DNA from: Stenocarpella maydis
Lineage: Eukaryota; Ascomycota; Sordariomycetes; Diaporthales; Diaporthaceae
Length of the DNA: 64,000 nucleotides
Direction: 5' to 3'
NCBI GenBank assembly: GCA_002270565.1
Contig: NQMI01000004.1
Location: 749,065 to 813,064, forward strand
A program made the position numbers and the translations under genes. The notes under the pieces were generated by a model that saw only the letters and a program-made list of their open reading frames with translations, searched no databases and was not told where the DNA came from. Shown here one piece after another: positions 1 through 64,000 of the stretch (position 1 is the first letter of the stretch; every line of letters starts with the position of its first letter).

Positions 1-119
1 TAGGCATAACTCGGCTCGAGAAGGTCCGTGTAAGCGTAGCAGCCTGACTGTATTTCTCTGCGGAGCTCTTCGATCTCGGGCTGGGTCAAATTAGCGAACA
101 GAGGCTGCGTCGACGACAT
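1..119 (-). CDS. 5' end of an unknown protein, cut by the window edge
   Basis: Reading leftwards from an ATG at 119-117 there is an uninterrupted frame of 39 codons to the window edge. It begins MSSTQPLFANLTQPEIEELR and is rich in Glu/Arg, suggesting a helical start. The rest lies outside the window and I do not recognise a family. The upstream base context (AAA near the ATG) is compatible with a fungal start. It could still be a chance frame. Confidence 0.4.
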   Translation of the reverse strand, partial: MSSTQPLFANLTQPEIEELRREIQSGCYAYTDLLEPSYA

Positions 120-180
120 TTTCGCAGTGCCTAGGGTAACAGTCCGTTAAAGAGCCGACCGAATTCTTTCACAGCGCTGT

Positions 181-1290
181 CAACCTTGAAAGTGACTTGT
201 ACGGTGCAGGACTTGAGGTCGACTTGGGTGTCTTCTGCTTGAGTATGCGAAAAGGTAGAGGCGCAGAAAAAGATCGTACAAGAACATCAGCGTTTCCGAA
301 CGAAGGATGTTCGCAGATTTATGTCTACTGTCGTATCTAGGAAGACCGCAGCCGAGATTCGTCGCTCCCATGTGCATTGATGCTGACGAGTAGTAATGGG
401 TGAACCATGTAGGCTGAGCAAGCCACTGGTACAATTCTTCCTCCGCCGAGACGGATGCGATCCTGAGGATCCAATCCATGCTCTACTGATCCAAGACACC
501 TCTGCTCAATTCCATTGGCTACCAGACTTGTGGGTTAGCGATCGAGCCAGGGACCAAGCGCCGTAGGACAATAGCCTAGACCCGTGAAGCTCAAAACGTG
601 GCTTGCCTTATTGTACAGGGTCCTTTCGAAACAGGGCCTTTATTATACGAGCAAAGCGGGTCCGGTGCGAACAGCTTCTTTCTTGCGCGAAGGATTGAGT
701 GGGTCGCTTGGAAGGGAGATTACGCATTGTGGCTTGGGCTGACGCCCTACGGCTGGGGCCAAAGCGAGCGCAGTCGACAAAGACAACGCAGAAGCTCACT
801 CTGCCAGCAAAGGACCGGAATTCGGAGACGGAAAGCAGTATCCGGGATAATGTGTTTTGCCATAGCCGGTGGAATTGATGGAGACGCCGTCGCTGGGATT
901 TCTCGGCTTCCACAGGATATTATTCGAACCATTTATCATCCCGGTACAGAAGGTACATATGTATTTGGTGCCCCTCTTGTGCGTGTGGTAGAGATTCAGC
1001 CTCTACATTTTTGAAGAGCCGGACAGTGATGGTTCAAGCAGAGGGTTGTCACAGAGCTCAGCTATGATGTCTGGGTTTCATGATCACATGTGCAAACTCA
1101 ATTGGGTGTGGCCTTGGCCCCGTCTATCCTAGATCCAATACTGCCTCTCTATCAATCTGTCTTATCCAGTCCCCGCAAAACTGTCTTCGGACAGACAAAA
1201 GGTGGCGGAAAGCCTCGAGGCACACAGTCGCAACAATACTGAGACCGCTCCCAGGGCTTCTTCATCAGAACTTATCACTACGGTTAGTCG
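181..1290. other. Spacer with no supported gene
   Basis: About 1.1 kb between the truncated gene at the left edge and the stop of the GMC gene. A plus-strand frame of 138 codons at 598-1014 has no recognisable domain, signal peptide or splice partners and overlaps equally long antisense frames. I read the stretch as non-coding. Confidence 0.4.
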
Positions 1291-1293
1291 CTG

Positions 1294-3099
1294 CTACTCC
1301 AATGACGGCATTGCGATACTGACCTTCTTGTCATCTCCGTCCCCTAATTTCGACAGGTGGTCGGCGAGTCTCATTGCCAGTGCTGTTAGAGTCTTTGATG
1401 GATTCGCCTTTGGACTAAGTGGAAAGACTGAAAGATCACAGACGTAAAGATTATTTACGTCATGTACTTGCAGATTAGAGTCGACCACTCCCTTATATAG
1501 ACCGCCGCAGCGGTTTGGGCGATCCATTCTCATCGTTCCAACTTCGTGGGCAACAGAGCCCCATTTCGCAAGTTGGGGCTCGTCCACGCCTTCAAACTCG
1601 AAAGTTTTTCGAACTGATTTGACAAGCTCCTTCAGTTTGTTGTCGAAGGCCTGAGAGGAGTCGAGCCTCTTGCGCTTGATTCGAAGCAGGGGCTTTCTGT
1701 AAATGACAGATGTGCAATCAGACCCGCTGAGAATAACTTTGCCAGATTCGTTCAGTGGTGCCTCGAACTCCAGCATGACGTTGAGCACGTTGACCAGGTC
1801 CGACTCCTTTGGCACCGGATTGGCTTCCCCTGTGGAAAAGCCATGGCCATAGAACTTCTCAGCATGAATGCATATTGTCAAAAGAGCTGGATTTCCATTG
1901 ACCTTGACATTGCAACTGAGTTCCAGGGGTTGCTCCTCAATTTGTCCGTCCTCGATGCGCTTCCAGTACTTAGCCATCCAAATCTCATGGTCCGTAAGGC
2001 CTTGCCCAACAAACTCATGGTTCTTTTGGAAGTTGGCCTTGCCCTTCGTTCCACTTCGCAAAGCAATAGCGGCCGTATTGACTGTTCCCGCACACAAAAC
2101 CACCTTTGTGTGCGCATCGACTGGGAGAGTGTGTATTCCTTCACTGTCCCTTAGTGTCAGTGCCTCAACTGTATCGCCGTCTGCGTTGAGACTGAAGTTG
2201 ACAACCTCCACGCCACAGACAATCTTGGAGGGCTTTTCTGTTTTGTACATCTGATCCACCAACCAATCCGCTGTTGAGTAGGCCCCTTGAGGGAAATAAT
2301 AGAGGCGAGACCCATCAGCGAACTCGGCCCCCTGAGGTACAGCGACTGCTTTGTCGTCCCGAAAATGCTTAACGGCGTTGTCGAGCTTGGCTTCCGCTGT
2401 CTTAATATCATCGCTGCCAGAAGCGTACGCAAAGTCACCCGGTGGAGAGTTTGCGAGAAGCCTGGCTGCCTTGGTATACCATCCCTCGCCAGTCACGGTA
2501 ATCGTGCTGCCTCTGTGGCCAGGCGGGTCATCACCACCCACTTGCTGATGCGCAGTATCCCACAGAGATTGAGCAATCTCCGGGGGGAAGTTGGCCTTGA
2601 CAACATCTTCGACAATCTCTGGAGACTCAAGACTCCAGAATAGACTCCGTCCCCCAATCCCATACCAGGGCTTGCCACCGCAGGCAGATGGATCCGGATC
2701 CTCTGATGAGGGTTCGGAAGGATCGGATGGTGCAAGGTCCCACTTTCCGGGGAGCATGTTGTAAAGCAGCTCATTGTCCCGACCTGGGGACTTTTGGCTT
2801 TCGTGGTCGAAGTGAGGTCGAGAAGTGTTCAGACAATGGGTGAGAAACTCAGTCTTGCCCCTTTCTATGACAAGAACCTTCTGATTGTTTTCAATCAACA
2901 TCCGAGCAACAGCACCGCCACCCATTCCAGTGCCAACAATGATGTATTTGAATTTTCCGTCGTGACTGCATGAGTCTGAGCCGGAGCTCGCAGCCTTCTG
3001 TTGCAGACCCTTCACATAATCAACAAGAGCCTGGGCCAAAGACTGATCAGATTTTCCATTGACAGAATCGAGAAAGAGGGACTCAAAAAGTGATTCCAT
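1294..3099 (-). CDS. GMC-family FAD oxidoreductase, pyranose-oxidase-like
   Basis: Single-exon frame of 601 residues. An FAD dinucleotide-binding start is clear at about residues 53-80 (IIVGTGMGGGAVARM, ending VLVIERG). The C-terminal GMC domain has AHEVGTMRM with a candidate catalytic His518. It then has NNLYVCDLSVFP and KANPSKTLTALAMRLADHL, where Asn566 occupies the second active-site position. A His/Asn pair instead of His/His is known from pyranose 2-oxidase and relatives, so a sugar or similar alcohol is a plausible substrate, passing electrons to oxygen or a quinone. There is no signal peptide, so it is probably intracellular. About 50 polar residues precede the FAD motif. The length fits the family (about 580-620). 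No intron or lesion is visible. Confidence 0.85.
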   Translation of the reverse strand: MESLFESLFLDSVNGKSDQSLAQALVDYVKGLQQKAASSGSDSCSHDGKFKYIIVGTGMGGGAVARMLIENNQKVLVIERGKTEFLTHCLNTSRPHFDHESQKSPGRDNELLYNMLPGKWDLAPSDPSEPSSEDPDPSACGGKPWYGIGGRSLFWSLESPEIVEDVVKANFPPEIAQSLWDTAHQQVGGDDPPGHRGSTITVTGEGWYTKAARLLANSPPGDFAYASGSDDIKTAEAKLDNAVKHFRDDKAVAVPQGAEFADGSRLYYFPQGAYSTADWLVDQMYKTEKPSKIVCGVEVVNFSLNADGDTVEALTLRDSEGIHTLPVDAHTKVVLCAGTVNTAAIALRSGTKGKANFQKNHEFVGQGLTDHEIWMAKYWKRIEDGQIEEQPLELSCNVKVNGNPALLTICIHAEKFYGHGFSTGEANPVPKESDLVNVLNVMLEFEAPLNESGKVILSGSDCTSVIYRKPLLRIKRKRLDSSQAFDNKLKELVKSVRKTFEFEGVDEPQLAKWGSVAHEVGTMRMDRPNRCGGLYKGVVDSNLQVHDVNNLYVCDLSVFPLSPKANPSKTLTALAMRLADHLSKLGDGDDKKVSIAMPSLE

Positions 3100-3105
3100 G
3101 TTCCT

Positions 3106-3709
3106 CTAACTTGGAAGAACGTTGATAAGGTCGATAATGGATCGCAAGGCGAGCAAGAGTGGTTCTGCGTTGCTGTGAGCAGTTAAATAGAGAGTTGCAA
3201 ATAAAATTGAGCAGAAGATACAGCCTCTTAAATACCTTTGGAGTCCGGTTTCGTCGGTGAATTTGGGAAAACTTGAGCGAAATGCTATCATGTGCTTTCG
3301 GGAATGTAACTCTGATGATCTACCATGCGGGCTGATTGACATCAAATCAAAAAGCTTTCCTGGACACCATCACAGCTCACAATCCATCAATCATAGAAGC
3401 CCAAAGCAAACCATGAGCTACAGGGGACGGGCTGAAAATATGCATATAGGCAATAAGTGCCTAATCCAGCTCTTTTAGATGCCAATGGGGAAGCTGAAGA
3501 TATCGGGAACACCGACCTTCCAATGGTTCGCCACGAGAACGCCGAGACTTAGATGATCTTAATCTCAGCTTTCAGGTGGGCTTAAACCGGCAGAGATAAC
3601 GGTATTGCCATTTTCGGGTATACTTCTCGCTGGCACTGCTGGTCAAGCACCTAACTAGAGCGGCCACGACGTTCCAAGTTATACAGGCTATTAACACACA
3701 AGAAGAGCA
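3106..3709. other. Promoter region of the GMC gene
   Basis: About 600 bp between the GMC start and the 3' end of the split BBE pseudogene. TA-rich stretches precede the GMC start on the minus strand. No open frame with domain content was seen. Confidence 0.4.
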
Positions 3710-4154
3710 TCAAGCGTGTGAAAGGGTGGTCACCTTCTGTGTTCGCCTTGTACCACTCCGGAGCTCATGTAAAGGCGGTTGGCCAGAACTAGCATGAATA
3801 AGAGAGGCAAGGTCGGGGTAGATGCTAAGAGATTCTGATATATTCTGGAGCTGCCATAGTGTGAAGCTGGGGTCGTATTCGAACTTAATATCCAAAAAAA
3901 AGCTCGTAACTATCTCCACAATGGCCTTCCCTCCAGCTCGGATTGTCATATGTGGCCTTATTCGTGTAGGCACCAGACCGCCACCCGGTGTAATAGCTAC
4001 GAAGAGGCCCTGCCACTCATTCACTCGTCGTTGAACTACCTGCAAGTCGACTGATGACGAGTCGGGTTTGAAAAGCACCCCAACATTCATAGTGTAAAGG
4101 GAATCTCTCCATGCTAGAAGAACAGCATTGCTGGCAGAAGCTTGACTTTGTGTT

Positions 4155-4162
4155 ATATTCAA
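4155..4162. repeat. Target-site duplication, left copy
   Basis: ATATTCAA immediately left of the terminal inverted repeat. The identical 8-mer follows the right end at 7171-7178. It lies within the broken BBE frame. Confidence 0.85.
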
Positions 4163-4205
4163 GAAAACGGATATTCGCACCGGCAAAAAGGGATGGCGCA
4201 CCGGT
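4163..4205 (+). repeat. Left terminal inverted repeat of the MULE
   Basis: Starts GAAAACGGATATTCGCACCG. It pairs with the reverse complement of 7128-7170 over 43 positions, with two adjacent differences (CG against TA). Confidence 0.9.
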
Positions 4206-7127
4206 GGGTCTGCTGCAGCCAATCAGAAGCGTTTATTTGACCCACCTTCAACTACACTTCACCACCCGAATAGTGCTTTTTGTAGCTGCACTACCTACTG
4301 CTTTGCAACGCCTCTATCGTCACCAACTTCTCAACGACCACCCTTTATCAACGCTTTAATGCATTAATTAAATTTTCATTAGGATTAATCGTTTTTACAT
4401 TAAAAAGACCCCCTAGTCGCTCAGATATCAATTTTTCAGCATTGCGGTGATAGCGCAGCAACCTGATTACTTAGGTCTCAAGGCGCAGTGGCAGATTAAC
4501 TATATCAACTGGAACAATAACATCACTATAGCAAACTATCATCAACTAGCACTTTCTAACCCTCCTAGCTACTTAAAACTTTTTCATGATTGATATAATA
4601 CCTATAAGGACCTCAAGGCTGATTTAGATGAAGCCATGAAGGCTGCTAGCTTTGTAATGGTAACCAGAAGGTTAGAGGATAAGTAGGTGATATTAGAGTG
4701 CAGCTGAGGTGCTCAGCAGCCCTCAACTGCAACCACCACTAATGCCTCCACAATCAAGGCGGGCTGCAGCTGGCGAGCCCTTACCCATACAATGAAGGCA
4801 ACATCTAGCAAATGGAAGCTTATAATCTAGGAGGGCGTATATACTTTATACGGCCCTTAGAAGGTCCCTGAAGCTGAGCGAGGCTGGGTGAAGTTATTAT
4901 AACAACATTATAATCTTCTCGCCCGTATAGCTGCAGACCCATCCCTTGCCAAGCTAAAGAAACTCAAAGCAGCCCTCCGCCAAGAGTACCTAGAGGTGCT
5001 ACTAGGGCCTAACACTATAAAGAATTGGCTTGCAGACTTTCAAAGGGCGAAGCAGGGCATCTACATACCTACCCAAGCTTTGCTGGACTAGCTTGAGAAG
5101 GAGGGCTGCTAGTATCATTAAACTGTTAACAATAAGGGCAACATTACGGGTATCTTCTGGTATATAAAGCAGCAGATTGAGTAGTTGCAAGAGCGACAAT
5201 TCTCACGGGCTATCTCGCTTAATTATACCTATTCAACAAACAATAAAAAGATGCCCTTCCTTTAGGCGATAGCAGTAACCTATATAAAGAAGATACTACC
5301 GCTATTTTAAGGCGTTGTTAATAACGAGTGAGAATCTAGCTTCTGGTAGCTTCTTAAGCAGGTTAACAAGCTTCTCTACTAATGCGGAAACAACCCTCCA
5401 AGCCTCTTTATTACTAACTATAATACTACTCTAATTAACGCCCTTAAGCACCAATTCCCTAAGGCATACCATTAGCTATATATCTTCTATATAAATATAA
5501 ACCATTATCCTTAACATTAAGAAGAAGTAGTATAAGCCGGCAATAATAAGAGCGATATTGGGAGGCCTGGAGGTAATGGCATCGGGAGCTCTGGAGGAAA
5601 ATATTATAAAGGGTGCGGAAGCTGAAGATCTTGAAGAGGATGATAAGGACCTTGCTTCCCTAATAGCACTAGCGAGAGGGAAGGCTACAGTACCCTCCCG
5701 GGTACCTAATGAGATCCCATATATTCAAACAGCCCTCTTAAACCTTATTAAGTTTATAGAGTACTCTATAGATTGTGAGGTCTATAATACGGCTTGGCAA
5801 TAGCTTCAAGAGATCTTCTTAGACCAGATAGCAATCCTCTAGTACCTTAAGACCTAGTATATTGATAAGGCGGAGGTCATCATCGCTAAATGGGCTGCCC
5901 ACTCAATCTACAGAATCCTTAACTTCAGCTTGCATATAACCTCCTCTATAGAGCAATAGCACCACTATATAAAGACCTATCTGGGCCACAGGATGAGCAA
6001 TCTTCTTTATCTAATGGAGGCTAATAAAGCTACTCTTAATGAGGCAGCTTGTGCCTTCTGTAATAAGGAGGGAAAGCAGAAGATAGTAGTACTTATAAAG
6101 TATAATGGGTAGAAGTGGCTTGGGAAGCTTATATAGTAAGTCGCTAGAGCAGCATTGGACCTTCTCGCGATAGAGCGCTAGAAGGCATTAAAGATACTTC
6201 AAAAAGAAGCCCTATGGGGGCACTACAGCCCTTCTAACTGCTACTATGCTATCTATAGTTAGTATGGCATTATCTATATGAATTATATTGCTAATAAGGA
6301 GGAGGCTTCCCTTCCCCTTAAGAAGAGCGACCTTCATGAAGCTTGGTACCTTAATCATAACCTCTGCGTTAATAACCCGCTCCTTAGTATACTATTGCTA
6401 AAGAAGGTTACCGCTATAAAGGGCAGGCCTCGGGATATCGCCACATTTGCTGGCAACAAGGAGGGCATCCTTAAGAAGCATAGGAAAGCCGTAATGGGCA
6501 AAAAGATAACCTCCAATACTACAAGTCTGGGTAGCAAAGCTAGGGATAAAATGAGGGTAATAACGGCTTTAGTATAGCGCGTGAATTCAGCCTTTAAGTA
6601 GAGCAACGTGACCCTCCAATCCCTAGATGAAGAGGACGCCTGTAGTAATAATACGCAGTATGCCGGCGTCCCTCTAAAGCAGCAGCCGGCAAGAAGGGTT
6701 ATAAAGAAGTCAACGTAGTAGCCTCGGAAGCAGAGGGCGCTAGCAGACATTATGAAGACTTCAGAAGCTAGCATACCCTTAAGCACAAAGTTAGGGGCTA
6801 AGCGGCAGCATATGGCGGCTATTAGAAGCATTAACTAGTTGCTACGGGTAGATCTGATGGTTGGGGATATCATCGGTAATAATAATGGCAACGGTGGTGA
6901 TAGTAACGATAAGGAGGAGATACTAAATAAGATTATAGTCTGTACGGACTAGATATGTAGCAAAACACTATTAATTTGAGCGATTGGCGCTGTAGCAGGC
7001 ATCGTGATGGTGACATTTGCTGTAGCGGTGATGGGGACATACGGCTATATTGGCAAAAACGTTAAAATAATAGTGCATATAGTGTTTTTGGTGGTGCAAA
7101 TTGTCTGTGCGTTGGGCCCCTGCATGT

Positions 7128-7170
7128 ACCGGTGTACCATCCCTTTTTGCCGGTGCGAATATCCGTTTTC
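7128..7170 (-). repeat. Right terminal inverted repeat of the MULE
   Basis: Reverse complement of the left repeat with two mismatches. The right target-site copy follows it directly. Confidence 0.9.
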
Positions 7171-7178
7171 ATATTCAA
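7171..7178. repeat. Target-site duplication, right copy
   Basis: ATATTCAA, identical to 4155-4162. Confidence 0.85.
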
Positions 7179-8582
7179 CGTATTACCACTGATACGTTTA
7201 ATGGGAAGTCAGAGTCTTCCGCGATTTAACTAGACACAGCAATCAGCTCCGGTAGGCGTTCCTCAATTGTTGATCGTGGGATCAGGCGACCACCGAGAGT
7301 GTTGTCGGTCGTGTACACCTTGGTAGGGAAAGTGTAGTCTTGATAATGGGTATAGAAGCTAGAGTGAATCTTAGTGTAAAACTTCGTGAGAGATATGCCG
7401 AAGCTTTCGAAATGTTGAACAAATGGAGTCAAAGCATCTTCGAGCTGGGATGGTGTGCCTCCGGGAAGTGTAGCCACGTCGAGAGAGAATGCTTGGTTAT
7501 CGAACCCCCAGGACATTACTAACCCAGGGATATCGTTCAGGGTCAGAATATGGGTCTGAAACGCGGTGATAGCATCCCAATCAGAGTCTGAGTCGATATT
7601 AGCAAAGGCTAGAGTTGCCCCGGCTGTTGGCCCGTCAGCGTAGGCTTTGACCGTCAACGACAGAACCACAGCGTAGGTACCTCCTCCACCACCACTCAAA
7701 GCCCAGTACAGGTCGGATTTCTCTCCAGGAGAAGCTGTCAAGTGACTGCAGTCTATAGTTACTACCTCAAACTCCAAAGTGTTGTCGGAAGCTAGTCCAG
7801 AGCTCGCTGCCAGAGGCCCATGTCCGCCGCCTTGGACGTAGCCTCCAGCCAAACCAATGGCAGGGCAATAGCTACCCACAACACGAAGCCGGCGATCCGC
7901 TGAAGCAGCAAACGCTTCCGAGAACTAGGCGCTGGCACCAACCTTGAGGGCTGGTCTGGTGTAGTAAGGACTTCCGTGATCGACAAACGACATGGTGTTG
8001 AGATGATGTGTCCATAGCGCCAAGGATCCTCGAGCAGATGATCGCCCAATGTAGTCATGGCCCGTGTTTTTAATGGAAATCCGGATTTTGTTGTCTCTGG
8101 AAAAGTCGAGCCCGGCTATGGCAGTCTCTGGGCTATCCATGTCCAACGCGTAAACCGCACATGCAATGTTGCCGAGCGAGCAACCAGACCGTGGTGCCGA
8201 AAATGGACTACATGATTTATTCAGCCAGCACGGGACATGGTGTGCACTAGATATTCATAGCTATCAACGCTTCAGTATAGTATCGTATCGAAAAAGCAAG
8301 GTTGACCAACTATGTCAGCGGTGACGACCATGTACTCTGTATGGTGACACACACATCGCTTCCTGGTTCACTGTAGCAAGCAATGGCTTTGGGGATGCTC
8401 TTGATGAGTCTGTCTCCAGTTGTTTCGTTTAAACGAGTCCACTGCTCGTCCGAAGGCCATCCAGAATCTCCAGGAAGATAGCGGCAGGGCCCATTGGATC
8501 GTTGTGGACGACCAGCCGCTCCCAGTGCCAACGCAGCAAATAAAAGGGCAAGCCCGGGCTGGCGACCACGAATTCCAGCCAT

Positions 8583-9093
8583 TGTGACGGTTGATACCCT
8601 CCAGCACTAGGGAGCGGTGTTGAATCGTATTATTTACAGGAATATCATCCGGGGGGGGGGGCCTCCTCCATAATTTGCGAGACCACTTATTGTGGACGGC
8701 TTCGCGATCACCCATGCGAGGGTTCGCATTGGAATCCGGACATGTTGCGTGACTGACAGCCGGACCAGTTACTGGTGAAATCTGCTCTCATACTTACAAG
8801 GCTGTTTCTGGTCCGCGTCTTTTCCACTGTTACCTAGGTACCCAAATAACCAGAGATGTCCTCCAAATGTCTCAAATTCGGGACACGTAGGGAATGCAGC
8901 TGAATCTCAAGTTGTAACACTGCTCAGGTGCCTCATTGATAGGTGGCGGCCATTCTTGTCTGATTCCGCGCCCAGATCCTTGCATCGATCTTGACTGCGC
9001 CAGCATTCCGTTACTTTTCCACGATCCTCAGTTTCCTATGCCAACAATTCTCAAGGGGCAGGCCCTTCTGCAAGCAGGTCTGAAATATCGCTG
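8583..9093. other. Spacer between the two BBE-type genes
   Basis: About 510 bp containing an 11-nt G run (8651-8661) and a TACCTAGGTA palindrome (8831-8840). It would hold the promoter of the split BBE gene and the 3' end of the intact one. No coding sequence seen. Confidence 0.4.
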
Positions 9094-10842
9094 CTAATAA
9101 ATAGGTGCGTAGAATCCAAACTTCCCAAAGGGATCGTACCTGGCCTTGAGGCGTCTCAGCCTCCACAGCCGCCAATCCTCGTAACCATACAGCGCCTCGA
9201 GGCTCTCATCGCCGTGTGCATAATTCACGTACGCATGGAGAGGCTGCCCGCTGCCATCCAGCAAGGAACGCCTCATCCTCCTCCCAAAGTCGGCCGCGAT
9301 GTTGTCCAGGGTGGCATTCCCCAGCGGGTAGTACATGGCCGGGCTGGCCAGGACCTGGTTGAAGCGGTCCGGGTACGCCGTCTCGTCGGCGGGGACAGCC
9401 CCAACCGCCCTGGTCGGGTACGCCTCGAGGAGGACGAAGGAGCTGCGCAGTTCCGGCGGGAGGGTGCTGTAGACGTCCAGAGTCGCCCGCAGGCCCGGGA
9501 TGTTCCACTCCCTCAGCGAGGCGCCGAATAGCATCGAGCTGCTGGACCCCTTGGCGCATGCCGGCGTGCCGTACGCTGCGCCTGCCACGGAGTTCATGCC
9601 TGTGATGTCCGTGGTGCCGGCTCTGATGCTCACTGGGAGCAGGGCGCGGACGCGGTCTGTATATACCGGCGGAACGGTGCCGCGGCCCTGCCAGATGAGC
9701 CAGAAGACGATGACTGGCTTTGTTTCCGAACCGAGTCAGTATGGGTTGTCCAGAACCACGCTTTCCGCTGGGTACAAAAAGGGTACGAGTACTCACATTC
9801 TCGGCATCCTCCTCGTGGCGAAACTCGAAATGTCCATAATGCGTCAACTCGACCGGCCGCGGCGACACCGCATCGCCCTGCAGCAACCCATTCGCCAGCC
9901 CGAACAGCGCCTCCAGCTTATCCTGCCTGAAGACGTACTCCTCGAAGGCCCATACTCGGCCCTGGCCCGGCTCGACGTCAAAGATGCGGTACCGGACCGA
10001 GGTCACGACGCCGAAGTTGTGGCCGGCGCCGCGGAGCGCCCAGAAGAGATCGCCGTTCACATTGGCAGAGGCGGTCACGGCGGTCCCGTCGGCGAGCACG
10101 ACGCGGGCCGAGAGGATGTTGTCGGCCAGCAGGCCGTGCTGCCCCTGAAGCCAGCCGTGGCCTCCGCCGAGCATGGGGGAGACGATGCCCGCGCAGTCGC
10201 ATGCCGTGGCAACTACAAAGCACAGCTATGTGTCAGTACACCGCTGTGGCAAGGCCAGAACAGAGAGACGGAAGGATAATGGCGTTCCCCCATACCGGCC
10301 TGCTTCCCCTTGGCCCACAGAGCCGCGATTACCTCGCCGGACTGCGTCCCGCCACCGATTGTCGCGCTCCTGCCGTCGTCGGAGACATGGATGTACGACA
10401 TGCCGCGCATTGAGATGCCGATCCCATTCCTGACATTTCCCAGGTCCCATGTCTCGCCGTGGCCGCCTGTGATGGCAAGAAACGGCCTGTTGGACGCGTC
10501 GGCGTACAGAATCTTGTTTGCGTCATGTATCACAGTCAGCAATGTTCAGTTATCCCTGACGCGAAACATGCCACATGAACCTGGGAATACCGTGTTCCGA
10601 ACATCCTGCTCTGTGACCACCCTGACCAAGGCATCCAGCTGTGGTTTCTTGGCCGCCAGGCTTACGGTACCGTTCACGAATCCTTCTGAGCCTGGGAGAT
10701 ATATGTCTGCATTTCCTGACAACAGGGGCCTCAGAGAGCTGAATGTCGTGTCAACCGGACCATGTATATCTCCCAGTGACCAGGCCGGGGCCGAGGAAAA
10801 TGCCTGGATCAGCATGCATAGCGTTGCACCTGTTGTTTTCAT
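9094..10842 (-). CDS. Secreted berberine-bridge-type FAD oxidase (intact)
   Basis: Four exons join cleanly: 10842-10591, 10512-10296, 10212-9797 and 9717-9094, giving 502 residues. I chose the ATG at 10842 because a signal peptide follows ([15 protein letters not shown]...). The longer frame upstream lacks one. The FAD domain has TEQDVRNT at the first junction, then [12 protein letters not shown] (His that can carry covalent FAD), [10 protein letters not shown] and [18 protein letters not shown] Cys pair (ACDCAG) sits just before that motif, where bicovalent enzymes carry the second FAD link. The C-terminus, [15 protein letters not shown], is the usual BBE tail. Introns are 78, 83 and 79 nt. 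The family oxidises sugars, alcohols or alkaloid-type substrates with oxygen; the substrate cannot be read from sequence. The broken relative lies just downstream. Confidence 0.85.
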
Positions 10843-11559
10843 AGTATCGTAGGGAGATCCAGTTATAGCAGGAGTTAGCAAAGTCTGTCAAGACTAGTGA
10901 CCGTGATATAAGGAGCTTGAGAATGAAGCAACACCATCATGACGGAATCGGGCCCTCCTCAGATGCTGAAATCCCCTCCCGATTCCCTCAAGGTGACCCT
11001 GCAGTTGCAGCTCCGAGGGGTTCTCGACAACAGCCTGATAGATAACTGCTGGCGAGGGCGGCGCCATCATCATCGCGCATGTATTGATAAGCCTGCATGC
11101 AGCGGCATTGTGTCAGGCTTTATCGCTCGCCAGTGGGAGCGCTCCCAGCGTGCTGCACAGCTACCCTGCCTATCTCTCCAGGTCTCGGTCTGCAGCTTAG
11201 CGCCATGTTGTGAACCCTCGTGCATGTGAAGAGCCGATGGCGGGGTATAGCCCATTGCGTGTCTTACATGAGGTCAGCAAATAAGAAGAAAACAGTACGT
11301 GCTCACAGGAGAACAAGCCACCCGCGGCCGTGGGCCCCAAGTTTGGCAGTGGGAATGCCAACACCAGGTTGTTGATGTTTGGTGTCTATTCCGTTGGTAA
11401 ACCCTTCACCGAGCAATGCAATGCCGCAAAAAAGTAGTAAAAATACAGCTGATCAGGATGGTTCCTTCTCGTGGTGTGACGGGGCCCCAACTAGGCCATC
11501 GTATCGTCATCAGAGCTTGTTGGTCTACTCTGTCCCCCTCGAGACCCCTTGCCCAGCAT
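10843..11559. other. Spacer with no supported gene
   Basis: Promoter side of the intact BBE gene, then the 3' flank of the LEA-like gene. Frames here are short and lack domain features. Confidence 0.35.
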
Positions 11560-12046
11560 TTACAGCTCGTTTGCCTTCTTCTTTGCCTCACCCTTCAGCT
11601 CAGCAGCCTTTCCCTTGACTTGACCGGCTACCTGGTTGGCGTCGCCCTGGAGCTCCTGCGCCTTGCCAGCGGCCTCGCCCCTCAGCTCGGCGGCCTTGCC
11701 CTTGACATCGGCCTCGCTGGTTTTGGAGGCGACTTCCTTGACCTTGTCCTTGGCAACCGCTGTTGTCCCGTTGGTCAGCCTTCACACCTCGCACGTATCG
11801 CTCCGAGGAGAATCTGTGACGGGTGTTCTACTTACTTCCCAGCTCGATGCCTTCGACGATCTTGTCGGACACGGCCCGGTCCACCTTCTTCAGGCCATCC
11901 TTGGTAGCCTCAACAGGGTTCTTCTGCAGCTGTACCGTGGTGGAGAAGCTTGCCCGTGGGACGGCGGATGTGAGGTTGGAAGAGCGTGCGGCCGTGCGGG
12001 AGATGGTGGCCATGCGGCGGAACGTCATCTCGGTGAGGAAAGACAT
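11560..12046 (-). CDS. Mitochondrial LEA-like stress protein
   Basis: Two exons, 12046-11836 and 11759-11560, with a 76-nt GTAAGT...CAG intron, give about 136 residues. The ATG at 12046 begins MSFLTEMTFRRMATISRTAA, an Arg/Ser/Thr-rich N-terminus typical of mitochondrial import. The second exon is a run of LEA-type 11-mers (KDKVKEVASKTSEADVKGKA, then KAAELRGEAAGKAQELQGDA), lysine/alanine/glutamate-rich amphipathic helix. Such proteins are expected to protect membranes or proteins under drying or stress. This is an inference from family and composition. The long 5' frame beyond the ATG looks like untranslated leader. Confidence 0.8.
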
Positions 12047-12828
12047 TTTGGTCTTTGGCGTTCGTCTATTGTGAAATGTGTGTCGTGAGGTGTGATGCTG
12101 CTCGGCAGGTTGGTGGAGACGAGGGCGATGCCGCCAAGTTATTATGGTGCGGGTTAAGGAGTCGGAGTGACAGGAATTTGCTCGGATGGGAATTTGCAAT
12201 TCGAAAAACAAAGGTCGGGGAACGGTAGGTTGGGTGAAGTCAAGATGGAAAGGGAGGACAGACAAATATCCCAAGGGAGCGGGTGATGAGGGATGATGTC
12301 ATGCCCACGATGACGCTTGAGGCTAGAACCACCTGCACTACATCGCGCAGGCACGCCAACATGACGTCTGTAAGTGGTTGGACATCGATCTATAACGCAG
12401 AACCAGACAGAAATGGCATATGATCGTCAAAACACGCTGTATCACATCAGCTTCTGCTGGAGGTCCATCAAGGTCGTGAACATCATCTCCTCCCTCCATG
12501 CATCCGGAACCTAAGCGCTGCTCCTAGCCACTGCATCACGCTTCACTGTGGGAGGAAACCGACCACTCATGTTGGGACTGATTTAACTACTTGTTGTTCA
12601 TATTGGACTTGATTGAGAGATATATTTTGGAATATGGGGTCAATGAAAACTTTGTTAACCTCTGTCAAGGGTGGATCGTGTCCACTAGTAGTGTATCATG
12701 TGAGTATGACTCCTATGTTACGGATAGCATCTTTGTCCTCCGGCGATAGGTCTTCCTTGCCATTCTTGACCTTCTCATAGATGGCTGCCAGTGATGCCTG
12801 GCGAACTCGGAAAATGGTATTCCTAAGC
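12047..12828. other. Spacer with no supported gene
   Basis: The first part is the pyrimidine-rich (on the minus strand) leader of the LEA-like gene. The remainder, to 12828, is AT-rich with no long frame. Confidence 0.35.
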
Positions 12829-15462
12829 TCAGATACCCTTCTTAAAGTCCATAACGAGCTCTTCTAGTAGCAGCAAGAGATGCTTGTCTTCCTCTTTGAT
12901 CTCAACAATCTCATCAGGATCCATGAGCTTCATAAATTGAAATGCGCCCCTAGAGATCAACTCTAGACGATAGCCACAATGAGTGTGGTGGATGTATTTG
13001 CAACAAGTATGCCTCATTCCAAGGTCTTCAAAAGTCATCAACCGTAAAAGGTCTGAGATGACTCGTAACGTGGCCTCAGAGTCACGACTCAAGCGTGTAG
13101 TAACCTCCATGACTTTGAGGCTCGATCTGAAGTTGTTCCTTGAGAGCAACGAGATCATGGTGCACCCCTTGTGCTGCAAAAGCATGTGCATGGGTCGACT
13201 TCCGGAGACAATACAATTTCGCGAAGCATTGCAGCTGGAGCGAGCTGGAGCACGAGTTCTTTGAACTTGTGGCTCGGGGGCATTGGGAAGTACCCCACAT
13301 ACCAGCCAAGATGCTCTGAGAGCTGATGTATCAACCGGAACTGGCGGGTTTCATCGTGGTGTCCAGGCGATCCATTTATCTCACTGAGGAATGGGCCTGG
13401 TGAGACCGGCCCCGCGATCCTGAAACCAAATAGTGACTTCAAGCAGGCTTATGGTAATATCATGATGCGTAATCTGGAAGTGATGTTGTCAATTGCGCCC
13501 AATTTGGTACATGATTGTCATAAGCGGGCAGAAACCAAAATACTGACATTGGTGTGGCTGAATCCTGGCTGGGAAAGAGCCTCGAGTAGCCCAACAGGCA
13601 GTGAACAGAGAGTGTCAAAAATTGAACCAGGTGGGATCTCGCGGAATATTTGGGGGATGTCATTTGTAACGGCTGCAAGTCGTTCAACAACATCGAATGC
13701 GTTCTCTTGTAGAATTAGTTCCGTATCCGACGAGCCCTTCTCGGTTCCAATCCCTTGAAGGTGCGGGCAGCTAACTCATAGAGCTGTTTCCGGCGGTCCG
13801 CTAGAATGTGAACCAGGAAGTAAAGCTCCTCCGGAAAACGTTCTGGCTGTTGAAGTCTGAAGAATCCGTCGCTGTCTTCCGATTCGAGGTATATCACTGC
13901 ATGACCTTCGGAGACAAGCTGTTTAACAGAGTTAATTTCACCTAAGAGTACCACATAATCAACAGCAGTCCTCCCGGAGTTATCTTTCATGTCGATAATA
14001 CTCCTAACAGCTTCACCTGCCAGCTCAAAAATGAGTCGCATCCCCTTTGCCCCAAACTGTGCTGACGTGAATGGGAGTTTGATCCCAGAGCCCCTTCTCC
14101 TGGAGAAGATGGACGAGATCCTCTTTGCTTTTGCCTGACAGAAATTCCCTTATCTTGGCTTCTGACTTTTGCAATAAGGCATGAGATAATTCAAGATAGC
14201 TAATACCTCGGGGTTGTTAGCTAGAGTGTGCGGACCTGCAGACGATGACTACGTACTATCATATTGCCCCAAAACATGCATGCCTTGCTCCAGAAGTCTC
14301 AGGAAGTAAGGGCCAGGATTTAGCACCTCAGTATCGGTGTCCTCACGTGATCCGAAAATGCCGTTCAGTATGAAAACGTCGTTAAGGGAGAAAACTCGCA
14401 GACAACTTCCATCTGTCGACGGCCTGTGTTGTAAGATTTACTAGTTCTCATGTACATGGATGAGCGAGTGGGTATCATTGACGCCATACTGGCCAAGCGA
14501 AATGCGCAAATCAGCCAGTCCCTCGAGGAAGTCACAATATGCCTGTTCCACCTGTATTTCTGGTGTAAAGAAGAATAATATATAGAAAGGGCAGGCAATC
14601 TTTGGCAATATTAGCCTTGAATCTATCAACGGATAAACTCAACCTTGAAACACAGTAGATCAATACGTACATCCATTAGGTTGCGGCTTTCTATGTCAAT
14701 GTCAGTGGGCCATGCCTGGCCGCTGGAAAAAAGACATTCCAGATCACGCAAGCAGATCCGCACTTGCTGTTGTGATTCTTCTGGAGAAGAATATCTATTC
14801 TCTTCAAAGTTGTGAGCTGTATCGCGGACTAGTTTGAAGGCCGGCGAGTCCGATGGCACCGTTGCGCGAATGGTGAAGGTGGGCTGAATCTGCAAATTTT
14901 CCAATAACGCCTTTTGCGAGTATCCAATCGAAATCCCAACCTGGACGAGATAAATAAAGATCCTGAGGCATCCCCCAAGGGATTTCCTGTTCTGTTCAAG
15001 TCGAGTGTGGTAGCACGGTCTTCTCCTGTCTTGCGCGCGCCTCCTGGCTCCGAAACAATTACAGCTTCTTGAAACGGGAGCCAAGGAAGCCATCTGCTGA
15101 GGTTCCGATGGCCCTGATGAATTGATGTCCTCCAATTCTCTATGGGCTCTCGATGACGAGGAAATGTCTGCCGTATGGCTGGGCACTGTCGAGCTTTCCG
15201 TAGTTTCGTGAGAAGCCTCATGGAGGTGTGAGTGTAGCACGAGCTGCAGGGACTTCTCAGCGTGGTCCGTGATGAGATTCTCAATTGTGTTTTGGAAGCT
15301 GTCGAGCTTCAGTGCCAAATCATCCCTTGTCTTTGACAACCCCATCTCGAACTTCGTTGCGAGATCTGGGAGAGCAGCATCAACATGTTCCTTGATGACC
15401 TTCGTTCCATCGAACAGTTTAGACGTAAGATCCATTGCCTGGGCATGAGAGTCTTCTCTCAT
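12829..15462 (-). pseudogene. Fungal ankyrin-type protein, frameshifted
   Basis: Fragments read from 15462 to 12829. The N-terminal 278 residues contain an amphipathic first part and a CNCFGARRRAQ...CYHTRLEQNRK cysteine/arginine block. Next is FFTPEIQVEQAYCDFLEG (about 14550), then ankyrin-like helices (MKDNSGRTAVDYVVLLGEIN, about 13950). The C-terminus has CTCFCSTRG and MTFEDLGMRHTCC, a tail I know from large fungal ankyrin proteins. The frame is lost at about 14626. It is lost again at about 13760, where the coding sense continues in another frame (TEKGSSDTELILQENAFDVV), at about 13540, and at about 13180 (CFCSTRG then CTMISLL). No intron consensus explains these shifts. Function unknown; such proteins often sit in accessory regions. 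Confidence 0.7.
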
Positions 15463-15479
15463 GGCTATTTTGGGTCACT

Positions 15480-16141
15480 AATCATATTAGCAATAGCAGA
15501 AGGTGGTCGATATCGGTTGGCTCACAAGTTCAAGATCTGAAGGTGGTACAACAGTAGCAAATGCAGGCTATGGATTTGCTGTCTGAAAGTATCAACATGG
15601 CTTTGCAGCGAATGGGCTCACTTAGCCACACCATTAGAAGCCTAGGCTTTTGCACAAGGCACACCGGGAATCACACAGGGGTACAGCGCGCCATGTTGAT
15701 CAGGGACCGCCAGTTTGATTTTACATACCTAGGTAATCCACGGCGATACGTTCTTCCTGACAGCATACCTCCTAAACTTGACCTTCACGGCCATATTAAA
15801 CAAGTAATTCCTCAAATATGGGAACCAGAAAAGAGGCACTGTTGTCTAGAAGTGACACTGGGACACAGTGTGTCATGTACGACCAATCCCCAGGCCGTGT
15901 TATTGGGCTGGCAGCATCTATACCGGTATATACAGTCCATAGAACTCGTGAGCCGCATAATGCTGCCCTACAGCATCTCAATATCTCTGTGGAAAACCCA
16001 CTACGTCGTGATATCATGCCAACATATCGCGAGAATAGACCACTGAACTATAAGAAAAGAATGTAACGCCACACCCTGCATAGTACCCCAAGCTTTATAT
16101 CGTGACACCACATCTATTCCAACTCTTCTTCTCAAGACCCA
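15480..16141. other. Spacer with no supported gene
   Basis: Contains TACCTAGGTA (15726-15735) in the presumed promoter of the ankyrin-type pseudogene. The 161-codon plus-strand frame here has no domain features. Confidence 0.35.
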
Positions 16142-17358
16142 TCACTTACCCTTAAAAACCGGCTTCCTCTTCTCCGCAAACGCCCTCAACGCCTCGTCCC
16201 TATCCTCCGTCTTGACCACCCTCTCATACATCGAATTTTCCACCTCCTCATGCGGCCTCTGCACAGCCTGCAGCGCCGCCCTCGTAGCGACCGGCCCGCC
16301 CTCGCAAATCTCGGTGGCCAGCCTGACCGCCTCGCTCAGCACGTCGCGCCTCGCCGCCGACAGGACCTTGTCCGCGGCGGCGGCCCCATCCCCGCCCCCG
16401 ACCTTCTCCGCGTCCTCCTTGCTCTCGGGGACCGCGTCGACGAGGCGATCCGCGATGCCCAGGAAGTATGCCTCGGGCGCCGAGACGCGCCTCCCCGTGA
16501 GGATGAGGTCCCTGGCGCGGGCGATTCCGATGAGCGCGGGGAGGCGGTAGGTGCCGCCCGCGCCAGGGATGATGCCCAGCCTCGTCTCGGGGAGGCCGAC
16601 GACGGCATTGGAGGAGAGGACTCGGAAGTGCGTGGACAGGGCGAGCTCGAGGCCGCCGCCGAGGGCGAGGGAGCTGATGGCCGAGATGGTCGGGATGGGG
16701 AGGGCGGAGATGTTGGCGAAGGTCGAGCGGAGGAGGGCGAGGAAGGCGTCGGTCCTAAAACAGATGTGAGAGGTCTGTCAGCTAACAGCAGCTACACAGA
16801 CAGTCGAGCAAATGGGCGAGCACAGAACCGGGGGGGGGGGAGCTCCCTCTGCCCCGGATTTTAGACGGGGTGATGTCCCCCTCGTGTAGGAGATCACGGA
16901 GGAGACACGTACTCTTCTTGTGAGAAACCCCTCCTCTCCTTGAGGTCCGCCCCGGCGCAGAACGAGCTGTCGACCGCGCTGGCGATGACCAGGGCCCTCG
17001 TGGGGCCCCTCTCGTCCAGGCCCGCCGCGCCGCCGAAGCGCCTGTTCCAGCTCTTGGCCGCGAGCTCCTCCCCCGTCGCGGCATCGTACTGGGCGTGCAC
17101 GTCGTCGACCTCGCCGCGCAGGGCCGCCAGGAGGGCCCTGGAGATGGCGTTGCGCGCGGCGGGGCGATTCAGCTCGAGGACGCGGATGTGGCCCGTGTTG
17201 GGCGCGGGCAGGTTGGTAATGCGGATCAGGGGAGCTGCCTCGCTTGCGGTCGAGTAGCAGCACCTGCTGCTGCTGCTGCTGCTGCGGGAGCAACGGGCGC
17301 CGGGGAGGATGGCCCGGAAGGGCCTCTGCGCGACGATCGCTCTCGGGCGGGGAGGCAT
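16142..17358 (-). CDS. Mitochondrial enoyl-CoA hydratase, methylglutaconyl-CoA hydratase (AUH) type
   Basis: Two exons, 17358-16913 and 16754-16142, join with a phase-2 158-nt intron into 352 residues. The N-terminus is Arg/Ser-rich with a poly-Ser run coded by a CTG-type trinucleotide repeat, a typical mitochondrial presequence. Crotonase motifs: SFCAGADLKERR (oxyanion loop), ALGGGLELALSTHFR, and PETRLGIIPGAGGTYRLP with the Glu expected for hydratases. The CAGADLKER plus GIIPGAGGT combination is characteristic of AUH, which hydrates 3-methylglutaconyl-CoA in leucine breakdown. The intron contains an 11-nt G run. Several long frames on both strands here are GC-rich shadows. Confidence 0.85.
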
Positions 17359-18568
17359 GGTGGGTGGTGTTCCTTCTCTTCCGGGATTGCCAACGTCCTT
17401 GCGGGCTCTTGGGTGGAAGCTCAGGAGAGAGGCAATTGGGACGGTAGAGGTCCAGTGTACCTAGGATCGAGGGGCTCAACGGCGACACCAGAAAGCTCGC
17501 GATGACGTCTGGCTGGAGGCGGCTACCAGCGGGCCACTGCAGCTACCCCGAACCCTCAAATCGGTTGCCAGAGACTCGGAGGCATTCCCGGCGGGGGAAA
17601 ATAGGGGGGATGTAGCTACTCCGTAACTGTCTCAGCTCTCAGCTCTCAGCTCCGGCCTAACCCTGAACGATTCCAGAACACAGGATAGTGTGCCGTCCTT
17701 TGCCAATTTGCAAACCCCAAGAGGGATTGAATCGTGATAGTATACTACACTACTGTCTGGCAGCGGAACCCCCCGGCGGCCTCCAGCAAACAGGCTGACC
17801 TGGCTGGCCACAGCTTGGCTCGTGTGCCCATTTCACTTCTGCCGCTCTGCCCACTGCGCAGCTGACCTGCCCGGCTGTGGATTGCGATAGCCCTGGATTG
17901 GGTCAAGCGGCCCCCGCCCCAGAGGTTTCATGTTGACATTCCATCACCAACCACGAGGAGTTTACCGAGAGCGATCGTCATGGGGCGGGGTCTGGTGCCC
18001 TGTCAAAACGTCAAGACGTCAAGACGTCAAAACGCTGACCGTTTGTCTTCATGCATCCCTTCTTCTACACCATCTAGCGTACACCCCTCCGGCCGTCCCG
18101 TTCGCTGGACAATGGCAGGCCGAACCGGGAGCGGACCGACGACAAGAAACTCTAAAAATGAACACACACGCGCACACCCCCGTTATCTAACACGAGGCCA
18201 AATCTCCGTCCCCTTCCCCCGCGATTGCCAAGGCCCGGGACACCGCCCTGCGAAGCGTGTGTTGGTGTGGGACCAGCGATCTCGCGGGCATGTGGAGAGG
18301 AGAGGAGGCTGCTGCTGTTCGCTTGGGCGGCAGGTTGGTCGGGGCGCGCGAAGGAAGCGGGACTCTGCGGTCTCGTGCGTGAAGATCTGGACCTCTGCTA
18401 CCGGCTCGCTTGCTGCGGTTGCCAAGTCACTTGATGATGAGGAGACGGGGTGGGATGACCCTGGCGAGACTGGCGAGAGTGAGCTATCTGAAATGCCCCG
18501 ATTTCATTGCACGGCCAGGCCGCACTGCAGCCCAAGCTGTCCCGTCCGGGTCCAGGTCCGTCTGGACC

Positions 18569-18601
18569 ATACATACCTACCTACATACATACATACATAC
18601 A
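18569..18601. repeat. (CATA)n microsatellite
   Basis: Imperfect then perfect CATA/CTAC units, visible directly. Confidence 0.85.
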
Positions 18602-21600
18602 CGTGTAGTTGTGCGGACGGCATATAGGATTCCAGATTTTGCCCTTGCAGCGCTCATTACGAACCAGCCACCGTCAGCTCTTCTTCGTGGTACCATTGAT
18701 ACCCTCGATGTTGCTCGGGGGGGCCTCGGAAGCTTGCTGTTCGGGTTTTTTGCCCTTATTGTTTTGCTACTGTCCTGAAATTGGTCAGGATATAAAAAGC
18801 AATCGCCAACCGTGCACAGCTGGACGTGCGTGCGCCGCGTTGGGTGCTGGGGCCAAATTGGCACAGCAATTATGGCCGTTTCCCCAGGGGCAGCAATCAG
18901 ACGCATATACGTACGGCTGCGGCACTGTACGTACTGTCAAGGATGGCCACGCAGGCTGGCAGGACACTACGAAGTACTATGTATATAATAGGGCTGCGAG
19001 ATACCCAATCCTCCCGGCCGCCCGAGTAGCCGAACACGGGGCTTAGGTACCCACAAGAATCGCAGACTATTGACGGGAGAAGAAAAGTGTGTGCCATTCA
19101 CTGCTTCACAAAGTCGTGAAGCAGTATCAGTGGCCGTGTAGGGTTGCTTATTACATAGTGAGAGAGAGGCGGCCCTGGCTCCCGAACCAGCTGTCGCAAG
19201 GGGAAAAACCTGATTAAGCCCACGAAATCCAGGAACAGCAAGTCATGTTCGTGGTTGGCTATCTCGGGTGCAATTGTTCATCGAATCTTGTTGACGGGAG
19301 GTTGGGGCCAATGTTGGCCCCGCTAGGCCGTGATGGCCGGGCCCTTACGGTCGGATATGCAGCGGCCGAACAGCCCGGGCTCAAGGGCCTGCAGAGGGAC
19401 TTGTTCCTCCCAGGCCGTTTGGCCGTTGTCTACAACCAGTACGGAGTATGTGCGACAGGTGGCCAGGCTGTTGCAGGCCGCCCATGACAGCAGGCCCGGC
19501 CGCGGCCGTGATCCGTGATCCGCGATCCCGTATAACTCTATGGTTGCCGCAGCTTTGTGTTGTATTTCGGGGGACTTTGAGAAGCAGGCAGGCGGGCAGC
19601 GGGTCCCTTGGCTTCTTTTCTTCTTATTTTTTTCGAAATTTTTCTTTTGTCGATCTTTCCTTATTGTCGCCTTCCCCGCAAACGAGCCAGCAACACAGTG
19701 AGAACAACAATGACTCGATGGACCGACCGTATTGCAGGGCTTGGTCTAAAAAGGGGGGCGCTCCTGCTGTGGACAGGCACTGTATCGGACACCTTGTAAT
19801 TCTTCCATCCAGCGTGTGTGTCGGGGTTGAGAAATGACGTGGCTCTCAAGTTTGTGGCTGTGTCCGATTGACGTCTCGAAGCGATATTGTGCTGATTTAT
19901 GCCTTGAAGCTACCAAGACCCCCTGCCTGGCAGAGCTCGGGGGTATGAGCCTCATCGACGGACCCCAGAACCAAGGGTCTTCTTTCCCCCTCCCCAATGC
20001 AATCGATCAGTCTCTTCTGGTCGCTATTGTGCGTGTGATCGGTACGAGATGTCGTGTTCGTGGTTATGAGGATTGATACATACGATGTAGCTAGCTGCTG
20101 GTGGTTGGCATTTTGCAGCCAGCCAGTCATCATCCGGCCTCCTGGACACGCACGTAGCGCCAAAACAACGCCATCAAGCACCATTTGTACAGTCAGCACG
20201 ACACGGTCTGCCAAACTACTGCACGTTCTCGTCGGCTGCAAGTCGCCTGTGTGCCTCGTATCGGCAGCAGGCGTGCAGTATTACCTTACCGCACCCTCCC
20301 TCCCGCACCTCACCCCCCCAATCCCTGCACTAGATTTTACCGGCGCCCAGGATCCAGGACCAGGACCAGGAGCAATGAAGGCATCGATCTTGGACGGGTT
20401 CAAACGAGGCTGCGACGTACCCTTTTCGGATTCCCTCGACCGATGACGACGTGCCGCTTGCCATTTTCGGCCACGAGAGCGGTCTTAGCAGCAGCAAAGG
20501 AAGCCAACAACGATGGTTGTAGTTGGTGAGCGGATCGGTCAGTCGATCATATGGGGTGGAAGGGGGGGGTGGGAAACGAAACACCCGGGTGACGGCGACA
20601 GTTTGAACGACAGCAGCCATTCCCGATTCATTGGTGTGGTGAAACGAAGCGCGGGCAGACGGACGATCGCACCATAGGAAAGGAGAGGGTGTTACGGCGC
20701 AAAAACGAAAAAAAAAAACCAAGTCAAGCTGCGAAGGAGGGGAACACGGGTGTCCGTTACACTAGAGATGGATAGATACACGACGGTGGGTAGTATGTAG
20801 AATAACAAAGTGCAGCCAGCACGTTGTCCGACAGTAACTCCATAGCAGAAGCCGAGCAGCGTCGAATTTTGCTTTTGGAATTAATCAAGCCGTATTAAAT
20901 CTTGGGTCCGAGGGTGACAAGGCGCGTCTCACGGATAGTTATCACGAAACAGCCCATCACACACATGTCGAGAGTAGATAGCTTGGATAGTTGACATAGT
21001 ACCCAGGTAGTCTCTGCCGGGCCGTCTTCCAGCACGACAACCGTCTAGGTAGTAACGTAAGCGTCCTGCCGTCGGGACGCTGGCCTCGCCTGGCCATGTG
21101 CTAGCCGCCTCGCGGAATGCAAATGTCAATCAGCAAGCCCCAGCCCAGCCTAGAGAGCCGCACGCCCAGGTGGCAGCGTCAAGGCGAGGGAGGGTGGGGA
21201 ATAAATATTGTTACCGCAGTCGACAATAGACAAAACTTTATCCGTACATAGTATACATAGTATGTGTCTGCACGCGCCAGGTCAACTCGCACCCCCACAG
21301 AGCAGTGGTCGTGCCACCCAATCTTGCGAGTAATTCTTGGACGTGGTCAGGGTTTGATGAAGACAAATCTTGTGGACCTTGGGAGCAGGCCGGTCAGGTA
21401 CGACAGGCACTTGCAATGCTGTTATCGAGAAATAGTCCGCCAGGCAGCGTGTGGCACTGCTTGCTAACAAGACCCTATCGCGTAGGCTGGACAGCTTTGG
21501 GTATTCTTACAACAAGAAAGGGGGCGGCGAGAAAGTGCCAGTTCAGCTGGTGTCAACTGGGACGGAAGCTTGTGACGGAACTGAGGATTGTAATGTGCAA

Positions 21601-21855
21601 TATCCTGGGAAATGTGCATCGTGGTTCGGCTGGGAGAAAACGTTCACTGTCCAAAACCTACCGAACCGGGCAAGCACTGGCCGGGTAGCGTCTCTGATGC
21701 TGGCCAATGATGACGGCTTGCCCCTGGAGCTAAGATTGTGTCTGTCCGTCTCATTGGCCAAGTTGCACCCTTGATCCCCACTCTGCTGCGCTTAAAGCTG
21801 TGGTTGTGACAAGGATGACCAGGCGGCAAAACGGTGGTCACCCACTCTATGAGGA

Positions 21856-21919
21856 ACAGAGAGACAGGCAGACTGCCAGACAGACAGGCAGGCAGGCAGA
21901 CAGACAGACAGACAGACAA
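21856..21919. repeat. (CAGA)n / (CAGG)n microsatellite
   Basis: About 60 bp of imperfect 4-bp units ending in five or six perfect CAGA units. Confidence 0.85.
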
Positions 21920-22280
21920 GAAACTGGGAGAGAAGAGAAGTTACTCCGTAGAGAGTAACTCAATGTAGGCAGCACAAAAGACCGGACGGTGATGACCTCA
22001 GAAAGAACACGTGAGACCGAGAGTGAATTGGCAGTCCTGGCACTGGCAGACTGGCAGACACGACAGGGTGACATGGCGCAGCGAGCCAGTCAGAGCCCAC
22101 CGTTTTGTTACGTACACTATATCGGATAGGATGGTCCCGTCGTAATCTCCCCTTTGTTTTCCTAGTGGCTCGTCCCTTCCATCTGTTTGCCGACGCCGAC
22201 TCTGGCCCCTGCCGTTCCAAGATGTGCTAACGAGTACGCAGGTACGTACACTACATAGTACCTAGGTACGTACTCCGTAC

Positions 22281-23512
22281 CTTGCAGAAAGAGGGAAGCT
22301 GGGCAGGAGGAGTGAGGAGACGAGAGGAGACAAGCCCGAGTCTCACCATCCTGTCCCTGTCTCTCCTTCTTTTCCTCCCTCACACTCGCACCCCCAAGCC
22401 CAGCCCAACCCAACCTTGGAAGACCAAGCCCCAGCCTGCTCGTGCTTCGTGCTTGTGCCGCCGCGCCCACCGCCATTCCCTTCCTTTCCCACTGGTTCCG
22501 TCCAGTCCATTTTCATCACACTCTCTCTTTTTGTCTATTTTGATCAATCTTCCATCTCGTCATTCTCAACCCACTCATTCAAGCAGACCACAGACACGAC
22601 CATTCAATCATTCTCCCCCCTCCACAACGGCAGCTCTGCAGCGCTACACAGGACAGAACACGTCAACGAGATAGCCTCGAGAGCGAGCGCTGTGACCCGG
22701 TGACACTCCGCCAGCCTCAGAGTCACTCGTTTCTCGCTCCAGTGCGGCTTCTTGTGTTTTGTTTCCTAGTTTCAGATCCAGGGCCTGCCTTTTTTTTCCT
22801 TCCCTCCTCCCCTCCCCCTCGCCCTCCTACCACACACTCCTGGTACACACTCACTCCTGTACCAATACGGACAGCCGACCACTTCAGCCGACCTTGACCT
22901 CCCTTCCTGACAAGACTCTCGCCCCCTACCTTGCGACCTCGACGTTCTATTTCCTTCCGGATTCCACACCAGGCTGGTCTCAGCCGTCGACCAGCAAGGC
23001 GGCTCATCCCTCGTTCTACAGCGGCCCATCCCTTTCACCACCAACTCCACAGAGAAAGGCCTTATTTCCGCCGGGGACTCATCAATGTCATCTCCGCTCT
23101 AAAACCAAAAGGGAGACTGCAGGATATACTAATCCAGGAAGTGGAATACCCTGAACCGAAAGAGCTCACAAAGGAAACAAGACTGCGGCATTTCGCCCTC
23201 GATTGTCCCATCCTTTGTTCGATCTGCTGTCTATTCTTACTCGCCCAGCCACCCGGGTACCCCGACGAATACCTCGTGGCCATCTCCAGTCGACTCTGCG
23301 AACAAAGCCTCGCTCCCACCGAGGCCGACCGTTGAATCGATCATTGAAGTCGTCCTTTACCGACCAACCCGTCGTGACCGAAAGGCCGCGACAGCACCTT
23401 TGCACCAAGTCGTCGGGTTCTCCTTTTCGTCTTGGGTCTCATTCTTCGGTTCCGGGTTCCGACCTATCCGACACACAAACCAACTCGTTTCATCACAACC
23501 TCCACATTCAAA
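22281..23512 (+). promoter_or_regulatory. Long pyrimidine-rich promoter and leader of the WSC gene
   Basis: More than 1.2 kb with a strong C/T bias on the coding strand (for example 22330-22620 and 22790-22870), ending in an A/C-rich stretch and AAAATGAAG at the start codon. CT-rich tracts are common around fungal transcription starts, and cell-wall sensor genes often have long leaders. Several small upstream frames are present and could reduce translation. Inference only. Confidence 0.4.
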
Positions 23513-24407
23513 ATGAAGACAACAACAATCCTCGCAGCGGCAATCGCCAACGCGCTGCCGGCACTCGCAGCCACCCCAACATCCGCACAACTCGAAGAGC
23601 CATCAGCCGCACCAACGCTCGGAGCCCAGGTCGTTCAGGGCTGCTTCAGTTCGTGGGGCAACCTGATCTTCAACTCGACGCCAAATTTCAACACAAAGAG
23701 TGCATGTGCCTACGATCTCTGCTATGCCGGTGGCTTCAAGGTCGCCGCAACGTCGGGGGGAAACGAGTGCTACTGTGGTAACGAGTACCCACCAGAAAAC
23801 ACGCTCGTCAACGACTCCAACTGCAACGTGCCCTGTCCTGGCTACGGTGTTCAGGCGTGTGGCGGCATCAACTTTTACACAGTTTACAACACTGGTATCA
23901 TGCTCTCTGTCAAATATTCCCCCGAGAATAACACATCTCCTTCCGGCTCATCCACCCCGGGTGTGGTTGCATCCTCTACCGTCATCTCAGGCGGCCAGAC
24001 CAGCGTCGTGTACGTGACCTCGACGCCGACAGGCGATCCAGAACAAAAGGGCTCCTCAAACATGGGAGGGATCATTGCCGGCGTCGTGGTCGGTGTCGTC
24101 GTTCTTGCAGCAGCGTTTGGTGGGCTCTGGTTCTTCATGCGCCAGAAAAGGAACCGAGAGATCGAAGAGGAGCACCGACGCAACGCTGCCGTCAATGCCT
24201 TCATGGGCGGAAAGCCACCTGGCAGCAGTGGCGGTTACTCCATGGAGACCGACACCCGCCTGGACCCCGTAATGGCCCAGCGGAGGATGAGCAGTGGCAG
24301 CATCGCCGACAACCAAGATTACTCGCGACGAATCCTACGGGTATGCTTCTTCATAATCCAGGTCTGCTCTGCTCGGGCTAACAGTTTCATAGGTTACCAA
24401 CGCGTGA
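23513..24407 (+). CDS. WSC-domain cell-wall integrity sensor
   Basis: Exons 23513-24340 and 24393-24407 (52-nt intron) give 280 residues. Signal peptide at 1-20. The WSC domain at 41-125 has eight cysteines (44, 65, 70, 86, 88, 104, 108, 116) including ECYCGNEYPP. A Ser/Thr/Pro stalk at 138-175 has no long repeats. One membrane span lies at about 185-208 (GGIIAGVVVGVVVLAAAFGG), followed by FMRQKRNRE and a short cytoplasmic tail. The tail ends SRRILRVTNA, its last codons coming from a 15-nt final exon. WSC proteins sense wall stress at the plasma membrane and signal through Rho1 and PKC. Without recognising the tiny last exon, the frame would run falsely on to 24688. Size and order match Wsc1-type sensors. 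Confidence 0.88.
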
Positions 24408-27400
24408 TGACGTTCCCCATTTACGACGAACGATTATTGCCTGTACTCTACTCTTCCATTGGCATCTTTCGGCGTTTGGTAAATTACTCTCATGTCACCG
24501 ATCAATCAACCACGCGACGAACCCTTCGGCGTTTCTCAACTGGCGCAAGGAACGCAACATATTTGAGGTCACGAACAGGCCGTGGCACATTCCTCCTAGG
24601 CGCCCGTTGCCGCTTCCTATGCCGTCCGCTCCTTGGCCGAATCTTTCGGCACTTCTTCGGTACGCCTCCGACACGTCTCGTTCCCTGAGCCCCGGCCCGA
24701 CGACGATGACGACTCTGTCGAGAGTACCATTTTTTTCGTCACTACGATTACCTTTGTGATACCACTATTTCGGAGACATGGTGATGGCGTGGATACGGAG
24801 TATTCAACCACACCCTAAAAAACAGGGGTTTGTGCCGAGACAAGGCAACCCTGATGCATCTATATTTATTACTTGTCTGGGCGGCTGGCTTTTGGGAAAT
24901 TGGGTGCAAGGGACGTTAGATCGGGGACAAATAAACCCAGATTGAGCGGGTACAGGCTGGCCGCTCACTGACCGGTTTGCGGGGAAGCGGCTGTAAAGCG
25001 CATATATGGGCCGGGATAGGGTAGGAGAAATTGCGTCTGTCTTGAGTGAGTGCCGGATGTTCTACGTGGATGGATCTATTGCTTCAAACCACAGAAGTGC
25101 GTCCATCTCGACAACCCGAATGTATTAGTCTTCAACCTGTGCCGGGGAAACACCTTGGGATGTCCGAGACAGGTAATTGATGGATAGACATACTTTTTTT
25201 TATTTCTTTTCGGACAATTCTATCTTCATCCACAAGGCGGAAGGCGACTGACTGCTGTTGTTTCTTGGTGGATCCTGTCAAGTCAGCTTGCCCAGCTGAA
25301 GCCCAAAGCAGGAATGCAACCTCGAGCAACTCTGAGCATGCTGACCACTGACTACTCACCGTCTTCAACGTCGACTTGGATCCCTCACCTAAACCTGTCT
25401 TGTACTCAACGTGTCTCAGGTTTAATCTCGCAGCTGAGCGCCGTCACACAATCTCCCGAGGGCTGACGCCTCGCTCCACCGCACTAGTACAATCCTCGAT
25501 CCAGTCTCACCGTCGGTAATTGTTGCAATGGAAGCCGAGCCAGTGGCCGAGGAGGACGAACTAGAAGAGCATCTGGGCATCCCTCTCGTCCCCCCCCCCC
25601 GGGTGCCTGGCGTTTGCTGGGGAGGATGGATTGGGATAGGGTAGGATGTGACCATGAGGGCCAAGGCGAATCTGAACTGGGTCCCCGGCCGGGGGATGGG
25701 GAGGGGCGAGAGGGGTTTTCGACTTCCCCGGAGCCGGAAACGCGCGGAAACACAGGGGTCGTCGACCTGGCCGCGTCGCTTCAGACGAGATGCCAAAGAT
25801 GTGGCTACCTACCTGTTCTGGGCAGGTTGAGAGAGACTGGCAGCCATGATAACTTTGGGGGGGGGGGGAGGGGATGGGGGTTCAACGGTGGCTGCTCAGA
25901 ATAAGGCTCGAGGTCCCGTCCGGGTGAGTCCCTCGGGCATAGGTTACCATCGCCATAGCAGGGCACGGCGGCACGACAAAATGGCTTATTAGCCCATGGG
26001 GGAAGAAGGGAGGGGAGGCTGTGTGATGCGTGTCGTCACTGCGGGATGTGGTGTGGGGCTGGCAGTGGTGGGCTCTCGCTCGAGTTTTTGTGAGATGAGG
26101 GAGGGCAACGACACGGCGCCGGCACGGCATCGGGGCGAGGGTGCGAGGACCCGAGGCGTTTGCTTCTTACGGGATCAATAATGGGTGGACCCGATATCGA
26201 CCAGAGAACCTGATTGTTGACGCCTGCCAGGTGCCTGGGCTCCGCCCGGACCTCTCAGACGCCGAGGGATGAGGTAGTAGAGGGCTAGTAGGACACTATT
26301 GTCTGCAGACATAAAATTACATGCAAATGGTTTGGATTAATAAGTAATGTCCAGAAAACACGAGTGATCAGGTCTGAGGTGATGGTTTTGTCGTTGAAGC
26401 CGTACCCGTGTGGCCTGCCCTGTTACGGACGCAGGCATGCACGACATCTGCAGTGGACGAGCCGATATTGGACTGGCACATAACATTATTGACAGATTGG
26501 CATCTCTCAGGCGAGGCCTTGATCCAGACTGCAAGATCATGTACTTGCTTCCTCATATCAACAGGCGATGGTCTCGTGGTTATTCGAGTGCCCCGCCCGG
26601 AATCATCACATCTCGTTCAACCTGAGATTCGGCCGAACAGGCGCAGGTCGACCACCTCGCCAACAAATACCGCGACACACACATGGCGAGCTCAATTCGT
26701 GCACGGTAAGGTGTGCTATTCTTGGCGTTCAATAATAAGGCAGTTGTCTTGCTCGTCAAGGAAACTCGGCACGCATCCCGCTGTTCGCGTGTGACCCGAC
26801 GGCCGGCAATGCCCGCGGTTTTTTGGCGACATCACACACACCCGCCGTGGTGCAAACCTCTCCGGTACGGGTTGTGCATTTCCTGGATACCACCGACTGC
26901 ATTGTATCTGGGAGGTCTTCATGCCACTCGGCTCCATGTGGTGGTGTGTCATGGTATTGATGATTTGAAGGAATGTGTCTTGACAGGCACGTCAATGCTA
27001 TGATATTCGCAAAACCTGCTCATCAAAACGCAAACAGGGTATCTGTAAGCGACTCAGTACAATTGATTGATACTGTGTCAATCCTACCATTTGATCAGAA
27101 GTGGGGACCCCGTTGAAGTCTCGGAGGCCGGATCTCGTCGCCTGTGGCGGCCAGACGTTATTGTGACAGGCTACACGGGCTCTCTGATGTCTCTGGGGTT
27201 TTAGATAGCAGGAGATCCTCCGCTGGCGATATGCAAATGCTTGTGCTTCGTGCTGTTCCCGCGAGGGTGGGGGGGCTGTAGGTTCAGGTTGTCGTCTGGC
27301 TTCTGAGCAGAACGCCAGCGCTTGTTGCATATGTACACATGTAGCTCCAAAACAATATGGGGGAGCGTTGTATACGAGGTCGATACCGACATCACACTCC

Positions 27401-27976
27401 AGCAAGGCGAGCTCGCCTTAATAAAGAGGATTAAATAGCCTCGACCAGCGGATGTAACCAGCCGATGATGACTTGGGGGTGTTCAATATTGTCCAGCCGC
27501 GCCCGAGACCGTGATCCAGGCCAATTCGAGGTGAGTGCAGGCGATTGTGTACCCTGATCTACTGGTGTGGGACCACAAGGCGAGACTGGGGGCCTGGGGA
27601 GATGAGCCAACAGATTGGGCCGGCGTGGGACTTGACAGGCAAACCTGCAGACCGTTGTGTCTCGGGTGGCAGCATATACCTCGCCAACGGTTCGCTTGGG
27701 GGGTCGACCATGTCAGTTTACTCACGACTCCATCGCTACATCACGATTTTATGAAGACCAAATATATGCATACTGTTGTGGACTTTCCTCAAGTATAAGA
27801 GTCTGCCTCGGGACAGGCTAAATTTCGAAAGGAAGCCAGCGGAACCATATCTATCTCTAACTCACAACCCTCGTTCACAATTTGCAAGCGCCCCGGAAGC
27901 ATATCAGTCGAGATCCACAAGACAAAGAATCTGCCAATATAGAAACGAGACTCCAAAGGACACTCGACCTCCCAGA
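24408..27976. other. Gene-poor 3.5-kb spacer
   Basis: Holds the 3' flank of the WSC gene, TACGGAGTA (24794-24802), and C11 and G12 homopolymers (25590-25600, 25857-25868). Frames of 80-135 codons overlap antisense frames and show no domains. Nothing I can support as a gene. Confidence 0.4.
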
Positions 27977-28126
27977 ATGCAACTCATCGCCAAGATTGTG
28001 CTGGCCATTGTCGTTATCAGCAGCGCCATGCTTGCCACCGCTCTCCCATGCCCTGTCCCACAGGTTTTGCCATCGCAGGGGGATCCGGGCCAACCACCCC
28101 AAGGCAAGATCCCCCACGCAGTTTGA
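27977..28126 (+). CDS. Small secreted peptide, 49 residues
   Basis: The ATG at 27977 (context AGAATGCAA) opens 49 codons. Residues 1-23 are a good signal peptide (MQLIAKIVLAIVVISSAMLA then TALP). The mature part is only about 26 residues, rich in Pro, Gln and Gly (CPVPQVLPSQGDPGQPPQG) with one Cys. A TATAAGAG-like sequence lies about 185 bp upstream (27795-27802). A polypyrimidine-CAG site at 28229 is an unused or 3'-UTR acceptor. No family recognised. It could be a secreted pheromone-, effector- or elicitor-like peptide, or a chance frame. Confidence 0.4.
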   Translation: MQLIAKIVLAIVVISSAMLATALPCPVPQVLPSQGDPGQPPQGKIPHAV

Positions 28127-31100
28127 GTGAGCTCCATCACCATCCAAAGGCCATGCTGCAAGAATTTTCACCGTGTGAGTGGCTCAATGCCCACCTCCAT
28201 GCCCCCCACCGCTTTTCTTTTCCCCTACAGGTTTGTTGGAAATAGAAACATGTACTCACTGTTCATAGGGATAGTGCATGTTTGCCTGAGCAGTTTATTA
28301 TGGCATGCAGAAATTTTATGATGGCTCCTATTCAGAGCGGTTTAGGAATTTGACGCAGGCTACTGGTACGGAAGATGCGCAAATACGTCGTTGTTAAGGT
28401 GTAGCCATCGCCTCGCCCGGATTGTGAGAATTAAAGATACCTTTACCTCCAGAGAGCAGAGTGCTGGCTTGAGTTCACGAGACCTGTAGCACAGAAAATT
28501 TATGTATACAGATCTACCCATCCTCTAGCTGTACCAGCCAGCTCTCGTAGATTTTCTTGAAGGCTTCAGCATGCTCTAGAGCTGGACAGGAAGTCACAGT
28601 ATCAAGCATAAATACCCCGTGAAGGAACAAGCAATATTCTTTTCAATAAAACTAGATGAGTTTGTGCATAGCTTATATGGTGCGACTGCTGCCGACTGTT
28701 CCTCCATAGCCACTCGATGGGCCACTTAGCCGTCATCTTTATGACTGGGTAGAAAGTTCATCATAGTGGTATTCTATACAAAACACTCATAAATCTCAAG
28801 ATAGACTGGCAATGACTGAAAACCGTCAAACAATATGGTTGTGTAAAAGAAATAACTAAGGCCGTGTCAGTGAATTGTCCTTTCGACTGGTATGTATAGC
28901 ATGCTGAGACCAAGTATGAGAAGCAAGCAGCATCTGGCTGATAAGACTATTGTGGACGTCTTGTATATCAAGTCACAGCCCCATAATGGTCGTGTATGAG
29001 CGTCCTGGGCAATCCTAAAACTGGTTCTCTATGCTCTCGTAGTGGCTTAAGCCCTCATCAGATCTAGGTATTAGCTACAGATTGTTCTTTTGCTGGGGAG
29101 AGTATTTTATCGCCCGACCAACTATCTGTATATTATTCGTAATAACTTTGTATTGCGCGTTGCGGTAAGTTCCTCCCTCTCCTCTATGTTTGCCCAGCTC
29201 TCCGCTCAGCTTTGGAGTGGTTGTAGCAAGAATGCATCTTTCGGTGCCTAAGCCCTGTACCACATGAGAACACTGCCACGTTGATGGCATCAAGCCCCCA
29301 CGTTACACAGCAACACAGCCTTACCGATCACAAGATCTATAAGAGCAGCAACGCTTCCCAGAACAGGCCCGCTCATTTCCTGTTCACCAATCCCCAGAAG
29401 TCATCGAGTTTACCAATGTTAGTCACCTGCCACAAGAAAGAATATCTTCCCTTCAATCCGGCAACAGTGGTTTTTTTTTTAAAAAAAAAATTTAAATTTC
29501 CTTTTACACCTGTCCACTTATTAATGGCTGCTGGTCTGATCCTTGGGACAGTCACTGCCGTTGGACACCATATTTTTGCCACCACAGTCAATGGGCTCGC
29601 AGTCCAGAGCAGCAGCCAACGGGAGTGGTACAGTTCGATTGTCACAGGGCTTGCCTTTCTGACTAGAGAGCCTCCGCTAGACTTGCTTATGTTCAGCTCC
29701 TTTAACACACTTTAAGATCCATACCGTTCACTTTAGCTGGAGTAGGCGCGACATTTTCTGTCGTCAAAGACCCATGGAGCTTTTTCAACTAGGAACTGCG
29801 GTCACACGGCCTGCCTCTAGTCATCGTGGCACTGGTTGTGTGGTAAGTGCAGGCAATTGATCCCATTAGGCGATCACATACGACACCTAAACATCTAAAG
29901 TTCACTATTTACAGCCTCTTCCAGGGTCATGCCTATCATCGCTATATTCTCACCCGGAACTCTGACTGTGCAGTTGAGCCCAAGGCCCAATATTACCATC
30001 GTGCAGCGTCCGATACCTAGCCTGAATTACTGCATTTCAGCGATTCGGTCCACTTAGTACTGTCGGCCCTGAGCCGCAGTTCTTGGGCCCATCTAGCGAA
30101 ATCTCCCGCCTGATGGCCACAGTGAAATCCCAAGGCTATACTCAATCCCCCAGCTCCATATGCGAAACTTCTCTTATCGTCTTGAATTTTACGCACTACC
30201 CCTCTCCTGCGCCTCAGCAACATTTACGAACACAATGAGAGAAGCGGAGATGATCAATCCAGGCACTAGAAAACCAAAAGTATTCGTCAGCTTCGTACCA
30301 ATGGTCCCATGGCCATTGAAGGGTATTAGAGAGACTGATCGAGAAATTTATGGCCTGTGGCATGTCCTTAAGGAGGAGAAATTCGAAGTTCAAGAGTTGA
30401 CATATGATGCGGTGTCTATGGACCATGGAAGAATATTCATTGTCATTAACGATAAACCTGGCGGCAAGTTCAGAGGACAAACCAATAAAACCATCTAATG
30501 CGGCCTCTATAACACGTTTTACAACGTGGACTTCAACTTTAGAAACGGGCAGCCGAAGCTGACCATTCTCAACTTCACACGACTTAATGGAATTTGGTAA
30601 CCTGCCATCCCGCGGAGCGTACGAGCCACAAGAGGCACATTGACTGAACACAGGATGTCAGATCACTCTAGAAGCAGATGAGAAGGTCAAGGTCCTAAAC
30701 TCCAGAACACAACAATGCACTTTCATCATATTAGACTTCCGTATGGGCTTACATCACCCAGGTCCCTCTAGTTTCAGTGCCCATGACCGACATATTCGTA
30801 GCCTAAACCTTTTGTTCGTCTGCAAATCTGGCAGTGCGCAACACTGAAAAGAGCGCGAAATGCTTCGGGGCAGCTGCCACGGAAGCACTAAATCGTCTTC
30901 CATGCTACCAGGTCACCATGATACTAGTTGTTACAGTATAATATCCTCACGCTGTCTATCATTACCAACACTTTAAACAGGGCGCAAGAGCTACAAACAT
31001 AATCCAGATGATTCTCATTTTCTTTTCGAGTATCAATACGTGACTGCTCGTATAATCAAAATCAGAAGGGCTTACCGACCAATCATCGCCGATCTCGTCT

Positions 31101-34100
31101 CGTGAGCAAAGGCAGTGGCTAATTCGGAAAGCTTACCCTCGTCCCTGCCAGCCTTTGTCAGCTGAGGTTTGATGTGCTTCAGCATGAGGTGACATTCCGC
31201 CCGGGATCTCCAGGCCGCTCGAAACCGCCCGTTGAGGCGTCCAGGGTCCAGCGGTGCCGCCGGCCCATCTGCAAGAGTCCTGAAACCCCCGTTTCCGGAC
31301 AAGAGTGGTATAAGGCCTCGACGCCTCGCGACTGGTGATAGATGACTGGGACACGCCACATCTGTTTCCAGTCTCCGCGAGGAGCTCGCCCCGGGGCAGG
31401 CGGCGCCTGCAGAAACGAAAGGCGAAAATGGCAGCGGTGCTTGCGAGAGCACTATAACTCAGGGCGCCGGCGCCGTTGGCCGCCAGGTTTCACTAACTGC
31501 GATGCTTCACGTCTGAGACGCAAAGCCACCGTGTTTCTCAATGCCGGTACGCAAGTATAGGGTTGGTCTTGTGCCTCGAGAATGTTAACCTTGGCCGATT
31601 CCCAAGGAATCATTGGGCGATCATTGGGCGCTCATTGGTGAACCAGAGCGTGAAGCATCGCTTCGGAAGCCCCTGCGGTGAGCAGCTGGTAGCTGGTTCT
31701 CCCGGCTCCGAGACGCCCTCATTTCCAAAAATGAGCATTTCGGACAGGCTCATTGGAAAGGCCTGGTGTACTTTAACTTGGCGGCGGTGGCAACTGCCTG
31801 CTCTTCAGGCCAGGGCACAACAGCAGGTAACTAACAACGCTGCACTCCACGAGTGACGCCTTGAAGGAGCAGCTGCCATAAAATCAATCACACAAGCCGC
31901 GACGGCTTCACCAAGCCACACAAGTTTGCCTGGGGCATTTGACTCGGGCACATGGTGGTGGCAGATAGCCGTCCGATTAAATTTAGGACCGTGGGATGGA
32001 TGGCAGGCCGTGATTAACAGGTGCAGGTGGGCCTATCAGACCTCCGAGGCCGATGAACAACCAGGGAAATATCCCGGGCCGGGGAGGTCATAGCCATCGA
32101 CAGGGAACACAATTTAGCTTTCACTTCATGACGTCGAATGGTACGGTACCCTGGGTACATGCGCAGATCCTCAGCCCCCAAATGTCGCTTGCTGCCTCGG
32201 GAGGAAGAAGAGAGAATGGCGAGGGCCCGGCGTGGTCTCCAGCTGTCTCGTTCCAGCCCGGGATCCCATCCCATATTGCATCCAAATGCACCGCTCCGCG
32301 CTAAATCATTAGTGTATAAATAGGATTGGCTTTGGACTGCACTGGTTTCCGAGGCAGTCCATCCAGTCCAGGTAGAACAGAGCCTCCCGTGAATACTGTG
32401 CACTCGGTCTGTTCGCCCCAAGAGACTGGCTTCACCACCCAGGGTCCGCAGCTATCACCATGATGCATATCCAGGCTGGGTGAGAACGGGCCGGTATACC
32501 GGGACTGATGTCTGACAAACCGGATATAAACAAGCAAAATACAGGATGCACAACGAACTATGGGTATCGGCTGCTGACGCAATGGCGGGCGAGAGAATCG
32601 CGGGCCAAAAGAAATGCGCAGGGTTGGACACAAGTACCTCAAGTGCTGCCATGGTGACACTCCGGGGCCTGGGTTGTCGAGCCGGCTGGCGGGGCATCTC
32701 GCAACCTTTTCTGCCTCAGATACCTCGCCGACCGTCCCTCCGAGGCTGCCGCCTTTCTTCTTTCCTCAAGCCCGAGGAAACCGCGCCGCCCTGGACTCAG
32801 CAGGCGCAGCGCATTGAAAGCAGCTGCTCATGTCTCAGAGGGCCGTCTGGTGAAGCTGGTTTTGGCTCTCTGATTGGGCAGCGCGCCAAGCGACCATTGG
32901 CAGGCCGTCAAGACAGCGCCGAGGGCCTCGGACGCCGTTGAATACGAACTCTCGGAGGCACGCGACTCCAAACTCCTCAGCCCTGGTTGGTGATGGTGCT
33001 GGGGGAGGGTTCCAACGGGCGTTTGGAGGGAACACGCTCGTCTCCCCCGCATTCCGACGTGCACATGTGAGAGAGGCCAAGGGCAGCAAGCAGTGCCAGC
33101 CGAGGCCAAGGCGGAGGGCGAGTGAGGGTGAGGAGGCCAGCTCCCAAGAAGCGCTGTTCTCCCGTGGTCTGCCCTAGGATGTGACGGGGGAAGCTGTCCC
33201 CGAGTCACGGTTCGGCCGGCGACTCACTGCTGTCGTCGCTTCAGCTGCCGAGTTGGTGCCAAGTGCGAACATGACGCTACCCCACACCCGCATGGCTGGG
33301 CGGATCCTTACCCCCTCGAGATGTATCCGCCGAGGGAGGGTTGAACAGGGCGTCGATAGCAAGTGCCAAGGCCGGCAGGGGACCAGGGGAGCAGGGGAGA
33401 TGGCCCTGGCCGTGGGCTGGCTCGCCTGGCGATCTGGGGGGAAAGACTGCTAGAACGCGGGGGAGCACTACACTAGTGTGAGTGTAGGTGACGATGGATG
33501 GGATGGGTGGTGGTGTGGCGGCTGTGGGATCATACCGAGCTCCCCATGTGTAGACACGACCTGGACCGTGTTGGGCCATGTGAAAGCCTCTGGGACGCAG
33601 CCGTTGCGGTGCTGTTGGCTGTCGCCGTCAGGCCAGCCCCCAGCCACACACACACACACACACACACCAGTGCGATGCTGCATGTGCTCGAGTGCCCACA
33701 AGGATACCATGCACGAGGCGTCCCATCCCGCCGTGGGAGCTTCGCTCTTCCGGGACACACCCGGGAAGAGTGGGTGATGAGTCCTCAACCCCGACCACTT
33801 ACATCAGTGCCCAATCTCCATCCATGTACTTCAGCGTCACACCCCACCCTCCAGGCCAAAATCCTTGCTTGCGTAGCACTGACACACCGCAGGATTGCGC
33901 CGTGCCCTCGCTTTGTTTTCCTGCTCTTCCCGCCTCCAGGCGCCCTGGGTGACTATTCTTCACCTCCGCATCCCGGGCCTGCAGACGACACTGTCCTTGA
34001 CGGTCATGATTCCGGGCCCACGCAGTATCTAAAGAAAGAAAAAAAAAAAAAGAAAAACACCAACCGAAAAACCTAATCAGTCAAGCCGGCATACACACCC

Positions 34101-34104
34101 AAAG
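28127..34104. other. Gene-poor 6-kb spacer
   Basis: AT-rich from 28,200 to 31,000, then GC-rich. Contains an A/T homopolymer block (29470-29500), three ATTGG boxes 11 bp apart (31612-31638) and a CA dinucleotide run (33645-33668). A 112-codon plus frame (30160-30498) and its antisense have no family features, and neighbouring frames could continue it only with stops. No gene supported. Confidence 0.4.
33645..33668. repeat. (CA)n microsatellite
   Basis: About 12 CA units upstream of the CFEM gene. Confidence 0.85.
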
Positions 34105-34791
34105 ATGAGGCTGGTTTCGCTACGCGCGCTCGCTCTTGTCTGCTGCGGAGTCGCCGTGGCCCAAAACTGCATCAACGTCGCCCTGACCGCGATTCCCGGC
34201 TGCGCTCAGAACTGTATCCTCAACGGTGCGCCGTCGATAGGGTGCCAGGGGACGGATTTTGGCTGCCAATGCGCGCAGTCGGCGGCGCTGTACGCCGCTG
34301 TCGAGGGCTGTGTGTCGTCCGCATGTCCCCCTGCCAGCTACCAGGCCGTCATTGACGGGTCCGACGAAGGTATGCCGCCTGGGGAGCCCTGCTCTCCTCG
34401 CGGCCGCCCCCCCTCCCGGCCACATGGAAGCAGTGTCACTAACACCATCGCAGTCTGTGGGTGTGCAGCGCCAGCAGGAGGAGCACAGGCGGCGGCGGGG
34501 ACGGCAAGCGTGTCGGGCATCGGCGGGGGCGGTCCGGCATCGAACACTGCCACGGCGACGGCAGCACCGACGGCAACCTCGGGGGGCTCATCGGGTGGCA
34601 ACACCGCGGGGGGCCCGGGCACGAGTGCTGGGGCGGGGAGCCCCGGAGGCGGCGACACCTGGACCGGCTACTCGAGCGTGTCACCCATCGCCACCGCCTC
34701 GGTGATCGGTGGCGCTGCGCAGGCGACGCCGGTGATGAACGTCGTCAGGTACGTCGTGCCCGTGGCCATGATGGGCGCCGCCGTGCTGTAG
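34105..34791 (+). CDS. CFEM-domain GPI-anchored surface protein
   Basis: Exons 34105-34369 and 34454-34791 give 200 residues. The 84-nt intron is a multiple of three, so an unspliced frame also exists. The spliced form keeps the domain compact. A signal peptide (1-19) is followed by a CFEM domain with eight Cys (22, 33, 37, 47, 54, 56, 69, 74). Asp51 lies in TDFGCQC, where CFEM proteins bind haem. The rest is a Gly/Ala/Ser/Thr-rich linker of about 100 residues and a hydrophobic C-terminus (VVRYVVPVAMMGAAVL), as expected for a GPI signal. CFEM proteins act at the cell surface or wall in haem-iron capture, adhesion or host interaction. Start context AAAGATGAGG. An A-rich tract (34033-34063) lies just upstream. 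Confidence 0.88.
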   Translation: MRLVSLRALALVCCGVAVAQNCINVALTAIPGCAQNCILNGAPSIGCQGTDFGCQCAQSAALYAAVEGCVSSACPPASYQAVIDGSDEGMPPGEPCSPRGRPPSRPHGSSVTNTIAVCGCAAPAGGAQAAAGTASVSGIGGGGPASNTATATAAPTATSGGSSGGNTAGGPGTSAGAGSPGGGDTWTGYSSVSPIATASVIGGAAQATPVMNVVRYVVPVAMMGAAVL

Positions 34792-35855
34792 GAGGAAGAG
34801 CCTCTGAGCCTACTGTGTCGAGGAGGCGTCTGCCGGCCTGCGACGCATGGGCAAGATCCACAGGGCGGGCACGCGTCCCGCCGAGCAAGGAAAATGATAG
34901 GTACCATTCTAGAAGCGGTGTGATATCTTTATCTTTTTAGACGACTCTCGAGTTCGGCTCTCGAGGATCACGCACCTCCCACATAACCCGACTAATTGCC
35001 CACACGTCATACGCCGCACCCTGTCGGCGCCCGATTATCAGAGCCACCCAGCCAACAGACGCCAACAAGGCCCAAGGAGGTTGGGGGGGGGGGGGAGATC
35101 AAAGGTGTTTTGCGAGGTTTGGAAACAGCGAGACGCAAGAACAGGAAGACGGTGGGGAATTTCGTATCCTGGTCCAGGCAGCCCCGTGAGGCCCACGGGG
35201 CTTGCTCTCCGGGACCGACGGCGTCGACGGCGAAGGGTGCGGCTGGCGATATGTGTGCGGCAACGCCTTTCCTTGAATGGGGGTTTTGCATTCAAGACTT
35301 TGACGAGATGTACATAGCCTCGGTACTAATTGTAATCATCGACGTGAGGCAGGCATCAGAAACAAGGCGAAGGCTGGTGGCTCGAGGTAGCTTGCCTCTG
35401 CCGGATCTCGGGTTGTGCCCCCCTGTTTCGAGGCATATGTCAGCAGCGACGTTGTGCATTGATTTATGGGCATCCCACTGATGAGTTTGTCGTGACAGAA
35501 CACGGGGCAGCACAATCCACTCGAAAGGTTGCGAGGCTCGCCGACGTTGATTGCAATACCCTGCGTGTCAAGAAATGGCAGTCTAACAGTGGCTGCGTTG
35601 TGGCCATCTCAGGGAGACGGAGAGGGAGAGGCCACCAGGCCGACCCACACAATAGACCCGGAAAGTTGTTTTGAGTCGCTCACCACACCACTACTGGCGT
35701 GGACGTTCCAGGCTGTACCAGAGCTGTACCAAAGCTGTGCCCAAGCCTGGACTCCACAACTGCCAGTCCTCCTTTCCTCAACGCCCAAACAACCAAACCC
35801 GAAACTCACCAAGCGCTGCGCCAACGCCTCAGCACTCGAGGCCATTTCGCCCAAC
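34792..35855. other. Spacer with no supported gene
   Basis: 3' flank of the CFEM gene followed by a 13-nt G run (35083-35095). Overlapping short frames only. Confidence 0.35.
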
Positions 35856-36632
35856 ATGTCAGCCAGCGAATCTTCAGAGTCGGAGGTGGGTGAGGCCACT
35901 TGCGTGGTCCAGAGAGCTAGGCTGACAACGAGCTTCTCGAATCATGGGCGTCGAAGCCCACCACATCGTACGAAGCCATGCAGCCCGAGGAGCTCTAACA
36001 GGAGTATCATCTTCCGCGGATAACATTCGGGATGGCCGATGACCTGTTTCAAGAACGACTTCAAAAACATCACCACCAGGACCACCCACGGGCTTCCATG
36101 CATGGGCCAACAGCCGCCTTTCATCCTGTTCACTCCCAATCGAGAACACCTCATCGTCGTTCAACCGGAACTAATTGCCGCCTGCAGCATCGAGTCCCAG
36201 GCTGTCCGCCAGTACCTTCCTGAGTCCGACGCGCACTTCTGTCACGCATCGACTCACCCGGACGGAGGATACCTATGTGTCACTCAAGCAAGACCACACA
36301 ATGCTTTGGTCGTAACTATGGATCTCGGACACAGTCTTCTCGTCCGTGATGGCCTTGATAAGTATGGCAACCATCCGACCATATCCGCCTTCTCTCCAGA
36401 TGGTAAAACACTCGTCACCGCCCGCAGTGACCTCTTGTCCCACATGGACATCGAATGTGGCTTTGAAGCGATGAAACAATACTGTGCACCCACGCTCCGT
36501 ACCACGGCCTGCGAAATGCATCCTGTTTTTGAAGAGATGGAAGGGATTTGGCCGAATTCGCTTACAGTTCTTGTCGTGCGTATCACAGAGATGTCAGGGA
36601 CCAAAGTACTGCCAAGTGAAATTGCACTTTGA
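35856..36632 (+). CDS. Possible gene or fragment with a WD40-like blade
   Basis: A 197-codon plus frame from 36039 contains HPDGGYLCVTQA and ISAFSPDGKTLVTARSD, which look like WD40/beta-propeller strands about 50 residues apart. The frame ends at 36630-36632. A possible first exon starts at 35856 (MSASESSESE followed by GTGGGT), but I could not place its acceptor with confidence. At best two blades remain where a propeller needs about seven, so this is either a fragment or a divergent small protein. Confidence 0.3.
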
Positions 36633-36771
36633 AAGGATAGAATGGGGCTGGAGTACATATAAGCGACACGCTGAATAAGACTGCTCCCAGGAGGAATCAG
36701 CCCGGCTGCCAGCACCAGTGCCTTTCAACACCTGCTTCTTGTGTGCCTTGGGAGTCGGCGGTTATCCAGCC

Positions 36772-38057
36772 ATGGCTCCTCTTTCCGAAGCTGTTGTGTC
36801 GATGGTGGCGGCGCTTTTTGCTTTCGCACCAACCTCCACGCCCCTGCCAAACACCGCTGCGACGTACCATAACTGCGACGGGAAGCTGACCGGTCCAGAG
36901 GTTATCCCTTACCAACCTTCCGGTATGCTTAGACGCCTCTATTGCCCGTTTCAGTGTGGCCCATGAATAGTTTCAGCTGACAGCATTTTCCTCAACACGG
37001 GTGAAAAGAGATATGACGCCATTCCTGTATACCAGGTTGAGTCGGGCCATGATTTTGAGTCCCTCGCCCTCGGTATCCACCAGGAGCAGATCGAGTTGGA
37101 CCTGTTCCACTACGGTCTGGGGGTGTTTTCGGACGCCGACTCCGAGGAAGCGGGACTTACAAAAGGAGGACCGCAGCCTGTTGCAGTACATGGCCATCCA
37201 GGAGGCCGGGCACGCTAGGTACTCTTCTAGCCAACATGCTTGGGCCTGCCGCGCCACGGCAGTGTACTTATGATTACACCTTCACAACCGTCCGTTGGTT
37301 ACATCCACTTTATGGCGAAGCCGACCTGATGGGGCGAGGCCGGAAACTGGGGCTTCATCAGTCACCTGGATCGCCGCGAGGCAGCCACCCTTTTGGTCCA
37401 GGCTGAGGCGATCGAAGCGAGGCAGGTGTCCATTTCCCGACAATGGTTGGGTCTTCACCCCAATACCCTATTTGGTTCGCTCCTGGTAAGAATCCAGCCC
37501 TGTCCCCTCGTCTGGCAATCTTTGGGTATTTGAGTAAATGCTAATGGATTGAATATCAAACATACCCCAGAGCTGGCACTGGACCCTGCTGTCCCAGTAC
37601 ATCAGCTCCTGTCCAGAGAACAACACCCGCGTGGTCTGGCAGAACTTCCCTGCCCTCCATGTCGTGAACCAGCCAAATCCCAACCGCATCAATACGAACG
37701 ATACCCAGCCCTGGGGGCTCGTAGGAAACCGCACGAGTGATCCGAGCATATCCGATATCCCTGCAGAGGATAACTGCCAGGACACCACCGAGGCCGGCAA
37801 GTCTTGCACCCCAGCCATCAGCCACGGCCGTTATGGGCCAATCAGCTTCCCCGGCCGTGAGGTCCTATTCACATGGGACGAGCCCGGTCACCACCGCCGG
37901 CGAGCCCGGGTTCGTTGCGTGGCTCGGGCAATTCAACCTCACCTACACTCCGCTCGAGATCACCGGCAACAACGAGTGGAAGTCGCCTTCCCCCCTAGAT
38001 GGACACCTTCTTCTCAGAGGGACGCGCGGATTTCCCTCTTCCTGTGAAGTATTATAG
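36772..38057 (+). pseudogene. Rds1-type ferritin-like secreted protein, multiply frameshifted
   Basis: Segments in the order of the Rds1 family: a hydrophobic start (MAPLSEAVVSMVAALFAFAP), YHNCDGKLTGPEVIPYQPS, a 54-nt intron (36923-36976), HQEQIELDLFHYGLGVFSDA, QYMAIQEAGHA, LANMLGPAAPRQCTYDY, FISHLDRREAATLLVQA and, after an intron ending at 37568, WTLLSQYISSCP and WQNFPALHVVNQPNPN. The end is FVAWLGQFNLTYTPLEIT. The sense moves between frames at about 37160, 37220, 37340, 37470 and 37890, with no splice sites to explain it. No in-frame nonsense was needed. The family (stress- or glucose-regulated, with a ferritin-like four-helix fold) has unclear chemistry. This copy cannot make a full protein. 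Confidence 0.8.
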
Positions 38058-38826
38058 AAAGCCACTCCCTTTAAATGCTGTCAATTGGCGACGCTATCAA
38101 TTTGTATGTGTTTATTTTTCAACGCTGGGCCTTTGAGCGTTTACGACGGTATGGAGAGACCGCCTGCAGCTCTCTCCTTTTTCTTTTGGCCTTCTTTTTT
38201 CTTCTCAAAATAAGAAAGGAAGGGGGGGAAAGAGTACTACCATTGGATTCAGAACGAAGCCAGCGGTCAGATCTTACTTGTGGCTGCTGCCAAAAGGATC
38301 GCGACTAGAATCTTGCTTGTTCCTGACACAGCCTTGGAAACTTCACTCCAAATGATTAACGCGCATACTGATTTAGAGAGCGGTGGAGCAGCGCTGCCGT
38401 GTGAAACGAGAACAGGTTACTGCCCGAACCCTTCAGAACCATGTGCTACACCATGCTTTGGTCTTTCTTCCACCGAATGCTGAATTTCCCACATTACGGG
38501 CTTGCACACAGTAAAATGCACTGCGTTTTTGCTGTGTGTGACTATGAGGGCATCATGAACCGTACATATTCTACTTATTGGAAAAGAACTGCGCTTGCAC
38601 TACATAATTAGTAATGCACCATGCATGCACTCTTTAAAGTGCATGTACTTTAGTGGCTTTTGCACAGTTTAGGGTACTTGCACAGTTCAGAGGGTGCTTG
38701 CACGGTTTAAAGTGGAAGGTACGTTTATAGAATATTTGCGGTTTACAGAAACCTAGTTGTGACGGTAATGCATCTCCTCAAGCAGCTTAGTCGGACGACA
38801 ACATCTGTCTTACAACCATCTCCAGC
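38058..38826. other. Spacer with a dispersed repeat and a 20-bp tandem motif
   Basis: Contains one copy of a diverged repeat (about 38095-38220) also found at 46260-46385, and three imperfect units beginning TTGCAC (38660-38715). No gene seen. Confidence 0.45.
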
Positions 38827-39534
38827 ATGCCACGCCTTGTCCCACCGGAGGTTATGTACCAAATCATTAAGGAGATCATCGATACGCCCGCAGCCTTCAT
38901 CTTCGATGTTGACATCGGCTCACTGCCGTACCCACCAGTGGTCCCACGGGGTTGCCACGTCCGTTTCCGACCTGTTGTCAGCCCACCTACAGGCAAACAC
39001 CCCGGTACATACGAGTCGCAAGTCAGCAAGACCATTCGGAGCCTCCTTCTCACCAACCAGTTGTCCAGGGCAGAGTGCCTCAGGAAGCTCCATGGCATCA
39101 ACGTACCCGCCGTGAGCAGCGATGCCATCGTCCGCTTTAATCCCGAGAAACACGTCATATGTCTCAACAAGTTCCATGCCTCAGGCTGTTCTCATCGCTT
39201 GCAGGGCGTCCGGGACTGTTCGATTGAAAAACTGGCGATTTCTTGGGTCAAGGAACCCCAGGGCCAGTTGACCGAGATCGACTTTGCCATCAAACACCTC
39301 GCTTTCGTGGATAACGCTGGTCACGCACCTGCAGACAAGAGCATTCTGATTTTCTTCCGACTGGCCTTCCCCGACATACAACATATTTACGGCGCATTCT
39401 TTGATGTCCCCAGAGAGAACCCTTCGGAGCCGATCGGACTGGTCTGTCCTGCCCTGGACTCGGCGCACATCATGTCCCCCATGGCTTCATTCTTCGCCAG
39501 GTGGGCGCTCAATCCGCTCTTGCTCAGGAATTAG
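38827..39534 (+). CDS. Unknown protein of 235 residues with an F-box-like start
   Basis: Uninterrupted frame with ATG at 38827 (context AGCATGCCA). The start LVPPEVMYQIIKEIIDTPAA resembles the first helix of fungal F-box or 2EXR-type proteins. The middle (IVRFNPEKHVICLNKFHAS) resembles the 'FNP..D.I.L' strand of 2EXR-like proteins, supporting a small domain of that kind. No signal peptide or membrane span. Function unknown. It could be a complete short member or a truncated one. Confidence 0.55.
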   Translation: MPRLVPPEVMYQIIKEIIDTPAAFIFDVDIGSLPYPPVVPRGCHVRFRPVVSPPTGKHPGTYESQVSKTIRSLLLTNQLSRAECLRKLHGINVPAVSSDAIVRFNPEKHVICLNKFHASGCSHRLQGVRDCSIEKLAISWVKEPQGQLTEIDFAIKHLAFVDNAGHAPADKSILIFFRLAFPDIQHIYGAFFDVPRENPSEPIGLVCPALDSAHIMSPMASFFARWALNPLLLRN

Positions 39535-42194
39535 GCAGTTCCGCCGAGCTACCGTGGCCATGAATGGACAGACCCTTCTGAGTTGGACGTGCTGGCTTTG
39601 ACTTGATCATGCCCAGGTACTCCTCTATCTGAGGGGAAAGAACAGTTGTGGCAGCGTGTAGGACTTTGGGGGGGGGGGGAGTAGGCTATAAAAATTAGCT
39701 CAAATTCCTCGGCCAGCAATTGCTAGCCGAAGAAAGCCAAGGGATAGCCGACTATTGTACTGTATATAGGAGGGCTGATTGCCCACCTTCAAGTAGTCTG
39801 AATATACTTATTATCATCCCCAAATTCTTACAGAGGCGCGCTAGCTACCCTCCGTTTCGCCTGACATGCCAGGGTTAGGAGTGCCACCGAGGAACCCCTG
39901 GCGATCAGTAGTGTACCTAGGCACCTAGGTTCTTAAGTACAAATCGTGCTTCAAGCATCAGTGCTGGGAATACCATACCTAACTGGGCACCTAGGTACTT
40001 GTGTAATTTAAGGAGGTAGGCAATAATGGAGGTTCACATCAGCATCTGTGTTGTAGGTATATGTGTACGGTGTATGTGTGGATGCGTGTGTGTAGGTGCA
40101 CTCCTCCCCCCTTCTCTCTCTGTGTGTGTACGTATGTGTGTAGGTATATGCGTGTATTTGTTATGCCCATATGTGTTGTAGAGGTATATACTTAGATATT
40201 GTAATTGTTACCAGTACCTAGTTAGGTGTAGTATAGAGTCTAAAGTTTGCTGTGAGTCATGGACAATGGCTGTAGATGGTGTACTCTGGGTTTACCTCTA
40301 TACCCTCTCGCTTTTGCTTCGCAAATATCTGTCTTCTTACACGGAGGCTTCACTGACCAAATAACCAGAGTCTACACAGTATGTAAGTAGTTCTGTTGGC
40401 CAGGTCTATAGCCAGAAATGACACTGTGATAGGACCAATGCAGGAGAATAACATTGTCTCAGCAGCGTGAAGCGCTTATAAGCCCAGTCGTTCTTTCAGC
40501 CAAGCTGGCGTAACATGATCTTGAATGCTCAATCTACCAGTATTACACAAGGAACTGCTGATAGTATGAGCGGCATTTAGCTTGGACAAGTGTATAGCCA
40601 ACTATAGGAGAGGCTTACACGTAACTAAGGCCGGTAGAAACAACGGAAACTGTATTCTAGCTGGCTTACGGCCGACTCGGTTTGTTCTTGCGTCATCTAA
40701 TCCAGTGGTGAACATATATATCATACTGAACATATTTTCTTTCAACATGCTCAATGATTCGGGGGCTTCTTTAGGTAAGAAAGTAGTAGGGTCACGAGGA
40801 ATTGATATGAGAGTATGTTATACGTACTTTGCCCTCAGAGTGACCTTGTCCGTGTAAAACTTTCTTTGGAAACGCTTACCAGAACCCTTAGAAGCTGACA
40901 AGAGAGCGTACCTTGCTTGGTGAACCATCTGTCATGGGATCCATGAGCGGCCACTGCTGCACGCAGAGAAATATGCATAGACTCCTATGCATCGGTTATC
41001 TGGAGGCGGGAGGGTAGGGAGAAGACGCTTATGGAATCTTTATATCCAATACATATCTAACATATCAACAGACCCAGTGTATGGGTAAGAAAGAGCAACA
41101 TTTACCACGTAACTCAAGCATAGCCGTGAGAACTCGTTGCAAGTTCGGGTCACTCTCGTCTGCGCTTGTTTGAGTACCTAGGTAGTCCTGTACAAGATCA
41201 TACCGTCTCCTTGATATTTGTCTGCCCACATATACTACCTAATTATTATGCGGCGATCTGTGAGAGTCCCAAGCTCGCAAATAACAAGACTTGGGCGTCC
41301 ACGTATCCTTTCCGCGAGCTGAACTGAGCCCAGCCCTAATCTACCTTGGTATGTAGGCGGTCATCTTCCAAGGGCCGTTAGGACCCTCGCCCCGCTGTTC
41401 CGGGTCCTGTTCTTTCTCATCTCCCACAAGGCTGCAATAGCAGGTGGTTTCTGTACTCCGCAGATCTTTGTCCGTTCTTGTGTCAGAATTTGGAGCGATT
41501 CCTCGCACCCGTCGGATCTTATTTGGACACCTTTATCATGCATTTATCGTATCATCCCGCGCGCAGCCAAGCAGTGTGACAGTACCACGTTACTGACTTG
41601 CAGCTGCTCTGTCTGGGTCCGGGGTAGGACGGCTCATTTAGAAGGCTCGCACTAGCGGAAGAAAAGGTTGAAGGAACCGCCTTGACGTCGTATTTAGCCG
41701 GATTCTTCCAGGCCCAGCGCGGCGCTCCCACTGGCTCACCGCCGGCCGCTTCTCCTTTCGTCGGTTTGATGACCCGAAAGCCAGGGCTGGGTATGGGGTT
41801 CTGGCAGCGCCAAGGTGGCCAGCTCCCGCCAAGGCGCCGGTAATTGAACCGTATTTGATGATGGCGTGGCCTCTCACTCGCTGGGTCGCACTCCAGGATT
41901 TGTGACCCCGCATGCTCGAGGATTGTTCCCCGGATTGTTAATGATGGGCCTGTCCTTAGCGTGGTGTCCCAGAAACGTGGGCCACGAGGTCAGCCTCGGA
42001 GCCTAACTCAGATTCTTTTCAGATATAACTCATATATCACGGGCTACGCCCCCTTCAACGTGATGTGCTAGGCCGTATGCTTCAGCTTCAGCCTGTATAG
42101 TCCTACTGACTGGACCCACCGGCCGACAGCATACGAAACGGATCACTGAAGCCCTTGTATAGTATTCCCCGAACAGTCAGTGTGCACCTCCAAA
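39535..42194. other. Gene-poor spacer before the sugar transporter
   Basis: Contains a possible solo LTR (39645-39832), ACCTAGGT motifs (39923, 39989, 41175), and a GT-rich stretch (40050-40160). Frames are under about 90 codons. No gene seen. Confidence 0.4.
39645..39832 (+). repeat. Possible solo LTR remnant
   Basis: Begins TGTGGCAGCG and ends ATTCTTACA. It contains CTATAAAA, a second TATA-like GTATATAGG and a U5-like run TATACTTATTATCATCC. The TG...CA ends are seen, but I found no target-site duplication and no second copy in the window. Confidence 0.25.
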
Positions 42195-43995
42195 ATGGCT
42201 ATCGGCTCAGCGACGACAGCCGAGAAGGGGAAGTCGGACCCCATCATCACCCGGCTCGCCAACGAGGATAAGAAACTCTGGTTCAAGAAGCCGAACCTGC
42301 GATTCCTCTATTTCATGCTCTTCCCAACATGTATGGGAATCGAGTTGACATCTGGTTTCGACTCTCAGATGATCAATGCCCTCCAGATCGTACCCCCTTG
42401 GAAGGAATACTTTGGGAACCCACAGGGCTCTCTGAAGGGCATTATCGCGGCCGCGTACTCCCTGGGAGCTATCTTGTCCCTGCCTTTCATCCCCATGGTC
42501 AATGAGAGGTTTGGTAGACGAGGCTCGATTCTGGGTGGATCGCTTGTTATGGTGGTTGGCGCTCTCATCCAGGGATTCTCGCAGCACGTTGGCATGTACA
42601 TTGTCGCCCGAATGATCCTCGGTTTCGGGATCCCTACGTGTATTGTGTCTGGATCTTCACTTATTGGCGAATTGGCCTATCCCAAGGAACGACCCGTACT
42701 TACCTCATTGTTCAATGTCGCCTATTTCGTCGGCCAGATCACGGCGGCAGCCATCTGCTTCGGAACAAATAGCATACCGAATGACTGGTCATGGAGGATA
42801 CCCTCGCTGCTCCAAATTTGTCCCTCTATCCTCCAGATAACATTCGTACTGTAAGCACCGCCTTCAAGCCCCAAAACACTCATTGGAAGCAACAAGGACT
42901 CACCACGTGTGTTGGTCAGCTTCCTCCCCGAATCTCCTCGCTGGCTCATAACGAAGGACCGAGTCGAAGAGGCGCAAGCAGTCCTCGTCAAATACCATGC
43001 TGAAGGCGATGCGGACTCGGAATTCGTCAAGGCAGAAATGGCCCAGATCCGGACCACCATCGCGCTCGAGGTCGAAGCCTCGAAGAAGTCCTGGGCGGAC
43101 CTGTTCGCAACCTCGGGAATGCGACGCCGTCTGCTCATCACCTGCATGCTCGGGCTCTTCACCCAGTGGTCCGGGAACACTCTCATCAGCTACTACCTCG
43201 GCGACCTGCTCGCAATGATTGGCATGACCAACTCGACCGACGTACAGAGGATCAACGTTTCGATCGCTTGCTGGAGCATGGTCTGCGCCACCGTTGTCGC
43301 CCTGCTGGTTATCAAGATTCGCAGGAGGGTTATGTACCTGGCGTGCACCATCAGCCTGCTGCTGTGTTACATTGCCTGGACCATCTCCATGCAGAAGGCA
43401 CAGACGGCAGCCGAGGCTGGGACGCCGAACAACGCGGCGAACATTGCCACGCTGTTCTTCATCTATGCTTACAGCCCTTGCTACAATATGGGATACAACG
43501 CTCTCACCTACAGTAAGTCTGTTCTGAGATGGCCAGCTAGCTACCAAGCGTTATAGGAGCCTTGCTAACACGGAAATGCAGCTTACATGATTGAGGTGTG
43601 GCCATATGCGGAACGGAACCGTGGTATTTCTGTCTTCCAACTTTTCGGTCGCCTGGCAAGCTTCTTTACGACTTTCGTAAACCCCATTGGGCTCGAGGAT
43701 GTCGGCTGGAGGTACCTCATTTCGTACTGCTGCTGGCTTGCATTCGAGGTTGCATTCGTCTACTTTATGTTTCCTGAAACCTTTGGGCGTACACTCGAGG
43801 AACTCGCGTTCAGTAAGTCAACCCGGTATCGGAAGAGCCACTGGAGAAAGACCGTTTGCTAATATATATACAGTGTTTGAGGACAAGCATCTGGCCGACG
43901 AGGCGGTCAAGGCAACGGAGAAGGCAATCGCTCATCATGATGAAGACAAAGCGGGCCGAATTTCAGTGACTGAGAAATTGGACACGAAGGCTTGA
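42195..43995 (+). CDS. MFS sugar transporter (lactose permease / hexose transporter type)
   Basis: Exons 42195-42850, 42920-43512, 43582-43812 and 43874-43995 give 533 residues. I took the ATG at 42195 (CAAAATGGC) over an upstream GTG. Sugar-porter signatures: GIELTSGFDSQMINALQ in helix 1, NERFGRRGSILGG after helix 2, a second ERP loop, FLPESPRWLI before the central loop, VWPYAERNRG after helix 10, and FPETFGRTLEE after helix 12. Twelve hydrophobic segments fit the layout. It should import a mono- or disaccharide across the plasma membrane by proton symport. Sequence alone does not fix the sugar. Introns are 69, 69 and 61 nt. All junctions keep the frame, so it looks functional, in contrast to its pseudogene neighbours. 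Confidence 0.9.
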
Positions 43996-44416
43996 ACACG
44001 AAGACAAGGCGAAACCTCAACCTAATTGAAAGGATTCCTGTCGCCCAAATTGGGGCAAGGGGGTTGATGGATGTAGCTGCAATATTCATGAGATTCTAAT
44101 CCAGCGACTTGTCCAAACAGTGGAAATTATTTCTCAGAGTCGATCCAATTTTGAAAGGGTTAACTGTTTCGGTGTTGATTCTTGGATGTGTGGTTCGGTC
44201 TCGTTTCCAATTCGAACCATTTGTTCCTCCGAAAGAAGAGACATAGACTGAGGACAGAATGCATGGGGTAGAGGCCGCATCACACGGCGCTCGATAACCT
44301 GTCTTGCAACACTGTCAATGAGCGTACCTACCTAGGTATTCATTGCGACCTATGTCCATTTAGAAACCTCACTTACATTCAACGCTCACTCTTGTTTGAA
44401 CACGTACCTTGTAATA
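43996..44416. other. Short convergent spacer
   Basis: 3' flanks of the transporter and the dynamin relic, with TACCTAGGTA at 44330-44339. No gene seen. Confidence 0.4.
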
Positions 44417-45691
44417 CTATGCGTCTAGCTCTACCAATGCCTCACGGCAAGCTTGTTTGTCCATATCCACTGTAGTCTGTGATGCAATGGCCTCTGGTAC
44501 CGCCGCTGCCCGGATCTTCAACCTGCCCTTTTGCGCGATATCTGTGTAGTAGTATGTGACGATATTCCTGAGCAGGAGATTTCGAATAGAGCAAATAGTC
44601 TGGTATTCTAGTCTACAGATAACAGAGTAGGTGAAGCTTGGTTTTATAGAATGGAGCAACAATAGTGGAGCCCCTGGTACATGACATAGTATTACAAGTT
44701 AACGGACTTCGTAGCTCATCCTCGAACAACTTCTCAAGTTCATGGTCCGTGAGTTTCTCGGCCCGGTAAAGCCGCTGCAACTTATTAGATTTTGCTCGAT
44801 GTCTTGGCTGGCCCACACAGGACTTGCGAAACAGTTGAGCTCGCGTCCGGCTCGCGTCTCTATAGTGATACCCTCTTTGAGTTCTGAGGCTGTAGGGCTT
44901 TTGAGAAGGGAAAACGTTGATCTCAGTTTGAGAGCACCGTTGTTCATCTCGAGCCGTGCAAGCTGGGCCTCATATCCCTGGATTAGATCCGGTTTCGTAG
45001 TGATTCCCACTGTTAGCTCGCCGTCATGGTCATATTCCCGTGCCAGACTAATAATAAGCTGATCCGCCATATTCCTGCCGACACGCAGGACCGTTAGGAT
45101 GATCAACTGGGTGCTGCTGATGTACTACTTAAGTCTATCGTGGACATCATTCATGTCTTCAAAGAAACACTGGTCATTAGGGGCAGGGATAGGTCCTGGT
45201 AAATCCACAACGCTCAGCTGGAGACCAAGTTGACCGTAACCTCGATGTCTAGCGCGTCAGACACAAACGAGTACCCAAAATGATCACCTTTGCACTTTTG
45301 GAGACGTAATAGGCGTGAGGTATCTTGAATGGTTGATGGCAGCTCTGACATATTCTGGACAGTCCAACGATGTGCTGATAACTTTTCCCTCTCTTCTCGG
45401 CTGCAGGTGAAATGAGGTCGGATCTGCTGTTATAGAGGGTGATTCGATGTCATGTGTCCTGGAATTTTGGAGGACATTCTGGGTAAGAAATCTCGTGCCA
45501 TGCAACCCGTTCCCAGGGAACGGAAATCCCGTGATGGCCTCCAACATCGAGCTCTTTGCCGTTGACTGGTTGCCGAAAATTGCTAGCTGAGGCAGGGTGA
45601 TCGGATCATTCAACCCATGGGCCCTGATGTCTTCGATCAGGTCAAGTAGAAAAGCGGATCTAGAAGTTTGGAGATGCTTCAAGTTGAACAT
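44417..45691 (-). pseudogene. Dynamin-like GTPase relic
   Basis: From 45691: HGLNDPITLPQLAIFGNQST then AKSSMLEAITGFPFP, a G1 motif in which the second Gly of GxxxxGKS is Ala. Next come GLHGTRF (G2 region), a short intron (about 45286-45246), LQLSVVDLPGP (G3), LIILTVLR, AREYDHDG and VGITTKPDLI (G4 TKPD). An in-frame TAG stands at 45125-45127 within K-stop-YISSTQ. Most of the middle and stalk domains are missing. The trace of a GTPase-effector region follows (VDMDKQACREALVELDA), with another TAG immediately before YYK at 44417-44419. Both TAGs are one C-to-T step from CAG. Dynamins of this fungal group remodel membranes or relate to Mx-like defence; this copy is dead. Confidence 0.75.
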
Positions 45692-45912
45692 GGTGTCTGA
45701 GGGATTTATATCGCTCTGAAACAGTAATGGTCATGGCTAAGCAAGCAAGATGTGAAACGTAAATCGAAGTCAGTCAGTTCTAAGTTGGGTGTCTTGGTTT
45801 CGTATCATAACTTCTGGGAAGTGTGTGTGTAGGTATGGAGAGGAAAGCATGCCTATGGAGCATTTGGCTGGAGCATTTTATAGACGAGACCAGCTCGCTT
45901 TTCATCCTATTT

Positions 45913-45968
45913 GCTACGGTACCCACCCAAGCATTTATGTAGTGGGCCACCTGGGTGGGTACCGTAGC
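45913..45968. repeat. Perfect 17-bp inverted repeat with 22-nt loop
   Basis: GCTACGGTACCCACCCA at 45913-45929 is exactly the reverse complement of 45952-45968. CTATTT occurs at 45907-45912 and at 45970-45975. Confidence 0.8.
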
Positions 45969-46452
45969 ACTATTTCTGTTCGCCGGTGGCTGGCCTTGGG
46001 TACTCGTCTTGAGGATCTACACATGCAGGCGGCTTAAAGTTGACTGTAATGACGATGTTATCACAATCTTCTTAATGATAGAATATTATATTCTAAACCT
46101 GTTATTACCCATATTATTCTTATCATTTTATACTACGTATTTTAGTGTGTTAATGGATATATTAAGGCTGGCACTATGTCAAGATGCTATGTAGTGACAA
46201 GCTGACTACCTAAAACAATATGTTGAGTTTCATCGAGAGTCTCCCAACTAAATCGAATTTATCAGTATTTTATTTATTATATAGCTAGGTCTTTTGGCGT
46301 TTACAACTGTATGAAGGGACCGCCGTAGCTCTATTCTTCTTTGTTTTCCTTTTTTATTCTTCTTCTTGTTCTGAAAGAGAATCGTGATCGGAAAGAACGG
46401 AACCAGCTAAAAATGGAGCTGTCGATAGAGGTGAAGCAAAATAGTTATAATA

Positions 46453-46541
46453 TAGGGTCTCAAGAATGCAACGTAGGGGCTGCCGAGAGCCTTATTGACG
46501 AGAGCCGCACAGCCTCGCGTAAGGGCAGCCCCTAGACCCTA
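46453..46541. repeat. Nested inverted repeat
   Basis: TAGGGTCT (46453-46460) pairs with AGACCCTA (46534-46541), and AGGGGCTGCC (46475-46484) pairs with GGCAGCCCCT (46524-46533). The left arm carries 14 extra bases between the two blocks. Confidence 0.65.
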
Positions 46542-47023
46542 ACATAAAGGGACTACCCGTAGCTCTTTTTGACTACATCTCGTCAGAGATATTACGGCTC
46601 GATTTAAATGAAAACCAGAGACTATATAATATACTATCTACCAGCTTGCCGCACCATCAAGTAACAAGATGCCACAGATTTTGTGTTGTCTGCAATGAGC
46701 ATCACGAATACATGAGAAAACGACTTCGGCCCATCATAGTACCGAACCAGTTCCGAGAGCCCCTAAATCATCGTAGGAATACTATGTACACTAGCTTCCC
46801 GAAAGTCTCGATGGCGTCCCCGCCGGGCGCTCTGCCCGGTCCCGCGCTCTCGGAGAAACCCGACTTATCTCGCCAAAGGGCAGATGTACTGGGCCGGAGT
46901 GGCAGCATCACTGCGAAATCTGTCACGCATCTGATAATAATTCATTGAACCGTATCCGGCCCACGGACTGGAGTTGTTACATCGAAGCTGCTCCATCGGC
47001 GATAACTCGTCGTGCCGACCCTG

Positions 47024-48238
47024 ATGGAGGACGACCAAAGAGACGCCCCTCAGGCCATTGCGCCAACGGACGAGGAGCGAGCCGCCGGCGTCTACTCTCC
47101 ACGGAATCTTCAGCGTGTGCTTTCCGGTCTGCACCGCGACGGGCTGGTGGTGCTGAGGGGTGTGATAGACCGCAGCCATGTGGATGCGCTCAACAAGGCC
47201 ATGTGCAGCGAGGTGGAAGACAAGGTCGCTGACCCCACTCAAACGTTCAACCACGATGTCAAATGTGAGGCTCCCCGTCATCAGCTATCTGAAGAGGGTA
47301 GGGTTTAGCAGACTGGTGGGAACTGGAACTGATATAAGGCGCCGCCCAGCGAACTTCCTGCAGAGGCCGCCGGTCACCCAGCAGGACCTGCTACATGAAG
47401 ACATCTACTTCAACTCCTTCCTACTACAAGTTGCCAGCGCGTGAGCCCCCTCAACAAACGCCCCAAGCATGCATGAATAGTCCCCCCCCCCCACCAACCA
47501 CACAAGGGCCTCGAGCTCACGAGAGAGCCCAACAAACAGCTACCTCGGTCACCAGCCCATCTGGAACTGGCTCACGGCCAACACCGCCCTGGCCAGGACC
47601 CCCGGGATGCGCCAGGCCGAGCACAAGGACACCATGTTCGACCACCCGCAGTACCCCTATTATTTCATCGCCAACGTGCCCCTGTGCGACTTCACGGCCG
47701 CCAACGGCGCCACCGAGTTCTGGCTCGGGTCGCACGCCGCCACGACCCTCGCGGACCAGCAGCCCGTGACGGACGAGAACCGCGCCGCCTGGCGGCCGAA
47801 GGAACCCACGGACCGCATCCCCTGGATCGCCGAGGGCCCAAGGGAGGCGCGCCGCGGCCTGAGGCCCCCCGTGCAGCCCGAGGCGGCGAGGGGCGACATC
47901 ATGATCCGGGACCTGAGGACGTGGCACGCCGGGATGCCGAACCATGGTGACGAGCACCGCATCATGCTTGGGCTGGGATACCAGGTGAACAACTAGTGGC
48001 GCGCATGGGACGGGGCCCCATCCGGCTTTTGCTGGGTGAGCTAGGAAACCTGTGAAGTCTGATGAAGTGACAGAGCCCCTTCCACCCGAACTACACGCAG
48101 CGCCTGCATCTCCCCGAATCGCAGCAGGAGTTCTTCATGGGTCGTGCGCGGGGCAGGGTCGAGGTCAGGGCTTGTTTCCATGGCGACGAGGAGTTTGCGA
48201 AGACCAAGGCGGACTCGGTCTTCGATCCACGGTCTTAG
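47024..48238 (+). CDS. Phytanoyl-CoA dioxygenase (PhyH)-family Fe(II)/2-oxoglutarate oxygenase
   Basis: Exons 47024-47264, 47350-47440, 47540-47984 and 48074-48238 give 313 residues. I used the ATG at 47024; an upstream GTG in frame is not a fungal start. The metal triad is visible: His139-x-Asp141 (AEHKDTMFDHP) and His240 (RTWHAGMPNH). Arg251 (EHRIMLGLGY) is placed to bind 2-oxoglutarate. The core strand motif NGATEFWLGSH is typical of fungal PhyH proteins. Without the last intron (47985-48073) the frame would stop in QVNN. Splicing it adds NYTQRLHLPESQQEFF and a normal C-terminus. No targeting signal seen. Many fungal members hydroxylate secondary metabolites, so the substrate is open. Intron 2 contains a C11 run. 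Confidence 0.87.
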
Positions 48239-49436
48239 GACAGCAAAGGAGAATAGGGGAGGCTCTTGTCAGGGGAGACGGCATTCAAGGACGCCTGGTC
48301 ATGTTGCGAAAGTGTAATGGCCGTTGGTATCTGGTTTGTGGCCGGCTCAACACCAATCAATTCCCTGAGCTCTCAGGCTCGCTTCGGCGGAGATCCTACC
48401 CAGTTCCCTCTGATTGCTATTAGCCAGCAAGTCCACGGGTTTGAGTTTCCGACTGGTTCTTGTCTGGTCATGTGCGCCACAGTATGACTTGCAAGTCCAT
48501 TCTCAACCGCGCTGACCAATGTGCTTTCATGAAACGGGGCATGACTGTCGCCCGTGATACGAGGCGCCCGCGTGGCATGGACTTTATTGCCTTGGTAATA
48601 AGCGCTGGTTATTGCCGAGGTTCTAGCCAGGCGTGCCGAAGAGCCTCAACCACCGGCCAACCAACCTCATGGCCTGCCCTTGATGAGACAGGCACAGCCC
48701 CACGTGTCTAGTAGTGTACCTGCGCCAGTCCCCACAACATAGTCTCTTTTTAATCTAACGGTCCTGCCAAGTCGCGACTTGATTGTCGGTGGCATGATCA
48801 AGACATTCCTAATTAGGTAGGGAGAGAGTTAAAAAAGAGGGGGGAGGGGGTGTGGCGACAGACTGGACGATAGATCTCCCGCAGCGCCATAGCCGGCGCG
48901 CGCTACCATCACCCTTAATTATGTAGCCGTTGTATTCTAGTGACGCCATATAGCTCACTGTCTTTCATCCCTTATTTAGCTGGCGTTGCGGGGACATCCG
49001 TGGCAGGTCACTATGGTCCGACTCTGGGGCCAGGGGCTCGGCCTGGCGATCCCGCTTCTGGAATGTGACCAAAAGCAGCTAGCGAGGGAGAGGCTTGGCG
49101 AAACGGGCTCTCGGAGGAATAAATGATAGCTCGACTCGCTCGTGAGTTTGTCGTCCAAGGTTTCAGAGGTTCGGCTACGGTTGGCTCTATCCTGGATGTC
49201 CTGGCGAATCCAAGAAGGACTCGTATCGAATTGCGGTGTTCCCAAAGAGGAATCATGGCTCAGCCTGGTTCCTGGTCCTTGTGGAAGGTTGTTCATTTCC
49301 GAAACCGTCATCTATCTAGTGCTATGCATACCCAGGTCAAAGACGTGTCGCCACGGCCGTGTGCGAGCAAAGTGACGGAGGTTGCCAAGTGTATCGATCC
49401 CCAAGAAAGAGATACGCGACCCAACCTTGGGTGGGT
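48239..49436. other. Spacer with no supported gene
   Basis: 1.2 kb between the convergent PhyH and secreted-protein genes. The short frames have no features. Confidence 0.4.
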
Positions 49437-50321
49437 TTAGCAGAAATCCGACAATACCGCCACGTACCAGTTGCCCCCGTAAAGTTGGGCCCCGTTGAAG
49501 AGACCGTAAGTACCATCGTCGTGGATGAAGCAGCAGTTGGTAATCAGGCTCTGGGCGCCGTCTGCGATGCGGCCGTATGTGTCAAGCACCAACCCATGAT
49601 CGGTGTTCTGTCGAGTAGATAGTGGTCAGCCTCGGAAGCTCGAATGGATACTTGGTAAAAGGGGAGGGCCGGGGACGGTTTATCGGGTTCTTACGTCGTT
49701 GCACCAATAGATTGCCGCGTCATAGGAGCAGCTCACGCGACCGCAGTTTTGCTGGGAAGGTTGTTAGCAAACAGAAAGCCAAGAGAAATAGGTGGGGACA
49801 GTGTTGGACGTACTGGGCCTGGGCCTCGACTGGGGGTGCCTCCGACCTCGCGCAGGTACTCGATACCATGCCTGATTGTGCCACCCGAAACCCCTCCTGA
49901 ATATACGTTGCACTGGTAGCCAACAGGGTCATACGTGCCGGGAGAGTCGTCCTTGGACTTGTAGGGGGCGCCTGGGACGTGCAGGTGAGAGGCATCGAGA
50001 GCTTCGTTGATGGTCTTGTTGACCTCGGCGAAGGCCACAGAGTCCACGGCTGCGAGGTGGTTGGCGACGTCCTGGATGGTACCAACCATGGTGTCGTTGT
50101 GTTGGGCGCTAACAGGAACGATCCACTCGATGTCAACGATGTCGAAGCCGGCCAAGGGACCGCCCAGGGTGGAGGCATCGCCCATGGCAGCCTTGCAAAG
50201 CTAGTCAGCGGCAACCTTGCACCGCAGGACGCATTGTGCTGCACCAATTAAAGGAAGCACTTACAGCCTGGGAGAACATGATGCCCATCAGGGCAGACAG
50301 AAGAAGCACGATATACTTCAT
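49437..50321 (-). CDS. Secreted cysteine-containing protein of 220 residues
   Basis: Exons 50321-50265, 50191-49814, 49751-49695 and 49607-49437 all join in phase 0. The first exon is almost exactly the signal peptide (MKYIVLLLSALMGIMFSQA). The mature part begins AAMGDASTLGGPLAGFDIVD, has a helical central region, then QCNVYSGG, NCGRVSCSYDAAIYWCND, ITNCCFIHDD and a last-strand YVAVLSDFC. The RVSC...AI..CND...C...C pattern recurs in small secreted proteins of plant-associated and other ascomycetes, but I know no function for it. The Cys spacing implies disulfides in a secreted domain. The acceptor of intron 1 could also be 9 nt upstream, adding Leu-Cys-Lys. Confidence 0.75.
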
Positions 50322-51471
50322 GACGGATGGCTTTGTTTTGCACTGAAGTCTTGTTTGGTGAGGTTGACGACAGTCTGGTCGGTTTGTGTTGAGATGTGGG
50401 AGGTTGGATGTTGTTGGAAAAGCTTGGGGCAAATCTGGAAGTACGAGAGAAAGGATGGAACAAGTCAGAATGTGTGCTGCGATAAAATAAAATAAAAAAC
50501 CCCCACTGAGTTCGCAGTGACTGTGACAAATGCAGTGACTGTGACTTTTCGCTCTCCCAAAACCTGCAACTGGCAGGTGATTGCGGAGGGTCTGCAGCCT
50601 GCTCACTGCTTCGTTTGCAAGGTCTCTGAGGTTGCCAGCCGAACGCCTGCCTCACCCTGTAACTACCATAAATCCAGAACACAAACAGACATGAGACGGC
50701 ATTTCATCCAAAGCAATGGCATAGGTCCTTTGCCCTTGCTGTGGCAACAAGAGCCAGGATGGAAACATTTGAACACCCATGGCACTGCAGACACAGTCAA
50801 GGGTTCAACCGATTGATGTTCTCTACAAGATCCAAGAGGCAGCAAACCCATAAATAAGCACATACACTTTTCATGTGCCTCCCTTGGAACAGGTCTGTTA
50901 TTTTTATCATCCAGTTGCCAGATTGTGTTTGGCTTAGATTCATGGGGCCTAACGCGTGGAACTGCTGGGTGATGCAACTCTCAATGACTCCTTGAACACT
51001 GCATAGTAGAGACTGGCTGACGTAGACCAGCTTTCCTTCCCAGAGGCTCTCCACAACCTCTTCCGGCAGTACCCTCAGTCTTGCTTCTCTGCCCTGTGCC
51101 CCTCGACCCGGACTAATTTAGAAGGAAGACTCTGACAGCCAGATGAGCTCACTGCCAAGGTGACTGATTACACAAGCATCTTCACACGATGCAGAGATGC
51201 GATTGTTATGCCCATTATGGACGGTAAAGTCATTGTCATTCTTCAATGCTACAGGTTAAGTTTTAGCTAAGCACTTGAGCACCTGGCTCCCACGTTGCAC
51301 GTTCTCGGCCGAACCGTCACGTGCTGGCCGTGTTTCTGCCATGGCCCCGCGTTTCTCGGCTTTGCTGGGGCTGGGGCTGGGGCTGGGATAGCTACAGCTG
51401 CCACGAGAGAAAGCCGGCAAGGGACGTTGATCATGAGCCCGGCTGCTAGGCATGACCCTGGCTGGGATTGA

Positions 51472-51572
51472 ACTTTTGGGTTCGGTGAACGACATTTTTG
51501 AGTAGATTAAACCTTGAGGCCTGGTGAAGGACATAGAGTAGACCTTTGGGTGTGGTGAAGGCCATAGTGTAG
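51472..51572. repeat. Three imperfect 31-34 bp tandem units
   Basis: Units at 51472-51505, 51511-51541 and 51542-51572 share ACCTTTGGG-like starts, GGTGAA and a CAT...GAGTAG-like end. Confidence 0.65.
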
Positions 51573-51806
51573 TTAGAGTTCGCTTAAATCGAAACTAGTC
51601 AATGCTCATGATGGTTCTAGAATAAGTTTAATAGCGCACGGAGGAGTGTGGATAAGTTTAAGTTAAGCCTCAAATGAGTGACTTCATGTTGGGAGGGGGT
51701 GGGGGTGTCTGGCAGGGGTTTGATGGTTTCGTGTGTCTCGGGACCAGGTTGATCTGCCTACCCCACAACGCTAAATCCTATGATGTTCAGGCACATAACA
51801 CTATTC

Positions 51807-51850
51807 TGTTGTTGTTGCTGATGTTGTTGTTGTTGTTGTTGTCGTCGTCG
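51807..51850. repeat. (GTT)n/(GTC)n microsatellite
   Basis: Imperfect trinucleotide run, directly visible. Confidence 0.85.
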
Positions 51851-53308
51851 AGAACTCCGAGCCTGAATATAAATGGCTCCTAATGTCCCTGGCTGCTTTG
51901 CTTGTAAGTGCTATTGGGAAAACTCCACGGCGGGGTACCGTCGAGCAGGATGGGTGAGACCAAGGGAGAGATCAAGTATTCAAGCTCGGCTCGGGTTGTC
52001 ACGGCCTCAGCCACGGGGACCATCAGAACTCTGTTTTCTGGAGTGCCAAGGGGTTTACCATGGGGCAGACGACGACGGCGACGATGACGGGGCAGAGCAG
52101 AGCAGCGCACATTTTCTGTCGTAACTACGTAAGTGCAGTGGAAACACCACTCTGGTCAATGCAAACGTGCGATACGCCCCGAAAACAGGTTGTGGCGCCG
52201 GGGCCCAGAAATGAGGGCCCCAGCTCAGGCGGGCGCCCCGCTATTTTTGCTCAACAAGTGTGGCCTGGATCGAGAACAGACATGTGAGATCACGTCTGCG
52301 GCCCGCACGCGCCAACCACCAGTGCGCAAGCGACAGCCGAAGAAGCTGGCCCAGCCACGTGGAGTGCGTGAGACGATGAGAGGCAGTGTCAGCACTACAC
52401 TACACTACTGCACTCACCGTCTGCCTGGCTGGAGGGTCCAGTGGGGGGGGGGCAACCTCCCGGGCGGGGCTCTGCTATGCAAAGTCCAACCAAGACGGCG
52501 GCCAAGGCCAAGGATATACCTGCCTAGGTATACTCCGTAGGTACCTCGGAGCCATGCAAGTCAGGGGCCTGGCCTGTTTAATATGCCCACAAGCAGCTAT
52601 TTAAATTAACCGTCATCAGACGGAACGGCCATGGGGGCTGGAGAGCCGAATATCGATGCCGTCGCCAGGTCGGGCATGGGAATCCCGTGAGGGGTTGCAT
52701 TACAGCGCCCGTGTGCCTGGGCCGACGGTCCCCTATCGCGGCCAACTCTTGGTCCATGACACCTTGCTTCAAGCAATAGTAGTACTCCGTAGTTAAGAGT
52801 TGCGTTGCTATGCTATGATCATGGGGGGGCGCGCGCGCGGCTCATCGGCAGGGACCCACATTGGCCCATCTGCATGGATTCAGAAGCTACTATTTTATTC
52901 CTACCCACCGCAACGACACACACTAGCATACACTACAACATGCGAGATGGCTTGGCCGGACTTGATAGATCTCCCCTCGGCCAAGGTACGCGGAGAGGCT
53001 GTTGGTTAGTCAGCTGCGGACGCTGCGGATCGGCGCCAGGGATCTGCAAGGGATCGTGACAAGGTATCTCGGCGACACTCTTCATCGAGCTCTCCGTCTC
53101 CCTCTCCTGAGTCGCGCTACCGTGGGGCGGGGGTGGGCACCACCACCAACGGCATATTATTATAATAAGAGGCGTGCCGGGCCACACGCTGGGCTCTGCA
53201 TCTTGTTGGTTCTGACAGACCTCACGCCTCTGTCAATAAACCGTCTGTCCTTCGCTCGAGGTCCAGTGCATACCTTTGTCATTCTTTATACACCACTGCT
53301 CCTCCACC

Positions 53309-54116
53309 ATGCGTCTATCCGCCCAGCTGAGCGCCGCTCTCATACTGGCAGTGGCCAGCGCCGCCCCCTTCCACGGGATCCATCTGAGGCAGAGCCAGCT
53401 CCTCGACAGCTACGACTATGTGATCGTGGGTGCGGGTGCCGCCGGCCTGACGGTGGCAAACAGGCTCTCTGAGGACAGTGGTGGGTACAAAACCTCGGAA
53501 TTATAGTAATCTCGGGGCCAGATAATTAACCGAAGATTTAGCCGTTTCCGTCCTGGTCATTGAGGCTGGAGAGTTGTTAGTTCTTCCCTCCCGATATTAG
53601 AGGGCCGATGCTACGGTACGCCACCGGACACTACGAGTGCTGACTGGACCTTTTAGCGACCAAAATGAGGACTTCGTCACCGTCCCTGGCCTGGCCGGTG
53701 GTGCGATTGGCACAAAGTACGACTGGAACACGACATATACGGCAAACCCGAACCTGGCAAACCGCGTGGTCCCCATCCCCCAGGGCAAGATCGTCGGAGG
53801 TGGCACGAAGCTGAATCGCATGGTCTTTGACCGTGGATCAAAGTCAGACTTCGACCGGTGGGCCGCGCTGGGAAACCCTGGGTGGGATTATGATGGCCTC
53901 TTCCCCTATTTCAAAAAGGTGGGCAGACTGATGGTGACCATTCAACCTGGGCACAAGAGATGCTAACAGCTGGGCAGCAAGAGTTCTTCACGCCCCCCAG
54001 TGCCGAGATCGTCCAGGAGTGGGGGGTTGAGTTTGAGCCAGAGTCTCATGGCTACGCCGGGAACATCAACGTCACCTACTCGCCTTTCTTCTGGCCCCTT
54101 ACCCGTACGTTCCTTT

Positions 54117-54151
<35 letters not shown>

Positions 54152-55667
54152 GAACATGCCGTTGTGTATCTTGGCCATGGTGCTAATTGACTGCAGGTAA
54201 CATCATCGATGCTACCAAGGAGTTGGGCATCGCGATCCCCAAGGACCAGGCTTCTGGGTCCCCCATTGGAGGTTACTTCTGCCCTCACAACATCGACCTG
54301 ACCAATGTCACAAGGTCCTCAGCCCGAGAGGCCGAGTACAACAAGGTCGAGTCGAGGACAAACCTGCACCTCATCACCAGCCAGCACGTCACCAAGCTGG
54401 TTACTGCCAACTCGACGGGCAGTGGAACACCAGTGACAGTCACAGGTGTTGAGGTGAGCCGAGCCCGGACAAGAGGAGCAGGAATCGAGGACACAGCTAA
54501 CAGCTCCCCAGTACGCCCCGTCGGCTGGTGCTGCCAAGTCGACAGTAGCCGTCAAGAAGGAGGCCATCCTCGCCGCCGGGGCCTTCTTCAGCCCCCAGAT
54601 CCTGCAGGTCTCTGGAATTGGCGACAGCAAGCTGCACCGCGACATTGGCGTCCCGACCGTCATCGACCTCCCCGCCGTGGGCCACAACCTCGAGGACCAC
54701 GTCCTCCTGACCACCGTCGCCACCGTGACCACCGACCAGATCACCACCTCCGAGCTCAGCAGCAACACCACCTTTGCCGCCGAGGCCATGGCCGAGTACC
54801 GCGACCAGAAGGCAGGGCCCTACACCTCCCCGACGGGCGACTTCCTCCTCTTCATGCCCCTGACCAACTTCACCAACGCCGCGTCCACCATCGCCTCCGC
54901 GGCTGCCTCCCAGGACGGCTCCCAGTACCTCCCCGCCGACACGCCCGCCGAGGTCGTCCTCGGCTACAAGAAGGAGCAGGCCATCCTGGCCCAGGGGCTG
55001 GCCTCCAGCCAGTCGGCCGTCCTCGAGCTCATCTGGGACGCCGGCGTCCTTGTCCTGGGCATGCAGCACCCCTGGTCCCGCGGCAGCGTCAAGGCCAAGT
55101 CCGCGAGCGTCTTCGACCTCCCCGTCACCAGCGCCGGCCAGCTCGCCAACCCCCTCGACCTACAGATCCTCGTCGAGGCCGTCAAGTTCTCCCGCGTCGT
55201 CCGCAACACCAAGGCCGTCCAGGCCCTCAAGCCCGTCGAGGTCCTGCCCGGCGCCAACGTCACCAGCGACGCCGACATCGAGACCTTCATCCGCCAGAAC
55301 GCCGCCACGCTGTTCCACCCGGCCGGCAGCTGCAAGCTCGGCCCCCGCGAGGAGGGCGGTGTCGTCGGCCCCGACCTCAAGGTCTACGGCGCCGCCAACC
55401 TGCGCGTCGTGGACTCGAGCATCATTCCCTTGCTCCCTGCCACCCACATCATGACCACCGTCTACGGTGTTGCTGAGAAGGTAAGGATTAATCCCACTAC
55501 AAACCCTCTCAACCCCATGGTTTACGTCCAACATGCTAATTGCTCCACAGGCTGCCGATATCATCAAGGGTGTCGCCATTACCGGCAATGGACCCGGGAA
55601 GCCTGTCGCCACTAAGCAACCCGGGAAGCCTGCCACCCCTCAGCAGCCCGGGAAGCCTCTCCCTTGA
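53309..55667 (+). CDS. Secreted GMC oxidoreductase (aryl-alcohol oxidase / glucose dehydrogenase-like)
   Basis: Seven exons: 53309-53480, 53542-53575, 53657-53918, 53978-54104, 54197-54453, 54512-55480 and 55551-55667, giving 645 residues. Signal peptide MRLSAQLSAALILAVASAAP. The FAD motif YVIVGAGAAGLTVANRLSED is completed by VLVIEAGE from exon 2. GMC signature 1 is GGGTKLNRMVFDRGSKSDFD and signature 2 is GAFFSPQILQVSGIG. The catalytic pair is His in LFHPAGSCKLG and His in LPATHIMTTVYG, the usual His/His arrangement. The last exon adds a tail with three PGKP units. Intron 4 holds a TC microsatellite. The enzyme should oxidise an alcohol or sugar outside the cell. It is distinct from the intracellular His/Asn GMC enzyme at 1.3-3.1 kb. 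Confidence 0.9.
54121..54147. repeat. (TC)n microsatellite in intron 4
   Basis: About 13 TC units inside the intron 54105-54196, near its 5' end. Confidence 0.85.
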
Positions 55668-55719
55668 ACGATTTCATGTCACGAACTCATGATTGTGGAT
55701 ATATTTGCTTCTGGACGTG

Positions 55720-55779
55720 GTCCTACTTCGAGTTGTACATCTATCTAGCGTCCTACTTCGACTTGTACATTTATCTAGC
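55720..55779. repeat. Tandem duplication of 30 bp in the GMC 3' flank
   Basis: 55720-55749 and 55750-55779 match at 28 of 30 positions. They lie about 50 bp after the GMC stop, probably in its 3' UTR. Confidence 0.85.
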
Positions 55780-56037
55780 ACTTTAGCTTCAACACAGAAT
55801 CTCACACTTGCCGTTTTTGACTCAAGCCCAACAAGCCCTGGCTGCCATTTTCGCTCTTCGGATACGGCGTATCCTCCTGCACCTCAAAGGTCTGGACGTG
55901 TCGCAGCCTGGAATGTAAGATGCGGAGCGTCGAGCACGCCGCGTAGGCACATTAATAATGGAGGCGTGGCGCTCAGAGCTCCTCCACGTATATTCTTGCC
56001 AACTTCCTGTACCTCGGTTATTAGTGTTTGCGCGCAG

Positions 56038-56814
56038 CTATCTCTTACGGTCCTGAAAGATTCGATACCCTGTAAATGCTGTGTCTACCCTCCCAGGGTG
56101 CTCGAGAATCATGGAAACAGAATCCAACAGCCATGTATCCATCACCAGCGCCCCAGCCGAGAACCACTCCTGCCAGCCCGTGATCCTGGACCCGTACGGC
56201 ATCTCCCGATAGTGACGACCACACCCGCGGCCTTCAGTATAGGCAACGGGAACAGCTCGTCGGTGGCCGACTGGTATTTCGGGGACTCGGTCCTCTCGTC
56301 TTGATAGTGTGGCCCTGCGGCCGATATCGGTAGGACTGCGAGCCGTCTGCTCCCGCGGGGCAGGAACAAGGTGTCGAGGAGCAACTTCCGGCACACCTCG
56401 CGCCTCCCCAGGCTGTCCTCATGCTGCTGGTGTGTCGCCGCTGCGGCCGACTCCCAACGCTGTCTGATTAGTGGGGTGACGTAGGGTTCTTGGCCGAAGG
56501 GGTCCTTGTTCTCGTCTCGCCAGCCGCTCGTGAGGTGACAGTAGGAGTGATAGTAGGTGTCGGTGATTAGCATTTGAGGTTCACAGACGCCATACCATAA
56601 ATTTGTCTGTAACTATGAATGAGATCGAGAACATACCGGTTCTGGGTGTCGCCAACGAGTGAAACAAGACAGGTAGGCCCACCGCAAAGTGTGAGGAACT
56701 CACAGAAGTGATTACCAAAACCTCCAAATGCGAAAAGGACAGGGGAAAATTCGGATCAAAACCAAAAAGAAAGACAGTAGCGGTCCCGGCTAAGCTTGCA
56801 GGGCCGCCTCTCAA
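56038..56814 (-). pseudogene. C-terminal remnant of an Arp1-like amidase
   Basis: Reading from about 56700 to 56038, after a short intron (GTATGT...ACAG, about 56634-56605), the sense is NLWYGVCEPQMLITDTYYHS then FGQEPYVTPLIRQRWESAAA, a Trp/Arg-rich helix, LAVLPISAAGPHYQDE and KAAGVVVTIG. It continues in another frame as EMPYGSRITGWQEWFSAG and VDTAFTGYRIF. This matches the order of the C-terminal third of scytalone-dehydratase-like (Arp1) amidases, whose tail ends 'PY.SRI(T/S)G..E' and 'TG..MF'. The frame breaks at about 56208. The amidase signature region with the Ser-Ser-Lys triad is absent, its place being taken by the crotonase gene starting at 56821. So it is a truncated relic. Confidence 0.6.
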
Positions 56815-56820
56815 ATTGGA

Positions 56821-57756
56821 TCATGTCTTCCAATCAGGCTTTCTCTTCTTGACCCAAGCACTTATCCCTTCCTTGGCGTCCTCACTGCGAGCGTGCATCG
56901 ACATGACATGCCCCGCCCACTCCGAAGCAGCCCTGAACTCATCCACCGGGTTTTCATCGCCCGGATCACTGCGGACCGCCAACTGCGTCCAGTAGGCCCA
57001 CTTCCCAAAGGCCTGAGGCTGTCCCGCAGTCTCCTCGGCCAGCCTCCGCACCACCTCCCCCACCCTCGCCTCGAACGCAGCCGCCGCCGTATCGGTAGAC
57101 TCGGCGTGCTCCGGCACGGGGACGACATCCAGCACGCCGGCGCCCAGCTCGCCGGCGGTGATGGCCTCCCCCGTGGCGAACAGCCGGTACGCCAGGGCGG
57201 GGGGCAGGCGCCGGGACACGTACGACGCGGGGCTGGTGCAGGGCAGGCCGATGCGCATCCCGGGCAGCTGGAACCGGGTGCTCCCCAGGGCGACGGGGAA
57301 GTCGGCGGCCATGGCGAGCTGGAACCCCGCGGCGGTGGCGAGGCCCTGGACGGGGCAGACGACGGGCGCGGGGGACTGCCGGACCAGGCCCATCACCTCG
57401 GCGCAGAGCGCGAAGATGCGCCTGGCCTCCTCGGCCGGCGCGCTCTGCAGCTCGCGGAGGTCGTGGCCCGCGCAGAAGACGGGGCCCTCGCTGCGGAGGA
57501 CGAGGACGTTGGGCAGGCCCCTGCGGGCTCGGCGCCAGGACTCACCATCTGTGAGCCAGCTGCCATCGCGTATTGTCTTGGTCATTCTCGGGTTGAAGGG
57601 TGGCAGGAGGAGCAGGCGGCCCGTCTCAGGCGAGGTGAGGTGGCGATGAAGCTGGTCGCGGAGGCTCTGCAGGACGGACAGGCTGAGTGCGTTGGCCTTG
57701 TTGGGGTTATCGAGGTAGATGTAGGCCGCTTTGGCCGGGAGCCTCGGGAGCTTCAT
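56821..57756 (-). CDS. Enoyl-CoA hydratase/isomerase family protein (ECHDC3-like)
   Basis: Single frame of 311 residues. Crotonase motifs: IYLDNPNKANALSLSVLQSL (N-terminal strand and helix), FCAGHDLRELQ (oxyanion loop with HDL, as in ECHDC3 rather than ADL) and VQGLATAAGFQLAMAADFPV. The next block is RFQLPGMRIGLPCTSP, where the usual catalytic Glu of hydratases is Gly/Met, so classical hydration is doubtful. The C-terminus is acidic with WVKKRKPDW. The frame is open upstream of 57756 without another Met (ending LAYLLAYPLAVLE), similar to homologues, so an upstream exon carrying a mitochondrial leader may be missing from this model. Antisense frames up to 374 codons are GC shadows. Confidence 0.75.
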   Translation of the reverse strand: MKLPRLPAKAAYIYLDNPNKANALSLSVLQSLRDQLHRHLTSPETGRLLLLPPFNPRMTKTIRDGSWLTDGESWRRARRGLPNVLVLRSEGPVFCAGHDLRELQSAPAEEARRIFALCAEVMGLVRQSPAPVVCPVQGLATAAGFQLAMAADFPVALGSTRFQLPGMRIGLPCTSPASYVSRRLPPALAYRLFATGEAITAGELGAGVLDVVPVPEHAESTDTAAAAFEARVGEVVRRLAEETAGQPQAFGKWAYWTQLAVRSDPGDENPVDEFRAASEWAGHVMSMHARSEDAKEGISAWVKKRKPDWKT

Positions 57757-58772
57757 TTCCAGTACTGCCAGGGGGTATGCAAGGAGGTATGCAATTTGGT
57801 CCTTGGTGAGTCTTTTGACCGGAATGTCTGTTGGTGTTTCTCAGCCTCGAGGTTTCTCGAGGTTATGAGCTTGAGGCTCTTTCCACCCCTAACCCTCCTG
57901 ACGACACCCTCCACGTCTCTGGTGCCAAACACATTTCCGTGTTGGCCAAGCAGCTCTGCATGTCACTCTGCAAATTCATGGTCAAGTGAAAATTGGCAGA
58001 TATTACCTGAGATGTAGTTATGATTGATTGCAGACCAGATGCTATAAACGACAGTGATACGCTGGGAAAGGCTGCTGCTGAACCTCTTATCGTCTGACAA
58101 CCCCTGCAGGGCAGAAGAAGACATACCAACGACAGAGCTCTGATGGACAGGAAACAGCCCAGGCCTGGGTGTTTAGAGGCTTCCAGGTTGCTGGGAGTCT
58201 CAATGACCACTCTTCCGTCTTATCTAGAAGACAGACACCCATTTGCGAACACTCAGAACAGCCGCCGAGGTTAGCACCGTCTGTTTACAGTCATCCCGAG
58301 TGCAGATAGAAGTATCGAAGTATTTAGGAGATATGACTGAAAGCTAAAGCTACCCCCGTATTTGGATGATTCACTCTGTGGCGTTGTAAAGTACCTACCA
58401 ATATCACTTTAAGCTACCTTGCCCCATCCACTTCGTTTACAGTGTGCAACTCAACTCATAAAGGTCGTCCACTGGAAAACTTTACAATTGAGGATTTCAA
58501 GGGTTGTAAAGTCTGTTTCTACTTCTTCAACCGTTTACTGGTTTCTCCATTGATCGCCAACGTCGGCCGCTTCATAAGCGCGCTAGCCCTCTGACCAGGA
58601 ACCTGCATCCACATTCCATACCCTCAACCTCTGTCGTCTGTACCTGCCTTCCACTACCTTCCTTGACTCCCTTACACTGGGACTTTCGAGAGCTGTAGGA
58701 ATTCTTCAGGTATTCTCAACCTCTTTCCAGTACAGCCAGCCATTGTATTACCAGGCCCTGCCACTTGTCAAG
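57757..58772. other. Divergent spacer between the crotonase and the methyltransferase homologue
   Basis: About 1 kb. The first 90 bp may be coding (upstream part of the crotonase). The last 300 bp are C/T-rich on the plus strand, as expected for the promoter and leader of the methyltransferase homologue. Confidence 0.4.
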
Positions 58773-61325
58773 ATGAGCACTCGAAACAGCAAGGGTTCGT
58801 CAGACTATGATCCCTTTAGCAATGAAAACGAGGTCAGAGCCACAATCCGACAAGCTTTAAAATCACTGCTAACCAAAGAATAACAGAGTGACGGGATTGA
58901 CCTGATTGACCTTACTGGTGATGATGTGTTTTGCCATGACGACCTTCAAAAAGCTCTACGGATCAACAAGTCTCTGAGAAATTATGTCTTGAATGAAGAC
59001 TACCGATCGTTGCAGCACATAAAAATAGGCAAAAGCATCCATGAAATCGGCCACTTTGTCGAGCTTCGTGAGCCCATGCGCGCACACGATGTAAGTGACG
59101 TCCATCCTTGCTCAGCGAGGCAGCCCAGGACGGAAAGACAAGTAGCTAAAGAGAAACAACAGATCGAATTCATCGAGATCATATCCATACACTTTCACGA
59201 CAAGACTGAGGATTACATCATCCGCGGCCTTCCATATGCCCGTACCCGAAACCTCGACGGTCGTCTCCCACGGAAGCAAAACGAAGTCTGCCTGGTCCTG
59301 GAGATTGACGCCAGCGATGAGCGTCCGGATGAGCAGCAAGCACTGCGCGAGATCAGCCCCGAGGACCTACTGAGAAGGAGGATCCTCACCAAGACGAACA
59401 AGTCGTTTCCTCACTGTCGCTTCGACAAGATAGCGTATGCCACGACGAAGCAGAGAGAGGAGCAGGCGCCGCTCTGCTGCAGGTGGAAGATGCGCGCGGT
59501 GTACAACGACGCCTCCAAGAGACGCATGGGTCATATCCGAGGCCTGGCTGTCGAGCACTTCTCTGAGCGCGACAGCTGCACGGTTAAGAGGCGGAACCTC
59601 GGTATTGACAAGGAGCGTTCCCGCGAGTGGCGCGGTGAGACAATACTCGGCGGGTCGACATTCTCCGAGCCTGAACCCAATCGCGATGAATACCAGAGCC
59701 AGGATATCAAACCTGCGCGGGCGCGGCGCTATGCCCTTGCGGATGTCTCTGCAGGCGCTGGTGGTGCTTCCCGCGGGGCTCAGATGGCAGGTCTGGTGGT
59801 TGTACTGGCATCTGAGGGCAGCAATCACTCTTGCAGCAGCTACCGGGCAAACTTCCCAGAGATCGAGCTTTCTCAGATGGAAACCTCCCAGTTCGCCTCA
59901 GATGGAGCCCAGCGGCCTGTTGATATCCTTTGGATATCTTCTTCGGCCCTGACCGAGGCGGGCGTCGACCCCGGAGCTGCCAGCAAGATGTGCGAGAATC
60001 TGCTCAGGAAGTTTCTCCCGCGATTTGTTATCATGGATCAGCCTCCTACCGTAACCGGCGAGAGAAACGCTTCCTTCCTCAATGCAATCATTCTGAGCCT
60101 CGCCGAGCTGGGCTACTCTTGCCAGTGCGACGCCGTCCAGATGGCTGAGTATGGCCTCCCCAAGATGCGCAAGCGGTCCATCCTGATCGGCGCAGGCCCG
60201 GGGGAGACACTGCCCTCATGGCCTACAGCAACTCACAGCGCGAGTCCGACTGGCGATCAGAAGCCTCTCGTCACCGAGAGAGATGCTATCAGTGGCCTCA
60301 CCCCTACTCTCCACTCACTGCACAATCCAGGAGATATGCCGGTGCTGAACCGGGAGGTACGGGACGGGGACGGGCCGATCAACACTGTAATCAACGCAAA
60401 CGGCTCGACTCATAGCCATCCGGACGGAGAGCGCGACTTTACGCTTAGGGAGCTTGCATGTTTCCAAGGCTTTCCGACCTACCACCGTTTCGAGGGCTCA
60501 TACGTCAAGAAACAGATTGCGCATGCGTTTCCTCCAGTGGTCGCCATGGCTTTCTGCCAGCACCTCCGGCAGCACATGGAGGAGGTTGATGGCGTTCAGT
60601 ACACCCAGGCCAAGCATGTTGGGGACGGAGATAATTCTGCTTCATCTCCAGACCCCAGCAACGAGGCATTGATCGATGAGTCATCAGGTATCCCGATCGA
60701 TCAGGTCGGGCCAGACAAGACTCGAAATGTGCCCAGCAATGAATCTTGTACCAGAACCCCGAGCCGACAGCAGATTGAGCTGCCCACCAGAGCTGCAGGT
60801 CCACAACGGAGCGCAGGGGCTGCCCTGCCCTCACCGTTTCAAATGTCTCCCACGACATCTTCAACCCGCCTGACAATGTCCCCAAAGGCTTGGTCGAATG
60901 CCGAGACGGCGAGATCGTCCTCGGCGTCACTCACTGCCCCGTCTTTCTGCGCGCTACCGACACCTTCTAACGGCGAGCGAGTTCCCGCCGGAGGACATGC
61001 CGAAGAGTTCAAGCTGAAACGAGGACGGGACGAGTTCGAGGAGCCAGGGTATGATGGCGGCGACGACGACGAGGGTGGACCCCTGACAATCCAGACACCA
61101 AGCAAGCGCCCCCGGCTCTCCCATCCGATGGGGGCCGAGAAGTCCAGCCGGGACTGGTCCCACGCGGTCTCGGCCTTTCTGGACGGTGCGGCTGGCGGTG
61201 CCGAGGATGACGGTGCTGATGGGCGGGAGGGCAGCAGCCCAGACGATGAGCTGACTGACATCCTGGGGCGGGACCTTTGGGACCTGGCCCGGCAGTGCAG
61301 CGGTAGCTCAGATGGCGAGGTTTGA
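58773..61325 (+). CDS. rid: RID/Masc1-type DNA cytosine methyltransferase homologue lacking the catalytic Pro-Cys motif
   Basis: Exons 58773-58832 and 58887-61325 (54-nt intron) give 832 residues, close to Neurospora RID (about 845). The N-terminus holds a SUMO-interaction-like GIDLIDLTGDD (23-33) and a basic region. Motif I is LADVSAGAGGASRGAQMAGL (about 305-325), the AdoMet site. Where family members have a Pro-Pro-Cys-Gln loop after 'VDIL..S', this protein reads VDILWISSSALTEAGVDPGA (about 365-384), with no Pro-Cys and a shorter loop. The Glu-Gln-Thr (motif VI) position is MDQPPT. Motif VIII is AEYGLPKMRKRSILIGAGPG. Motifs IX-X are FTLRELACFQGFP and KKQIAHAFPPVVA (about 538-572). A 260-residue acidic tail has a KRPR basic patch. 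The frame is fully open, so a non-catalytic role is possible. Whether AdoMet or DNA is bound is untested. Confidence 0.85.
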
Positions 61326-61891
61326 CAAACCCTCAGTGAACAAGGCGTTCTCTCGGTGTGATGGTCAGGGAAACAGAGTCATTGAGGCCTGTGAAGAGCC
61401 AGGCTGGACAGAGTTGTCCTGAGCAGGCTTTCTGAGGGCACGACTATCCCGTGTTGAGAAGTGGAACAGGGCTGTATGGGACTCCCCATGGGAATGTTGT
61501 TAGTGTGTGAGGTTTGGCTCAAAGACGATGGTGGATGAGTTTATGGCATGGCCGAGGTTGTCTGCAGTCGAGGGGGCTCACATTGAATAGGGTCATGTTT
61601 TCGGCATGGATGGAGGTCAAACACATTTGGTACGTGAGATATCCGAAATGATTGAACTGGGTTTATTGTATTATTGTATTGTATGGCGTTGCAAGACGCA
61701 ACCACCCAAGTGAAAGCACTCAAGCAGCTCGGCAATTACTTGACTCACAAACATTGATGAGCAGAAGCTGCTCTCCCGAGAGGATCGAGGAAACTACTTG
61801 GACTTCAAAGGCGGTCTAATAATACTCGCGATTGCATCTGCCACAAAGGCCTTGTGCTCTTTGCCAATTCACACAGACTCTCGAGGCGGCC
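61326..61891. other. Convergent spacer
   Basis: 3' flanks of the methyltransferase homologue and the lysine-rich protein. Only short frames; TATTATTGTATTGTATGG-like T-rich stretch at 61664-61684. Confidence 0.4.
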
Positions 61892-62950
61892 TCAGCGCCA
61901 CCTGCTGTACTTGGGCATCATCTTGGCCCTGAGCGACTTCTTTCCACTTCTCTTTCCGGCCGTCCCCGCGGTGCTCTTTGGCGCCGCCTCTCGAGTCTTG
62001 CCTGACGCCTCCTCCTGGGTGCTCTTAGATGCGGGCTTCTGAGTGCGCTTGGGTGCCGCCTCCTCAGCTTCTCTCGGTGGTGTCTTCTCGAAGATATTCC
62101 TGACCGTAATGTATGCCGCCGGCTTCTCAGCGGCCTTCGCAGCGCTCTTTGTGGCGGGCTTGTCGGCGCTCTCTGGTAGTGCTTTCACGTTCTTCTGCAA
62201 TTCAGTCCTGTCGGCCTCCTTTGCAGTACCAGCGTAGGTGGACTGCTGCTTGGCCTTTGGCATAGTCTTCTCAGCAGCCACGCCGGTGGCCTTGTCGGTA
62301 TTCTTTGCCACAATCTTCCTCGGGGCAATGGCAGTGGGCTTCTCGGTCTTCCCCTCCACAGCATCGTTCCTGGTCGCCTTCGCCTTGAGCCTCTGGTCCG
62401 CCTTTTCCTTCATTTTCGCAGCCTTCATCTCCCTGAGGAACTTGAGCTCCTCGACGGTCTTCTCGGCGCTCTTCTTCTTCGCAAGCTCCGCTTGCGCGTC
62501 CATCTCGGCGCTCGTCAAGCCCTGTCTCGCCCCGGCCTCCTTCCTGGCCAGCCCGGCCTGCGTGCCGCGCTCGTCCGCGAGGGGGAACGATTCGGCGAGG
62601 AACTTGAGGTTGCGCCGGTATCGCATCTTGCGGGTTCTGCGGAGGGAATCGAGGGCAGGGCGGTTCCGGGCGAGGCGGACCACGAGGGAGTCGGGGTCGA
62701 CATGCTGAGCAGCGAGGGAGTCGCTGGAATCGCTGTCGTCGCCGGGCTGGGGTGTGAAGGCGGGAGAGGTCGGGCGCCACATGGAAAGCTGTCGGAGGTG
62801 CTGTCCCTGGGACTGCCACTGTGACATTTCTTGCGAGTACATCATGGCCGTCTCCCAATGATCGAAGTTCTGGTAGGTGATCTTGGACGGCGAAGGTAAC
62901 CACTTGCCGTCCAGGAATTTGAACTTGGGGATGACGTTGTGGGCAGCCAT
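61892..62950 (-). CDS. Lys/Ala-rich protein of unknown function
   Basis: Start chosen at 62950 (MAAHNVIPKFKFLDGKWLPS), which gives 352 residues. A longer frame from 63043 adds a hydrophobic piece that looks like leader. Residues 1-50 are the ordered part (FKFLDGKWLPSPSKITYQNF, DHWETAMMYSQEMS). The middle has an RRTRKMRYRRNLKFLAESFP basic helix and long Lys/Glu/Ala coils. The last 150 residues are low-complexity Lys/Ala/Thr/Pro with many AEK, KPA and TKS units. Composition suggests a nuclear or nucleolar, highly charged, largely disordered protein. No domain recognised. It lies next to the methyltransferase homologue and converges with it, but shared function cannot be inferred. Confidence 0.6.
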   Translation of the reverse strand: MAAHNVIPKFKFLDGKWLPSPSKITYQNFDHWETAMMYSQEMSQWQSQGQHLRQLSMWRPTSPAFTPQPGDDSDSSDSLAAQHVDPDSLVVRLARNRPALDSLRRTRKMRYRRNLKFLAESFPLADERGTQAGLARKEAGARQGLTSAEMDAQAELAKKKSAEKTVEELKFLREMKAAKMKEKADQRLKAKATRNDAVEGKTEKPTAIAPRKIVAKNTDKATGVAAEKTMPKAKQQSTYAGTAKEADRTELQKNVKALPESADKPATKSAAKAAEKPAAYITVRNIFEKTPPREAEEAAPKRTQKPASKSTQEEASGKTREAAPKSTAGTAGKRSGKKSLRAKMMPKYSRWR

Positions 62951-63231
62951 GGCTGTGATCTTCGAGAAGAGGGGGAGAAGAATTGAAAGCGGTGATAATT
63001 GGGCTTGAGGTTTCAAGAAGATCGTAGGTTTGAGGATGGTCATCGGTTTGGCAAAGTGTCAATCGAGAGTCGAAGGAAAAGTTTGAAGCTTGGATCGACG
63101 TTTAAGCAGTTGTACGTAAACCACAATGGGCTGAACTCCATTGAATATTTCCCTCTCATCTGATCTTTTGCACTCTAAACAGGCCAATGGAATTGACGTA
63201 TTCAACCCCATCGACTGTGAGCCGAATATTT

Positions 63232-63726
63232 TCATTGGTCAACGTACATGGCCCTCCATTCGTCCTCAGAAAGACCTAGAGTTTTGAGCACCTTTTCCAG
63301 GAGCTTCCAGTAAGGTGGACGCTCCTCTGGTGACTGGGGCACTCTATCAGCCTCAGGACCCACCTCGCTTGTGACCTCTCCTACATGCTTCCAAGCAGCT
63401 GAAGCCTGAAGCTGCTTCTCTTGTCGGTGGTGTTGTTTACGCGAGCGACGGGCGCGTCGCTGGCCCCCAATACCAGCACGACGCTCGACTGCACGGTACT
63501 CTGTGGGTCTCCCGATCGTATTCAATGAATCCACAGCTTCTTCCCTGTCAGTTTGTTGTTAGCTTGGGTTTGAGAGGATCTCCTCTTAATCCAAGTGGAT
63601 TTTCTTCGAGATTGGCACATACAACCTTGACTTTCTGGCTCCCTCTCCCCATCTGCTATCCTCTCGTGCAGTGGTTCTAGGAAGTCTCCTGATACTTGTC
63701 GGGTGGCTCGTGGTTTGAAATCTCAT
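63232..63726 (-). CDS. Small unknown basic protein, 137 residues
   Basis: Exons 63726-63626 and 63544-63232 join across an 81-nt intron (GTTGTA...CTGACAG), keeping the frame from ...RKSR into EEAVDSLNTIGRPTEYRAVE. The ATG at 63726 starts MRFQTTSHPTSIRRLPRTTA, basic and Thr/Ser-rich, possibly a mitochondrial leader. The C-terminus PPYWKLLEKVLKTLGLSEDE ends in an amphipathic helix and WRAMYVDQ. I know no family. The model rests on splice consensus and a continuous frame. Confidence 0.5.
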
Positions 63727-64000
63727 GTTGAAAAGTGAGGGGACTCCACATCAGAGAGAGTGCAGGCTTTGAGACGGGGCAAGAGAGACGCCCGTCAGGA
63801 CCTGATGTATTGGTGCCGTACTTGGATAACAATCGCGCGTGTGTCAGTTTCATGGATGTTAGACGTCCTCCTGTGCCTGTAAAGCAAGGCAGAGATGGAA
63901 ACGTCCTTGAATCGCATCAGGGAGACCAGGCAGCTGTGGTCGAGCAAGAGCATATAAAAGTGACCACTTGGGTAGAGATGTGGGCCTGGACAGTCAACAA

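Follow-up and report, generated by a model that had tools for sequence, protein, structure and literature searches.

What can a DNA methyltransferase of the RID type do once its catalytic loop has gone, and is the gene that encodes it still a gene under constraint? The question is raised by a reading frame in the 64,000-nucleotide stretch of Stenocarpella maydis DNA analysed here (the window), which lies on contig G000:C246 of a 53.5-Mb assembly. RIDs that have persisted as a clade after losing this loop offer a natural experiment on the functions of RID beyond catalysis.

Gene structure and catalytic motifs

The loop-less RID gene lies on the + strand of the window, from an ATG at 58773 to a stop codon that ends at 61325, and has two exons. 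The first (58773..58832) encodes an N-terminus similar to those of P0011 and other homologues. Next come a GT-AG intron of 54 nt (58833..58886), which contains a CTAAC sequence resembling a branch site and is predicted from sequence and homology, and exon 2 (58887..61325), in which the frame is open up to the stop codon. Read unspliced, the frame contains a single stop, a TAA at codon 37 (58881-58883), which falls within the intron. Once the predicted intron is removed an 832-aa protein with no remaining stop results, bearing out the 832-codon open frame of the initial annotation. In the homologue alignment the predicted junction, DPFSNENE/SDGIDLIDLTGDD, matches DPFINFSE-QLDGIALIDLTADD of P0011, and the splice site fits the N-termini of the homologues. 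Against the Pfam profile of the C5 cytosine methylase domain, PF00145, the protein scores 70 bits, where the cut-off is 22.

The motifs were located by alignment, all on the + strand. Motif I, ALADVSAGAGGASRG (59733..59777), retains its glycines and has Ser for the motif Phe. At 59919..59972 the shortened VDILWISSSALTEAGVDP stands instead of the SPPCQ catalytic loop of motif IV, at a site where PPCQ is found in 128/128 of the others among the matches listed (two proteins of the same genome and 126 matches), and MDQPPT (60033..60050) stands instead of the EQT of motif VI, which is described as EQT/EET in PMC6709928. The protein thus has neither the Pro-Cys-Gln of motif IV nor the EQT (or EET) of motif VI that characterize RID/Masc1 proteins, the latter reading DQP; both changes had been pointed out in the initial annotation, as a missing Pro-Pro-Cys-Gln loop and a motif VI altered to MDQPPT. 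Motif VIII, GLPKMRKR (60153..60176), retains both Arg, its PQxRxR reading PKMRKR, with a change of Gln to Lys that is unique to the window protein among 35 loop-less proteins. Motif IX, TLRELACFQGFP (60441..60476), is conserved, and in motif X, KKQIAHAFPP (60507..60536), the G and the N of the family QIGN are changed. The AdoMet motif I and motifs VIII-X recognized earlier are present, with drift in motif I (Phe to Ser), motif VIII (PKMRKR) and motif X (QIAH).

Several of these changes are common to the 35 loop-less proteins, the window protein included. PCQ occurs in none of them (0/35), and the Thr of motif VI is missing in all 35. The glycines of motif I are retained in 35/35 and 34/35, and the acidic residue of motif II in 35/35. 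The motif I Phe is lost in 34/35 and the motif X Asn in 11/35, as against 0/128 of the others among the matches listed for either residue; the motif III Asp is missing in 25/35, yet also in 30/128 of those others. Losses on the cofactor side (the Gln of motif VIII, the G and N of motif X) are more numerous in the window copy than in most of its loop-less kin. A Cys between motifs IV and VI (33/35) and a Ser preceding the loop (34/35) are both present too in 6/6 PPCQ RIDs compared, so neither residue is new. With the Pro and Cys lost, motif VI changed and drift at positions on the AdoMet side, the conclusion that the window protein cannot methylate cytosine through the known chemistry is, as far as its residues can tell, well supported, in agreement with the earlier reading.

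The loop-less branch and its relatives

A protein search with the window protein gave 44 matches. The closest homologues found, P0001-P0034, are without the PCQ loop in 34/34 cases in the alignment; the state of the loop in orthologues had been proposed as a check, and normal Pro-Cys was seen in 0/34. Since all 34 share the loss, it is neither a sequencing error nor chance. For the same reason we discounted a loop restored by splicing or in a different frame. Eight of the 34 are named, seven from Diaporthe (D. citri, D. amygdali, D. ampelina, D. batatas, D. australafricana, D. ilicicola and D. sp. PMI_573) and one from Cytospora schulzeri. All are predicted proteins, of 499-845 aa, and several of the gene models are partial. 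Among the named protein matches no loop-less one came from Cryphonectria or Gnomoniopsis, a protein search with a loop-less profile found no loop-less RID beyond P0001-P0034, and one scan of viral contigs detected no relative. For the PPCQ proteins the best 120 of 301 matches to a PPCQ profile were used, so that loop-less RIDs may exist outside the set compared; the low-scoring P0043, P0044, P0163 and P0164, which have PCQ and ENV and a bacterial-type look, were excluded from both the 35 and the 128.

From the Asp of motif IV to the Glu of motif VI, 32/35 loop-less proteins have 37-41 residues and the remaining three 44, 50 and 56; the figure is 47-50 in 127/128 of the others among the matches listed, the last having 24 with a gap. 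What is left of the loop reads SPPFK in P0029 and P0030, SPTLQ in the Cytospora protein and mostly SSSAL-like elsewhere. These lengths and residues fit a single early shortening with loss of the Cys, which drift would then have followed.

Database names on loop-less proteins include 'putative rip defective' (P0011) and DNA (cytosine-5-)-methyltransferase (P0008). Because loop-less proteins bear such names, RID gene counts can overstate RIP capacity in Diaporthales. The loop-less RID of D. amygdali, P0008, is present in the protein database despite a BLASTn result, given in an excerpt of PMC12526002, of no rid homologue in this species.

Trees were built without the motif IV columns on chosen subsets of 53 and 45 of the 163 rows, and place the window protein among RIDs. 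The loop-less proteins, including those of Diaporthe and Cytospora schulzeri, are monophyletic (SH-aLRT 100 with 53 rows; 100/100 with 45 rows) and are nested in a Diaporthales RID clade (SH-aLRT 99 and 100/99, respectively). They lie outside a clade, PPCQ-a, with members from Cryphonectria, Gnomoniopsis, Cytospora and Diaporthe, and the duplication is therefore probably older than the split of the families represented there. The PPCQ-a protein of the same genome nests among Diaporthe proteins in both trees, so that by its proteins the genome groups with Diaporthe. A four-member clade, PPCQ-b, joins the loop-less clade with support of only 92/82 in the 45-row tree, so that the order of duplications is not fixed by the tree. 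The loop-less branch evolves faster than PPCQ-a, and the end branch of the window protein measures 0.37 changes per site with 53 rows and 0.32 with 45.

The same genome holds other methylases. A PF00145 profile search of the contigs gave nine matches on six contigs, which we read as six genes, and a genome search with the window protein (E up to 1e-5) returned only itself, L010 and L012. L010 (contig C295) and L012 (C260) are two further RIDs that retain PPCQ, EQT and QIGN, which the window protein does not. Both carry the catalytic motifs; L010 has 40% identity with the window protein over residues 87-573, and L012 has 39-42%, in two pieces. By their motifs, then, catalytic-type paralogues coexist with the loop-less gene, and the second RID of this type that the initial annotation had proposed to look for was found twice over. 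L010, a PPCQ-a RID, is 1251 aa long with a tail of about 600 residues; in its D. citri orthologue, P0047 (1350 aa), a ubiquitin-interaction motif lies in the tail, just below threshold. The Neurospora intermedia RID among the matches listed has 839 aa. From domain order and motifs we read L011 as a DIM-2-like gene, L013 as an SNF2-fused DNMT5-like gene and L009 as a bacterial-type methylase. The methylase-SNF2 protein (L013:3-5054, G000:C265) has TSCVDFS as its motif IV, in which the Pro that usually precedes the Cys is missing. The bacterial-type C5 methylase (L009:3084-4178, G000:C134), in two frames, contains FPCQSISRQG and matches PF00145 at 154 bits; it would be either a horizontal gene or a contaminant.

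Constraint, predicted fold and traces of RIP

Selection was judged by three protein-level tests on homologous proteins. In the first, neutral evolution of the gene was simulated to 80, 70 and 60% amino acid identity, giving means of 7.8, 11.2 and 14.8 stops and minima of 2, 5 and 7 (20 runs each). The real spliced gene has 0 stops, although its end branch is 0.32-0.37 changes per site long and its nearest identity is 61-65%. At 95% identity the simulated mean is 2.1 stops and the minimum 0, and the count would not reveal constraint that ended only very recently in this strain. In the second test, the window protein differs at 3 of the 87 columns that are invariant in its 34 kin and has a new residue at 46 of the 247 that vary among them, a pattern inside the range of the kin, toward its high end.

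The third test compared divergence in loop-less and PPCQ-a proteins of four species (our own, D. citri, D. ampelina and C. schulzeri). Relative to PPCQ-a, the loop-less ratio is 1.11 for the N-terminus and 1.10 for motifs IX-X, as compared with 1.40 for I-III, 2.37 for IV-VI, 4.15 for VI-VIII and 1.55 for the TRD, which is expected to touch DNA. The contrast of catalytic motifs with the N-terminus has p = 5e-5, the minimum attainable with 20,000 permutations, in a test that takes sites as independent and uses regions picked after single-pair identities had been viewed. Those identities for the N-terminus, loop-less and PPCQ-a respectively, are 0.62 and 0.76 for our species and D. ampelina, 0.71 and 0.82 for D. 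citri and D. ampelina, and 0.59 and 0.54 for our species and C. schulzeri. Judged on these proteins, constraint is relaxed mainly on the chemistry, partly on the TRD and little on the N-terminus and motifs IX-X. Catalytic residues have thus been lost while the frame and the non-catalytic parts have been retained over species, and the status of the loop-less RID branch as a pseudoenzyme is well supported.

The N-terminal region (58983..59666, + strand), whose conservation is close to that of the catalytic paralogue, we take to be BAH-like from fold matches; with E up to 5 allowed, none of seven proteins searched matched the Pfam BAH profile. When the whole model was used as query, Foldseek gave the same methyltransferases among the matches listed, with TM-scores by query length of 0.27-0.42, low values that we attribute to disorder in the tail and to the placement of domains in the model. 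The alignment behind the predicted fold included catalytic RIDs, and the fold is what homology alone would lead one to expect. The tail of the model has pLDDT under 50 and contains TPSKRPR (61095..61115, + strand), a putative NLS; PSKR is present in 29/34 loop-less relatives.

Transposon matches listed in the genome have many TAA and TAG stops. We scored the best 30 loci of each of two families, RVT_1 and DDE_1 (L015-L074), excluding nine RVT_1 loci of contig C312, which are mitochondrial-like with TGA in their frames and taken alone give 0 pairs. In this contig (G000:C312) TGA is the sole in-frame stop of the reverse-transcriptase frames, and it resembles a mitochondrial contig. The composite RIP index (CRI), computed with 1.5-kb flanks included, is above 0 in 17/21 RVT_1 loci and 0/30 DDE_1 loci; given these mixed results, RIP was assessed through C-to-T contexts in pairwise alignments. 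In the 21 reverse-transcriptase loci (180 pairs) transitions outnumber transversions 12 to 1, and the fraction of aligned sites with C opposite T is 0.50 at CpA, 0.47 at CpG, 0.10 at CpC and 0.12 at CpT. The signal is weaker in the 30 DDE_1 loci (169 pairs), at 2.3 to 1 and 0.29, 0.22, 0.04 and 0.08. From this context bias we conclude that a RIP-like process has acted in the past on the sampled transposons. The bias falls on CpA and CpG alike; the context in Neurospora is described as CpA/TpG in part of PMC12543289. Within the window, positions 4001-8000 are AT-richer with a raised RIP index (CRI -0.02 and 0.20 in 2-kb steps), the only other similar step being 40001-42000 (CRI 0.03). The former may be what remains of a mutated repeat, close to an oxidoreductase-like frame (7226-7879).

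Possible roles and comparison with known systems

We consider it reasonably probable that the gene is an old RID pseudoenzyme paralogue, maintained and acting as a non-catalytic DNA- or chromatin-binding factor. The BAH-like N-terminus, the methyltransferase fold and motifs IX-X would still allow such a protein to bind DNA and/or chromatin. Its part in repeat silencing would be that of a chromatin factor without catalysis, which either recruits silencing partners itself or pairs with the catalytic RIDs or with DIM-2. The heterochromatin-nucleating role of RID is called independent of methyltransferase activity in a review (PMC13297926), and the loop-less protein may retain this half of the two reported roles. 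The non-catalytic factor or partner of the initial annotation is thus the best fit to an old loop-less clade with conserved non-catalytic parts, with its role still putative. Set against it are the relaxed TRD, the lower N-terminal conservation than in PPCQ-a in two of the single pairs, the losses in motifs VIII and X of the window copy and the faster evolution of the branch. What is more, in Podospora RID needs its catalytic Cys for its sexual role: a Cys-to-Ser RID fails in sexual development (excerpt of PMC6709928), so that at least some RID function suffers when the Cys is lost.

The Podospora failure implies that the non-enzymatic role is not the whole of RID function, and it fits a division of labour. 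It is conceivable, though we hold it only tentatively, that after duplication in the Diaporthales line the PPCQ copies went on to mutate repeats (RIP) and the loop-less copy to recognise them and nucleate heterochromatin. If so, it would be a natural separation-of-function RID, from which one could learn which parts find repeats and recruit silencing without the chemistry.

Rather improbable is a partner without silencing of its own, which would bind a catalytic RID or DIM-2 and stimulate or position it. The paralogues with catalytic motifs in the same genome and the predicted intact methyltransferase fold are consistent with this, and there is a precedent in DNMT3L, a catalytically inactive paralogue described in part of PMC13297926 as assisting DNMT3A; the loop-less branch evolves faster, however, than PPCQ-a, the would-be partner. 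An antagonist that occupies repeats or RIP partners, and so limits RIP and shields genes, is improbable. A paralogue that is inactive yet has conserved putative binding parts might be a competitor of the catalytic RIDs, but the heavy CpA damage in the sampled reverse-transcriptase loci means that RIP has not been wholly blocked.

A decaying pseudogene, open by chance or very recently released from constraint, is very improbable. The long end branch and the motif VIII and X changes, specific to the window copy or rare, would suit it. Against it stand the 34 relatives preserved as predicted proteins, the many stops expected under neutrality, the absence of any stop after splicing, changes that avoid kin-conserved columns, and uneven relaxation. 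The very young pseudogene suggested initially is not supported either, the loss being common to a clade that reaches Cytospora and neutral drift to 80 or 70% identity bringing the mean stop numbers given above. That the protein retains enzymatic activity, with a different nucleophile or substrate, we regard as equally improbable: the motif I glycines and acidic motif II residue are retained and RID chemistry is itself without proof, but the motif I Phe and motif X Asn are lost, among the proteins compared, only in loop-less ones, the motif III Asp is often missing (in some of the others too) and the candidate Cys and Ser are shared with PPCQ RIDs.

Our searches of the open-licence literature turned up no account of a RID branch that has lost catalysis. 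More than one rid per genome is known from Anisogramma anomala, also of the Diaporthales, in which, unlike the case here, both rid genes are reported as methyltransferases (part of PMC10998396). With RID of Neurospora, Masc1 and PaRid the window protein has in common PF00145, a BAH-like N-terminus by fold, placement on the tree and a short TRD of about 76 columns; the loop-less proteins differ from them in lacking PCQ (motif IV), EQT (motif VI), the motif I Phe and, in part, the motif X Asn. Mammalian DNMT3L resembles the loop-less RID in having lost catalysis and in occurring beside active paralogues. It belongs, however, to the DNMT3 methyltransferase branch and not to RID, and its partnership is known whereas that of the loop-less RID is only proposed.
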